Made by a program: the position numbers and the translations under genes. The notes under the pieces were generated by a model. The model saw only the letters and a list, made by a program, of their open reading frames with translations. It had not been told where the DNA came from and did not search any database. Shown here one piece after another: positions 1 through 34,907 of a DNA stretch of 34,907 nucleotides. Numbering within the stretch: the first letter of the stretch is position 1; the number at the start of each line of letters is the position of its first letter. The DNA comes from a virus, in IMG/VR virus record IMGVR_UViG_3300006802_015037, positions 1-34,907 of that record; one strand, written 5' to 3'.

Positions 1-30
1 ATGCGGCCGATCCTTCGCACGCTAAGGACC

Positions 31-72
31 CGCGCGCGAAGCATCGCGCGCGAAGCTTCGCGCGCGAAGCAT
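31..72. repeat. 14-bp GC-rich tandem repeat, 3 copies
   Basis: Three adjacent 14-bp units (31-44, 45-58, 59-72) read CGCGCGCGAAGCAT, with CTT replacing CAT in the middle one. No credible gene covers them. They share the CGCGCGCG core with the 29-bp repeat that follows and lie downstream of the minus-strand gene ending at 236. Function unknown. Confidence 0.85.
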
Positions 73-129
73 CGGATGCCGAGATTCCGCGCGCGATGTT
101 TCGGATGCCGAGATTCCGCGCGCGATGCT
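72..129. repeat. 29-bp tandem repeat, 2 copies
   Basis: Two tandem 29-bp units (72-100 and 101-129) both begin TCGGATGCCGAGATTCCGCG and differ only at the last two bases (TT versus CT). Each contains a CGCGCGCG run. They directly continue the 14-bp repeat array. The positions are seen in the sequence; a role in replication, packaging or regulation is unknown. Confidence 0.85.
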
Positions 130-174
130 TCGCCCGGACGGAGATTCTTCGCGCACCAAGGAATTGCAACGCGC

Positions 175-214
175 GCAAAAAAACGCCCGACAGGCGCTGG
201 TCCTGTCGGGCGTT
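175..214 (-). terminator. Intrinsic terminator of the minus-strand gene
   Basis: A 13-bp perfect stem (182-194 with 202-214, loop of 7) is followed, when read on the minus strand, by a run of seven T (the A run at 177-183). It lies just downstream of the stop of the HARE-HTH-like gene, so it is well placed to end its transcript. Confidence 0.85.
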
Positions 215-235
215 GTGCGTTGCGTTGTATGGCTA

Positions 236-613
236 CTAGCTAGCCTTGCGTGTCGGTTTCTTGCGTGTCGGCTCCACTACTGCGGGGGCTTTCGCAGCTG
301 CTATGGCAGTTTCGACAACAGCCTTGGCCACGTAACGTCCGGGTCCAGCCTTGACGACACGCGCGTCTGGTCGTGACACGTGTCTTTGAAGCTGCGCTGA
401 CAACGTCTGGTGGGGTGTTGCGCCGGTCGTTGTCCAACCGCGTTTTAACGCAGCTGCTACCAGCTGCTTGCAGGACCAAACCGCAGGTTTGCCGGTGCCA
501 TCCACGTCAGACGGTTGTTCTTCCAAGAAGGCTACCACGTGGCTAAGCAGTCCGTCCCCGCCTCGTCCGTTGTTACCCTGCGCGTCGGCCAAGAAACTTG
601 TGTAATCAGTCAT
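236..613 (-). CDS. HARE-HTH-like basic DNA-binding protein
   Basis: 125 residues. The start is the ATG at 613 because a GAGAGAGAG ribosome site directly precedes it; an in-frame ATG 21 codons upstream lacks one. Residues 21-97 resemble the HARE-HTH winged-helix fold: a helical LLSHVVAFL segment, a KQLVAAALKRGW helix, a GATPHQTLSAQL recognition-like segment, then a GPGRYVA strand turn. The C-terminal 25 residues are Ala/Lys/Arg-rich (TRKKPTRK), suiting DNA contact. A clearer HARE-HTH protein lies at 4434-4868 on the other strand. It is the only gene in the left arm on the minus strand, with its own leader (element E) and terminator. A regulatory role is inferred. Confidence 0.65.
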   Translation of the reverse strand: MTDYTSFLADAQGNNGRGGDGLLSHVVAFLEEQPSDVDGTGKPAVWSCKQLVAAALKRGWTTTGATPHQTLSAQLQRHVSRPDARVVKAGPGRYVAKAVVETAIAAAKAPAVVEPTRKKPTRKAS

Positions 614-634
614 CTCTCTCTCCGTTTGGGTTTT

Positions 635-696
635 CGTTGTGGCGGTGTTTCCCGCCGTCACTACAGTTATCGGCACAACGCAGACGCGACGTTAGC
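635..696 (-). promoter_or_regulatory. Leader element E (diverged, minus strand)
   Basis: Read on the minus strand, it carries GCTAACGT (696-689), eight bases, then CGTTGTGCCGATAA (680-667), matching both flanks of elements A-D but not their palindromic centre. It is followed by a nested hairpin: GGCGG/CCGCC (plus 641-645 with 652-656), with CGTTGTG able to pair with CACAACG (plus 674-680 with 635-641). It lies upstream of the GAGAGAGAG-ATG of the HARE-HTH-like gene. Promoter, operator or RNA leader is not decided by sequence alone. Confidence 0.55.
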
Positions 697-830
697 TTTT
701 CGGTACGTTTTCCCGAAACAACCGAAAAACAGACGCCCTATTTAAATTGACAGCCGCGCACGCGTAGTCGGCATTTCCGGCTGGTTTCTTTAGCTCAAAC
801 TCGCGGTTTGCAACAATTACAATTCGCCCC

Positions 831-900
831 GCGCGCTAACCTTTCGCGCGCTAACCTTTCGCGCGCTAACCTTTCGCGCGCTAACCTTTCGCGCGCTAAG
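831..900. repeat. 15-bp tandem repeat, about 4.7 copies
   Basis: Four perfect copies of GCGCGCTAACCTTTC (831-845, 846-860, 861-875, 876-890) and a partial fifth (891-900). The array sits in the gene-free stretch 614-1304, beside the iteron-like repeats, and shares a GCGCGC core with the arrays at 31-129. A minus-strand reading of the array (KVSAR repeats) is a by-product and not a gene. Confidence 0.9.
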
Positions 901-951
901 CATCAGATGGAATCGCAATTGCATCGCGCCCGATCCAGCGCATGCGATTGA

Positions 952-1178
952 GCGAATCATTTTTGGAAATCGCAATCTGATCGAATCAGTGCGAATCAAA
1001 ATCAGATAAATCGAACGAATCAATCAGAGCGAATCAATTACCGAAATCGGGGGCGAATCAATCCTGGCATCACAAGCAAATCGTTAAGCCAATCGCGACT
1101 GAATCTGAGCGAATCCATACGAACACCATCGGCCAAATCAAAACTCAATAATTTGAAATTGCCAATGTGTGCGAATCA
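952..1178. repeat. Iteron-like GCGAATCA repeats (possible origin)
   Basis: The octamer GCGAATCA occurs at 952, 991, 1029, 1053 and 1171. One-mismatch copies occur at 981 (TCGAATCA), 1015 (ACGAATCA) and 1109 (GCGAATCC). All are in the same orientation in AT-richer DNA. The stretch 614-1304 holds no credible gene. Directly repeated octamers in an AT-rich intergenic region next to a tandem array resemble iterons of a replication origin or partition site. The repeats are seen; the role is inferred. Confidence 0.5.
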
Positions 1179-1209
1179 TTTTCGTATTCGTCTGTTTTTG
1201 TGTTTTGGA

Positions 1210-1290
1210 CGGTTTGGCTAACGTACGGGCGCCCGTTGTGCCGATAAACATAACGGGCGCCCGTTTTTTGTTGGGCGCCGAACACGAAAC
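1210..1290 (+). promoter_or_regulatory. Leader element A (core plus attenuator hairpin)
   Basis: An 81-bp element nearly identical to element B (two differences). The 26-bp core at 1219-1244 is identical in A, B, C and D. ACGGGCGCCCGTT (1225-1237) pairs with AACGGGCGCCCGT (1252-1264), giving a 13-bp stem, a 14-nt loop holding GTGCCGATAA, and then T's at 1264-1269. That is an intrinsic-terminator shape placed just upstream of a GAGAGAG ribosome site and ATG at 1305. It looks like an attenuator leader, although a promoter plus terminator is equally compatible. Confidence 0.7.
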
Positions 1291-1304
1291 ACAGAAAGAG
1301 AGAG

Positions 1305-1436
1305 ATGAGAAATGGATTCCTTGGAGACTTGGCTGCTTGTGCTTTTGGTTTGTTTCTCGGGCTGGGAATAACGACGCCATTTGCTTACGTGCTTGTTTGG
1401 CATGTCGAGAGACTGAAGGAGATGGTTGTACGATGA
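1305..1436 (+). CDS. Small single-pass membrane protein (copy 1)
   Basis: 43 residues starting at an ATG directly preceded by AAAGAGAGAG. One hydrophobic helix spans about residues 8-33, followed by a basic/amphipathic tail (WHVERLKEMVVR). It is clearly paralogous to the 48-residue protein at 2610-2756: both have GD, a Gly/Leu-rich helix, PFAYV, VWHV and RL in the same order, and both follow the same 81-bp leader. Its stop overlaps the next start (ATGA at 1433). No family recognised; an inner-membrane role, possibly holin-like or superinfection-related, is only a guess. Confidence 0.6.
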   Translation: MRNGFLGDLAACAFGLFLGLGITTPFAYVLVWHVERLKEMVVR

Positions 1437-1636
1437 AACGCTTTAAAGACCTGAAGGTTGGAGAAGTATTCTTCTTCATCGGTGAGCAAATCTATCCGGG
1501 CATCGCTCGTGGGCCGTGGAAGAAGACATCAACTCGGAAGTACGTACACACTTCGACGTTTATGGAATGCCGCGTAGGCTCCATAAACGTCGAAGTGTTC
1601 GGCGGCGAATCAAAAGTCATCAAAGAAGGGGAGTGA
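1433..1636 (+). CDS. Hypothetical small protein
   Basis: 67 residues, ATG at 1433 inside an ATGA overlap with the membrane-peptide gene, with AAGGAG 10 nt upstream. It begins MKRFKDLKVGEVFFF and may fold as a small beta-rich domain (VGEVF, STFMECRVGSINVEVFGG). No recognised family. It is co-transcribed with its neighbours under leader A. Confidence 0.55.
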   Translation: MKRFKDLKVGEVFFFIGEQIYPGIARGPWKKTSTRKYVHTSTFMECRVGSINVEVFGGESKVIKEGE

Positions 1637-1639
1637 GAT

Positions 1640-1969
1640 ATGAGTGCAGTAAGCGAAACCAAGATGGCTATGAACTGGAGCAACGCTTGCATCGGCCAAC
1701 ATATGCGGCCGCAGATCGAGAGGATGATTTACCACGAGGTCGAGCTGAAAGACGGATCGACTGAGATCGTGCCGGCTGACGTGATCGGTATCTACCAAGA
1801 TCCCGTCTTCCCGGAGCGAGTAGAGTCAATAAGCGAGCCGATCAACGGTTGGATCGGGCGAATGGCGGCGCCCGGCTACTTGGACTGCACGGATTGGATT
1901 ACGGGCGAAAGCTACCGGAAGCTTTTGGTCGAGCTGTACCGAATATACGGAGACGACGATATCGCGTAG
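1640..1969 (+). CDS. Hypothetical protein
   Basis: 109 residues with GGGGAG just upstream of the ATG at 1640, three bases after the preceding stop. It is acidic and ends in YGDDDIA. No motif or family is recognised. It is the last gene of the operon led by element A and is followed by a strong terminator hairpin. Confidence 0.55.
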   Translation: MSAVSETKMAMNWSNACIGQHMRPQIERMIYHEVELKDGSTEIVPADVIGIYQDPVFPERVESISEPINGWIGRMAAPGYLDCTDWITGESYRKLLVELYRIYGDDDIA

Positions 1970-2026
1970 AAACGCTCCGAGAGGTTTGGTTTGAAGAGCT
2001 TCTCGGAGATTGACCTCCCGTTTTGG

Positions 2027-2064
2027 GCTGGCCGTAGCGTGCGTTGCGCTGCGGCCGGCTTTTT
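2027..2064 (+). terminator. Terminator-type hairpin with T tract
   Basis: GCTGGCCGTAGCG (2027-2039) pairs with CGCTGCGGCCGGC (2047-2059) over 13 bp with two G-T wobbles and a 7-nt loop, followed by TTTTT (2060-2064). The next gene's ribosome site starts 10 nt later (AAGGAGAGAGAG, ATG 2085), leaving no space for a promoter after it. Confidence 0.75.
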
Positions 2065-2084
2065 GGATTCACAAGGAGAGAGAG

Positions 2085-2465
2085 ATGCCAATTGTTGTTC
2101 GGAAGGGCAATTTATCGGATCCACGTCCGAAACGGTCGGATGCAGTGAAAGACATCGAAAACCTTCGCAAACGAAGAAAGAAAGTCGCGAATCTGGTTCG
2201 AGACATTCGCAAGGGCCACCATGCGAAGGGATTGAAGTCGCGGCATTACACGCTTTACCAGAAGGCGTACTGCCGAAGATTCAAAGACATTTACGAGATC
2301 GAGGGAAGATGCACCGCGGATGATTACTTGTTTCGAAGTGTTGCGATGCGTGAGAAGTTGAAAGCGGAGAACGAGGATGAGAAGAACGACAACCGAATTG
2401 CGTTCTCGCGATATGCGCTAGTCTGGGGAATCTGTTACCAAATTCTGAAGAACGGAGAGATGTGA
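2085..2465 (+). CDS. Hypothetical basic protein
   Basis: 126 residues; the ATG at 2085 is chosen over in-frame upstream starts because AAGGAGAGAGAG precedes it. The N-terminal half is very Lys/Arg-rich (RKRRKKVANLVRDIRKGHH) and the rest is predicted helical (DYLFRSVAMREKLKAENEDEKNDN). Nucleic-acid binding is plausible from charge alone. No family recognised. The frame stays open for 13 codons after the TGA (to 2508). Confidence 0.6.
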   Translation: MPIVVRKGNLSDPRPKRSDAVKDIENLRKRRKKVANLVRDIRKGHHAKGLKSRHYTLYQKAYCRRFKDIYEIEGRCTADDYLFRSVAMREKLKAENEDEKNDNRIAFSRYALVWGICYQILKNGEM

Positions 2466-2510
2466 GATGACGAACTGAAACAGCTTTACGAGATGTTCGA
2501 GGAATAGTTT

Positions 2511-2591
2511 CGGTTTGGCTAACGTACGGGCGCCCGTTGTGCCGATAAGCATAACGGTCGCCCGTTTTTTGTTGGGCGCCGAACACGAAAC
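2511..2591 (+). promoter_or_regulatory. Leader element B (core plus attenuator hairpin)
   Basis: An 81-bp near-copy of element A. The core is at 2520-2545. The left arm 2526-2538 pairs with 2553-2565 (one mismatch, T at 2558), then T's to 2570. It precedes the second copy of the small membrane-protein gene (ATG 2610), so leader and gene were duplicated together. Confidence 0.7.
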
Positions 2592-2609
2592 CAAGACGGG
2601 AGATGAGAG

Positions 2610-2756
2610 ATGCGAGAATTCACACGACGCGAATTGCTTGGCGATGCGCTCGCTTTGCTGACCGGCCTGCTGATGGGGTTGGGAATTGTTGCACCGTTTG
2701 CTTACGTGATCGTTTGGCACGTACAGCGGCTTCAGGAAATTGCAGTAGGAGGTTAG
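2610..2756 (+). CDS. Small single-pass membrane protein (copy 2)
   Basis: 48 residues beginning MREFTRRELLGDALALL, with a hydrophobic helix at about residues 9-36 and the conserved PFAYVIVWHV tail seen also in the protein at 1305-1436. GGGAGATGAGAG precedes the ATG. A basic N-terminus before the helix suggests N-in topology. The next gene begins 5 nt after its stop, and that gene's ribosome site (GGAGG) lies within this gene's last codons. Function unknown. Confidence 0.6.
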   Translation: MREFTRRELLGDALALLTGLLMGLGIVAPFAYVIVWHVQRLQEIAVGG

Positions 2757-2760
2757 AGAT

Positions 2761-2970
2761 ATGGACCCGAATGCAACACTTAAAGAGATTCTGCGTGAGT
2801 TCACAAACTGGGACGACCGCGATGAAGACCGATGCCTTGAGCTGGCCAAAGCATTGCAGGATTGGCTGGAGGGCGGCGGATTTTGCCCGGATTTAAACTC
2901 GCTCGACATGACCGGCCAGCGAGTGCTGGTGCTTTTTGCAACGCAACATATTCGGAGCATGTGCGAATGA
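2761..2970 (+). CDS. Hypothetical small acidic protein
   Basis: 69 residues with AGGAGG upstream (2747-2752) of the ATG at 2761. Predicted helical (LKEILREFTNW, RCLELAKALQDWLEGG). The stop overlaps the next start (ATGA at 2967). No family recognised. Confidence 0.55.
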   Translation: MDPNATLKEILREFTNWDDRDEDRCLELAKALQDWLEGGGFCPDLNSLDMTGQRVLVLFATQHIRSMCE

Positions 2971-3221
2971 CTCTTGTTTCTGATTACTCATTTACTCTCA
3001 GATTGGAGGAAGCAGTGGTGACAGTTATCGAAGGCGAAGAGAATGTCAGGAATGCCCGAATCCTTGCCCTAAAGTGTGCATTGAGCCTTGAGCTTAAAGG
3101 GATGAAACGACGCGGCCGATCGGCCTACGCGATCGTCAAGGATGAGTTCGGATTCAAGGGATCAAAACAGAAGGTGTATGACCAGCTGTGCGAATGGGTA
3201 AAGAAGCACCTGTTTTCTTAG
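2967..3221 (+). CDS. Hypothetical protein
   Basis: 84 residues, ATG within the ATGA overlap with the preceding gene. The C-terminal two thirds are basic and helical (LKGMKRRGRSAYAIVKDEFGFKG, then QKVYDQLCEWVKKHL), which could be a small DNA-binding domain, but no family is recognised. It is the last gene before leader C. Confidence 0.55.
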   Translation: MTLVSDYSFTLRLEEAVVTVIEGEENVRNARILALKCALSLELKGMKRRGRSAYAIVKDEFGFKGSKQKVYDQLCEWVKKHLFS

Positions 3222-3241
3222 ATTTTCCGGTTTCTCGTCCG

Positions 3242-3318
3242 TTTTGACTAACGTACGGGCGCCCGTTGTGCCGAAACAGAACGTAGGGGCGCGCGTTGTG
3301 CCTCTATGTTCTGTTTTT
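3242..3318 (+). promoter_or_regulatory. Leader element C (core plus different hairpin)
   Basis: The 26-bp core at 3249-3274 is identical to A, B and D. The sequence after it has diverged but still forms a terminator-like hairpin: 3274-3285 pairs with 3305-3316 over 12 bp (one G-T), followed by T's to 3318. GGGCGCCCGTTGTGCC is also repeated imperfectly as GGGCGCGCGTTGTGCC. It precedes GGGAGG and the ATG at 3339. A changed sequence with kept structure favours function as RNA. Confidence 0.65.
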
Positions 3319-3338
3319 AATTTACGGGAGGCACAAAG

Positions 3339-4085
3339 ATGTCAGATAGCCGGGAAAAGATTGTCGAAAGGTTCAAAAACGAAAAGACACGTATCCCGCC
3401 GGTGATTCGCTCGATCGTACGGATGTACCTAGAAGACCACTCGCTGTACGACGCGACGACATTTTCGCGTTTTCTGGACGAGTACGCGAAACTGTTAGCG
3501 GTGTGCTTTGATGAAAAGGGAGGCGGTTGGAATCACCCGATGTTTGGCCGATTCGTCCGTCGCGTAAAAGTTGCTATGGAGTCCAGCTTCCCAGACATGC
3601 TTTCGCCCGAGCAATTCAGTTCTGACGAAGACCTTTTTCAAGATCTTCACATGAGTACGTTGTTAGCGTATGTCTCCGCTGTTCCACATTTCAACATGCG
3701 ATCAGATGGGGCATGCCCGTTGAAAACAAACTACTTTCAAATCTCGTTTCAGCAAGAAGTGTCTGAATGTGGCGCATTGGCGTTTGTGATGCACGCGATG
3801 TGGGACTGTGTCGCAGCGAGCTACTTTGATGAGCCGATATGGGGAACGACCGAACGCAAAACACCGGCGCTTCGCCGGCATATGTACTGGTTTCGCCGGT
3901 TGTTCATGGCAACGATCGCCAACAGCTTGATGGAGCCGTCTAACGCAACAGAAATCTTCGACTGGGATTACATGATTTTTCAGGGCTACAATCACGCGAG
4001 ACAACTTGCTGCTCGTGCGTTCGGTAAAGATTGGACTCAAACCTGTCATGAAAACTCTGCAATTTGGAACCCAGATCGCCACTAA
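3339..4085 (+). CDS. Hypothetical protein, 248 residues
   Basis: The ATG at 3339 has a good ribosome site (ACGGGAGG, 8 nt). It is a soluble mixed helical protein without signal peptide or membrane segment. Trp and Phe are frequent (FDWDYMIFQGYNHARQLAARAF). No motif or family recognised. It is a single-gene unit between leader C and a strong terminator at 4102-4139, so it is probably expressed separately from the small-gene operons. Confidence 0.65.
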   Translation: MSDSREKIVERFKNEKTRIPPVIRSIVRMYLEDHSLYDATTFSRFLDEYAKLLAVCFDEKGGGWNHPMFGRFVRRVKVAMESSFPDMLSPEQFSSDEDLFQDLHMSTLLAYVSAVPHFNMRSDGACPLKTNYFQISFQQEVSECGALAFVMHAMWDCVAASYFDEPIWGTTERKTPALRRHMYWFRRLFMATIANSLMEPSNATEIFDWDYMIFQGYNHARQLAARAFGKDWTQTCHENSAIWNPDRH

Positions 4086-4101
4086 AGCCTGATCAGCCCA
4101 C

Positions 4102-4139
4102 GCCCGCCATCGGTTGACCATCGGTGGCGGGCTTTTTTT
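4102..4139 (+). terminator. Intrinsic terminator
   Basis: GCCCGCCA (4102-4109) pairs with TGGCGGGC (4125-4132), directly followed by TTTTTTT (4133-4139). It lies 17 nt after the stop of the 248-residue gene. The loop holds a second short pairing (CGG/CCA region). Confidence 0.85.
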
Positions 4140-4337
4140 GATCTTTAAGCATCAGTCAATCTCCGGCAGTTTTGGCCGCGTGTTGGCTACAGTCGGCCTT
4201 CGCGTGAAACGCCCGTGAAACGTCGCACACGTCCCTCCGGCCGTTCCGACGACGTTCCGGCCGCGTTCACACGTGAACGCGTTACGGGCGTCAAATACGG
4301 GCGTGTATCGCGTCCGTTTTTTCTTTGTTGTTTTGGA
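4140..4337. other. Gene-free GC-rich spacer with operator-like palindrome
   Basis: No credible coding sequence lies between 4086 and 4433. The spacer has a near-palindrome GCGTTCAC-AC-GTGAACGC (4263-4280), a direct repeat CGTGAAACG (starting near 4203 and 4213), and repeated ACGGGCGT words that echo the arm of elements A-D. It leads into element D. The palindrome looks like a repressor operator; no partner is known. Confidence 0.45.
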
Positions 4338-4413
4338 CGGTTTGGCTAACGTACGGGCGCCCGTTGTGCCGATAAGAGTACGTGTGCACCCGTTGTGGGC
4401 GCGCTGTTCTTTT
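4338..4413 (+). promoter_or_regulatory. Leader element D (core plus weak hairpin)
   Basis: Upstream sequence and core (4347-4372) match element A from GTTTTGGACGGTTTGG onwards. The following hairpin differs: GTGCACCC (4384-4391) with GGGCGCGC (4397-4404), one mismatch and one wobble, then TGTTCTTTT. It precedes a GGGAGAG ribosome site and the ATG at 4434 of the HARE-HTH gene. Confidence 0.65.
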
Positions 4414-4433
4414 ACAATTTGGGAGAGTGAACT

Positions 4434-4868
4434 ATGCCAAAAGAGCGCAAGCTGCACTGGTATGCGGAAGGGATGACAAACTCGACGTTATGCGGTCGAG
4501 CCGGCCAAGTCGCCGATGACAAAGACGGGGTCACCTGTATGCGATGCCAAGCAAAGCTCAAGCAGATGGTTATTGATTTGGAAGATTCTTACGATGAAGA
4601 AGATGAAGCCGAGGAGTCGATCGAAGAAAAGTCAATCGGCGAAAACCGATGGGGTTTGCTTGACTACGCGGTAGACGCGATTTCTGCGAGTGGCGAACCT
4701 ATGCGATGCAAAGACATTGCTGAGTACGCCAAGGCCAACGGATGGGAAGGCAATGGCAAGACGCCTGCAAACACCCTGAACGCTGCGATCAACAAAGAAA
4801 TTCAGGTCAAAGGATCTGAGTCTCGATTCAAGCGAGCTGGCAGGGGATTGTACGACATCACATCGTAG
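4434..4868 (+). CDS. Zinc-ribbon-like plus HARE-HTH protein
   Basis: 144 residues. The N-terminus (1-45) has TLCGR and CMRC (Cys20, Cys35, Cys38) and an HWY start, as in small phage metal-binding modules. An acidic linker (50-67) follows. Residues 72-143 match the HARE-HTH domain well: GLLDYAVDAISASGEPM, KDIAEYAKANGW, GKTPANTLNAAIN, then RFKRAGRGLYDI. HARE-HTH domains are known from DNA-modification-linked proteins and ASXL/RpoE-delta-like factors. It lies just upstream of the phage methyltransferase, which fits a DNA or modification-related role (inference). Confidence 0.75.
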   Translation: MPKERKLHWYAEGMTNSTLCGRAGQVADDKDGVTCMRCQAKLKQMVIDLEDSYDEEDEAEESIEEKSIGENRWGLLDYAVDAISASGEPMRCKDIAEYAKANGWEGNGKTPANTLNAAINKEIQVKGSESRFKRAGRGLYDITS

Positions 4869-4881
4869 CCAACCTTTGCTG

Positions 4882-4918
4882 ATGGCGGCCGACTGTTACG
4901 GATGACATCGGCCGCCAT
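4882..4918 (+). terminator. Hairpin after the HARE-HTH gene
   Basis: ATGGCGGCCGA (4882-4892) pairs perfectly over 11 bp with TCGGCCGCCAT (4908-4918), loop 15. Only TTTCTT follows, so termination may be weak. The methyltransferase start is 58 nt downstream. Confidence 0.6.
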
Positions 4919-4928
4919 TTCTTGATAT

Positions 4929-4968
4929 TCTCTGTACGAATAAATTTTGCAAATCATTTTTACAGAGA
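4929..4968 (+). promoter_or_regulatory. Inverted repeat overlapping the methyltransferase ribosome site
   Basis: TCTCTGTA (4929-4936) is complementary to TACAGAGA (4961-4968), which forms the start of the GA-rich ribosome site before the ATG at 4976. The loop is AT-rich (24 nt). Pairing could hide part of the ribosome site and limit translation. This is the only GA-rich leader here with an obvious anti-sequence. Confidence 0.4.
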
Positions 4969-4975
4969 GAGAGAG

Positions 4976-6196
4976 ATGACAACTCAACGAAAGCCCCGCG
5001 CATCGAAGTCGCTTGCTGTATTTGATGTAGCTCTGGACAAGGTTGTCCCATACGATCGAAATCCAAGAAACAACGAGGCAGCTGTCGATAAAGTCTGCGA
5101 ATCAATCCAGAAATTCGGATTTCGCCAGCCGATCGTGGTTGATGGTGATTTTGTAATCATTGCCGGACACACACGATGGCAGGCGGCGAATAAGTTAAAG
5201 CTGAAAAGTGTTCCCGTTCATGTGGCGGATATCACTGAGTCGCAGGCAAAAGAGTACCGCCTCGCTGACAATAAAACGGCTGAGTATTCGACATGGGACT
5301 TTGATGCTCTCGCTGTCGAGCTGGCCGAGCTGGAGCAGATGGACGTTGAGACGGATTGGCTGGAGTTCGAACTTCCAGATGAGCCGGCACCAGATAACGC
5401 GAATGAAATTGAAGCGAATGAAATTGACGAAGCTGTCCCTGATTTGAAAAGCGAATCAATTTCGGAACCGGGGCAGCTCATCAAGCTGGGCCGCCATCGG
5501 CTGATGTGTGCTGACAGTGGAAACGGAGACGCTTGGGATGCCCTGATGCAGGGTGAGAAAGCGAATCTATTGTTGACGGATCCGCCTTACGGCGTTGCAT
5601 ACGTCGGCAAGACCGAAAAAGCCCTGACCATCGAAAACGATGAGATGCACGGCGAAGACTTCCGCCAGTGGCTTAATGTTCCTTTTGCAAATGCTTTTTC
5701 CGTCATGGCTCCCGGTTCGTCGTATTACATCTGGCACGCTCATACGGAATCCTACGCATTCCAAGGCATGTTGCTAGATAACGGCGTCGATCTTCGCCAG
5801 TGCCTCGTGTGGGTGAAAGATACGATGGTCATGGGCCGGCAAGATTACCAATGGCAGCACGAGCCGTGTCTGTATGGCTGGACTGCCGGCGAGGCACATA
5901 CATGGAACAGCGACCGAAGCCAAGTGACGACGCTCCGCTTTGATCGACCTACGAGATCAACGCAGCATCCAACAATGAAGCCAACGGAGCTTTTCAGCTA
6001 CCTCATGCACAACTCAAGTGATGCGGGCCAGATCGTTGTCGATCCGTTTCTTGGGTCAGGGACAACGCTTCTGTCGGCTGAGAGGCTCGGCCGAACTTGC
6101 TACGGAATTGAGCTTGATCCTAAATACTGCGATGTCATCGTAGAACGGTGGGAGAACTACACGGGCCAGAAAGCTGAGCGCACCGAATGTCTGTAA
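4976..6196 (+). CDS. ParB-like nuclease domain / DNA methyltransferase fusion
   Basis: 406 residues; the ATG at 4976 follows GAGAGAGAGAG. Residues about 15-110 are a ParB/Srx-type domain (YDRNPRNN, FGFRQPIVVDG, IIAGHTRWQAA). Residues about 165-400 are an amino-methyltransferase: catalytic motif IV DPPY (202-205), HPTMKP (331-336) and AdoMet-binding DPFLGSGTT (356-364). The order (IV before I) is that of beta-class N6-adenine/N4-cytosine enzymes. The full catalytic set is present. Such phage ParB-methylases modify phage DNA, probably against host restriction; the target sequence cannot be read. Its end overlaps the next gene by 10 nt. Confidence 0.9.
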   Translation: MTTQRKPRASKSLAVFDVALDKVVPYDRNPRNNEAAVDKVCESIQKFGFRQPIVVDGDFVIIAGHTRWQAANKLKLKSVPVHVADITESQAKEYRLADNKTAEYSTWDFDALAVELAELEQMDVETDWLEFELPDEPAPDNANEIEANEIDEAVPDLKSESISEPGQLIKLGRHRLMCADSGNGDAWDALMQGEKANLLLTDPPYGVAYVGKTEKALTIENDEMHGEDFRQWLNVPFANAFSVMAPGSSYYIWHAHTESYAFQGMLLDNGVDLRQCLVWVKDTMVMGRQDYQWQHEPCLYGWTAGEAHTWNSDRSQVTTLRFDRPTRSTQHPTMKPTELFSYLMHNSSDAGQIVVDPFLGSGTTLLSAERLGRTCYGIELDPKYCDVIVERWENYTGQKAERTECL

Positions 6197-6405
6197 AAAC
6201 ATCTGCGATGACGGATCAGCAGCTTGCAAAGCTGCTGCGTGATCACGGTGCGAAGCGTTCCAGTGAAGAGATGGTTCGTCGAGTCAATTCGATCCGTGCG
6301 GACGGCGATGCGGGTAAAACTAATCTTCTGCATCTGACTGCATGGCTTGCGCAGGAGTTCATGACCCGTGGCGCCCAACGAAAAGCGAAGAATCAACCCG
6401 AGTGA
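6187..6405 (+). CDS. Small protein homologous to the TerL N-terminus (possible small terminase)
   Basis: 72 residues; ATG at 6187 overlaps the methyltransferase end, and an alternative ATG at 6208 gives 65 residues. Its pattern (MTDQQLAKLLRDHG, a gap, KTNLLHLTAWLAQEF) mirrors residues 13-69 of the large terminase encoded next (SELRQSDLIRLI, a gap, RFNLYRVAAWLFDRV). It sits where a small terminase subunit is expected and overlaps the large subunit by 38 nt. A DNA-recognition role in packaging is inferred from position and similarity. Confidence 0.6.
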   Translation: MSVKTSAMTDQQLAKLLRDHGAKRSSEEMVRRVNSIRADGDAGKTNLLHLTAWLAQEFMTRGAQRKAKNQPE

Positions 6406-8650
6406 ATTGCGTCAGTCCGATTTGATTCGGCTGATCAACTCGACTCCCGCCGGCCAGATGGTCACAGAGCAATTCTTGCGGAAGCTGACCAACGAGGGCG
6501 GGTTTCACGTAATGGACCAGAACGGACGGTTCAACCTTTACCGCGTAGCTGCGTGGCTGTTTGACAGAGTTGTTGACAAGTACGAAGTCGCGGATGAACG
6601 GTACGAGCGGCAGAAGCAGATCTCGCTCGAGCGGATTCGCGAGATGTCTTCCGCCGGCCGTGACATTGGAGAGATGCCGAAGCCGGCCAATATGGAACGC
6701 CGTCTGGCTTGTGAGCGTAGCTTGAAGCTGTACTGCGAGACGTACAAGCCGGAGACGTTTAACCTAAAATGGTCGGAAGATCATTTAATGGTGATTGACA
6801 AGCTGGAGCGGGCAACGCTTGAGGGCGGCTTGTTCGCTCTGGCGATGCCGCGTGGATCGGGAAAGTCGTCTTTGTGCGAAGCAGCGTGCGAGTGGGCAAT
6901 CAACTTTGGTCACCATAACTACGTCGCACTGGTAGGAGCCAGCGAGCAGCATGCTGAAGAGATGCTGACTTCTATCAAGACGGAGTACGAAACAAACGAT
7001 CTGCTTACGGAGGACTTTCCCGAGATCTGTCTTCCGATTCAGGCGTTGGAAGGGATCACGGGCCGATGTGCCGGCCAGACGTCAAATGGAAAAAGGACGC
7101 GAATCCAGTGGAAGCAAAAGATGGTTGTCTTCCCGACAGTCGAAGGCTCTCTCGCTTCCGGTGCACTGATACAGGTGGCAGGCATCACCGGCCGCGTTCG
7201 CGGAATGAAGCACAAGCGGGGAGATGGTCAAACCGTCAGGCCACGACTCGTAATCGTCGATGACCCCCAAACAGACGACAGCGCTCGATCTAACGTGCAG
7301 TGTCAAAAGCGTGAAGAAGTGCTTTCTGGTGCGATCCTGAACCTGTCCGGGCCGGGGCAGAAGATGTCCGGCGTAATGCCGTGCACGGTTATTCGAGAGG
7401 GTGACATGGCACATAACATTTTGGATCGTCAGAAGCACCCTGACTGGCAGGGCGAGACAACCAAGCTTATGTATTCGATGCCGAAAAACGAGGTACTGTG
7501 GGACGAGTACGCCAGCATCCGCGCGGAGTGCCTGCGAACAGACGGCGATACGAAAGAAGCAACGAAGTTTTACCGCGCTCACAAGGATGAGATGGATGAA
7601 GGCGCCCTGCCGGCTTGGCCCGAGCGTTACAACCATGACGAACTGTCCGCGATTCAGCACGCCATGAACCTGCTTTACAAGAACGAGCACGCGTTCTTCG
7701 CTGAGTACCAGAACGACCCGATCCCGCCCGAGACGGATACACAGACAATACTTAATCCTGACGAGGTCTGTGAAAAGCTGAACAAGCTGGACCATCTATG
7801 CTTGCCGCTGAACGCCGATCGCGTCACAACCTTTGTCGACGTTCAGCAGAAGGCTTTGTTCTACGTGACAATGGGGTTCGAGGAAGATTTCACCGGGTAC
7901 GTGATTGATTATGGTACGTGGCCTGACCAGAAACGACGGTATTACACGCTTCGCGACCTTCGCCACACGATCGAGCACATGAAACCGGGCGTCGGCATCG
8001 AGGCACAGATTTACAACGCTCTCGAACATTTGAGCTTGCTTTTGGCGACTCGGGAATACCGCCGTGAAGATGGATCCTACGAGCGGAACAAGCGAATCCT
8101 GATCGACGCAAACTGGGGCGTCAGCACGGATGTGGTGTACGAGTTTTGCCGGCAGACCCCATTTGCAGGGATCATATCACCGACTCACGGCCGTTTCGTC
8201 GGTGCGAGTTCTACGCCTTGGTCCGAATACAAAAAGAAACCGGGGGAGCAGGTTGGTTTCAACTGGCGTGTGCCATCAACGCGCGGCAAGCGTGCAGTTC
8301 CGCACGTTCTCTACGACACAAACTTCTGGAAGACATTCGTCAGTCAGCGATTCGCGTCTTCGTTCGGAGATCCCGGCTGCTTCTCGGTATGGGGCGAGAA
8401 GCCGGCGACTCACCGCCTATTCGGAGATCACATGGTGAGTGAGTACTTCGTGCCAACAGAAGGACGAAACCGGAAAGTCAACGAATGGAAAATCAAGCCG
8501 GAACACTTTGACAACCACTGGTTTGATGGAGTAGTTGGCTGTAGCGTTGCGGCTTCAATGCTGGGATGCACTTTTGGCTCGACAGGGGGTGGCGTGATCG
8601 GCGGAGCTACGCAGCGTAAAGTCGTTCAGATACCGCAGCGACGAAGATGA
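6368..8650 (+). CDS. terL: Terminase large subunit
   Basis: 760 residues from a GTG at 6368; long compared with the usual 450-600. Residues 13-69 are an extra helical domain similar to the upstream small protein. The ATPase has Walker A MPRGSGKSS (160-168) and Walker B LVIVDD (294-299). The nuclease half shows the expected acidic positions in TFVDVQQ (Asp491), ILIDANWG (Asp580) and HWFDGVVG (Asp720). It packages DNA into the prohead through the portal. The next gene overlaps its stop (ATGA). Confidence 0.92.
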   Translation: MAPNEKRRINPSELRQSDLIRLINSTPAGQMVTEQFLRKLTNEGGFHVMDQNGRFNLYRVAAWLFDRVVDKYEVADERYERQKQISLERIREMSSAGRDIGEMPKPANMERRLACERSLKLYCETYKPETFNLKWSEDHLMVIDKLERATLEGGLFALAMPRGSGKSSLCEAACEWAINFGHHNYVALVGASEQHAEEMLTSIKTEYETNDLLTEDFPEICLPIQALEGITGRCAGQTSNGKRTRIQWKQKMVVFPTVEGSLASGALIQVAGITGRVRGMKHKRGDGQTVRPRLVIVDDPQTDDSARSNVQCQKREEVLSGAILNLSGPGQKMSGVMPCTVIREGDMAHNILDRQKHPDWQGETTKLMYSMPKNEVLWDEYASIRAECLRTDGDTKEATKFYRAHKDEMDEGALPAWPERYNHDELSAIQHAMNLLYKNEHAFFAEYQNDPIPPETDTQTILNPDEVCEKLNKLDHLCLPLNADRVTTFVDVQQKALFYVTMGFEEDFTGYVIDYGTWPDQKRRYYTLRDLRHTIEHMKPGVGIEAQIYNALEHLSLLLATREYRREDGSYERNKRILIDANWGVSTDVVYEFCRQTPFAGIISPTHGRFVGASSTPWSEYKKKPGEQVGFNWRVPSTRGKRAVPHVLYDTNFWKTFVSQRFASSFGDPGCFSVWGEKPATHRLFGDHMVSEYFVPTEGRNRKVNEWKIKPEHFDNHWFDGVVGCSVAASMLGCTFGSTGGGVIGGATQRKVVQIPQRRR

Positions 8651-8832
8651 TTATGGCAGTCGACAAACAGGTCAAAGGCATTGAGTGCCCGGACTGCGGC
8701 TGCAGGCACCTTGTCGTCTACAAAACAAGCCGACACATGAACTGGATTCGCAGGACGCGAATATGCCGGAACTGCGGACGTCGTATTCAGACGCGAGAAC
8801 AGGCTGCAGAGAAGACAAAAGGTCAGATATGA
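8647..8832 (+). CDS. NrdR-type zinc-ribbon protein
   Basis: 61 residues, ATG overlapping the terminase stop (ATGA). It has two Cys pairs, CPDC (14-17) and CRNC (40-43), in the pattern ECPDCG, a basic IRRTRICRNCGRRIQTRE turn. That matches the zinc ribbon of NrdR and of small phage transcription factors, without the ATP-cone. Probably nucleic-acid binding, perhaps a packaging or late-gene accessory given its place between terminase and portal. Confidence 0.7.
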   Translation: MIMAVDKQVKGIECPDCGCRHLVVYKTSRHMNWIRRTRICRNCGRRIQTREQAAEKTKGQI

Positions 8833-8928
8833 CCATTTTCGTATCGCCGACGGAGTGAAAAACGCTTCTAATGGTGACATTCTGGGTCCGCGGAGATAGT
8901 TTTGGGGGTCGATGACGCCCTCAAGGCT

Positions 8929-8976
8929 CATCTCTCTCTCGCCCGGCCGGAGCCAGCACGCACTCTCCGGCCGGGC
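8929..8976 (-). promoter_or_regulatory. Hairpin plus GAGAGAGAG-ATG module on the minus strand
   Basis: GCCCGGCCGGAG (8941-8952) pairs perfectly with CTCCGGCCGGGC (8965-8976). Read on the minus strand the hairpin is followed at once by GAGAGAGAG and an ATG (8931-8929), the same arrangement as at true gene starts in this genome. The reading frame it opens would run about 100 codons antisense to the zinc-ribbon gene. On the plus strand the same DNA gives a CTCTCTCTC stretch complementary to the phage's own ribosome sites. Confidence 0.4.
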
Positions 8977-8990
8977 AATGAAAGAACAAA

Positions 8991-9209
8991 ATGGCAGAAA
9001 ACCAATCAGAGCGAACAATTGACGAGCAGGCGGCTGGTCCGCGCCGTGTCGTCATTGACAGCCAAGACGTGCAGACTCATTCGCTTCCTGACTTGATTGC
9101 TTTTGAAAAGTGGAAAGCTGACAGGGACGCTGCACAAAGGCCGACACAGCCGCAGAACATCTTTGGCGGAATCCGTGTCGGCAAGGTTTGCCATCCACCT
9201 ACTTACTGA
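8991..9209 (+). CDS. Small head-joining-position protein
   Basis: 72 residues between terminase and portal, the place of lambda gpW-type genes. The C-terminal half, LPDLIAFEKWKADRDAAQRP then IRVGKVCHPPTY, follows the helix-then-Pro-rich pattern of small phage proteins in this position. The upstream ribosome site is weak (GAAAGAACAAA). Assignment to head-tail joining is by position, not by a motif. Confidence 0.55.
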   Translation: MAENQSERTIDEQAAGPRRVVIDSQDVQTHSLPDLIAFEKWKADRDAAQRPTQPQNIFGGIRVGKVCHPPTY

Positions 9210-9216
9210 GAATCTT

Positions 9217-10683
9217 ATGTTCGAAGGAATACGAGCAGCTTACCGGGCATTCATGGGTCACCGTCAGACGGTCGACCTTCGAGCCAAATGGGATGCTGCG
9301 AGAACGACGGGGAACAACAAGAATCTTTGGTCAGGTGCCGACGCGCTATCTGCTGCGGCTGCTGGCGATCCTCTCGTACGTGCAACACTTCGACAACGAT
9401 CACGCTACGAATGCCAGGAATCAAATTCGTATGGGAAAGGGTTTGTTCTTTCGCTGGCAGACTTTACGATTGGTCGCGGGCCGTCTATCCGGGTCGACTT
9501 AGGGAACGAACAAATCGACCGCCTCGTGCAGAACGAGTTTAACGGCTGGTTTCGATCTATAGGTGGACCGGAAAAGGCACGTACGGCCAAGATGTCGAAG
9601 ACTGTAGACGGTGAAGTCTTCTTTCTTGAGGTGACAAACCGACAGAACCCTTCGCCTGTAAAGCTTGACTTTAAGCTATTCGAAGCGGAGCAGTGCTCAA
9701 GTCCAGAAGGTGACTATGTCAATGACGAGAACCGGCACATCGACGGTATCTGGTATGACAACGTGGGCAACCCGACTCGTTACGATATTCTGCTCGATCA
9801 TCCGGGCGGACTTGGAACCAGTCTCGATGCGACCGCCTTCCCTGCCAATCGAGTCATTCATTTGTTTAGAGTGGATCGGCCCGGCCAGAAGCGTGGCATC
9901 CCCGAAACAGCACCGGCACTCCCGCTGTTTCCAATTTTACGCCAATACACAATGGCAACGCTCGAAGCAGCGACGTCGGCTGCCTACTGGCAAGCGGTAA
10001 TCCACAGCCGGATGCCTTCTGACCAATCGCCGGCACAGATTGACGGCGGAGCGTTCCAGCCGTTCGACCTTGAGCGCAACGCCGTGATGAACCTTCCTGA
10101 CGGCTGGGACATCTCGCAGCTGAAACCAGAACACCCGACAACCACTTACGCGGAATTCAAACGCGAAGTACTTAATGAAATTGCCAGATGCTTAAATGTG
10201 CCTTTCAACGTAGCGGCCGGGAACAGCAGCGAATACAACTTTGCCAGCGGCCGGCTGGATTGGCAAATCTTTTTCCGAATGATCGAGGTCGAAAGAAACT
10301 ACTTTGAAAGAGCAATGCTCGACCGAATGTTTTTCGCGTGGCTAAGCGAAGCCCGCCTTATTCCTGATTATCTGCCTGTTCTGCCGGATACTATTCCGCA
10401 CAGGTGGCTGTGGGATGGCCAGCCAATTATCGATCCGGTGAAAGAAGCAAATGCGACTGTGGCACTATTTAACGCTGGCCTTCTTGACGAAGATAAGTAC
10501 TGGGCAAACAGTGGCGAAGACACTCAAGAGGTTTACCGCCGCATGTCCGAAAACCTGAACCAACGCGAAGAACTTGGACTGCCCCTACCAGCCAGTGGAG
10601 AAACAAATGCCGAGACTGAGTCGGAAGAAGAAATCGAAGAGGAAGAAACTTCTGAACCTTCTGGCCGAAGCGGCGCCGAGTGA
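9217..10683 (+). CDS. Portal protein, lambda type
   Basis: 488 residues; ATG at 9217, 7 nt after the preceding stop, preferred to the in-frame start at 9097, which overlaps the previous gene. Lambda-family portal features: an N-terminal WDAARTTGNNKNLWSGAD segment, ARYE-like RSRYECQESNSYGKG, DGEVFF, HLFRVDRPGQKRGIP, and SSEYNFASGR-LDWQIFFRMIEVER in the C-terminal half. A Glu-rich tail follows (about 465-480). It forms the dodecameric vertex ring through which DNA enters. The last 77 nt overlap the protease-capsid gene. Confidence 0.9.
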   Translation: MFEGIRAAYRAFMGHRQTVDLRAKWDAARTTGNNKNLWSGADALSAAAAGDPLVRATLRQRSRYECQESNSYGKGFVLSLADFTIGRGPSIRVDLGNEQIDRLVQNEFNGWFRSIGGPEKARTAKMSKTVDGEVFFLEVTNRQNPSPVKLDFKLFEAEQCSSPEGDYVNDENRHIDGIWYDNVGNPTRYDILLDHPGGLGTSLDATAFPANRVIHLFRVDRPGQKRGIPETAPALPLFPILRQYTMATLEAATSAAYWQAVIHSRMPSDQSPAQIDGGAFQPFDLERNAVMNLPDGWDISQLKPEHPTTTYAEFKREVLNEIARCLNVPFNVAAGNSSEYNFASGRLDWQIFFRMIEVERNYFERAMLDRMFFAWLSEARLIPDYLPVLPDTIPHRWLWDGQPIIDPVKEANATVALFNAGLLDEDKYWANSGEDTQEVYRRMSENLNQREELGLPLPASGETNAETESEEEIEEEETSEPSGRSGAE

Positions 10684-12826
10684 GTTTTCATTTGCCGGTG
10701 CAGCGGTAGAGCTTCACGACATTGAAGCAAGCAAAAACGACGCAGAAGAACAGGCTCCTCGCCGGCTGAAAGCGTTCAGCATGACCGCCTACACCGGGGG
10801 CAAGATGAACCTTGGCTTTGGCGTTCCAGTTGTCGTCGACGTTTCCAAGATGAAAGCGATGGCTTCTTCGATTCCGATTCTTGCGGATCACGATCCAAGT
10901 CGGCCGGTCGGACATACGACAAATATTGAAATGAAGGCCAACGGCCGCATCCTTATTGAAGGAGTGATAAGTGCCGGCACGGTCGACTCCAAAACAATTG
11001 TTGAAAGCAGTCTAAATGGTTTCCCGTGGCAGGCTTCAATCGGAGCCAAAAGTGGGAGAATGCAGTTTGTGGACAAGGGTTCTTCGGTCAAGGTAAATGG
11101 CCGCAGCTTCTCTGGTCCGGTCTATGTTGCTCGCGGAGCAAAGCTCGGCGAAGTTTCATTTGTCGCAATTGGAGCCGATGATCAGACGTCGGCAACCGTG
11201 GCGGCGTCTGGTGGAGGAAAAGCAATGAAATTTAATGCGTGGCTCGAAGCCAACGGCTTCAACCGTGACGAAGTAAGCGAATCGCAACTCTCAACCTTGC
11301 GTTCCGCTTGGGAAAATGATATCAAAGCTGACGGCTTCAAAGCCGAAGGCGATGAGGCCGTCAAGGTCGAAGCGAGCGCACCGGCCGTCTCGCTGACCCC
11401 GGAACCCGCAGCAAGTGCATCTGGACCAGATCGCCAGCCTGCGGCCGAAGGGGCCGATCTTGTCGCCTCAAGCCGACAGGCTTTCTCGGCCGAGATCCGA
11501 CGTGTCGAAGGCATCCAGAAAGTTGCCAAGGACCACGCGGATATTCAGGCCACAGCCGTCGAAGAGGGCTGGAGCGTCGAAAAGGCCGAACTCGAAGTCC
11601 TGCGTGCCTCACGGTCAAATACGGCCCCTGCTGGGCACGTTCACAACACCGAGTATGGTGACGTTGAAGCTCAGGCTTTGACTGCGTCCCTGATGCGTTC
11701 TGCCGGCCTACCCGTCGACGAAAAAGATTTCAGCGACGAAGCCCTGAGTGCGGCTGACAGTGTTCGCTTCCGCGAAGCCGGTATTCAGACTGTCATGTTC
11801 GAAACCCTGAAGGCTTCAGGGCAATACGCTCGATTTGATCGCGTCGGTGACGACACGATCCGAATTGTCCTGCGTGCTGATCAGAGTCTGCAGGCCGCCG
11901 GCGGTGGCGGTGGATTCTCAACCGTGAGCCTGAGCGGCATTCTGTCCAACATGGCAAACAAAGCCATGCTGGCGGCCTACCGTTCGATCAACACCGTTGT
12001 CCCGTCGATCGCTGACGAGACTTCGACGAACGACTTCAAGGAGTTCGCTCGATACCGTCTGCTGGGTGCTGACAAGCTCGAAGAGCTTGGCCCGGACGGC
12101 GAAATCAAGCACACAAGTCTGCAGGAGCAGGAGTTCAAGAACAAGGTCGAGACCTATGCACGTATGCTTGCTTTGACTCGCGAGATGATGGTAAACGACG
12201 ACTTGTCTGCGTTTGCACAGATTCCTCGAATTATGGGCCGTGCCGCAGCGTTGACCCGTGAGCGAGTTGTGCTTGGCCTGCTTCTGTCGAACCCGGTTTC
12301 TCCTGAAACTGGAAACAACTTTTACTCTGTAGGAAATGCAAACTTCATTTCCGGCGCAAGCACGAATCTGTCGATCGGCGGAATTACCGAGCTGGAGCAG
12401 CTGTTCTTGGATCAGACCGATCCAGCCGGCGATCCGATCTTGGTTGAGCCGCAGATCCTTCTCGTTCCGACGAGTCTCAAGACCGTCGCCGAACAGTTGA
12501 TGACGGCAACGCATGTGAACGAGACGACGACAGCGGGCACGCCTTCAGCGGACACAAATCCGCACGTTGGCAAGTACAGCATCGCCACAACGCCTTACCT
12601 GAACAGCCAGAACCTTACTGGCAGTTCTTCAACAGCATGGTACTTGTTTGCCAATCCAAGCGACGTGCCGGCTATTCAGCTTGCGTACCTTCGTGGGCGC
12701 AACACCCCGATGCTGGATTCAGCCGAAACCGATTTCAACACTCTGGGGATGCAGTGGCGAGTCGTTTATGACTTCGGCGTAGCAATGCAGGACCATCGCG
12801 GTTCCGCAAAGTCGGCCGGAGCGTAG
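10607..12826 (+). CDS. Prohead protease fused to major capsid protein
   Basis: 739 residues; ATG at 10607 with TGGAG 8 nt upstream. Residues about 30-200 are a prohead serine protease: His95 in LADHDPSRPVGH and Ser144 in WQASIGA are the likely catalytic pair. A charged, Ala/Glu-rich scaffold-like stretch (about 205-350) follows, then a capsid domain (about 420-739; YDFGVAMQDHRG at the end) of the kind found in Mu-like protease-capsid fusions. Self-cleavage should release the capsid. An internal in-frame start at 11225 with a perfect ribosome site suggests separate scaffold-capsid synthesis. Confidence 0.85.
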   Translation: MPRLSRKKKSKRKKLLNLLAEAAPSEFSFAGAAVELHDIEASKNDAEEQAPRRLKAFSMTAYTGGKMNLGFGVPVVVDVSKMKAMASSIPILADHDPSRPVGHTTNIEMKANGRILIEGVISAGTVDSKTIVESSLNGFPWQASIGAKSGRMQFVDKGSSVKVNGRSFSGPVYVARGAKLGEVSFVAIGADDQTSATVAASGGGKAMKFNAWLEANGFNRDEVSESQLSTLRSAWENDIKADGFKAEGDEAVKVEASAPAVSLTPEPAASASGPDRQPAAEGADLVASSRQAFSAEIRRVEGIQKVAKDHADIQATAVEEGWSVEKAELEVLRASRSNTAPAGHVHNTEYGDVEAQALTASLMRSAGLPVDEKDFSDEALSAADSVRFREAGIQTVMFETLKASGQYARFDRVGDDTIRIVLRADQSLQAAGGGGGFSTVSLSGILSNMANKAMLAAYRSINTVVPSIADETSTNDFKEFARYRLLGADKLEELGPDGEIKHTSLQEQEFKNKVETYARMLALTREMMVNDDLSAFAQIPRIMGRAAALTRERVVLGLLLSNPVSPETGNNFYSVGNANFISGASTNLSIGGITELEQLFLDQTDPAGDPILVEPQILLVPTSLKTVAEQLMTATHVNETTTAGTPSADTNPHVGKYSIATTPYLNSQNLTGSSSTAWYLFANPSDVPAIQLAYLRGRNTPMLDSAETDFNTLGMQWRVVYDFGVAMQDHRGSAKSAGA
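11225..12826 (+). CDS. Scaffold-capsid product from an internal start (candidate)
   Basis: Within the fusion gene, GGAGG (11213-11217) lies 7 nt upstream of an in-frame ATG at 11225 (MKFNAWLEANGF), exactly where the protease domain ends. This would make a 533-residue scaffold-plus-capsid protein without protease. Lambda C/Nu3 is the known precedent for in-frame internal starts in this locus. The site is seen; its use is inferred. Confidence 0.5.
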   Translation: MKFNAWLEANGFNRDEVSESQLSTLRSAWENDIKADGFKAEGDEAVKVEASAPAVSLTPEPAASASGPDRQPAAEGADLVASSRQAFSAEIRRVEGIQKVAKDHADIQATAVEEGWSVEKAELEVLRASRSNTAPAGHVHNTEYGDVEAQALTASLMRSAGLPVDEKDFSDEALSAADSVRFREAGIQTVMFETLKASGQYARFDRVGDDTIRIVLRADQSLQAAGGGGGFSTVSLSGILSNMANKAMLAAYRSINTVVPSIADETSTNDFKEFARYRLLGADKLEELGPDGEIKHTSLQEQEFKNKVETYARMLALTREMMVNDDLSAFAQIPRIMGRAAALTRERVVLGLLLSNPVSPETGNNFYSVGNANFISGASTNLSIGGITELEQLFLDQTDPAGDPILVEPQILLVPTSLKTVAEQLMTATHVNETTTAGTPSADTNPHVGKYSIATTPYLNSQNLTGSSSTAWYLFANPSDVPAIQLAYLRGRNTPMLDSAETDFNTLGMQWRVVYDFGVAMQDHRGSAKSAGA

Positions 12827-12852
12827 CGAGGACGTCGACTCTTGGCCCGGCA

Positions 12853-12898
12853 AGACGGGCGGCAGGAGCCGGGACACTCTTAAGCCGCATTTTTTTTT
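12853..12898 (+). terminator. Weak terminator candidate after the capsid gene
   Basis: CCCGGC and GCCGGG form a 6-bp stem, and GCGGC can pair with GCCGC just before a run of nine T (12890-12898). The stem and T run are not adjacent in the first fold. It could partly reduce transcription between the capsid and decoration genes. Confidence 0.35.
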
Positions 12899-12931
12899 GA
12901 CAACAAACAACTCAAAGTGAGGTTAAATAAA

Positions 12932-13264
12932 ATGGCGAAGTACATTCATGAAAGTCGAATCTGGGATTACACTCCCGGATCTGACACTGCAGCCGGAACG
13001 GTTGTCGTTCTTGGTTCAAATATTGGTGTCACAAACATTGACATCAAAGCCAACAAGCTTGGTGCAATTGCTGTTCGTGGCTCGTTCGAATTTCCGACTG
13101 ACGGAGCCACACCTTTCGCTGTCGGAGATCAAGTTCAGTGGAACGGCACGCAAATGATTGCTGCGACCGCAGGGGCAGTTCACGGCGTCGTTTCTAAAGC
13201 CGCAGCAGCTTCTGACACTGTTGTGCGTGTCGACATTTCGCCTTCTTACGCATACACAGCCTGA
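12932..13264 (+). CDS. Capsid decoration (cement) protein, DUF2190-like
   Basis: 110 residues; the ATG at 12932 has GAGG 10 nt upstream, whereas the GTG at 12917 has none. Small beta-rich protein: GTVVVLGSNIGVTNIDI, LGAIAVRGSFEFP, FAVGDQVQWNG, AVHGVVSKAAAASDTVVRV. These are the recurring phrases of DUF2190 decoration proteins, which sit directly after the capsid gene. It probably stabilises the head surface. Stop and next start overlap (TGATG). Confidence 0.75.
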   Translation: MAKYIHESRIWDYTPGSDTAAGTVVVLGSNIGVTNIDIKANKLGAIAVRGSFEFPTDGATPFAVGDQVQWNGTQMIAATAGAVHGVVSKAAAASDTVVRVDISPSYAYTA

Positions 13265-13644
13265 TGCGAGACATGCTTCGATGGGCGGCGTCTTGGATTA
13301 ACGACCGGAAGGTTGAATCCGTATCCGAGACAGTCACATACAGCCGAGAGGGTCAATTTAGCATTGCCCTCTCGGCTACCATCGGAACGAGCATTGTCGA
13401 CACTGTCGGCGACGGAGCAGCTGTTACAGCTGAAACGGACGACTTCATCTTTGATAGACGCCAGCTTGTCCACGATGGTTTTGAGATCACACCGCAGCGT
13501 GACGATGTAATCACGAGAACTGTTCGTGGAATCAAGCAAGAAAAGTATCTCGTATTACCGAACACTTCTCAGCCTGAGCAGGTGCGAAGCGACGGATTCG
13601 ACTACTTTCTCCGAGTGCACACTAATCGAGTTAGTAGCACATGA
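13264..13644 (+). CDS. Head-tail connector-region protein
   Basis: 126 residues, start overlapping the decoration-protein stop. The middle part is beta-rich with TVTYSREGQFSIALSATIGT and ends in a DYFLRVHTNRV strand. Position between decoration and tail tube suggests a head completion or stopper-type protein; no motif proves it. ATGA overlap with the next gene. Confidence 0.55.
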   Translation: MRDMLRWAASWINDRKVESVSETVTYSREGQFSIALSATIGTSIVDTVGDGAAVTAETDDFIFDRRQLVHDGFEITPQRDDVITRTVRGIKQEKYLVLPNTSQPEQVRSDGFDYFLRVHTNRVSST

Positions 13645-14117
13645 CGAACAAAAGCCCTGCGTTTGGCGAGGTAGGAACCAGCGTTACTGAACTTCTGAAT
13701 TCAGTAATGATGACAGACGGCCAGCCTTGGCCATCAACATGGGAATTAACATTTGTTCCCGACTTTGACACACGTATCGCCGGCTTTGAACCAAAGCTGT
13801 TGGTTTCCGTACCAGACCGTGAAATTGAGATTAACGCACGCTGCCGATCGTTTAGCCACACTTACAACGTAAGCCTTGCATTGATGCAGCGGCTGAAAAA
13901 TACAACAGAAGAAATGGTCGACTTCAGCGTTCTTGTCGAGGAAGCCATTAGCTCGCTCGAAGGGAACGCGGACGTTATTGTCGAGCGACAAACACTCGAT
14001 CCAATACAGCTTCAGCTTGTAGACTTGGGCAACAGTCCAACATTTGATTTTGATAAGCTTCGAGAAGACAACGCAGCCGTCTCCGTGATCGAAGCGTTCT
14101 ATAAAGTCATTGTCTAA
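13641..14117 (+). CDS. Neck/tail-completion-region protein
   Basis: 158 residues, ATGA overlap with the gene before. Mixed alpha/beta with a MQRLKNTTEEMVDFSVLVEEAISSL helix pair and a C-terminal NAAVSVIEAFYKVIV strand. Position directly before the tail-tube gene suits a tail terminator or connector; the family is not recognised. Confidence 0.55.
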   Translation: MTNKSPAFGEVGTSVTELLNSVMMTDGQPWPSTWELTFVPDFDTRIAGFEPKLLVSVPDREIEINARCRSFSHTYNVSLALMQRLKNTTEEMVDFSVLVEEAISSLEGNADVIVERQTLDPIQLQLVDLGNSPTFDFDKLREDNAAVSVIEAFYKVIV

Positions 14118-14128
14118 GGAGAAAGAAG

Positions 14129-14572
14129 ATGGCAACGCTCGGTCTGGAAGGAAAAATCTACATCAACACAGGCACTGTACAGACTCCTGTCTGGACAGAG
14201 GTCTGCCTTGCACAAGACGTAACGCTTTCGCTGGAGAAATCTACAGCTGACGTAACTTCGCGTTGTGCATCTGGATGGCGTCAGTTGCTCGGAACACTTC
14301 GTGAAGCTACTCCTGAGTTTACAATTCTGTGGGATGCAAGCGATCCGGGCGTGCAAGCGTTAAAGAACACGTTTTTTGCTGATAACCAGCCGGTTGAAGT
14401 CCTGATCCTCGACGGGGATATTAGTGTCTCCGGCAAAGAAGGCTTGCGGGCGACGATGGACGTCACAAACTTTACCCGCAACGAAGAACTAGAAGAAGGG
14501 ATGACAGTAGATGTGACATTGGTTGTCGCACCGGGCACAACTCCCGCATGGGTAGTGACGCCAATACCGTAA
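14129..14572 (+). CDS. Major tail tube protein
   Basis: 147 residues with AAGGAGAAAGA before the ATG at 14129. Beta-sandwich pattern of siphophage tube proteins: GKIYINTG, WTEVCLAQDVTLSLEKSTADVTSRCASGW, LREATPEFTILWDASDPGVQAL, LDGDISVSGKEGLRATMDVTNF, then a Pro-rich end. Polymerises as stacked hexamers around the tape measure. Its place before the frameshifted chaperones supports the call. Confidence 0.8.
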   Translation: MATLGLEGKIYINTGTVQTPVWTEVCLAQDVTLSLEKSTADVTSRCASGWRQLLGTLREATPEFTILWDASDPGVQALKNTFFADNQPVEVLILDGDISVSGKEGLRATMDVTNFTRNEELEEGMTVDVTLVVAPGTTPAWVVTPIP

Positions 14573-14593
14573 CGAGAGGAAAGAGAGAGAGAT

Positions 14594-15085
14594 ATGCGAT
14601 CGTTTACAACAACGGACGGCCAGAGCTGGGCCGTCCGTTTGGACTTTGGAACAATTCAAACTGTCAAAGCGACGTGTGACTTAGACATGCTGGACGTCGC
14701 AGAGAACGGCGTAGCAAACACTGTAAACGCGTTGCAAATCGACATTCGCAAGCTTGTCGAAGTTGCGTACTGCGTCTGTGAAAAGCAGATCATCGAACGC
14801 GGGCAGGAAGATACATTTCACGAAATCATTGACGCGGAAACGCTCCGAAATATCCGCGTTGCAATCATGGAGTCGTGGTCTGATTTTTTCCTACAAGCCG
14901 GAAATCCGGCACTAGCCGATCTTCTGGAGCAGCAGCAGAAGACAACAACGGAGATGCTTCAGCACACGGCGGAAAGAATGAGAGGGATGGACTTCAATCA
15001 GGAGCTAAAAAGCTCGATCGACTCAATGCTGAGCGATCTCGAAAAGGAATTGAAAAGTCCATCTGGGGAGCAGCCGGCACTGTAG
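14594..15085 (+). CDS. Tail assembly chaperone, G-type
   Basis: 163 residues, preceded by GAGGAAAGAGAGAGAG. Begins with a beta part (TDGQSWAVRLDFGTIQTVKA) then helices with a charged coiled segment (LLEQQQKTTTEMLQHTAERM). The reading frame one base back is open across its end and continues into a conserved T domain (to 15381). This is the usual lambda G/GT arrangement before the tape measure. It guides tail-tube assembly around the tape measure. Confidence 0.75.
   Translation: MRSFTTTDGQSWAVRLDFGTIQTVKATCDLDMLDVAENGVANTVNALQIDIRKLVEVAYCVCEKQIIERGQEDTFHEIIDAETLRNIRVAIMESWSDFFLQAGNPALADLLEQQQKTTTEMLQHTAERMRGMDFNQELKSSIDSMLSDLEKELKSPSGEQPAL
15005..15013 (+). other. Candidate -1 frameshift site
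   Basis: In the chaperone frame the sequence reads CTA AAA AGC; the five A's at 15007-15011 let the AAA-bound tRNA slip back one base onto AAA. After the slip the frame stays open to the stop at 15381. A second, weaker possibility is GAA AAG at 15041-15046. Confidence 0.5.
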
Positions 15086-15381
15086 GCATTGACCCAAGAC
15101 CGTTTACGCTGCGCGAATTGGATATGATGGTGCGTGGCAAGCGGTTCGAAGAGTGGACGCACACCGCCCAGATTCTGGCGACGATTGCGAACATTGTCCG
15201 CGACAAGAAGAAGCGGGCACGAGCGTACACGATGGCCGACTTCCACCCTGAGAAGGACAAAATCAAACGCGCAGAACGTGCCAACGCAATCCCCGCCACA
15301 TTCAAAGACTTAAAGAATGCGTTCGGTCTGGACAAGGACCAGTCACCGCAAAGCGTTTCTCCAGATGGAGGCCAGAGTTGA
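15010..15381 (+). CDS. T extension of the tail chaperone (made by -1 frameshift)
   Basis: Frame -1 relative to the G-type gene. After a slip near 15007-15011 it would read about 124 codons including IWGAAGTVGIDPRPFTLREL-DMMVRGKRFEEW-HTA. This is the typical T-domain phrase of siphophage tail chaperones (GxxPxxFTLRELxxM, then a basic W-containing helix). There is no separate convincing ribosome site for the ATG at 15118, which supports expression as a GT fusion. Its last 39 nt overlap the end of the minus-strand gene. Confidence 0.7.
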   Translation, partial: KLDRLNAERSRKGIEKSIWGAAGTVGIDPRPFTLRELDMMVRGKRFEEWTHTAQILATIANIVRDKKKRARAYTMADFHPEKDKIKRAERANAIPATFKDLKNAFGLDKDQSPQSVSPDGGQS

Positions 15382-15834
15382 CGTCTTTAACGTCTCGGCT
15401 GCAGCCGGCCGCATGAATGGCCGCGAGTTAAATCGGCCCTTGGCAAAAGTTCCGTTGCTTGAGCCAAGTACTCGTGACCGAACGGGAGCGGTATCAAGCC
15501 CACGATCATCGAGAGTGGTGTAGAACAATCCGACACCGCCATACTCAAGGTGGCGTATGTTTCTGAACCGGAGTGCAGATGGTCCGATAATAACTTTCTC
15601 CGGCCTGACCGCGAACCAGATATTGTTCCGAAGCGTTCCGACGTGGCTCGATGGGGGGCTACCAGCGGCACTCTTTGATTTACGTTTTCTAATAGAACGC
15701 TTGGCAACCTTTCTGGTGTATGCTCCCATCTTGAAGAGTACTCGCCTTTCAGTTCGATCGATGGCAAGTGTAAGCTTTCGAATCTCGGACGCAAATCGCC
15801 CGGTCGCACGCAAGAAGTTGACACCTCGAACCAT
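15343..15834 (-). CDS. HK97 gp10-like tail completion protein on the minus strand
   Basis: 163 residues with a good ribosome site (GAGGG, 8 nt) before the ATG at 15834. HK97-gp10-type features: a helical N-terminus (RKVAKRSIRKRKSKSAAGSPPSSH), GTLRNNIWFAV, an HLEYGG turn, and the C-terminal RPFMRPAAAETL phrase. It is a neck/tail completion protein. It lies on the opposite strand from all neighbouring tail genes, ends inside the T frame, and its start is 11 bp from the tape-measure start. Any promoter must lie inside the tape-measure gene. Confidence 0.75.
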   Translation of the reverse strand: MVRGVNFLRATGRFASEIRKLTLAIDRTERRVLFKMGAYTRKVAKRSIRKRKSKSAAGSPPSSHVGTLRNNIWFAVRPEKVIIGPSALRFRNIRHLEYGGVGLFYTTLDDRGLDTAPVRSRVLGSSNGTFAKGRFNSRPFMRPAAAETLKTSTLASIWRNALR

Positions 15835-15845
15835 TGGAATCCCTC

Positions 15846-17480
15846 ATGGCAAGATCATCTGCAGGAGCAATTAAAGCCGGCAAGGCTTTCATTGAACTGG
15901 CGATTAACTCAAAGACTGCTATTAAGGAGATTGACAAGTTTGCTCGGTACGTGACAGCGAGAATGCGAAACCTCGGAACAAAAATCACCGCCGTCGGACA
16001 ACAGATTACTCTTCTTGCGGGTGCAATCGCTACGCCAATGGCTTTGTTCGCACGCGAGGCGGCGAATGCAGAAGTTGCCGCGTTGCGGTTCCGAAAGACG
16101 CTTGGAGGGAATGCCGCAGTTGCTGAACAGGTCGCAACGCAGCTGGCAAAGGCTACAGGCTTTAATTTTCGCGACATTCGAAGCGGCATCGTACGCCTGA
16201 ACGCGTTCTTTCGCTCTATGGGGCTTAACGCTAACGACGCAGCAAAGGCGGCACAAGAACTCGTAGGGTCTGCTGCTGACCTTGCTGCGGCTGCTCCAAA
16301 CGTCGCCGATATTGACGACGCAGTCAACCGGCTGGTTTCGGGCCTACGTGGCGAAGAAGCTCTGGAAGAGTTTGCTAACACGAAGCTGGTAGCTCTCAAC
16401 GAAGAACTGGCAAAGGTTGGCAAGAACGTAAAGACAGCAAGCGAACTGGAAAAGCTGGTCGCTCGTTTCGCGTTGATCCAGCGTGACTTTGCGCGAGGAG
16501 GCATTCTCGGCACAGCAGAAGAGACATCCAGCAGCAGGGCTGGTGCAATCCGAAAGTTTGCCTCCGCGTTGAAGGACTTTCGCATTGCAGTCGGTGACGT
16601 TGCTCTAGAGTTTGGAACACAGTTTTTACCAAAACTGAGTCAGGCAATTACGGGCATCGCGCGGCTGGTGAAGACCTCGGCCCCAGCGATAAAACAATTT
16701 CTAAAGATAACATCCGTTGCATTGGCGTTTGGAGTAACGATCCTTGCTCTAAGCGTTGCCCTGTCTACATTGGGTTCAATCTTGGCATTACTAATACCAG
16801 CCGCGATCATCACCGCTTTGGCTGCGTACGTCGAAGGGTGGAAAAGTCTCAAGGATGCGGTCAACGACTTTCATTCCGCGGCTAATGGCGTAAAGCAGAC
16901 GCTTCGAACGCTGTTCAAAGCGATTAAAGTCAAGGACGCTGCAAAACAGTTACAGCTGATCAAGGAGCTGTTCGAAAACGTCTTCGACGAAATTGGCGTA
17001 GTAATTACGCTAAAGATGGCGAAGGTGTTTGCACAGATAGTGGGCATCGCAAATGCGGCATTCAAGAAGATTCCGTTTCTGAACAGAATCCTGCCGGTGC
17101 AGGATGACGTTGGACAGTTCGGCGGAAATATCGAGAAAGCGATCAAGAAAGCACAAGCACGATTTGCTTTCGGCCGCGACTTGATCGCCGCGCGGGCTGA
17201 CAAATTTCTGGCACAGCAGGAAGAGGAAGAGAAGGAAGCGGAAGTAGCGGCCGACAAGTTCCGCGCGGCTGCTGTGAACATCGAAGAGGCTGCGAAAGAC
17301 ATGAAAGCGGCGGCGATCTCAAACGAGACAGCCGCCGCGCGGACGCAACGCTTTTTTCAGTTCGGATCGACAACGGAGGATGTTGAAAACAAACAGCTTC
17401 AAGAACTGAAAGAAATCAACAAAAAGATCGGCCGAGGCGGTCTGGTCGCTGTGCGACTGGGCGCCGCACGCGTCGTCTAA
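15846..17480 (+). CDS. Tail tape measure protein
   Basis: 544 residues from the ATG at 15846; upstream there is only a weak GGA and the gp10-like start on the other strand. Long helical, Ala-rich protein with LGTKITAVGQQITLLAGAIATPM near the start and a hydrophobic region at about 275-325 (SVALAFGVTILALSVALSTL and LLIPAAIITALAAYV), as expected of tape measures. Coiled segments near the end are Glu/Lys-rich. Using the usual 0.15 nm per residue, the tail would be roughly 80 nm. Ends 4 bp into the convergent minus-strand gene. Confidence 0.85.
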   Translation: MARSSAGAIKAGKAFIELAINSKTAIKEIDKFARYVTARMRNLGTKITAVGQQITLLAGAIATPMALFAREAANAEVAALRFRKTLGGNAAVAEQVATQLAKATGFNFRDIRSGIVRLNAFFRSMGLNANDAAKAAQELVGSAADLAAAAPNVADIDDAVNRLVSGLRGEEALEEFANTKLVALNEELAKVGKNVKTASELEKLVARFALIQRDFARGGILGTAEETSSSRAGAIRKFASALKDFRIAVGDVALEFGTQFLPKLSQAITGIARLVKTSAPAIKQFLKITSVALAFGVTILALSVALSTLGSILALLIPAAIITALAAYVEGWKSLKDAVNDFHSAANGVKQTLRTLFKAIKVKDAAKQLQLIKELFENVFDEIGVVITLKMAKVFAQIVGIANAAFKKIPFLNRILPVQDDVGQFGGNIEKAIKKAQARFAFGRDLIAARADKFLAQQEEEEKEAEVAADKFRAAAVNIEEAAKDMKAAAISNETAAARTQRFFQFGSTTEDVENKQLQELKEINKKIGRGGLVAVRLGAARVV

Positions 17481-18880
17481 GGTTGCACAGGTTGCTTCGG
17501 CTGTGCAAACGGCCAGAATCCTTGCTCAGGACTAGCATATGGATTCAAACCTGCCCAATCTGTTTGATTTGCTGTAAACATCAGGAAGCACATTTTGAGC
17601 GGTGAATTGGGATCAATTTCCGGTACGTTGGGATTGATATTGAAATTCCAAATTGGAGGCCCCTGATCTTCCACCAGTGCTCCAGATTCGTCGAGCCACT
17701 GCGGCACATCAACTGGGTCATCTCCGATGTCAAAATCACCGCCGCGAAGTGAGTCATCGATGTCTTTGTACCGAATCCGTTTTTTCTCGATGACTCCGTA
17801 TTTGACAATCCAGAAACGATTATCTGAACCCGGTCGAACTGAACCTTCAGGAACCTGCGGCCCGCTTTCTTTGATCGCTTCCCAGATTTTATAATTTTGC
17901 TTGACGATATCGCCAACATTGTATGATGCGTTCGGATCCCATCCTTCCTGACCCTCGCCTCTGTGATCGACCATTTGGTAGTAACCGACATTTGCAACCA
18001 GACGATGGCCGTTTGGATGCGGAAGGCCAATGCCGGGCAAGGGAAACGCGAGGTTCTTATATTTCATCACATCGAGTGGGTCGTAGATCAAATAGCCTGT
18101 GCCGGCCGGAGTAAATGCGCCATCGGTAATTGAAAGCGTCAGTGAGTGCTCGTAATATTCGATCTCTTGTGGCAGCCCGTTTCCGCCTTGGTCAATTGAG
18201 TTCTGGAACCTTCGAACGAACGGACCAGAGGTAACTGCGTCTTCGATAAAGCCGGCATACCGCGGGAGATCGGATTCGAGATCGCCCGGTTTTATCGTCG
18301 GCGGATACGGATCTGTATATCCAAACACATCTACCGGAAACGCATTGAGTGTGCCGACGAGTGGAACAAGGTCGAGAAAGTCTCGCGATTTCCACTGGTA
18401 CTCGATTACACGATTCTTGAAAACCATCTCCGGCAACGGGTTCATCTGATCGCCGGCCGAATTGATACACGGATTCCCGCTCCAGTCAGCCAGCATTGGT
18501 CTGGAATACTTTTCTGACCGAAGGGTTATCGTAGGCAGGTCGCGTTCGGGGTATTCTGGATCAAAGCGTTCTGGATCATCAGATGTATCGACTTCAATCG
18601 GTTCATTTGAAAAAGTCGCGGTCGCAAACCAGTGAAAACATGCCCCGTCGCCCGCTGGTTGGCCATCAAGACTCCGACAGGTGTACGTCAGGTTGTCTCG
18701 ATAAAGCGTCCCCGGCCCCGGCAAAAAGCGAAGAAAAATTGCATCTTGAATCATGTCTACGGCAGAATCGTAGACGGTATCAGCCACAACGTGATACCGG
18801 ACTTCGAACTCGTCGAAGTCCACGCTTCCCCTGAAAACCTCAGAGCCGTCATGTAATATGCTGGCTGAAACAATTCCCAT
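17477..18880 (-). CDS. Virion-like protein with CBM-like module, minus strand
   Basis: 467 residues; the ATG at 18880 has GGAG 6 nt upstream; a TTG seven codons further up would overlap the plus-strand start at 18901. The N-terminal half is a beta-rich globular protein (FRGSVDFDEFEVRYHVVADTV, SRDFLDLVPLVGT). Near residues 320-360, YNVGDIVKQNYKIWEAIKES, then P and FWIVK, matches the short chitin-type carbohydrate-binding pattern often found in tail proteins. Pro-rich end. It faces both neighbours: convergent with the tape measure and divergent from the next gene. Possibly a tail tip or fibre subunit (inference). Confidence 0.65.
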   Translation of the reverse strand: MGIVSASILHDGSEVFRGSVDFDEFEVRYHVVADTVYDSAVDMIQDAIFLRFLPGPGTLYRDNLTYTCRSLDGQPAGDGACFHWFATATFSNEPIEVDTSDDPERFDPEYPERDLPTITLRSEKYSRPMLADWSGNPCINSAGDQMNPLPEMVFKNRVIEYQWKSRDFLDLVPLVGTLNAFPVDVFGYTDPYPPTIKPGDLESDLPRYAGFIEDAVTSGPFVRRFQNSIDQGGNGLPQEIEYYEHSLTLSITDGAFTPAGTGYLIYDPLDVMKYKNLAFPLPGIGLPHPNGHRLVANVGYYQMVDHRGEGQEGWDPNASYNVGDIVKQNYKIWEAIKESGPQVPEGSVRPGSDNRFWIVKYGVIEKKRIRYKDIDDSLRGGDFDIGDDPVDVPQWLDESGALVEDQGPPIWNFNINPNVPEIDPNSPLKMCFLMFTANQTDWAGLNPYASPEQGFWPFAQPKQPVQP

Positions 18881-18900
18881 CTCAATCTCCGGGTTATCCA

Positions 18901-20571
18901 ATGACTGACGGCTATGTCTTTAAAGATCGAAAAGACGTCGAAAGAGTCAGCAAAGCTGTCAACTGGGTTCACGATCAGTTTAACGAGGAGTCTGCCAAGG
19001 CAATAGACAACAACAGTTCGGACAGGCGCACGACAGCGCCCATTCGACCTGCACGCGTTGTCTGTCGCATTGGCAATGGATGGTACAAGCTTAAGCTTAT
19101 GGATCTTCTTCCGCGAGAAGAGGCCGCGCCGGACGCGATGGAATGCGAGGCAGGCGAACAGGTAGATCACGAAGAATTTGAATCGCTGGCTGAAGAAAAG
19201 TTCATCGCTGGGTATTCACTGTCCAGTCTTGTCAATGATACAGACGTGTTTGTCTGCAGGATCTACGACGGGACACCAAACCGCACTAGCGATCGAGTAA
19301 GATTTATCGAATACGCAGTGCTCTCTTCCGATACTGGTGGAGACCTGACTCTTGGAATGGTCGATGCCTACCTCGGTCGAGGATGGTATCGCGTGAACCT
19401 TGTGGACCTTGCGCCACCCGAGCTGCCGGCAAACGAGAACATTGCTCCACAGGACGAACCGACTCACACGAGAATTGTTCAGCCTGTAGCAGGTTACACA
19501 GAGTGGACATACTCTCAAGCGACTGGAGAATTTACTGCCGGCCAATGCACAGGTGGCAACACAGGATCTTCACCAACGCCCGGACAGCAGCCGAATCCAC
19601 AGGACTATCCCGGAATTCAGGATGGACAGACAGTTACGCTGCCGTGCGTGCTTCCTGACGGCGAAGAATTTGGCAATGCCATTCCGCCTTGCTGGGCAAT
19701 TCAATGTGCATGGTCATGGAACGGGACACAATGGGACAAGCAAGCCAAGGCTCCGGGCGATCCAGTGACGCCGGCCACAGAGCCAAATAACAGCCCTGAT
19801 CTTTATGTTCACGGCGGCCTGCTGTGCAATCCTCCACCAGACCCACCAGAAGGCACTGCCATTGGCACAGCCGCGATTACATTTGGTGAGGCAGCTGACT
19901 GCCAAACTGCTACTCAAAATCAGGTGACATGGACATGGAAAAGCAATCCTCCCGCGACCGAGTACGATCCGGGTGCGTACCCTGCACACTGGACGATGGG
20001 CACCCCATGCGGTGACCCGCCTGATCTCCAGCCACCCGATGAATGGGATGGCGGTGGGTGTGCGGCAGCAGTTCCAGACTTCGACGGGGCGGTTGATGGG
20101 GAGCAGACGACGACTAATTGCTACTTAAACGGTCTCGGTGCGTATGTCGTTGAGAACTTAGACCCGCTTTCTCAGTGTTGCATGCCGGGCGAGGAAGGTG
20201 ATCCTGACAACGTGCCAAGACAATCACCAGTGAAAGCCGATCCGGGCGAAACTCTTCCCATTTTTTACAAAGAACCTGTGCTTGCGTATCAAATTAACAA
20301 GCTAACAGTTACGGGCATTTACGGAGAAACCCTTGAGGGTGCTGCACAACCGGGAACACTTGTCTGGATGCAGACATTCCAGACAGGGCAATACAGCAAC
20401 TTAACAAAATCGGAAACGCATTACGCAATACTGCAATTCCAGAGAGAGGCAATTTCCGTTTCTATTCCGCGTGCGATCCAGTGTTGTGATGACGGCAGTA
20501 TTAAAATCACCGACTATCAGCACATGGTCGAAGGAATTTATTGTGGACAGACGAGCGAACCATGCCCGTAA
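18901..20571 (+). CDS. Cys- and Pro-rich virion protein
   Basis: 556 residues; the ATG at 18901 has no good ribosome site. The first 200 residues hold two similar beta units (RVVCRIGNGWYKLKLMDLLP and MVDAYLGRGWYRVNLVDLAP), an internal repeat. The middle is Pro/Gly/Cys-rich (NPPPDPPEG, CGDPPDLQPPDEWDGGGC), and the end carries QCCMPG and QCCDDG. Trp-rich strands recur (AWSWNGTQWDKQ, WTWKSNPP). It looks like an extracellular, disulfide-stabilised tail/virion component; no named family recognised. Overlaps the next gene by 10 nt. Confidence 0.7.
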   Translation: MTDGYVFKDRKDVERVSKAVNWVHDQFNEESAKAIDNNSSDRRTTAPIRPARVVCRIGNGWYKLKLMDLLPREEAAPDAMECEAGEQVDHEEFESLAEEKFIAGYSLSSLVNDTDVFVCRIYDGTPNRTSDRVRFIEYAVLSSDTGGDLTLGMVDAYLGRGWYRVNLVDLAPPELPANENIAPQDEPTHTRIVQPVAGYTEWTYSQATGEFTAGQCTGGNTGSSPTPGQQPNPQDYPGIQDGQTVTLPCVLPDGEEFGNAIPPCWAIQCAWSWNGTQWDKQAKAPGDPVTPATEPNNSPDLYVHGGLLCNPPPDPPEGTAIGTAAITFGEAADCQTATQNQVTWTWKSNPPATEYDPGAYPAHWTMGTPCGDPPDLQPPDEWDGGGCAAAVPDFDGAVDGEQTTTNCYLNGLGAYVVENLDPLSQCCMPGEEGDPDNVPRQSPVKADPGETLPIFYKEPVLAYQINKLTVTGIYGETLEGAAQPGTLVWMQTFQTGQYSNLTKSETHYAILQFQREAISVSIPRAIQCCDDGSIKITDYQHMVEGIYCGQTSEPCP

Positions 20572-21155
20572 TTGGACCCGCTGAGTGGATTGGAAAACTG
20601 GGCGACTACGCCCTTGGCCAGTACAACGGAATTTGGCAAAACGGACTGAACGATGTCCCCCCGTCTGCCGGCAGCAGCGGTTACAACCTGAATACGATGA
20701 ACTGCTGCTGTGGCAAAGTTCCGCCGGGCGGCCAAATCGTCTGTTGCGACGATTGGCAGGCTGAGCTTGCATCGCTCGGTATTGACCTCGAATGGGTCAT
20801 AGGCACGCCATGCGGCGGCGGCACGCTTACCTGGGATCCATTTGGCACTGAATGGAACGGAACAATTGTCTGTGAATGCGAGGGCGGCTTTCCAGTCATA
20901 ATTGATTTGCGAATCCGCTGTGAACTCAATGAGGCCGCTGGAGTTGAGCAGTATCGTTTATATGTTAGCTGCAACAATCCCAACCCGCCGGGTGGTTTTG
21001 AATCATGGGACGGTTTCCCGCTGACGCAAACTGAGTGCCCGACGAACGAAAACGGTCTGTCATCTGTGCAGGCGACATGGGGCGTGCCGGCCATCTGTTG
21101 CGTAGAATTCTCTCAGGCCGGTTGGGGCGGCAACTTAAAAGCAGAAAGTCCATGA
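20562..21155 (+). CDS. Cys-rich virion-associated protein
   Basis: 197 residues from the ATG at 20562, overlapping the previous gene. Cys-rich (NCCCGK, VCCDDW, CECEG, CCVEF) with Trp/Gly strands like the preceding protein. Its N-terminus MPVIGPAEW resembles that of the next gene (MAIIGPHRG), suggesting a shared start peptide. Not recognised; probably a virion surface component. Confidence 0.6.
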   Translation: MPVIGPAEWIGKLGDYALGQYNGIWQNGLNDVPPSAGSSGYNLNTMNCCCGKVPPGGQIVCCDDWQAELASLGIDLEWVIGTPCGGGTLTWDPFGTEWNGTIVCECEGGFPVIIDLRIRCELNEAAGVEQYRLYVSCNNPNPPGGFESWDGFPLTQTECPTNENGLSSVQATWGVPAICCVEFSQAGWGGNLKAESP

Positions 21156-21409
21156 TGGCAATAATTGGCCCACATCGCGGAGTACGATCTACACCAGTAC
21201 GCAGGTCACGCCCAGCTAAGGTCGCGTGCGTCTACCGTAGTGAAATCACGACAGGAAAGGTTAGTTGTCGATCGTGCGGAAATCGATCGGTCTCTAGAGA
21301 TACATTTTGGTGTGCTAAGCTGACCACAGATGTGCTAACACATCCGTACCGGACTGACATGCCGGCGTGCTCGAAATGCGAACATTACAAAGCGAAGACA
21401 AATGACTAA
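21152..21409 (+). CDS. Small Cys-rich (zinc-ribbon-like) protein
   Basis: 85 residues; ATG in an ATGA overlap (a second ATG follows at 21155). Contains CRSCGNR, a FWCAKL, and CSKCEHY: two CxxC pairs plus further Cys, likely metal binding. Basic N-terminal half (RSTPVRRSRPAK). Function unknown. Confidence 0.6.
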   Translation: MMAIIGPHRGVRSTPVRRSRPAKVACVYRSEITTGKVSCRSCGNRSVSRDTFWCAKLTTDVLTHPYRTDMPACSKCEHYKAKTND

Positions 21410-21425
21410 GTAAGGATCAGCCGCA

Positions 21426-21899
21426 CTGAAGACGCAAATAGCGAACCTTCTTCAAGACGGCGGGACGACTGGCAACGGCATTTTCGCCGCCGATCATCGC
21501 ACGACAGAAGACGACACGCACGACAGCGTGCTGAATCACTTGGACCTAACCAACGCTGCGACATACGACGGTCAGCCGTTAGTGTGCAACACGGTGACAG
21601 GTCTCGTCGAGCCGGGGGACATCGCGTCTGCAACGCACACAGTATCAACGACGAGTACGTTGACGGCGACTGGATTTTACGAGGCGTCAGCTGCCTCTGG
21701 ATCAATAACCGTTTCGCTGCCCGCTGCTCCAGCGGATGGCGATACGTTTGAAATAGCTCGGGTTGACACAACGGTAAACACGCTATTGATCGACGGAAAC
21801 GGCAACACAATCAACGGTAGTTCTCAGCAGCCGTTGATTTCATACGACTGCTTGAAGTTGCGATATTCAACAAATCAGACACGGTGGATTGTTATATGA
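21426..21899 (+). CDS. Virion protein, probable non-ATG start
   Basis: 157 residues if begun at CTG 21426, which has AAGGA 9 nt upstream and opens directly after the previous gene. The first in-frame alternative is GTG 21528 (123 residues), which would drop the well-formed LQDGGTTGNGIFAADHRTTE segment. The C-terminal part (GFYEASAASGSITVSLPAAP, LLIDGNGNTINGS) is a parallel-beta tail-fibre-like region. ATGA overlap with the next gene. Likely a tail fibre or baseplate-linked protein. Confidence 0.6.
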   Translation: MKTQIANLLQDGGTTGNGIFAADHRTTEDDTHDSVLNHLDLTNAATYDGQPLVCNTVTGLVEPGDIASATHTVSTTSTLTATGFYEASAASGSITVSLPAAPADGDTFEIARVDTTVNTLLIDGNGNTINGSSQQPLISYDCLKLRYSTNQTRWIVI

Positions 21900-22660
21900 C
21901 AATTTGGAGACCGCTCGACGGGGTACTAATTTCTTCAGGCCAAATACCGGGCTACAGTGCTGTTAACAAATTCGGACGCAACAGTAATGTTGGAACCTCT
22001 GCGGACGAAGATGTGTGGGATGGCGGCGGAACATGGTCTGCACCCACAGGTGCTCAGACCCATGACATCGTCAGCACAGACGCAGCCGACGATTCGTCCG
22101 GTGGCACCGGCGCGCAGACGATTATGATTTTCGGTCTAACAGATTGGACCAGCGGCGAGGTCGCTGAGATTGTCTCGCTCTCTGGGACGACGCCAGTCAC
22201 CACAAGCAACAACTATGTGATCATCCATCGCATGAAAGTTCTGACCGCTGGTTCTGGCCGAACGAATGCAGGCGACATCACAGCGACGGCGTCGTTCGAT
22301 TCGACGGTGACCGCACAAATTACAGCCGGGAAAGCACAAACTCTCATGGCGATTTATGGACTGCCGACGGGGTCGCAGCTTGTGCTGACTGACATCTATG
22401 TGTCGATGACGAAGAAATCCACTACCGGATCGATCGATGCCGAGCTGTTTGTGACGAGCAATCCAGACGATTTCGATCCTGTCTATCGATCCTTGTCGCG
22501 GTTCGGTCTGTCAACGTCGGGAACCTCAAGCCAAACGGTGCCGTACACGACTCCGCACTCTATTCTCGGTCCTGCTATCGTAAAGATCAGGGCGCTCGAC
22601 GCGAGCGTCAACAACCTTGACATTGTTGCCGGGTTCAATGGTGTGCTGATTGACGAGTAG
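21896..22660 (+). CDS. Virion surface beta-sandwich protein
   Basis: 254 residues, ATG in an ATGA overlap. N-terminal IPGYSAVNKFGRNSNVGTSA and DEDVWDGGGTW, then GAQTIMIFGLTDWTSGEVAE, TTSNNYVIIHRMKVLTAGSG, NAGDITATA. This phrase order is familiar from structural proteins of podo- and siphophages (surface or fibre-associated). No catalytic site seen. Confidence 0.65.
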   Translation: MTIWRPLDGVLISSGQIPGYSAVNKFGRNSNVGTSADEDVWDGGGTWSAPTGAQTHDIVSTDAADDSSGGTGAQTIMIFGLTDWTSGEVAEIVSLSGTTPVTTSNNYVIIHRMKVLTAGSGRTNAGDITATASFDSTVTAQITAGKAQTLMAIYGLPTGSQLVLTDIYVSMTKKSTTGSIDAELFVTSNPDDFDPVYRSLSRFGLSTSGTSSQTVPYTTPHSILGPAIVKIRALDASVNNLDIVAGFNGVLIDE

Positions 22661-22680
22661 TCATACGAACGGAGACAGAA

Positions 22681-23523
22681 ATGCTTGATTTATGCGTTGG
22701 AATCACGACGGCGCCGAGAAAAGAATCGACGCTTTGGCCTTGCCTTAACTCTTGGGATGAGGCCGGCGCCAAGCCGACTGTCTTTTGTGAACCGGAAAAC
22801 CCTCCGCCCGTAACCCCATTCACTGAAATACACTTTCCTGAAAAGATGGGACACTACAGAAGCTGGATGTACGCGGCAAGACACTTGCTTGAACAACAAA
22901 CAGAGTTTGTCTGCCTCGGCGAAGACGATGCCGTTGTGCATCCCAAATCACTCGACTACATAAACACCTTTGCTTCACAAGGAAGAATTCTGAGCCTGTA
23001 CAGTTCTGAGCGGGAGATGAAAAACAGATGGCTCGGAGTGTTTAGCGTAAAGCGAGGGAAGAAGTTTGCTGATTCGCTTGCTTTAGTTTTCCATCGCGAT
23101 GATTTGCAAGCATTGATTTGGTCTGATGTTGCATCTTTGTGGCCTGCGAGAAGTCCTGAAGTTCCGATTGAACGAATCAACTGCGTTGACAAAATGGTCG
23201 GCGAATGGGCACTTGTCGCTGATGTCAAAATACTTGAACCGAACCCGTCACTGTGTCAGCACATTGGAGCGACAAGTACGCTGGGACACGGCGAATTAAA
23301 CGAAAGCCACGTTGCGCACAACTTGCTTTCGCATGACAGAAATTTGCCTTGGAATCCTGACGGTACAATCTACGCAAAGTTCAGTAGCTTCATTGAGCAA
23401 TCTTGCTGTAGCAGTCCAGTCGCACTGCTTCACGCTGCCGGAATGCCAGTATTGGCAAAAGTCAAAGACATACCGAAAGACACTAGAAGCGGAGACATGG
23501 TTTCTGTACCAATGAAACTGTAA
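22681..23523 (+). CDS. Glycosyltransferase-like protein
   Basis: 280 residues with GGAG upstream (ACGGAGACAGAA). N-terminal VGITTAPRKESTLWPCLNSW is the nucleotide-sugar binding start seen in GT-A type enzymes, and CLGEDDAVVH (79-88) supplies a DxD-like acidic pair for metal. RINCVDKMVGEWA and the C-terminal HIGATSTLGHG follow the layout of small glycosyltransferases. Likely sugar transfer to a virion or cell-surface target; in phages such enzymes modify DNA, virions or host polysaccharide. Which applies here is unknown. Confidence 0.65.
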   Translation: MLDLCVGITTAPRKESTLWPCLNSWDEAGAKPTVFCEPENPPPVTPFTEIHFPEKMGHYRSWMYAARHLLEQQTEFVCLGEDDAVVHPKSLDYINTFASQGRILSLYSSEREMKNRWLGVFSVKRGKKFADSLALVFHRDDLQALIWSDVASLWPARSPEVPIERINCVDKMVGEWALVADVKILEPNPSLCQHIGATSTLGHGELNESHVAHNLLSHDRNLPWNPDGTIYAKFSSFIEQSCCSSPVALLHAAGMPVLAKVKDIPKDTRSGDMVSVPMKL

Positions 23524-23563
23524 GCAAGGACGCTTAGGGGGGGAATCGGCTACGATGGCCGGG

Positions 23564-23592
23564 AAAGGGGCAGGATTTCCTGCCCCTTTTTT
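23564..23592 (+). terminator. Intrinsic terminator of the virion operon
   Basis: AAAGGGGCAGG (23564-23574) pairs perfectly with CCTGCCCCTTT (23579-23589), loop ATTT, followed by T's to 23592. It ends the late operon after the glycosyltransferase-like gene. Confidence 0.9.
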
Positions 23593-23648
23593 ACGCGCCT
23601 GTATAAAGGGCGCCGCACGGGTTCGAAAAACGGCCGAGAACGGTTCAA

Positions 23649-23734
23649 GTTGACAGGGACGGCGTGCCGATAGTAGAAGGGGCAACCGCCGCACACGCGG
23701 CACCTACGGCCACCCACAACGAAAGGAGGCAGGC
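23649..23734 (+). promoter_or_regulatory. csrA leader (diverged leader element)
   Basis: TTGACA (23649-23654) is a good -35-like hexamer. GTGCCGATA (23664-23672), a GCCGC-ACAC-GCGGC hairpin and CACAACGAAA (23715-23724) follow. GTGCCGATA and CACAACGAAA also occur in that order in the minus-strand element E. The leader ends in AAAGGAGG, a near-perfect ribosome site, 5 nt before GTG 23735. Confidence 0.45.
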
Positions 23735-23953
23735 GTGCTAGTCCTCGGCCGACGAAAAGACGAAGGGGTCGTTATCGAGACGCCACAAGGCAAGATACAG
23801 ATTTTGATCGCCCGCATAGGTGTTGACCAAGTCCGTATCGGAATTGAGGCACCTAACGAGTTTAAGATACTACGCAACGAGATCGCATACTACGGCGTGC
23901 TAGATGCGATACCTGAACCGAGTCCGACTCTCAAAGTGGTTTCGGACGATTGA
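23735..23953 (+). CDS. csrA: Carbon storage regulator CsrA/RsmA
   Basis: 72 residues from a GTG with AAAGGAGG 5 nt upstream. The full CsrA fold is visible: MLVLGRRKDEGVVIE, IQILIARIGVDQVRIGIEAP, then ILRNEI. The RNA-binding residues known in the family are present (Arg6 in the first strand and the late Arg in ILRNE). The C-terminal tail (PEPSPTLKVVSDD) is longer than minimal CsrA. CsrA binds GGA motifs in leaders of mRNAs. It stands alone between two terminators. A target set in phage or host is not visible but is discussed in the findings. Confidence 0.92.
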   Translation: MLVLGRRKDEGVVIETPQGKIQILIARIGVDQVRIGIEAPNEFKILRNEIAYYGVLDAIPEPSPTLKVVSDD

Positions 23954-23956
23954 CGT

Positions 23957-23979
23957 AAGTCGGCACAGCCGGCTTTTTT
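23957..23979 (+). terminator. Terminator hairpin after csrA
   Basis: AAGTCGG (23957-23963) pairs with CCGGCTT (23969-23975; one G-T), followed by TTTTTT (23974-23979). The next ATG is only 18 nt beyond, preceded by GGGAGAGAGAG. Confidence 0.7.
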
Positions 23980-23996
23980 CATTTAGGGAGAGAGAG

Positions 23997-24491
23997 ATGA
24001 CGAATGTCCAACAGCGTCTTGGAGAGACCCTTTACCAAGCATGGGTTGAAGCAGTAAGCGACTATTTTGGATCGACCGAAGACGTCGACTCACTTCTGCG
24101 TCAGACGATTCAAGACTACGTCGAGCAAGAAGCAACGCTCGACATCGATTTTGACAGCCTCTTTGAAGACGCTGTCAAAACACACATCAACGAGTTCGTC
24201 GACATCGGTGACTACATCGACTACGGCTACCTTTCCGAAGAGCTTCTTGGTTCGAACAAGTTCGAAGTTCCTGCAGCAGACGAGCGGCTTATCGAGGGAC
24301 TTGTCGACACTGCGGTTGAAGAAAGCTGCCGCCCTACACTTTCGGAACACGAAGAGCAGCTACTTGAGGCTGCCCGGCGGATCATCGAGCTTGACGAGGA
24401 AGTTCGCCAGCTGACCTTGTTTGTCGCAGACATGGAGAAAACAAAGCGACAGTCGCTGCTCCAGCGGTTGCGTAAGTTCCTCGGCGTGTAA
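23997..24491 (+). CDS. Hypothetical acidic coiled-coil protein
   Basis: 164 residues; the ATG at 23997 is preferred because GGGAGAGAGAG precedes it. Strongly acidic, helical first part (VDSLLRQTIQDYVEQEATLDI and DFDSLFEDAVKTHINEFVDI), then a coiled-coil-like stretch (LEAARRIIELDEEVRQLTLF) ending in a basic tail (KRQSLLQRLRKFL). No family recognised. Confidence 0.65.
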   Translation: MTNVQQRLGETLYQAWVEAVSDYFGSTEDVDSLLRQTIQDYVEQEATLDIDFDSLFEDAVKTHINEFVDIGDYIDYGYLSEELLGSNKFEVPAADERLIEGLVDTAVEESCRPTLSEHEEQLLEAARRIIELDEEVRQLTLFVADMEKTKRQSLLQRLRKFLGV

Positions 24492-24506
24492 GTTGTGCGT
24501 GCGTTC

Positions 24507-24535
24507 GCGGGCGAGCGTTCTGCTCGCCCGCTTTT
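24507..24535 (+). terminator. Terminator hairpin
   Basis: GCGGGCGAGC (24507-24516) pairs perfectly with GCTCGCCCGC (24522-24531), loop GTTCT, then TTTT. The next gene's GA-rich ribosome site begins 5-10 nt later and its ATG is at 24560. Confidence 0.85.
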
Positions 24536-24559
24536 CAAACAGAAGAAAGAGAGAGAGAG

Positions 24560-25030
24560 ATGCTTCACAAGCTGATAGAGATGCCGAACCCCGGCGACCT
24601 TGTTGTCTTTGGAATCAGCGGCTGGTACGGCGCAAAAGAATGTGTTCCAGTCCTCGTTGCGCAGCGATACGAGTGGCAGCCGCCCGAAGAAACTATGATC
24701 GTGCAACTGAAAAAAGCACAGGTATTCTGGGGGCCATCAAGTGGCCCGCCGCGGGAAGGATACCCGGAGGTACTCAGTGTTTCTGGCGGCCCTTTTTCAA
24801 TCATGCGTATCGGCGACAACGTCCCAGATATTCGGCCGATAGGGCATGCAAGCCTGCCTTGCTGGCACTGGAAAGGCTTACCGTGTGCAGGCGGAGGCGT
24901 CGAGTACACTCGCAAAGTGCGGCTTTGGTTTGCCCCGATACTGATCGACAACGCAGAGATCAAACGCCGAGAGGCGGCTGCGATTTCACAATACTGTGAG
25001 CACTACATTGAGGAGGAAGTCGATGAGTGA
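24560..25030 (+). CDS. Hypothetical protein
   Basis: 156 residues with AAAGAGAGAGAGAG upstream. Begins MLHKLIEMPNPGDLVVFGIS; beta-rich with many Trp/Pro/Gly, then a helical, charged end (IKRREAAAISQYCEHYIEEEVDE). The VVFGISGWYG and VLVAQRYEW strands might form an SH3-like barrel (inference). No family recognised. First gene of a five-gene coupled run. Confidence 0.6.
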   Translation: MLHKLIEMPNPGDLVVFGISGWYGAKECVPVLVAQRYEWQPPEETMIVQLKKAQVFWGPSSGPPREGYPEVLSVSGGPFSIMRIGDNVPDIRPIGHASLPCWHWKGLPCAGGGVEYTRKVRLWFAPILIDNAEIKRREAAAISQYCEHYIEEEVDE

Positions 25031-25241
25031 GCGGTCAGATCAGGTCGATTCGCAGATTAGAACATTTAGAGAACTGCTGAACGACTACAGCGAGCACACT
25101 GCAATTGAGTGGTTGCGCGAACTATTTACAGAAGCGGAACGCGAGTCAGCAGAGAGGCAGCGACTGGCTAAGCGTAACCACGATCTGACGCATAAACTTA
25201 TCGAACTGTCTGACGAAATCGAAAGGCTGAGAAGCTTATGA
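25023..25241 (+). CDS. Hypothetical coiled-coil protein
   Basis: 72 residues beginning MSERSDQVDSQ; start overlaps the previous stop (ATGAGTGA). Almost fully helical with heptad spacing (LRELFTEAERESAERQRLAK, LTHKLIELSDEIERL). No family; likely a small oligomeric protein. Confidence 0.6.
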   Translation: MSERSDQVDSQIRTFRELLNDYSEHTAIEWLRELFTEAERESAERQRLAKRNHDLTHKLIELSDEIERLRSL

Positions 25242-25486
25242 GTGACGAATACAAACAGTGGACAATTCCGGGCGAGTTGCTGCAACAGGTTCTGGATCGA
25301 CTGCCCGACGATTGGAATCTAACGATCCGGTTGCAAGGTGGGTCGATTAGACCCTACCTCATTCTGACCGACGAAAATGACAACGGGATGTGGGACAACG
25401 ATGGGCCGTTAGATGGAGAGTCCGTTGTCGACTGCATCAGCCGGTTAATTCGGTTGGTTCCAGACGGCGGTGGCGACGATGAGTGA
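25238..25486 (+). CDS. Hypothetical small acidic protein
   Basis: 82 residues, ATG in an ATGA overlap with the gene before. Contains LLQQVLDRLPDDWNLTIRL and an Asp/Gly-rich end (LVPDGGGDDE). Not recognised. The stop overlaps the next start (ATGAGTGA). Confidence 0.55.
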   Translation: MSDEYKQWTIPGELLQQVLDRLPDDWNLTIRLQGGSIRPYLILTDENDNGMWDNDGPLDGESVVDCISRLIRLVPDGGGDDE

Positions 25487-25857
25487 AAGCACTAATGCTT
25501 GGTCGCGTGTCACATGCGATATGACAGACTCCGAGTTCTGTGCGTGGGTGCGAGAGCGGTGTGAGATGACGCTGAAGAACACTGCGGCAGGCGTTTACAT
25601 GCAGGGATTAATTGACAGGCTGCTGAAGTCGGAGGCAGAATTACTGACCGCTGAACAGACTGCGCACAAGTGGTTTAAGGTGTCGTCAGATCGTCGATTC
25701 GAGATTGAGCGTCTTGAGACCGAGACTGAGCGGCTGCGTGATGCCTTAAAGAGTATCGAACGCCGTGCAAGTGGCAGAGGCAATGGGGCAGAAGTCGCTG
25801 TGACTACGCAGACGCTGGGAGCAATCGCACGCGGAACACTGAAGGGGGGCGGCGGCG

Positions 25858-25865
<8 letters not shown>
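25479..25865 (+). CDS. Hypothetical coiled-coil protein
   Basis: 128 residues from the ATG at 25479; a GTG at 25470 would also fit. The middle is a long coiled coil (LLKSEAELLTAEQTAHKWF and RRFEIERLETETERLRDAL) similar in style to the protein at 25023-25241. Ends GGGGDE, like the GGGDDE end of the preceding protein. Function unknown. Confidence 0.6.
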
Positions 25866-26118
<253 letters not shown>

Positions 26119-26379
26119 ATGAAACCTGAGACCGTAACGGAAGGGCTGAAAAGGCTGGGGCACACTGTGTGCGATCCCGTCATACCGCGTGCAATCGAAC
26201 AGATCGAAAAGATGGAGCGACAGCTTCGCGCGGTCAAAAGCTCAAGGGCTATCGTGGCTGGGTATGGATGCCTTGTCTGCAACTGGTGCAAAGACAGTGT
26301 GCCACAAGCGTACTGGGACAAAGACTGTTCGCACCTGTATTGCCTCCGCTGCTTCGTCGAACAGGAGATCGACGGATGA
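26119..26379 (+). CDS. Small zinc-finger protein
   Basis: 86 residues. After a helical N-terminal half (ETVTEGLKRLG, AIEQIEKMERQLRAVK), CLVCNWC (51-57) and CSHLYCLRC (70-78) give two CxxC pairs 17 residues apart, a zinc-binding pattern resembling a short RING/treble-clef. Overlaps the next gene (ATGA). Probably nucleic-acid or protein binding. Confidence 0.65.
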   Translation: MKPETVTEGLKRLGHTVCDPVIPRAIEQIEKMERQLRAVKSSRAIVAGYGCLVCNWCKDSVPQAYWDKDCSHLYCLRCFVEQEIDG

Positions 26380-26591
26380 AGTGCTGTATATGCAACCAAG
26401 AAACCCCTAAAGAGCAAATCCACGTTCAAGATGCAGTGGTTGGCGAAAATCACACTTCTCAAATCATTTATGTATATTGTAGGACTTGCGTAAAGACACA
26501 TCGGGAATCGCAGTTTGATCCTGCGTTTCCTCATCGCGAAGACTTCAGTGTGCCGAAAGCGAGATATGGACTTCGAGAGTCTGAGGGATAA
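26376..26591 (+). CDS. Small zinc-finger protein
   Basis: 71 residues, ATG in an ATGA overlap. MKCCICNQET near the start and YCRTCVKTH at 34-42 form a CxxC...CxxC site. Overlaps the start of the resolvase gene by 26 nt. No specific family recognised. Confidence 0.6.
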   Translation: MKCCICNQETPKEQIHVQDAVVGENHTSQIIYVYCRTCVKTHRESQFDPAFPHREDFSVPKARYGLRESEG

Positions 26592-27069
26592 GACGCGAGG
26601 CATGTACGAAACGGAGGCTGTGGTTGTCCTGACGATACCACAGCCTCCTTCAGTTAATGCCCTGTATGTCGGAAAGCGCGGGGGCGGAAAACGATTGAGC
26701 AACGCTGGCCGCAAGTTCTACACGCATATTTCGAAAGGATGCAAACAGCTTGGAATTAGCGAGCTTAAGCTGGTCGGGAACCTTCGGATTGAGATTCTTG
26801 CTTATCCGTCCAGCTACATGTTTGACACGGCCAACTTCTTAAAAGCAACGCTTGATGCGCTTGAGAAGGGCGGAGTAGTTGCAAACGACAGGAGCTTTCG
26901 CTCGGTCGACATTACACATGTTGACATTGACAAAGAACGACCGCGGCTTGAGTTGCGTATTTTTGAAAAAACGGCGGTCGCGTCCTCAAGTCCGTTGTCC
27001 ACCGTGCCGATAACAGGTAACAGGGGAGACGCCGGGCGTGCCGGCGGCCGGAAACGGTCACCCGTTTGA
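26566..27069 (+). CDS. RusA-like Holliday junction resolvase
   Basis: 167 residues, starting at the ATG at 26566 inside the previous gene. RusA pattern: IPQPPSVNALY (24-34), a helical middle, then FDTANFLKATLDALEKGGVVANDRSF (given in parts: FDTAN at 86-90, LKATLDAL at 92-99, NDRS at 107-110). Asp87 and Asp108 fit the first and last metal ligands; the family's middle Asp (D-x-D-N) is Ala89 here. Resolves recombination or replication junctions before packaging. The last 30 residues (after RIFEK) are low-complexity and may be leader sequence read through. Confidence 0.8.
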   Translation: MDFESLRDKTRGMYETEAVVVLTIPQPPSVNALYVGKRGGGKRLSNAGRKFYTHISKGCKQLGISELKLVGNLRIEILAYPSSYMFDTANFLKATLDALEKGGVVANDRSFRSVDITHVDIDKERPRLELRIFEKTAVASSSPLSTVPITGNRGDAGRAGGRKRSPV

Positions 27070-27090
27070 ATCTTGTAACAGGGAGAGAGA

Positions 27091-27813
27091 ATGAGAGAAG
27101 TCACCAAGGGGCGACAGCAAAAGCCCCGCAGGGTCATGATCTACGGCGTCGGAGGCGTCGGCAAGTCGACGCTTGCGGCTTCATTTCCAAAACCGCTTTT
27201 CATTGACTTGGAGCACGGCCTCAAGAATATCGACACTCACAGCGTGCAAGTCGAAGACTACCTCGACTTCATGAGTATGTGCGAGGAGCTTTACGACGAT
27301 CACGACTACCGGACGATCGTCGTCGACGCGGCTGACCAGCTGCAACAGTTCGCAGACGCACAGGTTGCAATGCACGCTGGAGTCTCGACTGCAAAACAGG
27401 TGGATTGGGGCAAGGGTATTGACGAGATGGTCCACCTCTTCAACGCTTCGCTCAGTGCCCTCGCTGCGTTGCAGCAACAACGCAACGTGATGATCGTTTT
27501 GATCGCACACGCGGAGGTGAGCCAGTTCAAGGATCCACGGCTTGAGCCGTACGATCGATACCGGCCTCGCCTTCACAAAGACTTGATCGACCCGACTGTT
27601 GAGTGGTGCGACGAAGTTCTGTTCATGAACTACGTTCAAAGCCAAAAAGAAGTCAAGCAGTCACGCGGGAAGACGATCAAGACAACTGCAACAGGCGACC
27701 GGCAGATTTACACTGCCGAAGCGCCAGCTTGGATCGCCAAAAATCGGTGCGGGATGCCCGACGTTATTGAACCGACTTGGGACAGCTACAAGCAGTACGC
27801 TTTTTCCGAGTAA
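27091..27813 (+). CDS. Sak4-like RecA-fold ATPase
   Basis: 240 residues with GGGAGAGAGA before the ATG. Walker A GVGGVGKST (19-27), Walker B TIVVDAAD (75-82). The rest follows the AAA_24 phage nucleotide-binding family: DLEHGLKNID, DYLDFMSMCEEL, a WGKGIDEM helix, MIVLIAHAEV. Such proteins act with an SSB-like partner in phage recombination. The next gene encodes that partner (DUF669), which supports a Sak4-type single-strand annealing role. Start of the replication module. Confidence 0.85.
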   Translation: MREVTKGRQQKPRRVMIYGVGGVGKSTLAASFPKPLFIDLEHGLKNIDTHSVQVEDYLDFMSMCEELYDDHDYRTIVVDAADQLQQFADAQVAMHAGVSTAKQVDWGKGIDEMVHLFNASLSALAALQQQRNVMIVLIAHAEVSQFKDPRLEPYDRYRPRLHKDLIDPTVEWCDEVLFMNYVQSQKEVKQSRGKTIKTTATGDRQIYTAEAPAWIAKNRCGMPDVIEPTWDSYKQYAFSE

Positions 27814-27840
27814 ATGACTTTTTCAAAGAGGTTAAGAACT

Positions 27841-28362
27841 ATGGGATTTGCTGACAGAGCAAAAAAGAATGCCGACGAGCACGGCGATGACAATGAGTTT
27901 CCAGCACCGACGATCATTGCGAACGGGATTTACACCGTTGAAGTCAAGAAGTGCTGGGAAGCAGCAACTGCGAACGGACGCGGCAGGGGTTTGAACATCG
28001 TTCTGCGTATAGTGAGCGGACGCTACGAGGGCGAAGAGTATCACAGTTGGTACGGGACCGAATACGACGGGGATCCGAGTTGGCTCGGCTACCACGGCAA
28101 AATGATTACGGGATTGATTGCCGCGTGTGGAGTAGACCCCGAGGATCCGTCAGACCTCGAAGGATGCATGCTTAAGGCTGAGCTGGTCCAGTTCCGCGAC
28201 AAGAAGAAGCAAGAGACCACTATGCAGGTCAAGCGGGATGGCTTCTACGCGGCGAAGAACGCAACAAAGCGACGGGCGGAGCCTGTGGAGGGTGCCTCAC
28301 GACAGGAGCCGGCAGAGCCGGCGGTCGCGAGCGAGGTGGACGACGAGGACTGTCCTTTCTGA
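27841..28362 (+). CDS. DUF669 single-stranded-DNA-binding-like protein
   Basis: 173 residues; ATG at 27841 with AAAGAGG 9 nt upstream (an ATG at 27814 lacks a site). DUF669 pattern: an N-terminal ANGIYTVEVKKCWEAAT strand, RGLNIVLRIVSGRYEGEEYH, a helix, then LKAELVQFRDKKKQETTMQV. The C-terminus VDDEDCPF mimics the acidic DDDIPF tip of bacterial SSB, which recruits partner proteins. It follows the RecA-fold gene as usual in phage recombination modules. The SSB role is inferred. Confidence 0.75.
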   Translation: MGFADRAKKNADEHGDDNEFPAPTIIANGIYTVEVKKCWEAATANGRGRGLNIVLRIVSGRYEGEEYHSWYGTEYDGDPSWLGYHGKMITGLIAACGVDPEDPSDLEGCMLKAELVQFRDKKKQETTMQVKRDGFYAAKNATKRRAEPVEGASRQEPAEPAVASEVDDEDCPF

Positions 28363-28390
28363 CGCAGCACGACGCTGACCGTTGTTGACT

Positions 28391-28418
28391 GGCGGGGGGC
28401 TTTGGCCTCCCGCCTTTT
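28391..28418 (+). terminator. Terminator hairpin before the helicase gene
   Basis: GGCGGGGGGC (28391-28400) pairs with GCCTCCCGCC (28405-28414; one wobble), loop TTTG, then TTTT (28415-28418). The helicase ribosome site (GAGGGAGAG) is about 10 nt further on and the ATG is at 28442. Confidence 0.75.
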
Positions 28419-28441
28419 GCGTCGATAGAGGGAGAGATTAC

Positions 28442-30109
28442 ATGTTTAAATGTCGCTGGTATCAGAAAGCGGCCATTGAAGAAACTTGGGCTTGGATGCG
28501 TCGGAATCCTGATAAGCATCCAGTAATTGAACTGCCAACCGGATCGGGAAAGTCAATCGTCTTGGCAGAAATGATGCGGCAAGCACTTACACGCTGGGGT
28601 GATAAGCGAAAGGTCCGCGTCTTACTGCTCACGCACCAGAAAGAACTCATCGAGCAGAACCATGCAAAGCTTGTCGCGATGGCTCCAGAGTTGGACATTG
28701 GAATTAACAGTGCCAGCGTTGGAACACGCGATTACACGAGCGATGCGATCTTTGCCGGCATTCAGTCGGTTTACAAAGACGCGGATGCGTTGCTGATGGC
28801 CGGCAAATTTCATTTGGTGTTCGTTGACGAGGCCCACCTCGTGAAGACTCGCGCGGCGGGGATGTACCGAACCTTTCTCGCTGAACTGGAGAAGGCCAAC
28901 CCGACGATTCGGATCATTGGCTTAACGGCTACGCCGTACCGACTCGAAGGAGGACTGGTATATCGCGAGTTCGCTGGTGACGACGAGAAGCTGTTTGACG
29001 ACGTGTCTTACCGCTTGCCAGTGACTGACTTGATAGCCGAGGGCTACGTTGCCCGCCCGCTGAATATCGGATCGAAGTGCTCTGTCAATACGAAGGTCGC
29101 GAAGATTTCGCGAGGTGACTTCGACACAAAAGAAATGACGTCCGAATTCGTCAGCCTGCTGATTGAGCACTTGAGCGCGATACTTAACGTATGCGAAGAA
29201 CACGGCTGCAAGAGCGTCCTGATCTTTGCAACGTCGCTCGACCATGCTTCGGCCGTGACTGAAGCATTACGGTCGATCGACAAGTCGGCTGAGATGGTTG
29301 ACGGAGGTACGCCGAAGAAAGAACGCGAAGATTTGCTGACGCGTTTCCAAAACGGCGATATTCAGTTCATGGTAAATGTGGGCGTTCTGACAACCGGCTT
29401 CGACGCGCCCAACATCGACCTTATCGTCTTGCTGCGTGCAACGGCTTCGCCCGGACTCTACGTACAGATGGTTGGACGCGGCCTGCGCGTGACCGAGACG
29501 AAGAAGGAGTTTTATGTCCTCGACTTTGGAAACAACGTCAGCCGGCATGGGCCGCTGGATGACATCTGTGAAAATGACGAAGGGGATCAAAGCGACAAAA
29601 AAAAGAAACGCGAGGAGAACAAGGCTTGGGAGTGCCCTAATTGTGAGTGCGTCAATGCGAACTGGAAGCTGGACGAGAACGGAAAGAAGGCACGCAACCG
29701 CACTTGCTGGAACTGCGACTACCTGAAGCCCATCTCTGTTCGGGCCAGCGAAGTCGCGGACGATGGCGACCTTCTGGAACGTAGCATATCCGAGTTCCGA
29801 GTGGTCGATATTGACTTCAAGGTATGGACTAAGAAGGGAGAACCAAGTGCACCGAAGACGATCCGCGTCGACTACGTGTGTGGGATGACGACGGAGAGCA
29901 CTTGGAAGTGCCCAGAGCATCGAGGATGGGCACGTTCGAAGTTCGAAGAGTGGTTTTCGCGTGTGCTGCCGAACCACACGATTCCCAACACCGCAGAGGA
30001 AGCTGTCAAAGAGCTTCGAAATAACTCAGAGAGGCTTGTCATACCCGACAAGGTTCTGGTAAAGCCAAAAGCAGGAAGCTCGTTCTTCGACGTCAAAGAG
30101 ATGTGGTGA
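28442..30109 (+). CDS. SF2 DEAH-box helicase with zinc ribbon
   Basis: 555 residues; ATG at 28442 after GAGGGAGAGATTAC. Motif I LPTGSGKS (31-38), motif II DEAH (129-132), motif III LTATP (161-165), and motif VI QMVGRGLRV (342-350). Two CxxC pairs (398-401 and 422-425) form a zinc ribbon in the C-terminal extension, separated from the helicase core by a KKKKR stretch. The family unwinds or translocates on DNA in phage replication. Adjacent to the primase-helicase gene. Confidence 0.9.
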   Translation: MFKCRWYQKAAIEETWAWMRRNPDKHPVIELPTGSGKSIVLAEMMRQALTRWGDKRKVRVLLLTHQKELIEQNHAKLVAMAPELDIGINSASVGTRDYTSDAIFAGIQSVYKDADALLMAGKFHLVFVDEAHLVKTRAAGMYRTFLAELEKANPTIRIIGLTATPYRLEGGLVYREFAGDDEKLFDDVSYRLPVTDLIAEGYVARPLNIGSKCSVNTKVAKISRGDFDTKEMTSEFVSLLIEHLSAILNVCEEHGCKSVLIFATSLDHASAVTEALRSIDKSAEMVDGGTPKKEREDLLTRFQNGDIQFMVNVGVLTTGFDAPNIDLIVLLRATASPGLYVQMVGRGLRVTETKKEFYVLDFGNNVSRHGPLDDICENDEGDQSDKKKKREENKAWECPNCECVNANWKLDENGKKARNRTCWNCDYLKPISVRASEVADDGDLLERSISEFRVVDIDFKVWTKKGEPSAPKTIRVDYVCGMTTESTWKCPEHRGWARSKFEEWFSRVLPNHTIPNTAEEAVKELRNNSERLVIPDKVLVKPKAGSSFFDVKEMW

Positions 30110-30113
30110 AACA

Positions 30114-30155
30114 AAAAAATAGCCGGCAGTGACGAGTTGGGTTTCACTGCCGGCT
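30114..30155 (-). terminator. Hairpin with T tract on the minus strand
   Basis: AGCCGGCAGTGA (30121-30132) pairs perfectly over 12 bp with TCACTGCCGGCT (30144-30155), loop 11. The A run (30112-30118) makes a T tract only for minus-strand transcripts; on the plus strand no T's follow. It could block antisense transcripts entering the helicase gene or act as an RNA processing site between helicase and primase. Confidence 0.6.
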
Positions 30156-30186
30156 GTAAGCCAAGCACCTGCTCAAAGGCAAACAG

Positions 30187-33100
30187 ATGTTAAAGTCAAA
30201 GATAACTCCTGTCAATTGCTGGGAAGCTTACTCAGAGATTCTGGCTGACAAGGTCTATCGCTACGCTTTCGCCAACGACGTGATCCCGGTCTACCGACAC
30301 GGTGGCTACGCACCGGAGCGATTCGAGGGCGTCACCGACATAGGCGAACGGCGGCGTTTGTTTCGCTCCGTCCTGCTACGTCACTTTAAGGGGCGTTGCT
30401 GCGGCCTGTACCTGCTTGGCGAGGCACCTGACGGCGAGTGTTACGGCCGGTTCCTGTGCTTCGATATCGACGCCAAGCCCGACACGGTACTCGATCACCC
30501 GACACTTCCCCAGTTGAACCTCGAAGCGGCTTGCCAGATCCAAGACATTCTAAAACGGCACGCGGTCAACAGTGTAATTGAGATGTCTGGCCCGAGCGGA
30601 TCGTATCACGTTTGGGCTTTTTTCGATGGGCCGGTGCCCGGCGAAATTCTGTATGGCGTAGCGAAGTACATTGCTTCGCGTGTTGACCGAGCACAGGGAC
30701 GCACGACTGCCAACAAACAGCAGATCGAGGTTTATCCACGGTCTGGGAAGCTGAAGGGCAAGAAAAAAACTGGGAGCCTCATCCGGCTGCCCGGAAAGTA
30801 CAAGGATGTTGACTGGTGGAGCCGATTCGTTGATAGCGACGGAGTCTTTGTGGGCGAAGAGCGCGGGATCCAGTTGTTCATTGAAACGCTCGAAGATCCG
30901 AACCCATTATCCGCGGTCAGCCGCGAGACGACGTTAGTTCTTTCTGCTCTCAAAGAGTTCCCAACCGTTGACATGCGGACAGGAGATCCGATTCCCACAC
31001 CGGAAGACGAGCCAGACTGGTTGCGAGAGATACCGATGCTGGAGCGGTTTGAACGCTGCCAGCAGGCCCATCTGGACAACTACGAAACCGGAGCATGGGA
31101 AAAGCCGGGGCAGGGAGTCCGGCATACGTGGCTCTACAAAGCGGCCATGCAGGCGTGCGTGAACTACGCGATGCTTGATAGCAGTTTGGCGAGGCAATTT
31201 CTTGAGTGGTGGGACAAAGAATTCTGTCAGGGGGAGAATACGAAGGACGACCCCGATCGGCAGATCGCCGACGCCATAGACAACGCGATCGCCGGGCGTG
31301 GGACGAACCAGATCGGCTACGCGTTGATGCCGGAGAACCTTAAGCCACGATTCCCGATCAAGCTATACCTTCATTTGAACGGCAAGCACACGCTCGAAGA
31401 ACTGCGGCAGGTGGCCCATCGGGACGTGCTGTCTGTTGTGAAGTACCCAGACGTACATAAAGGCGTGTGGCTGAACTCGGCGCCGCCGTCGATTGGGAAG
31501 ACGGAGGCTTTCCTGAAGGCGGCTTCCGCGTCCGAAGCTCCTGTGGTGATATCGACGACGACGCACAGCCAAGCAGCGGAGATCGTTCAACGGGCCTACG
31601 GTATCGATCTGTTTTATTCGATTGACAAGTTTCCCAAGCTGACGGTGCTGGGACACTGCGGCGCCGGCGAGAAGCCGAACTGCCACCATCCGCCGATGGC
31701 CGAGGCCGAACAGCTGGGGCTGTCGAAGTTCTACTGCTACGACGGGCACGGCGGATGCCCACACTTCGCCAAGTGCCAAGAAACGTCTGGCATGTACCTG
31801 CACGACTTTGAGCAGGTAAAGGAGATGCGGGTACACGTCTGCACGACGCAGCGTCTGGCACTGCAGGGGTTCGACAAAATAGCCAGCACACGGCTGATGA
31901 GCGGCAAGAAACAGCTTCCCGTGGTGATCATTGACGAGTCACCGGAAGCTGCGTTCAACCCCGTTGTGAGATACACGCTGGTTGAACTTGCACAGGTGCG
32001 AGACTGCTGCGAAGTGGCGATAGCCGACATGGTAAAGCAGCAACGGCTGCACGGATACGACTTCGACGCACCGATCGATTTTCTGCGGATCCTGACGCAA
32101 CACATCGCGGATTGGTTGACGGCCGAAACAAATACCGTTGTCGATCTAGTCCACGTCGTCAGTTCCAAGATTGCTGCTCACACACGCGTGCAGGTGCAGG
32201 GATTCCGACGCACAGCCGCACGGTTTATGATTGACGCGATAGCAGAACGAAAACGGCTGCTTGGCGACGACTGGCAGCCGGTCAACCTTTTTACGCTCTT
32301 GAAACTTTGCGGGCTTCACCCTGCAGATATCGACGATTCAAGATTTCTGAGCGTGTTCAAAGGCGAAAGCGGCGTTCAGATTAACCTGTCAAACGTCGTG
32401 AACCCGGAACAGACTATCCTTTGCACAGACGCGTCCAGCACCCCCGCCACGTTGTCACGCGTCATAGGAAGGGACGTTAGCACCAAAGGCGACAGAGGCC
32501 GTCCCGCGGTCAAAACGCCGGCGATACAGTGGGCGGTCGATAGTGGCCGAAACGGGCGGTCGAAGGAGCGGATGCTTCAACGGTTGAACGGACTGCTCCT
32601 GAACGTAAACGCGCTTGGCTTGTCGCAAAAAGAAATAGGCACGATTGGCCTGATAACGCACCAAACGATTGCGAAGGAAGTTGATGAGCACATTCACCCG
32701 GTCCTGCGGCCGAAGATCCAGATGCTGGATTGGTTCGGCGGCAGCACGACTCGCGGATCCAACGCGTGGACGTCGATGGACCTGCTGATTGTCTGTGCGA
32801 CCTACCGAATGCCCGTCGAGTGTGTCCGAGAGCGACTTGCGTATTCAGACCCCGGCGCGTTGCAGTTCAGCGACCCCAGCTTTGTCGAGATGGTCTGGCA
32901 ACCGACAGCCGGCCAAAAGAAGCGCATCAGCTTTTGGGGGCCGGACCCGAACACTGAGATCGGTGAGGAACAAGTTCGAATGATTCGAGCGGAACTGGAA
33001 CAGTGCCTGCACCGATCCAGAATGTATCTTGAGAACGGAATTCCAGTTTTACTGCTGTCAAAGTACCCGAGTGACTTGCCTGTCTGGGAGCGTATCGAGG

Positions 33101-33327
33101 AAATGCCCAAAGCCGGCAACTACGTTCGAATGACAAAGAACGTCGGCGCGGTTCTGGATGCCCTCGCGGCTGAAGGAGGTAGTGTACAGAGTGACGTACT
33201 TTCGAAGTTGACAGGGATGAAGTTACGGGGCGTGCAGGCCCTGCTGAAGAAGCTTGAAAAGGTTGGATTAGTGTCGAGTTGGGAGCGCGGACACGGCCAT
33301 TTGAGTTGGTCACTGAAAAAAAGCTAG
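30187..33327 (+). CDS. AEP primase fused to XPD/DinG-like helicase
   Basis: 1046 residues; AAAGG upstream of the ATG. N-terminal archaeo-eukaryotic primase: FDID metal site (92-95), SGSYHVW with His141, EVYP (181-184) and SLIRLPG (197-203). Then a P-loop ATPase: APPSIGKT (432-439) and Walker B VVIIDE (579-584). Between them lie Cys491, 499, 517, 524 and 530 with CPHFAKC, the site where XPD/DinG helicases hold an FeS cluster (zinc is possible). Later, GSTTRGSNAW followed by DLLIVCATYR resembles late helicase motifs. The C-terminus (about 985-1046) is a winged-helix-like domain. Likely the replicative primase-helicase; TOTE-type primases are the nearest known relatives of the first domain. Confidence 0.8.
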   Translation: MLKSKITPVNCWEAYSEILADKVYRYAFANDVIPVYRHGGYAPERFEGVTDIGERRRLFRSVLLRHFKGRCCGLYLLGEAPDGECYGRFLCFDIDAKPDTVLDHPTLPQLNLEAACQIQDILKRHAVNSVIEMSGPSGSYHVWAFFDGPVPGEILYGVAKYIASRVDRAQGRTTANKQQIEVYPRSGKLKGKKKTGSLIRLPGKYKDVDWWSRFVDSDGVFVGEERGIQLFIETLEDPNPLSAVSRETTLVLSALKEFPTVDMRTGDPIPTPEDEPDWLREIPMLERFERCQQAHLDNYETGAWEKPGQGVRHTWLYKAAMQACVNYAMLDSSLARQFLEWWDKEFCQGENTKDDPDRQIADAIDNAIAGRGTNQIGYALMPENLKPRFPIKLYLHLNGKHTLEELRQVAHRDVLSVVKYPDVHKGVWLNSAPPSIGKTEAFLKAASASEAPVVISTTTHSQAAEIVQRAYGIDLFYSIDKFPKLTVLGHCGAGEKPNCHHPPMAEAEQLGLSKFYCYDGHGGCPHFAKCQETSGMYLHDFEQVKEMRVHVCTTQRLALQGFDKIASTRLMSGKKQLPVVIIDESPEAAFNPVVRYTLVELAQVRDCCEVAIADMVKQQRLHGYDFDAPIDFLRILTQHIADWLTAETNTVVDLVHVVSSKIAAHTRVQVQGFRRTAARFMIDAIAERKRLLGDDWQPVNLFTLLKLCGLHPADIDDSRFLSVFKGESGVQINLSNVVNPEQTILCTDASSTPATLSRVIGRDVSTKGDRGRPAVKTPAIQWAVDSGRNGRSKERMLQRLNGLLLNVNALGLSQKEIGTIGLITHQTIAKEVDEHIHPVLRPKIQMLDWFGGSTTRGSNAWTSMDLLIVCATYRMPVECVRERLAYSDPGALQFSDPSFVEMVWQPTAGQKKRISFWGPDPNTEIGEEQVRMIRAELEQCLHRSRMYLENGIPVLLLSKYPSDLPVWERIEEMPKAGNYVRMTKNVGAVLDALAAEGGSVQSDVLSKLTGMKLRGVQALLKKLEKVGLVSSWERGHGHLSWSLKKS

Positions 33328-33364
33328 AAAGAGAAAAAATAAACGTACACTATCAATATGCTGA

Positions 33365-33426
33365 ACTTTGTTCACCAGTCAGAAGCAAAATAGTGAACAA
33401 AGTGGTGTAAACAAATAGTGGACAAA
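33365..33426. repeat. AT-rich short repeats (possible origin)
   Basis: ACTTTGTTCAC (33365-33375) is an 11-bp inverted repeat of GTGAACAAAGT (33393-33403). TAGTGAACAAA (33391), a related GTGTAAACAAA (33405) and TAGTGGACAAA (33416) form three direct copies about 12 bp apart. Together with AT-richness and position right after the primase-helicase gene, this resembles initiator binding repeats. Confidence 0.5.
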
Positions 33427-33429
33427 TCT

Positions 33430-33493
33430 TAAGCGCGGCGCACGAACCCTTTAGAGCTATCTCTTTATTTATAGGGTTCGTGCGCCGCGCTTA
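33430..33493. repeat. 21-bp perfect inverted repeat
   Basis: The arm at 33430-33450 (starts TAAGCGCGGCGCACGAACCC) is perfectly complementary to 33473-33493, with a 22-nt AT-rich spacer containing TTTATTTAT. It is the longest perfect inverted repeat noted in the window. As RNA it would be a very stable hairpin (no T run follows, so it is not a plain intrinsic terminator); as DNA it could be a cruciform, origin or resolution site. Confidence 0.9.
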
Positions 33494-33621
33494 TCCGATG
33501 TACACATCTTGCGTCGGCGAGCCAAAACGCTATTTTTGGACCCGTTCGAGTCAACGCTGGAAATAGGCTTGAAACCCGGCGCGTCAGCCGGCCATTCTGC
33601 TTGAGAGAGAAATACTGAACA

Positions 33622-33978
33622 GTGAACTCTACCCCCGCCGACGTGAACACGTCAGGAACGCCCAAAACCAAAGACGCGACCAAAACAACGCCTTCGGCAA
33701 CCGAACGCGTGAAACAGGCCAAGGCGGCCGTGGAACAGGACGCCGGAAAACGCTCGCGGAAACGAGGTTTCAACCGCGACCTTTCCGACGAAGTCATTCA
33801 ACGCGTTGGAAAGATTCGAGAGTTAGCGATTTTTCTTTCTTGTCGACGTGTCTTGCCTTCGAATGTAACGGCCGTCAACATGATGAAACGTGTTATTGAA
33901 GAGTTGAGCCAGCTACAAAACTTAATCGATCCTGACAAAGAGGCGAGCAATGGCCGATCTGGTAATCACACCGAGTGA
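33622..33978 (+). CDS. Hypothetical basic protein
   Basis: 118 residues from GTG at 33622; a GAGAGAG site lies about 11 nt upstream. The N-terminal half is a Thr/Ala/Lys-rich, probably disordered tail (KTKDATKTTPSATERVKQAK), then KRSRKRGFNRDLSDEVIQRV and a helical MMKRVIEELSQLQNLI end. The basic middle followed by two helices might be a DNA-binding (ribbon-helix-helix-like) unit, but this is uncertain. Overlaps the next gene by 29 nt. Confidence 0.55.
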   Translation: MNSTPADVNTSGTPKTKDATKTTPSATERVKQAKAAVEQDAGKRSRKRGFNRDLSDEVIQRVGKIRELAIFLSCRRVLPSNVTAVNMMKRVIEELSQLQNLIDPDKEASNGRSGNHTE

Positions 33979-34366
33979 CGTGCTCGTAACCCCCGGATTT
34001 GAAACTTCGGTTCGCACGGGAAATGCTGGCGAACCAATTAACGCTGGTCAAAGCGTGTTTCTTGACTCTGCAGACAATTTGATCAAAAAATCGGACAAAA
34101 CTGCGGAAAGCACTGGGCGAATAATTGGCGTTGCAGTCAACACAGCATCTGTAGCCGGTCAACCAATTTCGTACGTGCAAGAAAATGCTCGCGTAACAGT
34201 GGGATCGGTCGTTTCTGTTGGTGAAACTTATGTTATCTCAACAGCCGGCGGGATCTCGCCAGTTCTCGATCTTGCCTCGACCGAATACCTCGGATATGTC
34301 GGATACGGATTTTCGGCTACGGAAATTCTTGTCATGGCCGTGACAACGGGTGTACCAAAAGCGTAA
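33950..34366 (+). CDS. Capsid decoration-like protein (second)
   Basis: 138 residues; AAAGAGG upstream of the ATG at 33950. It follows the familiar layout of phage decoration/stabilisation proteins: MADLVITPSDV, GNAGEPINAGQSVFLDSAD, TGRIIGVAVNTASVAGQPIS, GETYVISTAGGISPVLDL, then a glycine-rich end. A different decoration protein is encoded next to the capsid gene (12932-13264), so this phage may carry two. It sits far from the head genes, upstream of tail-fibre-like DNA. Confidence 0.6.
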   Translation: MADLVITPSDVLVTPGFETSVRTGNAGEPINAGQSVFLDSADNLIKKSDKTAESTGRIIGVAVNTASVAGQPISYVQENARVTVGSVVSVGETYVISTAGGISPVLDLASTEYLGYVGYGFSATEILVMAVTTGVPKA

Positions 34367-34532
34367 CACTGCTTCTGCAGATGCTTTGACAGGCTCGGGG
34401 GCCGTCTACACGCTCACGGTGACTCCGACAATTTCTGGGACGAATGTAACCGTTCAAGTTCCATCGGCAGTTTGCACAGACCTCGCTGGCAACAATAACG
34501 CAGCAAGCAACGTCTACACGGCAACGACATGA
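34350..34532 (+). pseudogene. Ig-like domain fragment
   Basis: From about 34366, the frame encodes TASADALTGSGAVYTLTVTP, then VTVQVPSAVCTDLAGNNNAA and SNVYTAT. This is the C-terminal half of a bacterial Ig-like domain (the usual phrase has VPAGVATDAAGNGNTAS). The first strands are missing and no start or ribosome site exists; the only in-frame start is a GTG inside the preceding gene. It looks like a remnant of a larger adhesin or fibre gene, although coupled translation cannot be excluded. Confidence 0.5.
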
Positions 34533-34533
34533 C

Positions 34534-34620
34534 ATGGCAGGAGTGTGCAGAAAAAAACGCCAAAAGCCCTGCGTTCCATTTTGGTTGAATCAAACAATGT
34601 TCATGCAACAAGGCGATTGA
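34534..34620 (+). CDS. Very short ORF before the fibre gene
   Basis: 28 residues (MAGVCRKKRQKPCVPFWLNQ then TMFMQQGD). It ends one base before the next gene's ATG at 34622 and would couple to it. There is no strong ribosome site of its own. A second small frame from ATG 34529 (19 codons) overlaps it. Real expression is uncertain. Confidence 0.3.
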   Translation: MAGVCRKKRQKPCVPFWLNQTMFMQQGD

Positions 34621-34621
34621 G

Positions 34622-34907
34622 ATGCCCCAATTTGTTTCAACACAAATCGGAAAAGGAACTGTGCTGCAAGCTCCGACAGCTGATGGAACTGTCGGCCAGT
34701 TCCTCAAAACTGACGGCGCAGGAAATCTGTCGTTTGACACTGTTGCAGCGAGTCCATCTGGGTCGAATACGCAGGTCCAGTTCAACGACGGGGGAGCGTT
34801 CGGTGCGTCTGCTAACCTGACTTGGGATGACGCGACGTTGCAGGTGATAGGCACAAGCACGACTGCACCGACGTTGGTTGCTAAACTTCCCGCATCGGCC
34901 ACAGCCA
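34622..34907 (+). CDS. Tail-fibre-like protein (start only)
   Basis: At least 95 residues, running off the window. AAGGCG lies 8 nt before the ATG. N-terminus MPQFVSTQIGKGTVLQAPTA, then LKTDGAGNLSFDTVAASPSG and NTQVQFNDGGAFGASANLTW. These phrases (QFNDGGAFG, NLTWDDATL) are typical of phage tail-fibre repeats. Probably a long receptor-binding or fibre protein. Confidence 0.7.
   Translation, partial: MPQFVSTQIGKGTVLQAPTADGTVGQFLKTDGAGNLSFDTVAASPSGSNTQVQFNDGGAFGASANLTWDDATLQVIGTSTTAPTLVAKLPASATA

Follow-up and report, generated by a model that had tools for sequence, protein, structure and literature searches.

Repeated elements in a phage genome are probable sigma-28-type promoters with palindromic spacers and predicted nested read-through terminators

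What is the function of a short sequence that stands unchanged ahead of four genes of one phage? The 34,907-base virus record analysed here, referred to below as the window, contains four identical forward copies of a 27-bp core, CTAACGTACGGGCGCCCGTTGTGCCGA, at 1218-1244 (A), 2519-2545 (B), 3248-3274 (C) and 4346-4372 (D). A first-pass annotation had noted 26 identical base pairs at these places and proposed an RNA element controlling read-through, a riboswitch-like attenuator or an RNA like that of the HK022 put sites, with a promoter core as the alternative. The identity holds and extends over 27 nt. We consider it probable that the repeats constitute a family of sigma-28/FliA-type promoters, whose spacer is palindromic and may be regulatory and in which a read-through terminator would be nested, and not a leader RNA.

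The extent of conservation was determined by aligning A-D with a diverged minus-strand copy, M (667-696), which retains GCTAACGT and GCGTTGTGCCGATAA as originally annotated; its spacer differs and its boxes are kept. The five copies are conserved through the end of the GCCGATAA box and have almost nothing in common beyond it, and the 16-bp spacer of A-D is invariant. The motif GTGCCGATAG/A, also reported earlier, is present before both csrA (23664) and the RecA-fold gene sak4 (27004). With at most one mismatch, GTGCCGATAA occurs seven times in the 34,907 bases compared with 1.8 expected, a number reached in none of 100 shuffles. The csrA and sak4 sites also bear a -35-like box, TTCAAG with a gap of 16 bp and CTCAAG with a gap of 15 bp, respectively. 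At all seven sites a start codon lies 53-77 nt past the end of the box, and A-D are all oriented, 57-61 nt ahead of their start codons. A and B are near-identical over 86 nt; at the DNA level their leaders are 95% identical and the genes behind them, which encode two small paralogous membrane-type proteins, 71%.

The capsid provided an indication of the host. Viral contigs contain 71 relatives of the capsid-protease protein, and capsid homologues at E<=1e-60 were detected in 37 of 392 Planctomycetota genomes and in 0 of 249 Pseudomonadota genomes, pointing to Planctomycetota as the host phylum. We collected, independently of the phage, 85 upstream regions of Planctomycetota flagellin genes, a training set that represents the phylum, and a weight matrix seeded with the textbook sigma-28 consensus was refined on these regions. 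The refined matrix reads CTCAAG/CTAAAG-N14/15-GCCGATAA, with gaps of 14 (30), 15 (17), 16 (5) and 13 bp (1). An unbiased count of every 5-mer/gap/5-mer dyad with the coding ends trimmed placed TAAAG-N16-CGATA joint top with its one-base-shifted twin CTAAA-N17-CGATA; without trimming, the flagellin coding start dominated the result. CT[AC]AAG-N14-15-NCGA[AT] was present in the sense orientation in 12 of the 85 regions and in the antisense orientation in 3, compared with 0.16 in shuffles. Genome-wide, CTMAAG-N14-15-GCCGATA gave 185 matches versus 68 for the reversed motif (summed by eye), which is weak evidence, as coding sequence can bias the count.

When the window was scored with the flagellin matrix, the sak4 site ranked first and the csrA site second. 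The sak4/replication-operon site (26985-27013, plus strand; CTCAAG-N15-GCCGATAA; ATG at 27091, 77 nt on) scored 21.0 and overlaps the 3' end of a RusA-like ORF (26515-27069), and the csrA site (23644-23673, plus strand; TTCAAG-N16-GCCGATAG; GTG start at 23735, 61 nt on) scored 16.8. Four elements tied at 14.1, within the top nine: A (1218-1247, plus strand), with CTAACG at 1218-1223, the 16-bp spacer, GCCGATAA at 1240-1247 and ATG 1305 57 nt on; B (2519-2548, plus strand; CTAACG-N16-GCCGATAA; ATG 2610, 61 nt on); D (4346-4375, plus strand; CTAACG-N16-GCCGATAA; ATG 4434, 58 nt on); and M (667-695, minus strand; CTAACG-N15-GCCGATAA), which precedes a HARE-HTH gene (613-236). Element C (3248-3277, plus strand; ATG 3339, 61 nt on) had the lowest score of the seven, 10.4, because in its CTAACG-N16-GCCGAAAC layout the -10 box is a variant. 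Nine matches scored at least 14, compared with 0.74 in shuffles and a maximum of 4 in 100 shuffles, and no match at this threshold was obtained with the reversed motif or the reversed window. Three of the nine were at gap 15 and six at gap 16, with no more than one match at any other gap; three sit in coding DNA and are probably chance. No sigma-70-like promoter was called at A-D, M, csrA or sak4. These results suggest that the boxes act as double-stranded DNA, with CTAACG (or T/CTCAAG) as the -35 and GCCGATAA as the -10, 15-16 bp apart, that the sigma factor reading them would be sigma-28, and that transcription would start about 6 nt past GCCGATAA.

The elements resemble sigma-28 (FliA/SigD) flagellar promoters in their -10 box, in the fixed gap, in their place before genes and, at sak4 and nearly at csrA, in a CTMAAG-like -35. 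Box variants like those of the phage occur among mapped E. coli FliA sites, which include TAACG (ynjH, the -35 type of A-D and M), TCAA (modA), GCCGATAG (flxA) and GCCGAAAA (tsr) (PMC4183435). A FliA-type promoter is also found near csrA in the flagellin-regulating csrA-tldR loci (PMC13418256); in the phage, unlike those loci, no TldR or flagellin gene was found, and the promoter class serves phage operons. The phage elements differ from flagellar promoters in serving early, regulatory and replication genes rather than flagella, in a gap 1-2 bp longer than in the E. coli layout, and in the CTAACG of A-D and M; the gaps of 15-16 bp also exceed most flagellin gaps (14-15 bp).

These differences leave some room for a promoter that resembles flagellin promoters only in part and depends on something other than sigma-28: a different sigma factor, such as an alternative sigma of the host whose -10 is like GCCGATAA, or a regulator specific to the phage, such as an activator bound to the palindrome described below. 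CTAACG, which differs from the consensus at a nearly invariant position, was found in 0 of the 85 flagellin upstream regions, and across 149 Planctomycetota genomes the CTAACG promoter form was not enriched (15 matches versus about 40 for the reversed control, summed by eye). The invariant 16-bp spacer of A-D also exceeds the needs of a sigma site. We regard this explanation as rather unlikely, however, given that the two best sites of the window by a matrix built on flagellin genes are those of csrA and sak4, with CTCAAG at sak4 fitting the CTMAAG-like -35 and TTCAAG at csrA nearly so, and that no sigma factor gene was found among the ORFs scanned in the window, a record that may be incomplete. 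Sigma-28 sites were not enriched in about 70 related phage contigs and prophage loci (7 matches versus 6.7), and thus the sigma-28 reading rests on one phage. Host-wide use of the exact core was considered and rejected, with 2 matches in 392 Planctomycetota genomes versus 4 for the reversed control.

The spacer of A-D contains a perfect 12-bp palindrome, ACGGGCGCCCGT, at 1225-1236 (A), 2526-2537 (B), 3255-3266 (C) and 4353-4364 (D), a putative regulator site. With at most two mismatches it occurs eight times compared with 1.6 expected, and eight was reached in 0 of 100 shuffles. A second copy lies 28-30 bp downstream as a direct repeat at the predicted start site (A, 1253-1264; B, 2554-2565; C, 3285-3296; D, about 4382-4393) and decays from A, where it is exact, through B, where it is almost so, to the degenerate versions of C and D. 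The direct-repeat identities of 22 positions in A, B, C and D are 14, 13, 20 and 12, at shifts of 28, 28, 30 and 29 (shuffle P 0.0005, 0.016, 0 and 0.05). This arrangement has the look of a tandem operator and could let a regulator govern all four rightward units together. Repressed early promoters of phages with tandem operators likewise have a palindrome inside the promoter, a second copy over the start site and several co-oriented promoters. They differ from the present case, in which the operator role is putative, no repressor gene was identified and the promoters match the flagellar class instead of sigma-70.

Any palindrome repeated in the same orientation automatically yields an inverted repeat; selection on the RNA is thus not required to explain the hairpins of A and B, and RNA arriving from upstream would fold across both promoters. 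The first-pass annotation had placed a terminator-like hairpin after each copy. In A, the core pairs with the downstream copy to form a hairpin of 16 pairs (1225-1264) with T6 (feature 1225-1270, plus strand), which only upstream-derived RNA would form. The corresponding hairpin across B (2526-2571, plus strand) has one unpaired position, a mismatch relative to A with no compensating change, and is located about 60 bp past the preceding gene, whose stop is at 2465. In C, a nearly perfect hairpin of 20 pairs (3274-3316) with a T tract (3274-3321, plus strand) is independent of core pairing and lies about 52 bp past the preceding gene, whose stop is at 3221. The read-through folds have z scores of -5.6 (A), -3.9 (B) and -5.8 (C), unlike that of D, which is weak (-0.9; post-start fold -0.25; neither significant) and was not called as a terminator by the scan; D is situated behind a separate intrinsic terminator of 13 pairs, 9 of them G-C, with T7 (about 4102-4139, plus strand), which follows the 248-aa gene. 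The annotated hairpins thus stand at A-C, including the use of the core itself in A and B and the altered arm of C, and fall away at D, and the notion of changed sequence with conserved structure fails for D, with A/B and C using different arms. A has a read-through hairpin, yet no forward gene lies upstream of it.

The hairpins at A-C are better explained as stopping upstream transcription than as attenuating the transcript that the element itself starts. A transcript beginning at the predicted start, past the -10 box, would lack the 5' arm in A and B and partly in C, and would escape termination, while upstream RNA would be terminated across A and B, and at C by its own hairpin. Each of A-C would therefore close one unit and open the following one, which, if true, makes a compact unit out of a single stretch of DNA.

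The originally proposed leader RNA requires instead that RNA from upstream of the core folds as a terminator or antiterminator. In its favour, A, B and C each have a strong hairpin and a T tract separating the promoter region from the gene, as attenuators and HK022 put leaders do, and in C the hairpin segment TTGTGCCTC could base-pair with GAGGCACAA, which lies at the ribosome site. It is very unlikely, in our judgement, on several grounds. Conservation lies upstream of the predicted RNA, ending at the -10-like box, and there is no conserved alternative fold; three of the seven sites (M, csrA and sak4) keep the boxes with no terminator hairpin; the hairpin of D is not significant; and the A-to-B stem change is uncompensated. 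No promoter-like site was found upstream of the A-D cores in a scan that covers the sigma-70-like type alone. Rfam gave no match at the gathering threshold and one unrelated chance match at E 2.7. The RNAalifold covariation term over the four copies was just -0.12 kcal/mol, a comparison of low power within one phage. A covariance-model search, which had been suggested as a check, recovered only the four input copies from about 0.7 Mb of related phage DNA (38 sources). Scans of viral contigs gave either nothing or isolated matches, almost all of them within long open frames, and no homologous element precedes the HARE-HTH gene in related phages. Five matches in the genome collection, including an acidobacterial one inside a coding frame and one from a Phycisphaerae MAG with an rpoD-like gene close by, were taken as chance. 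Neither viral contigs nor the 392 Planctomycetota genomes yielded a homologous element, so the covariation test has little power and its negative outcome is no disproof. The promoter core, formerly the alternative, is thus favoured, and the sequence points to a known class and not to a phage-only one.

Least probable is that the palindromes lie before genes only incidentally and serve in protein binding or as partition/origin-type sites, with the ParB-domain protein encoded at 4922-6196 as one possible ligand: repeated 12-bp palindromes do lie near that gene, but every copy is oriented 57-61 nt before a start codon, M, csrA and sak4 share the two boxes with A-D and not the palindrome, and the ParB-N domain belongs to a fusion protein with a DNA methylase domain, not to a partition locus. 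Nor does the core seem to fit the form of an integron attC site.

If the repeats are sigma-28-type promoters, the seven sites would start non-structural units, namely a HARE-HTH gene, small early genes, a second HARE-HTH gene, csrA and the Sak4/SSB/helicase/primase operon, and the phage would seem to have modelled its promoters on those of host flagellar genes. Planctomycetota have motile and sessile cell types, and few of their phages have been studied. A tentative extension, which we consider possible but doubtful, is that the host flagellar sigma factor controls the early, csrA and replication programme. Infection would then be largely confined to motile planctomycete cells, and the phage CsrA would in turn act on flagellar translation. 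If right, the sigma-28 reading would tie the developmental programme of a phage to a cell-type-specific sigma factor of its host in Planctomycetota.

Several further features of the record were observed. Terminator-like hairpins with T tracts but no core occur just ahead of the ribosome site of the next co-directional gene at 2025-2061, 23957-23975, about 24507-24536 and 28391-28414 (genes at 2085, 23998, 24560 and 28442), and the hairpin habit is therefore separable from the core. Related phages show similar layouts. In element C (3292-3338), the complementarity between TTGTGCCTC and GAGGCACAA extends over 9 nt, and the ribosome site concerned is that of the 248-aa gene. A role of 5'-terminal leader hairpins as mRNA stabilisers was rejected as not specific: the pooled z was about -4.8 for seven leaders, but several control leaders were equally strong.

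The two HARE-HTH proteins (236-613, minus strand; 4434-4868, plus strand) are both encoded behind a promoter element; one has an apparent zinc ribbon, and the second has homologues in 18 related contigs. The 1046-aa protein encoded at 30187-33327 contains an AEP-TOTE-type primase domain and had no match in 50,697 phage records. Behind its gene are long inverted repeats at 33430-33493 (24 nt, 96%) and 33345-33423 (31 nt, 71%), a candidate origin or terminator. A perfect 19-bp inverted repeat with a 13-nt loop lies within an open frame at 1548-1598, and the non-coding left end (1-140 and 830-900) contains clustered repeats of the CGCGCGAAGC type and of CGCGCGCTAACCTTT, a 15-bp unit.

Follow-up and report, generated by a model that had tools for sequence, protein, structure and literature searches.

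The locus and its gene neighborhood

The window analyzed here is the whole of the IMG/VR virus record IMGVR_UViG_3300006802_015037, a stretch of 34,907 bases classed as linear that contains head genes (terminase, portal, and protease/major head protein) and a replication and recombination cluster, of which the gene under study is the last. On the plus strand, this cluster runs from a RusA-like Holliday junction resolvase (26515..27069; phrog_34, E 5.5e-16) through a Sak4-like ssDNA annealing protein (27091..27813; phrog_124, E 1.5e-44), a phage single-strand DNA-binding protein (27814..28362; phrog_378, E 4e-5), and a separate, RadD-like SF2 helicase (28382..30109) to an uninterrupted, ATG-initiated frame of 1046 aa (30187..33327), which the ORF list and domain searches resolve into an AEP primase, a PriCT-like linker, an FeS-type SF2 helicase, and a winged helix. 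The separate helicase matched the phrog_16 DNA helicases (E 1e-87) and a RadD model at E 1e-89, yet under that model’s own cut-off, and gave no matches as a scan query. No DNA polymerase or DnaG gene was found among the window proteins searched, which were a subset of the ORFs of a possibly incomplete record, and no CRISPR or TOTE partner genes were noted in the window, where the surroundings of the primase-helicase gene are phage replication, recombination, and structural genes. Just 3′ of the gene lie two AAATAGTGRACAAA repeats (33388 and 33413; span 33388-33426) and a hairpin (33430-33493) with near-perfect 24-nt arms, a 16-nt loop, no T-run, and a DNA-fold z of −10.6; this segment (33388..33493, not assigned to a strand) is a possible candidate origin, or a terminator.

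Several other features of the window were recorded, including a phage-encoded CsrA-like regulator (23735-23953; phrog_9500, E 1e-8) and two long ORFs on the minus strand (15343-15834 and 17477-18901) within a morphogenesis block of plus-strand genes, the former having the look of a tail protein by eye. The left arm holds a repeated element at 1210, 2511, 3240, and 4338 (core AACGTACGGGCGCCCGTTGTGCC, up to 86 nt), and GC-rich repeats, including 15-nt units of CGCGCGCTAACCTTT arranged head-to-tail, occupy 1-140 and 830-909.

Domains of the predicted primase-helicase

A preliminary description based on the sequence had read the N-terminal part of the protein as an AEP primase from the motifs FDID, SGSYHVW, and LIRLPG, all of which were located, and had set the presence of an AEP fold there beforehand as a test. 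The catalytic (Prim-Pol) domain spans aa 8-246 (30208..30924, plus strand), within which Pfam AEP-TOTE (PF22548) matches aa 58-217 (E 4.9e-10, 39.8 bits against a gathering cut-off of 27), and in a PDB sequence search this part of the protein matched only the CRISPR-associated Prim-Pol, CAPP (E 1.4e-6). An AF2 model built from an alignment with 15 AEP relatives of viral and bacterial origin had a pLDDT of mostly about 75-93 across aa 8-246, and Foldseek placed CAPP first against it (E 6e-12, TMt 0.80), followed by the LigD polymerase and Prim-PolC; the domain also resembles RT_UG10. Both AEP superfamily motifs, hhDxD and sxH, are present: the metal-binding DxD of FDID (D93 and D95; 30463..30471) and the catalytic histidine of SGSYHVW (H141; 30607..30609) are invariant in the 16 aligned AEPs, and LIRLPG lies at about aa 198-203. 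D93 and D95 were taken as the counterparts of D177 and D179 of MpCAPP, the DxD aspartates required for activity in that enzyme, in which the double mutant is inactive (PMC8211822). The Pfam match, the CAPP sequence and structure matches, and the invariance of D93, D95, and H141 thus support an AEP fold whose active site is intact in the modeled domain, which may prime or polymerize.

Downstream of this domain, aa 305-375 (31099..31311, plus strand) form a probable PriCT-like helical linker, recognized by eye from the pattern GVRH..L..A...; AF2 gives helices here, but with a pLDDT <50, and a Pfam search of the protein returned no PriCT match. A related AEP from the planctomycete phylum (L021) has PriCT_1 downstream of its AEP domain (E 4e-15). 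As a separate observation, one ORF of another genome of that phylum (L032:147-2228:+) combines, by its motifs, a reverse transcriptase and an AEP-TOTE-like primase.

The remainder of the protein was originally described as a P-loop ATPase with a cysteine cluster between Walker A and Walker B, followed by a winged helix, and this layout was recovered on the plus strand. Helicase motif I (Walker A; APPSIGKT, 31480..31503, with SIGKT at aa 435-439) contains K438, invariant in the 14 members of the family alignment, and motif II (Walker B; VVIIDES, aa 579-585, 31921..31941) contains D583/E584, which align to DinG D248/E249 and of which E584 is invariant. Between motifs II and III is an insert of 163 residues (31942..32427) at the position of the XPD/DinG Arch domain, which it matches in place and size: the interval measures 145-178 residues in 13 of the 14 members and 354 in the other (L068), compared with 27 residues in DEAD-box proteins and 174-225 in DinGs. 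The motif III-like ILCTDASSTPAT (32407..32442) carries an invariant D748, and a second RecA-like domain (32626..33081) was delimited by family conservation, with the IV-like IGLITHQ, the V-like FGGSTTRGSNAW/DLLIVCATYR, and the VI-like QCLHRSR (Q939, R943). Profile comparison of this second domain with that of DinG gave no match, although residues resembling motifs IV-VI are present. None of the Pfam, PHROG, and NCBIfam families identifies aa 391-980, and AF2 prediction of the helicase part from the single sequence, without an alignment, reached a pLDDT of 35. The C-terminal winged helix (aa 984-1040, 33136..33306) matches MarR_2 below threshold (E 3e-5, 24.5 bits against the Pfam cut-off of 27), and a relative (L045) has an HTH domain (HTH_AsnC-type) above cut-off in the same place.

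The interval from Walker A to Walker B holds six cysteines (491, 499, 517, 524, 530, and 552), and the FeS-type segment (31657..31776, plus strand) comprises C491 or C499 as candidates for the first ligand, of which the profile alignment picks C499, together with C517, C524, and C530. The conserved cluster is therefore given as C499, C517, C524, and C530, within a family pattern of C-x17-31-C-x2-6-C-x5-12-C. Its conservation in homologues, the other test set in advance, bears out the preliminary description: all members covering the region have the four cysteines except L062, which keeps three, the second being replaced by Phe. Positions conserved across the 14-member alignment, in every member that covers them, include K438, C499, C524, C530, E584, D748, G857, and Q939/R943, C517 being substituted in L062 only; the second cysteine of L141 is shifted by a longer spacing, the residues between C517 and C524 numbering six in the window protein, two in most relatives, and five in L141. 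Since the cluster is kept in relatives of about 20% identity, it is not a chance feature.

The XPD/DinG-like placement that had been proposed for the cysteines was likewise found. When the 14-member profile was compared with 177,635 PDB sequences, the best match was archaeal XPD (E 1.1e-7, from Walker A to Walker B), with E. coli DinG (6fwr) at E 7e-4 over DinG 194-250 (from the FeS cysteines to Walker B), other XPDs near 0.01, and generic SF2 proteins (NS3 helicases and RAD25) whose matches, at 5e-5 to 2e-4, were confined to the Walker A region. Alignment of the family by hhalign with a profile of E. coli DinG and planctomycete-phylum DinGs (probability 96, E 2e-9) set C499, C517, C524, and C530 on DinG C120, C194, C199, and C205; with all query cysteines masked the probability was 90 and C524 and C530 still fell on C199 and C205. 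Among the controls, a reversed DinG profile scored 0.2% and a DEAD-box profile 95.6%; because of the latter, generic SF2 similarity is, on these profiles, a large part of the hhalign signal of the first motor domain, and the edge of DinG over DEAD-box is small. Single-sequence matches were weaker and pointed the same way (L043 to DEAD_2, E 0.036; L062 to DinG, E 0.11; L138 to type IV CRISPR DinG, E 1.5e-5). Taken together, the sequence comparisons support an SF2 helicase whose nearest relatives are XPD and DinG. With the XPD/Rad3-DinG 4Fe-4S helicases the family shares Walker A and Walker B, the four cysteines that lie past motif Ia and before motif II, and the large II-III insert, but it differs from them in its fusion to primases and a winged helix, a DESP/HED-type motif II, and a divergent second motor domain. 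The interpretation in the preliminary description largely holds, and for its step from cysteine cluster to iron-sulfur cluster we infer that the cysteines would bind iron (4Fe-4S) rather than zinc.

Relatives of the motor and their fusion partners

About 16 helicase relatives, with 15-24% identity to the window protein, were obtained from genomes of Planctomycetota and Desulfobacterota, solely by six-frame search of whole genomes. A search with the whole window protein against 392 genomes from the phylum of a Phycisphaerae MAG (Planctomycetota) yielded five helicase relatives, the profile of which matched in 11 of these 392 genomes, and a ten-member profile matched in 5 of 297 genomes from the phylum of a Desulfobacteraceae MAG. 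None of 295 genomes from the Bacilli phylum matched, an absence that carries little weight because most of the sampled genomes are very small (those listed measure about 0.7-1.8 Mb). Neither scans of contigs from IMG/VR and GTDB nor tblastn against phages returned helicase relatives, or any close relative with both the AEP and the helicase of the window. In viral contigs, relatives of the AEP have a different ATPase/helicase domain or lack one, so that the presence of the AEP by itself does not predict that of the helicase.

The same motor is recurrently fused to AEPs, to Toprim/DUF3854 primases, and to family A DNA polymerase. The Toprim-related DUF3854 accompanies it in two relatives (L045, E 7e-23; L042, E 6e-20), both adjoined by phage integrases, and Prim-Pol PF09250 is its partner in two others (L138, E 7e-26; L139, E 2e-15). 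DNA_pol_A (PF00476) is joined to it in two genomes of the Desulfobacterota phylum (L140:3752-8335:+, 1528 aa, E 2e-37; L142:120-3101:-, E 4e-52). A primase zinc ribbon in L062 falls under cut-off (E 0.001), and three further members (L043, L044, and L141) have AEP-like motifs by eye, without Pfam support. In a provirus-like region of a planctomycete-phylum genome (L041: 8903-11930, 12122-17855), a Toprim-type helicase gene, split over three frames, is followed by a ParB-methylase and a terminase homologous to those of the window, in an arrangement resembling the window with its ends joined; this gene order suggests that, in related proviruses, a different primase is paired with the same motor. 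The ParB-methylase of that region may contain an intein, as indicated by a weak Pfam match.

Fusions of AEPs to helicases, which the preliminary description had called known, are indeed on record for SF2 helicases in the PrimPol-PV1 supergroup, as the All3500 family (pVOG1685/9714, UL9-like) (PMC5862659), and L019 is a TOTE-like example. The All3500 proteins, which also belong to mobile elements, resemble ours in having a remote SF2 helicase after the AEP and are set apart by description, in that no DinG-type motor is mentioned for them and the Fe-S text of that paper concerns PriL-like domains (PMC5862659). The nearest tested analogues in build are CyRepA1 and CyRepA2, which place a primase-type domain and an SF2-like helicase in one chain: the cyanobacterial CyRepA combines a Toprim-related domain with a DEXDc helicase domain and supports autonomous plasmid replication (PMC10079941), and its DUF3854 domain also occurs in our relatives L045 and L042. 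However, the N-terminus of the window protein is an AEP rather than the DUF3854 of CyRepA1, and CyRepA1 was rejected as a member of the same family, as it has no four-cysteine cluster and its marginal, 0.001-level match is confined to the Walker A region. Marinitoga CAPP shares the AEP fold and catalytic residues but has TPR, RT, or another helicase as its partner and a CRISPR context (PMC8211822). GP55 of lactococcal phage 1706, an SF3 helicase-AEP-PolB protein, is comparable as a phage replicase that combines unwinding and priming in one polypeptide (PMC12205980), but it differs in its SF3 helicase, its own PolB, and its lack of an FeS motor. A 2025 review of DinG-like proteins sorts them into ten subgroups without any mention of primases (PMC11981726). 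In the open-access literature, to which the search was confined, no description of an AEP-FeS helicase fusion was found; with AEP-SF2 fusions already published, ours appears to be a known class of architecture with a motor of FeS type that is undescribed within it.

Proposed role and competing interpretations

We consider it probable, on the sequence features above, that the protein is a primase-helicase for phage replication whose motor is of the XPD/DinG FeS type, and its gene context makes a role as replicase likely. Under this model, the winged helix, perhaps with the AEP/PriCT part, would bring the protein to the phage origin, where an SF2 motor of XPD/DinG build, carrying a 4Fe-4S module in the interval from motif Ia to motif II as well as an Arch-like insert, would separate the strands, presumably with 5′-3′ polarity by analogy with DinG. 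On the strand so exposed, the AEP would synthesize primers, which it may also elongate with dNTPs until the host polymerase takes over. Activity, polarity, origin binding, and the replicative-helicase role are each properties that we infer. Counting against the model are the nearly equal DEAD-box score, the unmatched second motor domain, the six-residue C517-C524 spacing of the window protein, and the failure of the searches to return a close relative with both this AEP and this helicase.

In a rival reading of the same architecture, the four cysteines might instead form a structural zinc module for DNA binding, on a motor that is a UL9/CyRepA-like SF2 helicase rather than a true relative of XPD and DinG. 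Zinc modules also typically show the CxxC-x5-C spacing, DEAD-box profiles match almost equally well, the DinG match is missing for the second motor domain, and Toprim-SF2 replication proteins of CyRepA1 type have no cluster at the equivalent place. The location of the cysteines between motifs Ia and II, a register on the DinG ligands that persists with cysteines masked, XPD as the top PDB match, and an insert at the Arch position nonetheless argue for iron, and we regard the zinc reading as rather unlikely.

Two further readings accept the primase-helicase and reassign its task. The protein could serve recombination or restart rather than origin firing, in which case it would work alongside Sak4, RusA, and the RadD-like helicase in repair or in replication that depends on recombination, comparable to DinG at R-loops. 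Recombination genes do adjoin the primase-helicase gene, the gene next door is a second SF2 helicase, and DinG and XPD have repair roles; however, the motor recurs in replication-type primases and with DNA polymerase A, and CyRepA proteins, which are of similar build, sustain the replication of plasmids (PMC10079941), so that we hold this assignment to be improbable. The affinity of the AEP to PF22548 AEP-TOTE, and its resemblance to CRISPR-associated CAPP and to RT_UG10, would suit a component of a TOTE/CAPP-type defense or conflict system, but the gene sits in a phage replication/recombination module free of noted CRISPR or TOTE partners, and several AEP relatives in viral contigs are, by eye, replication-type AEP-ATPase fusions. 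The defense role was accordingly rejected on gene context and seems to us very improbable.

Phages and plasmids rely for replication mostly on hexameric or UL9-like helicases, and FeS helicases are familiar as repair, transcription, or CRISPR enzymes. Returning to the phage replication primase-helicase, we extend it tentatively, as a proposal we rate slightly short of even, to an undescribed family of FeS SF2 helicases that would serve as the replicative motor of mobile-element replication proteins and be exchanged among AEP primases, Toprim primases, and family A polymerase, with a cluster through which origin opening could be coupled to host-cell redox state. If true, DNA replication in these elements would begin with an iron-sulfur helicase, primases and polymerases joined to their helicase in one chain would become available for study, and the gating of initiation by oxidative state through the cluster would be a testable proposition.
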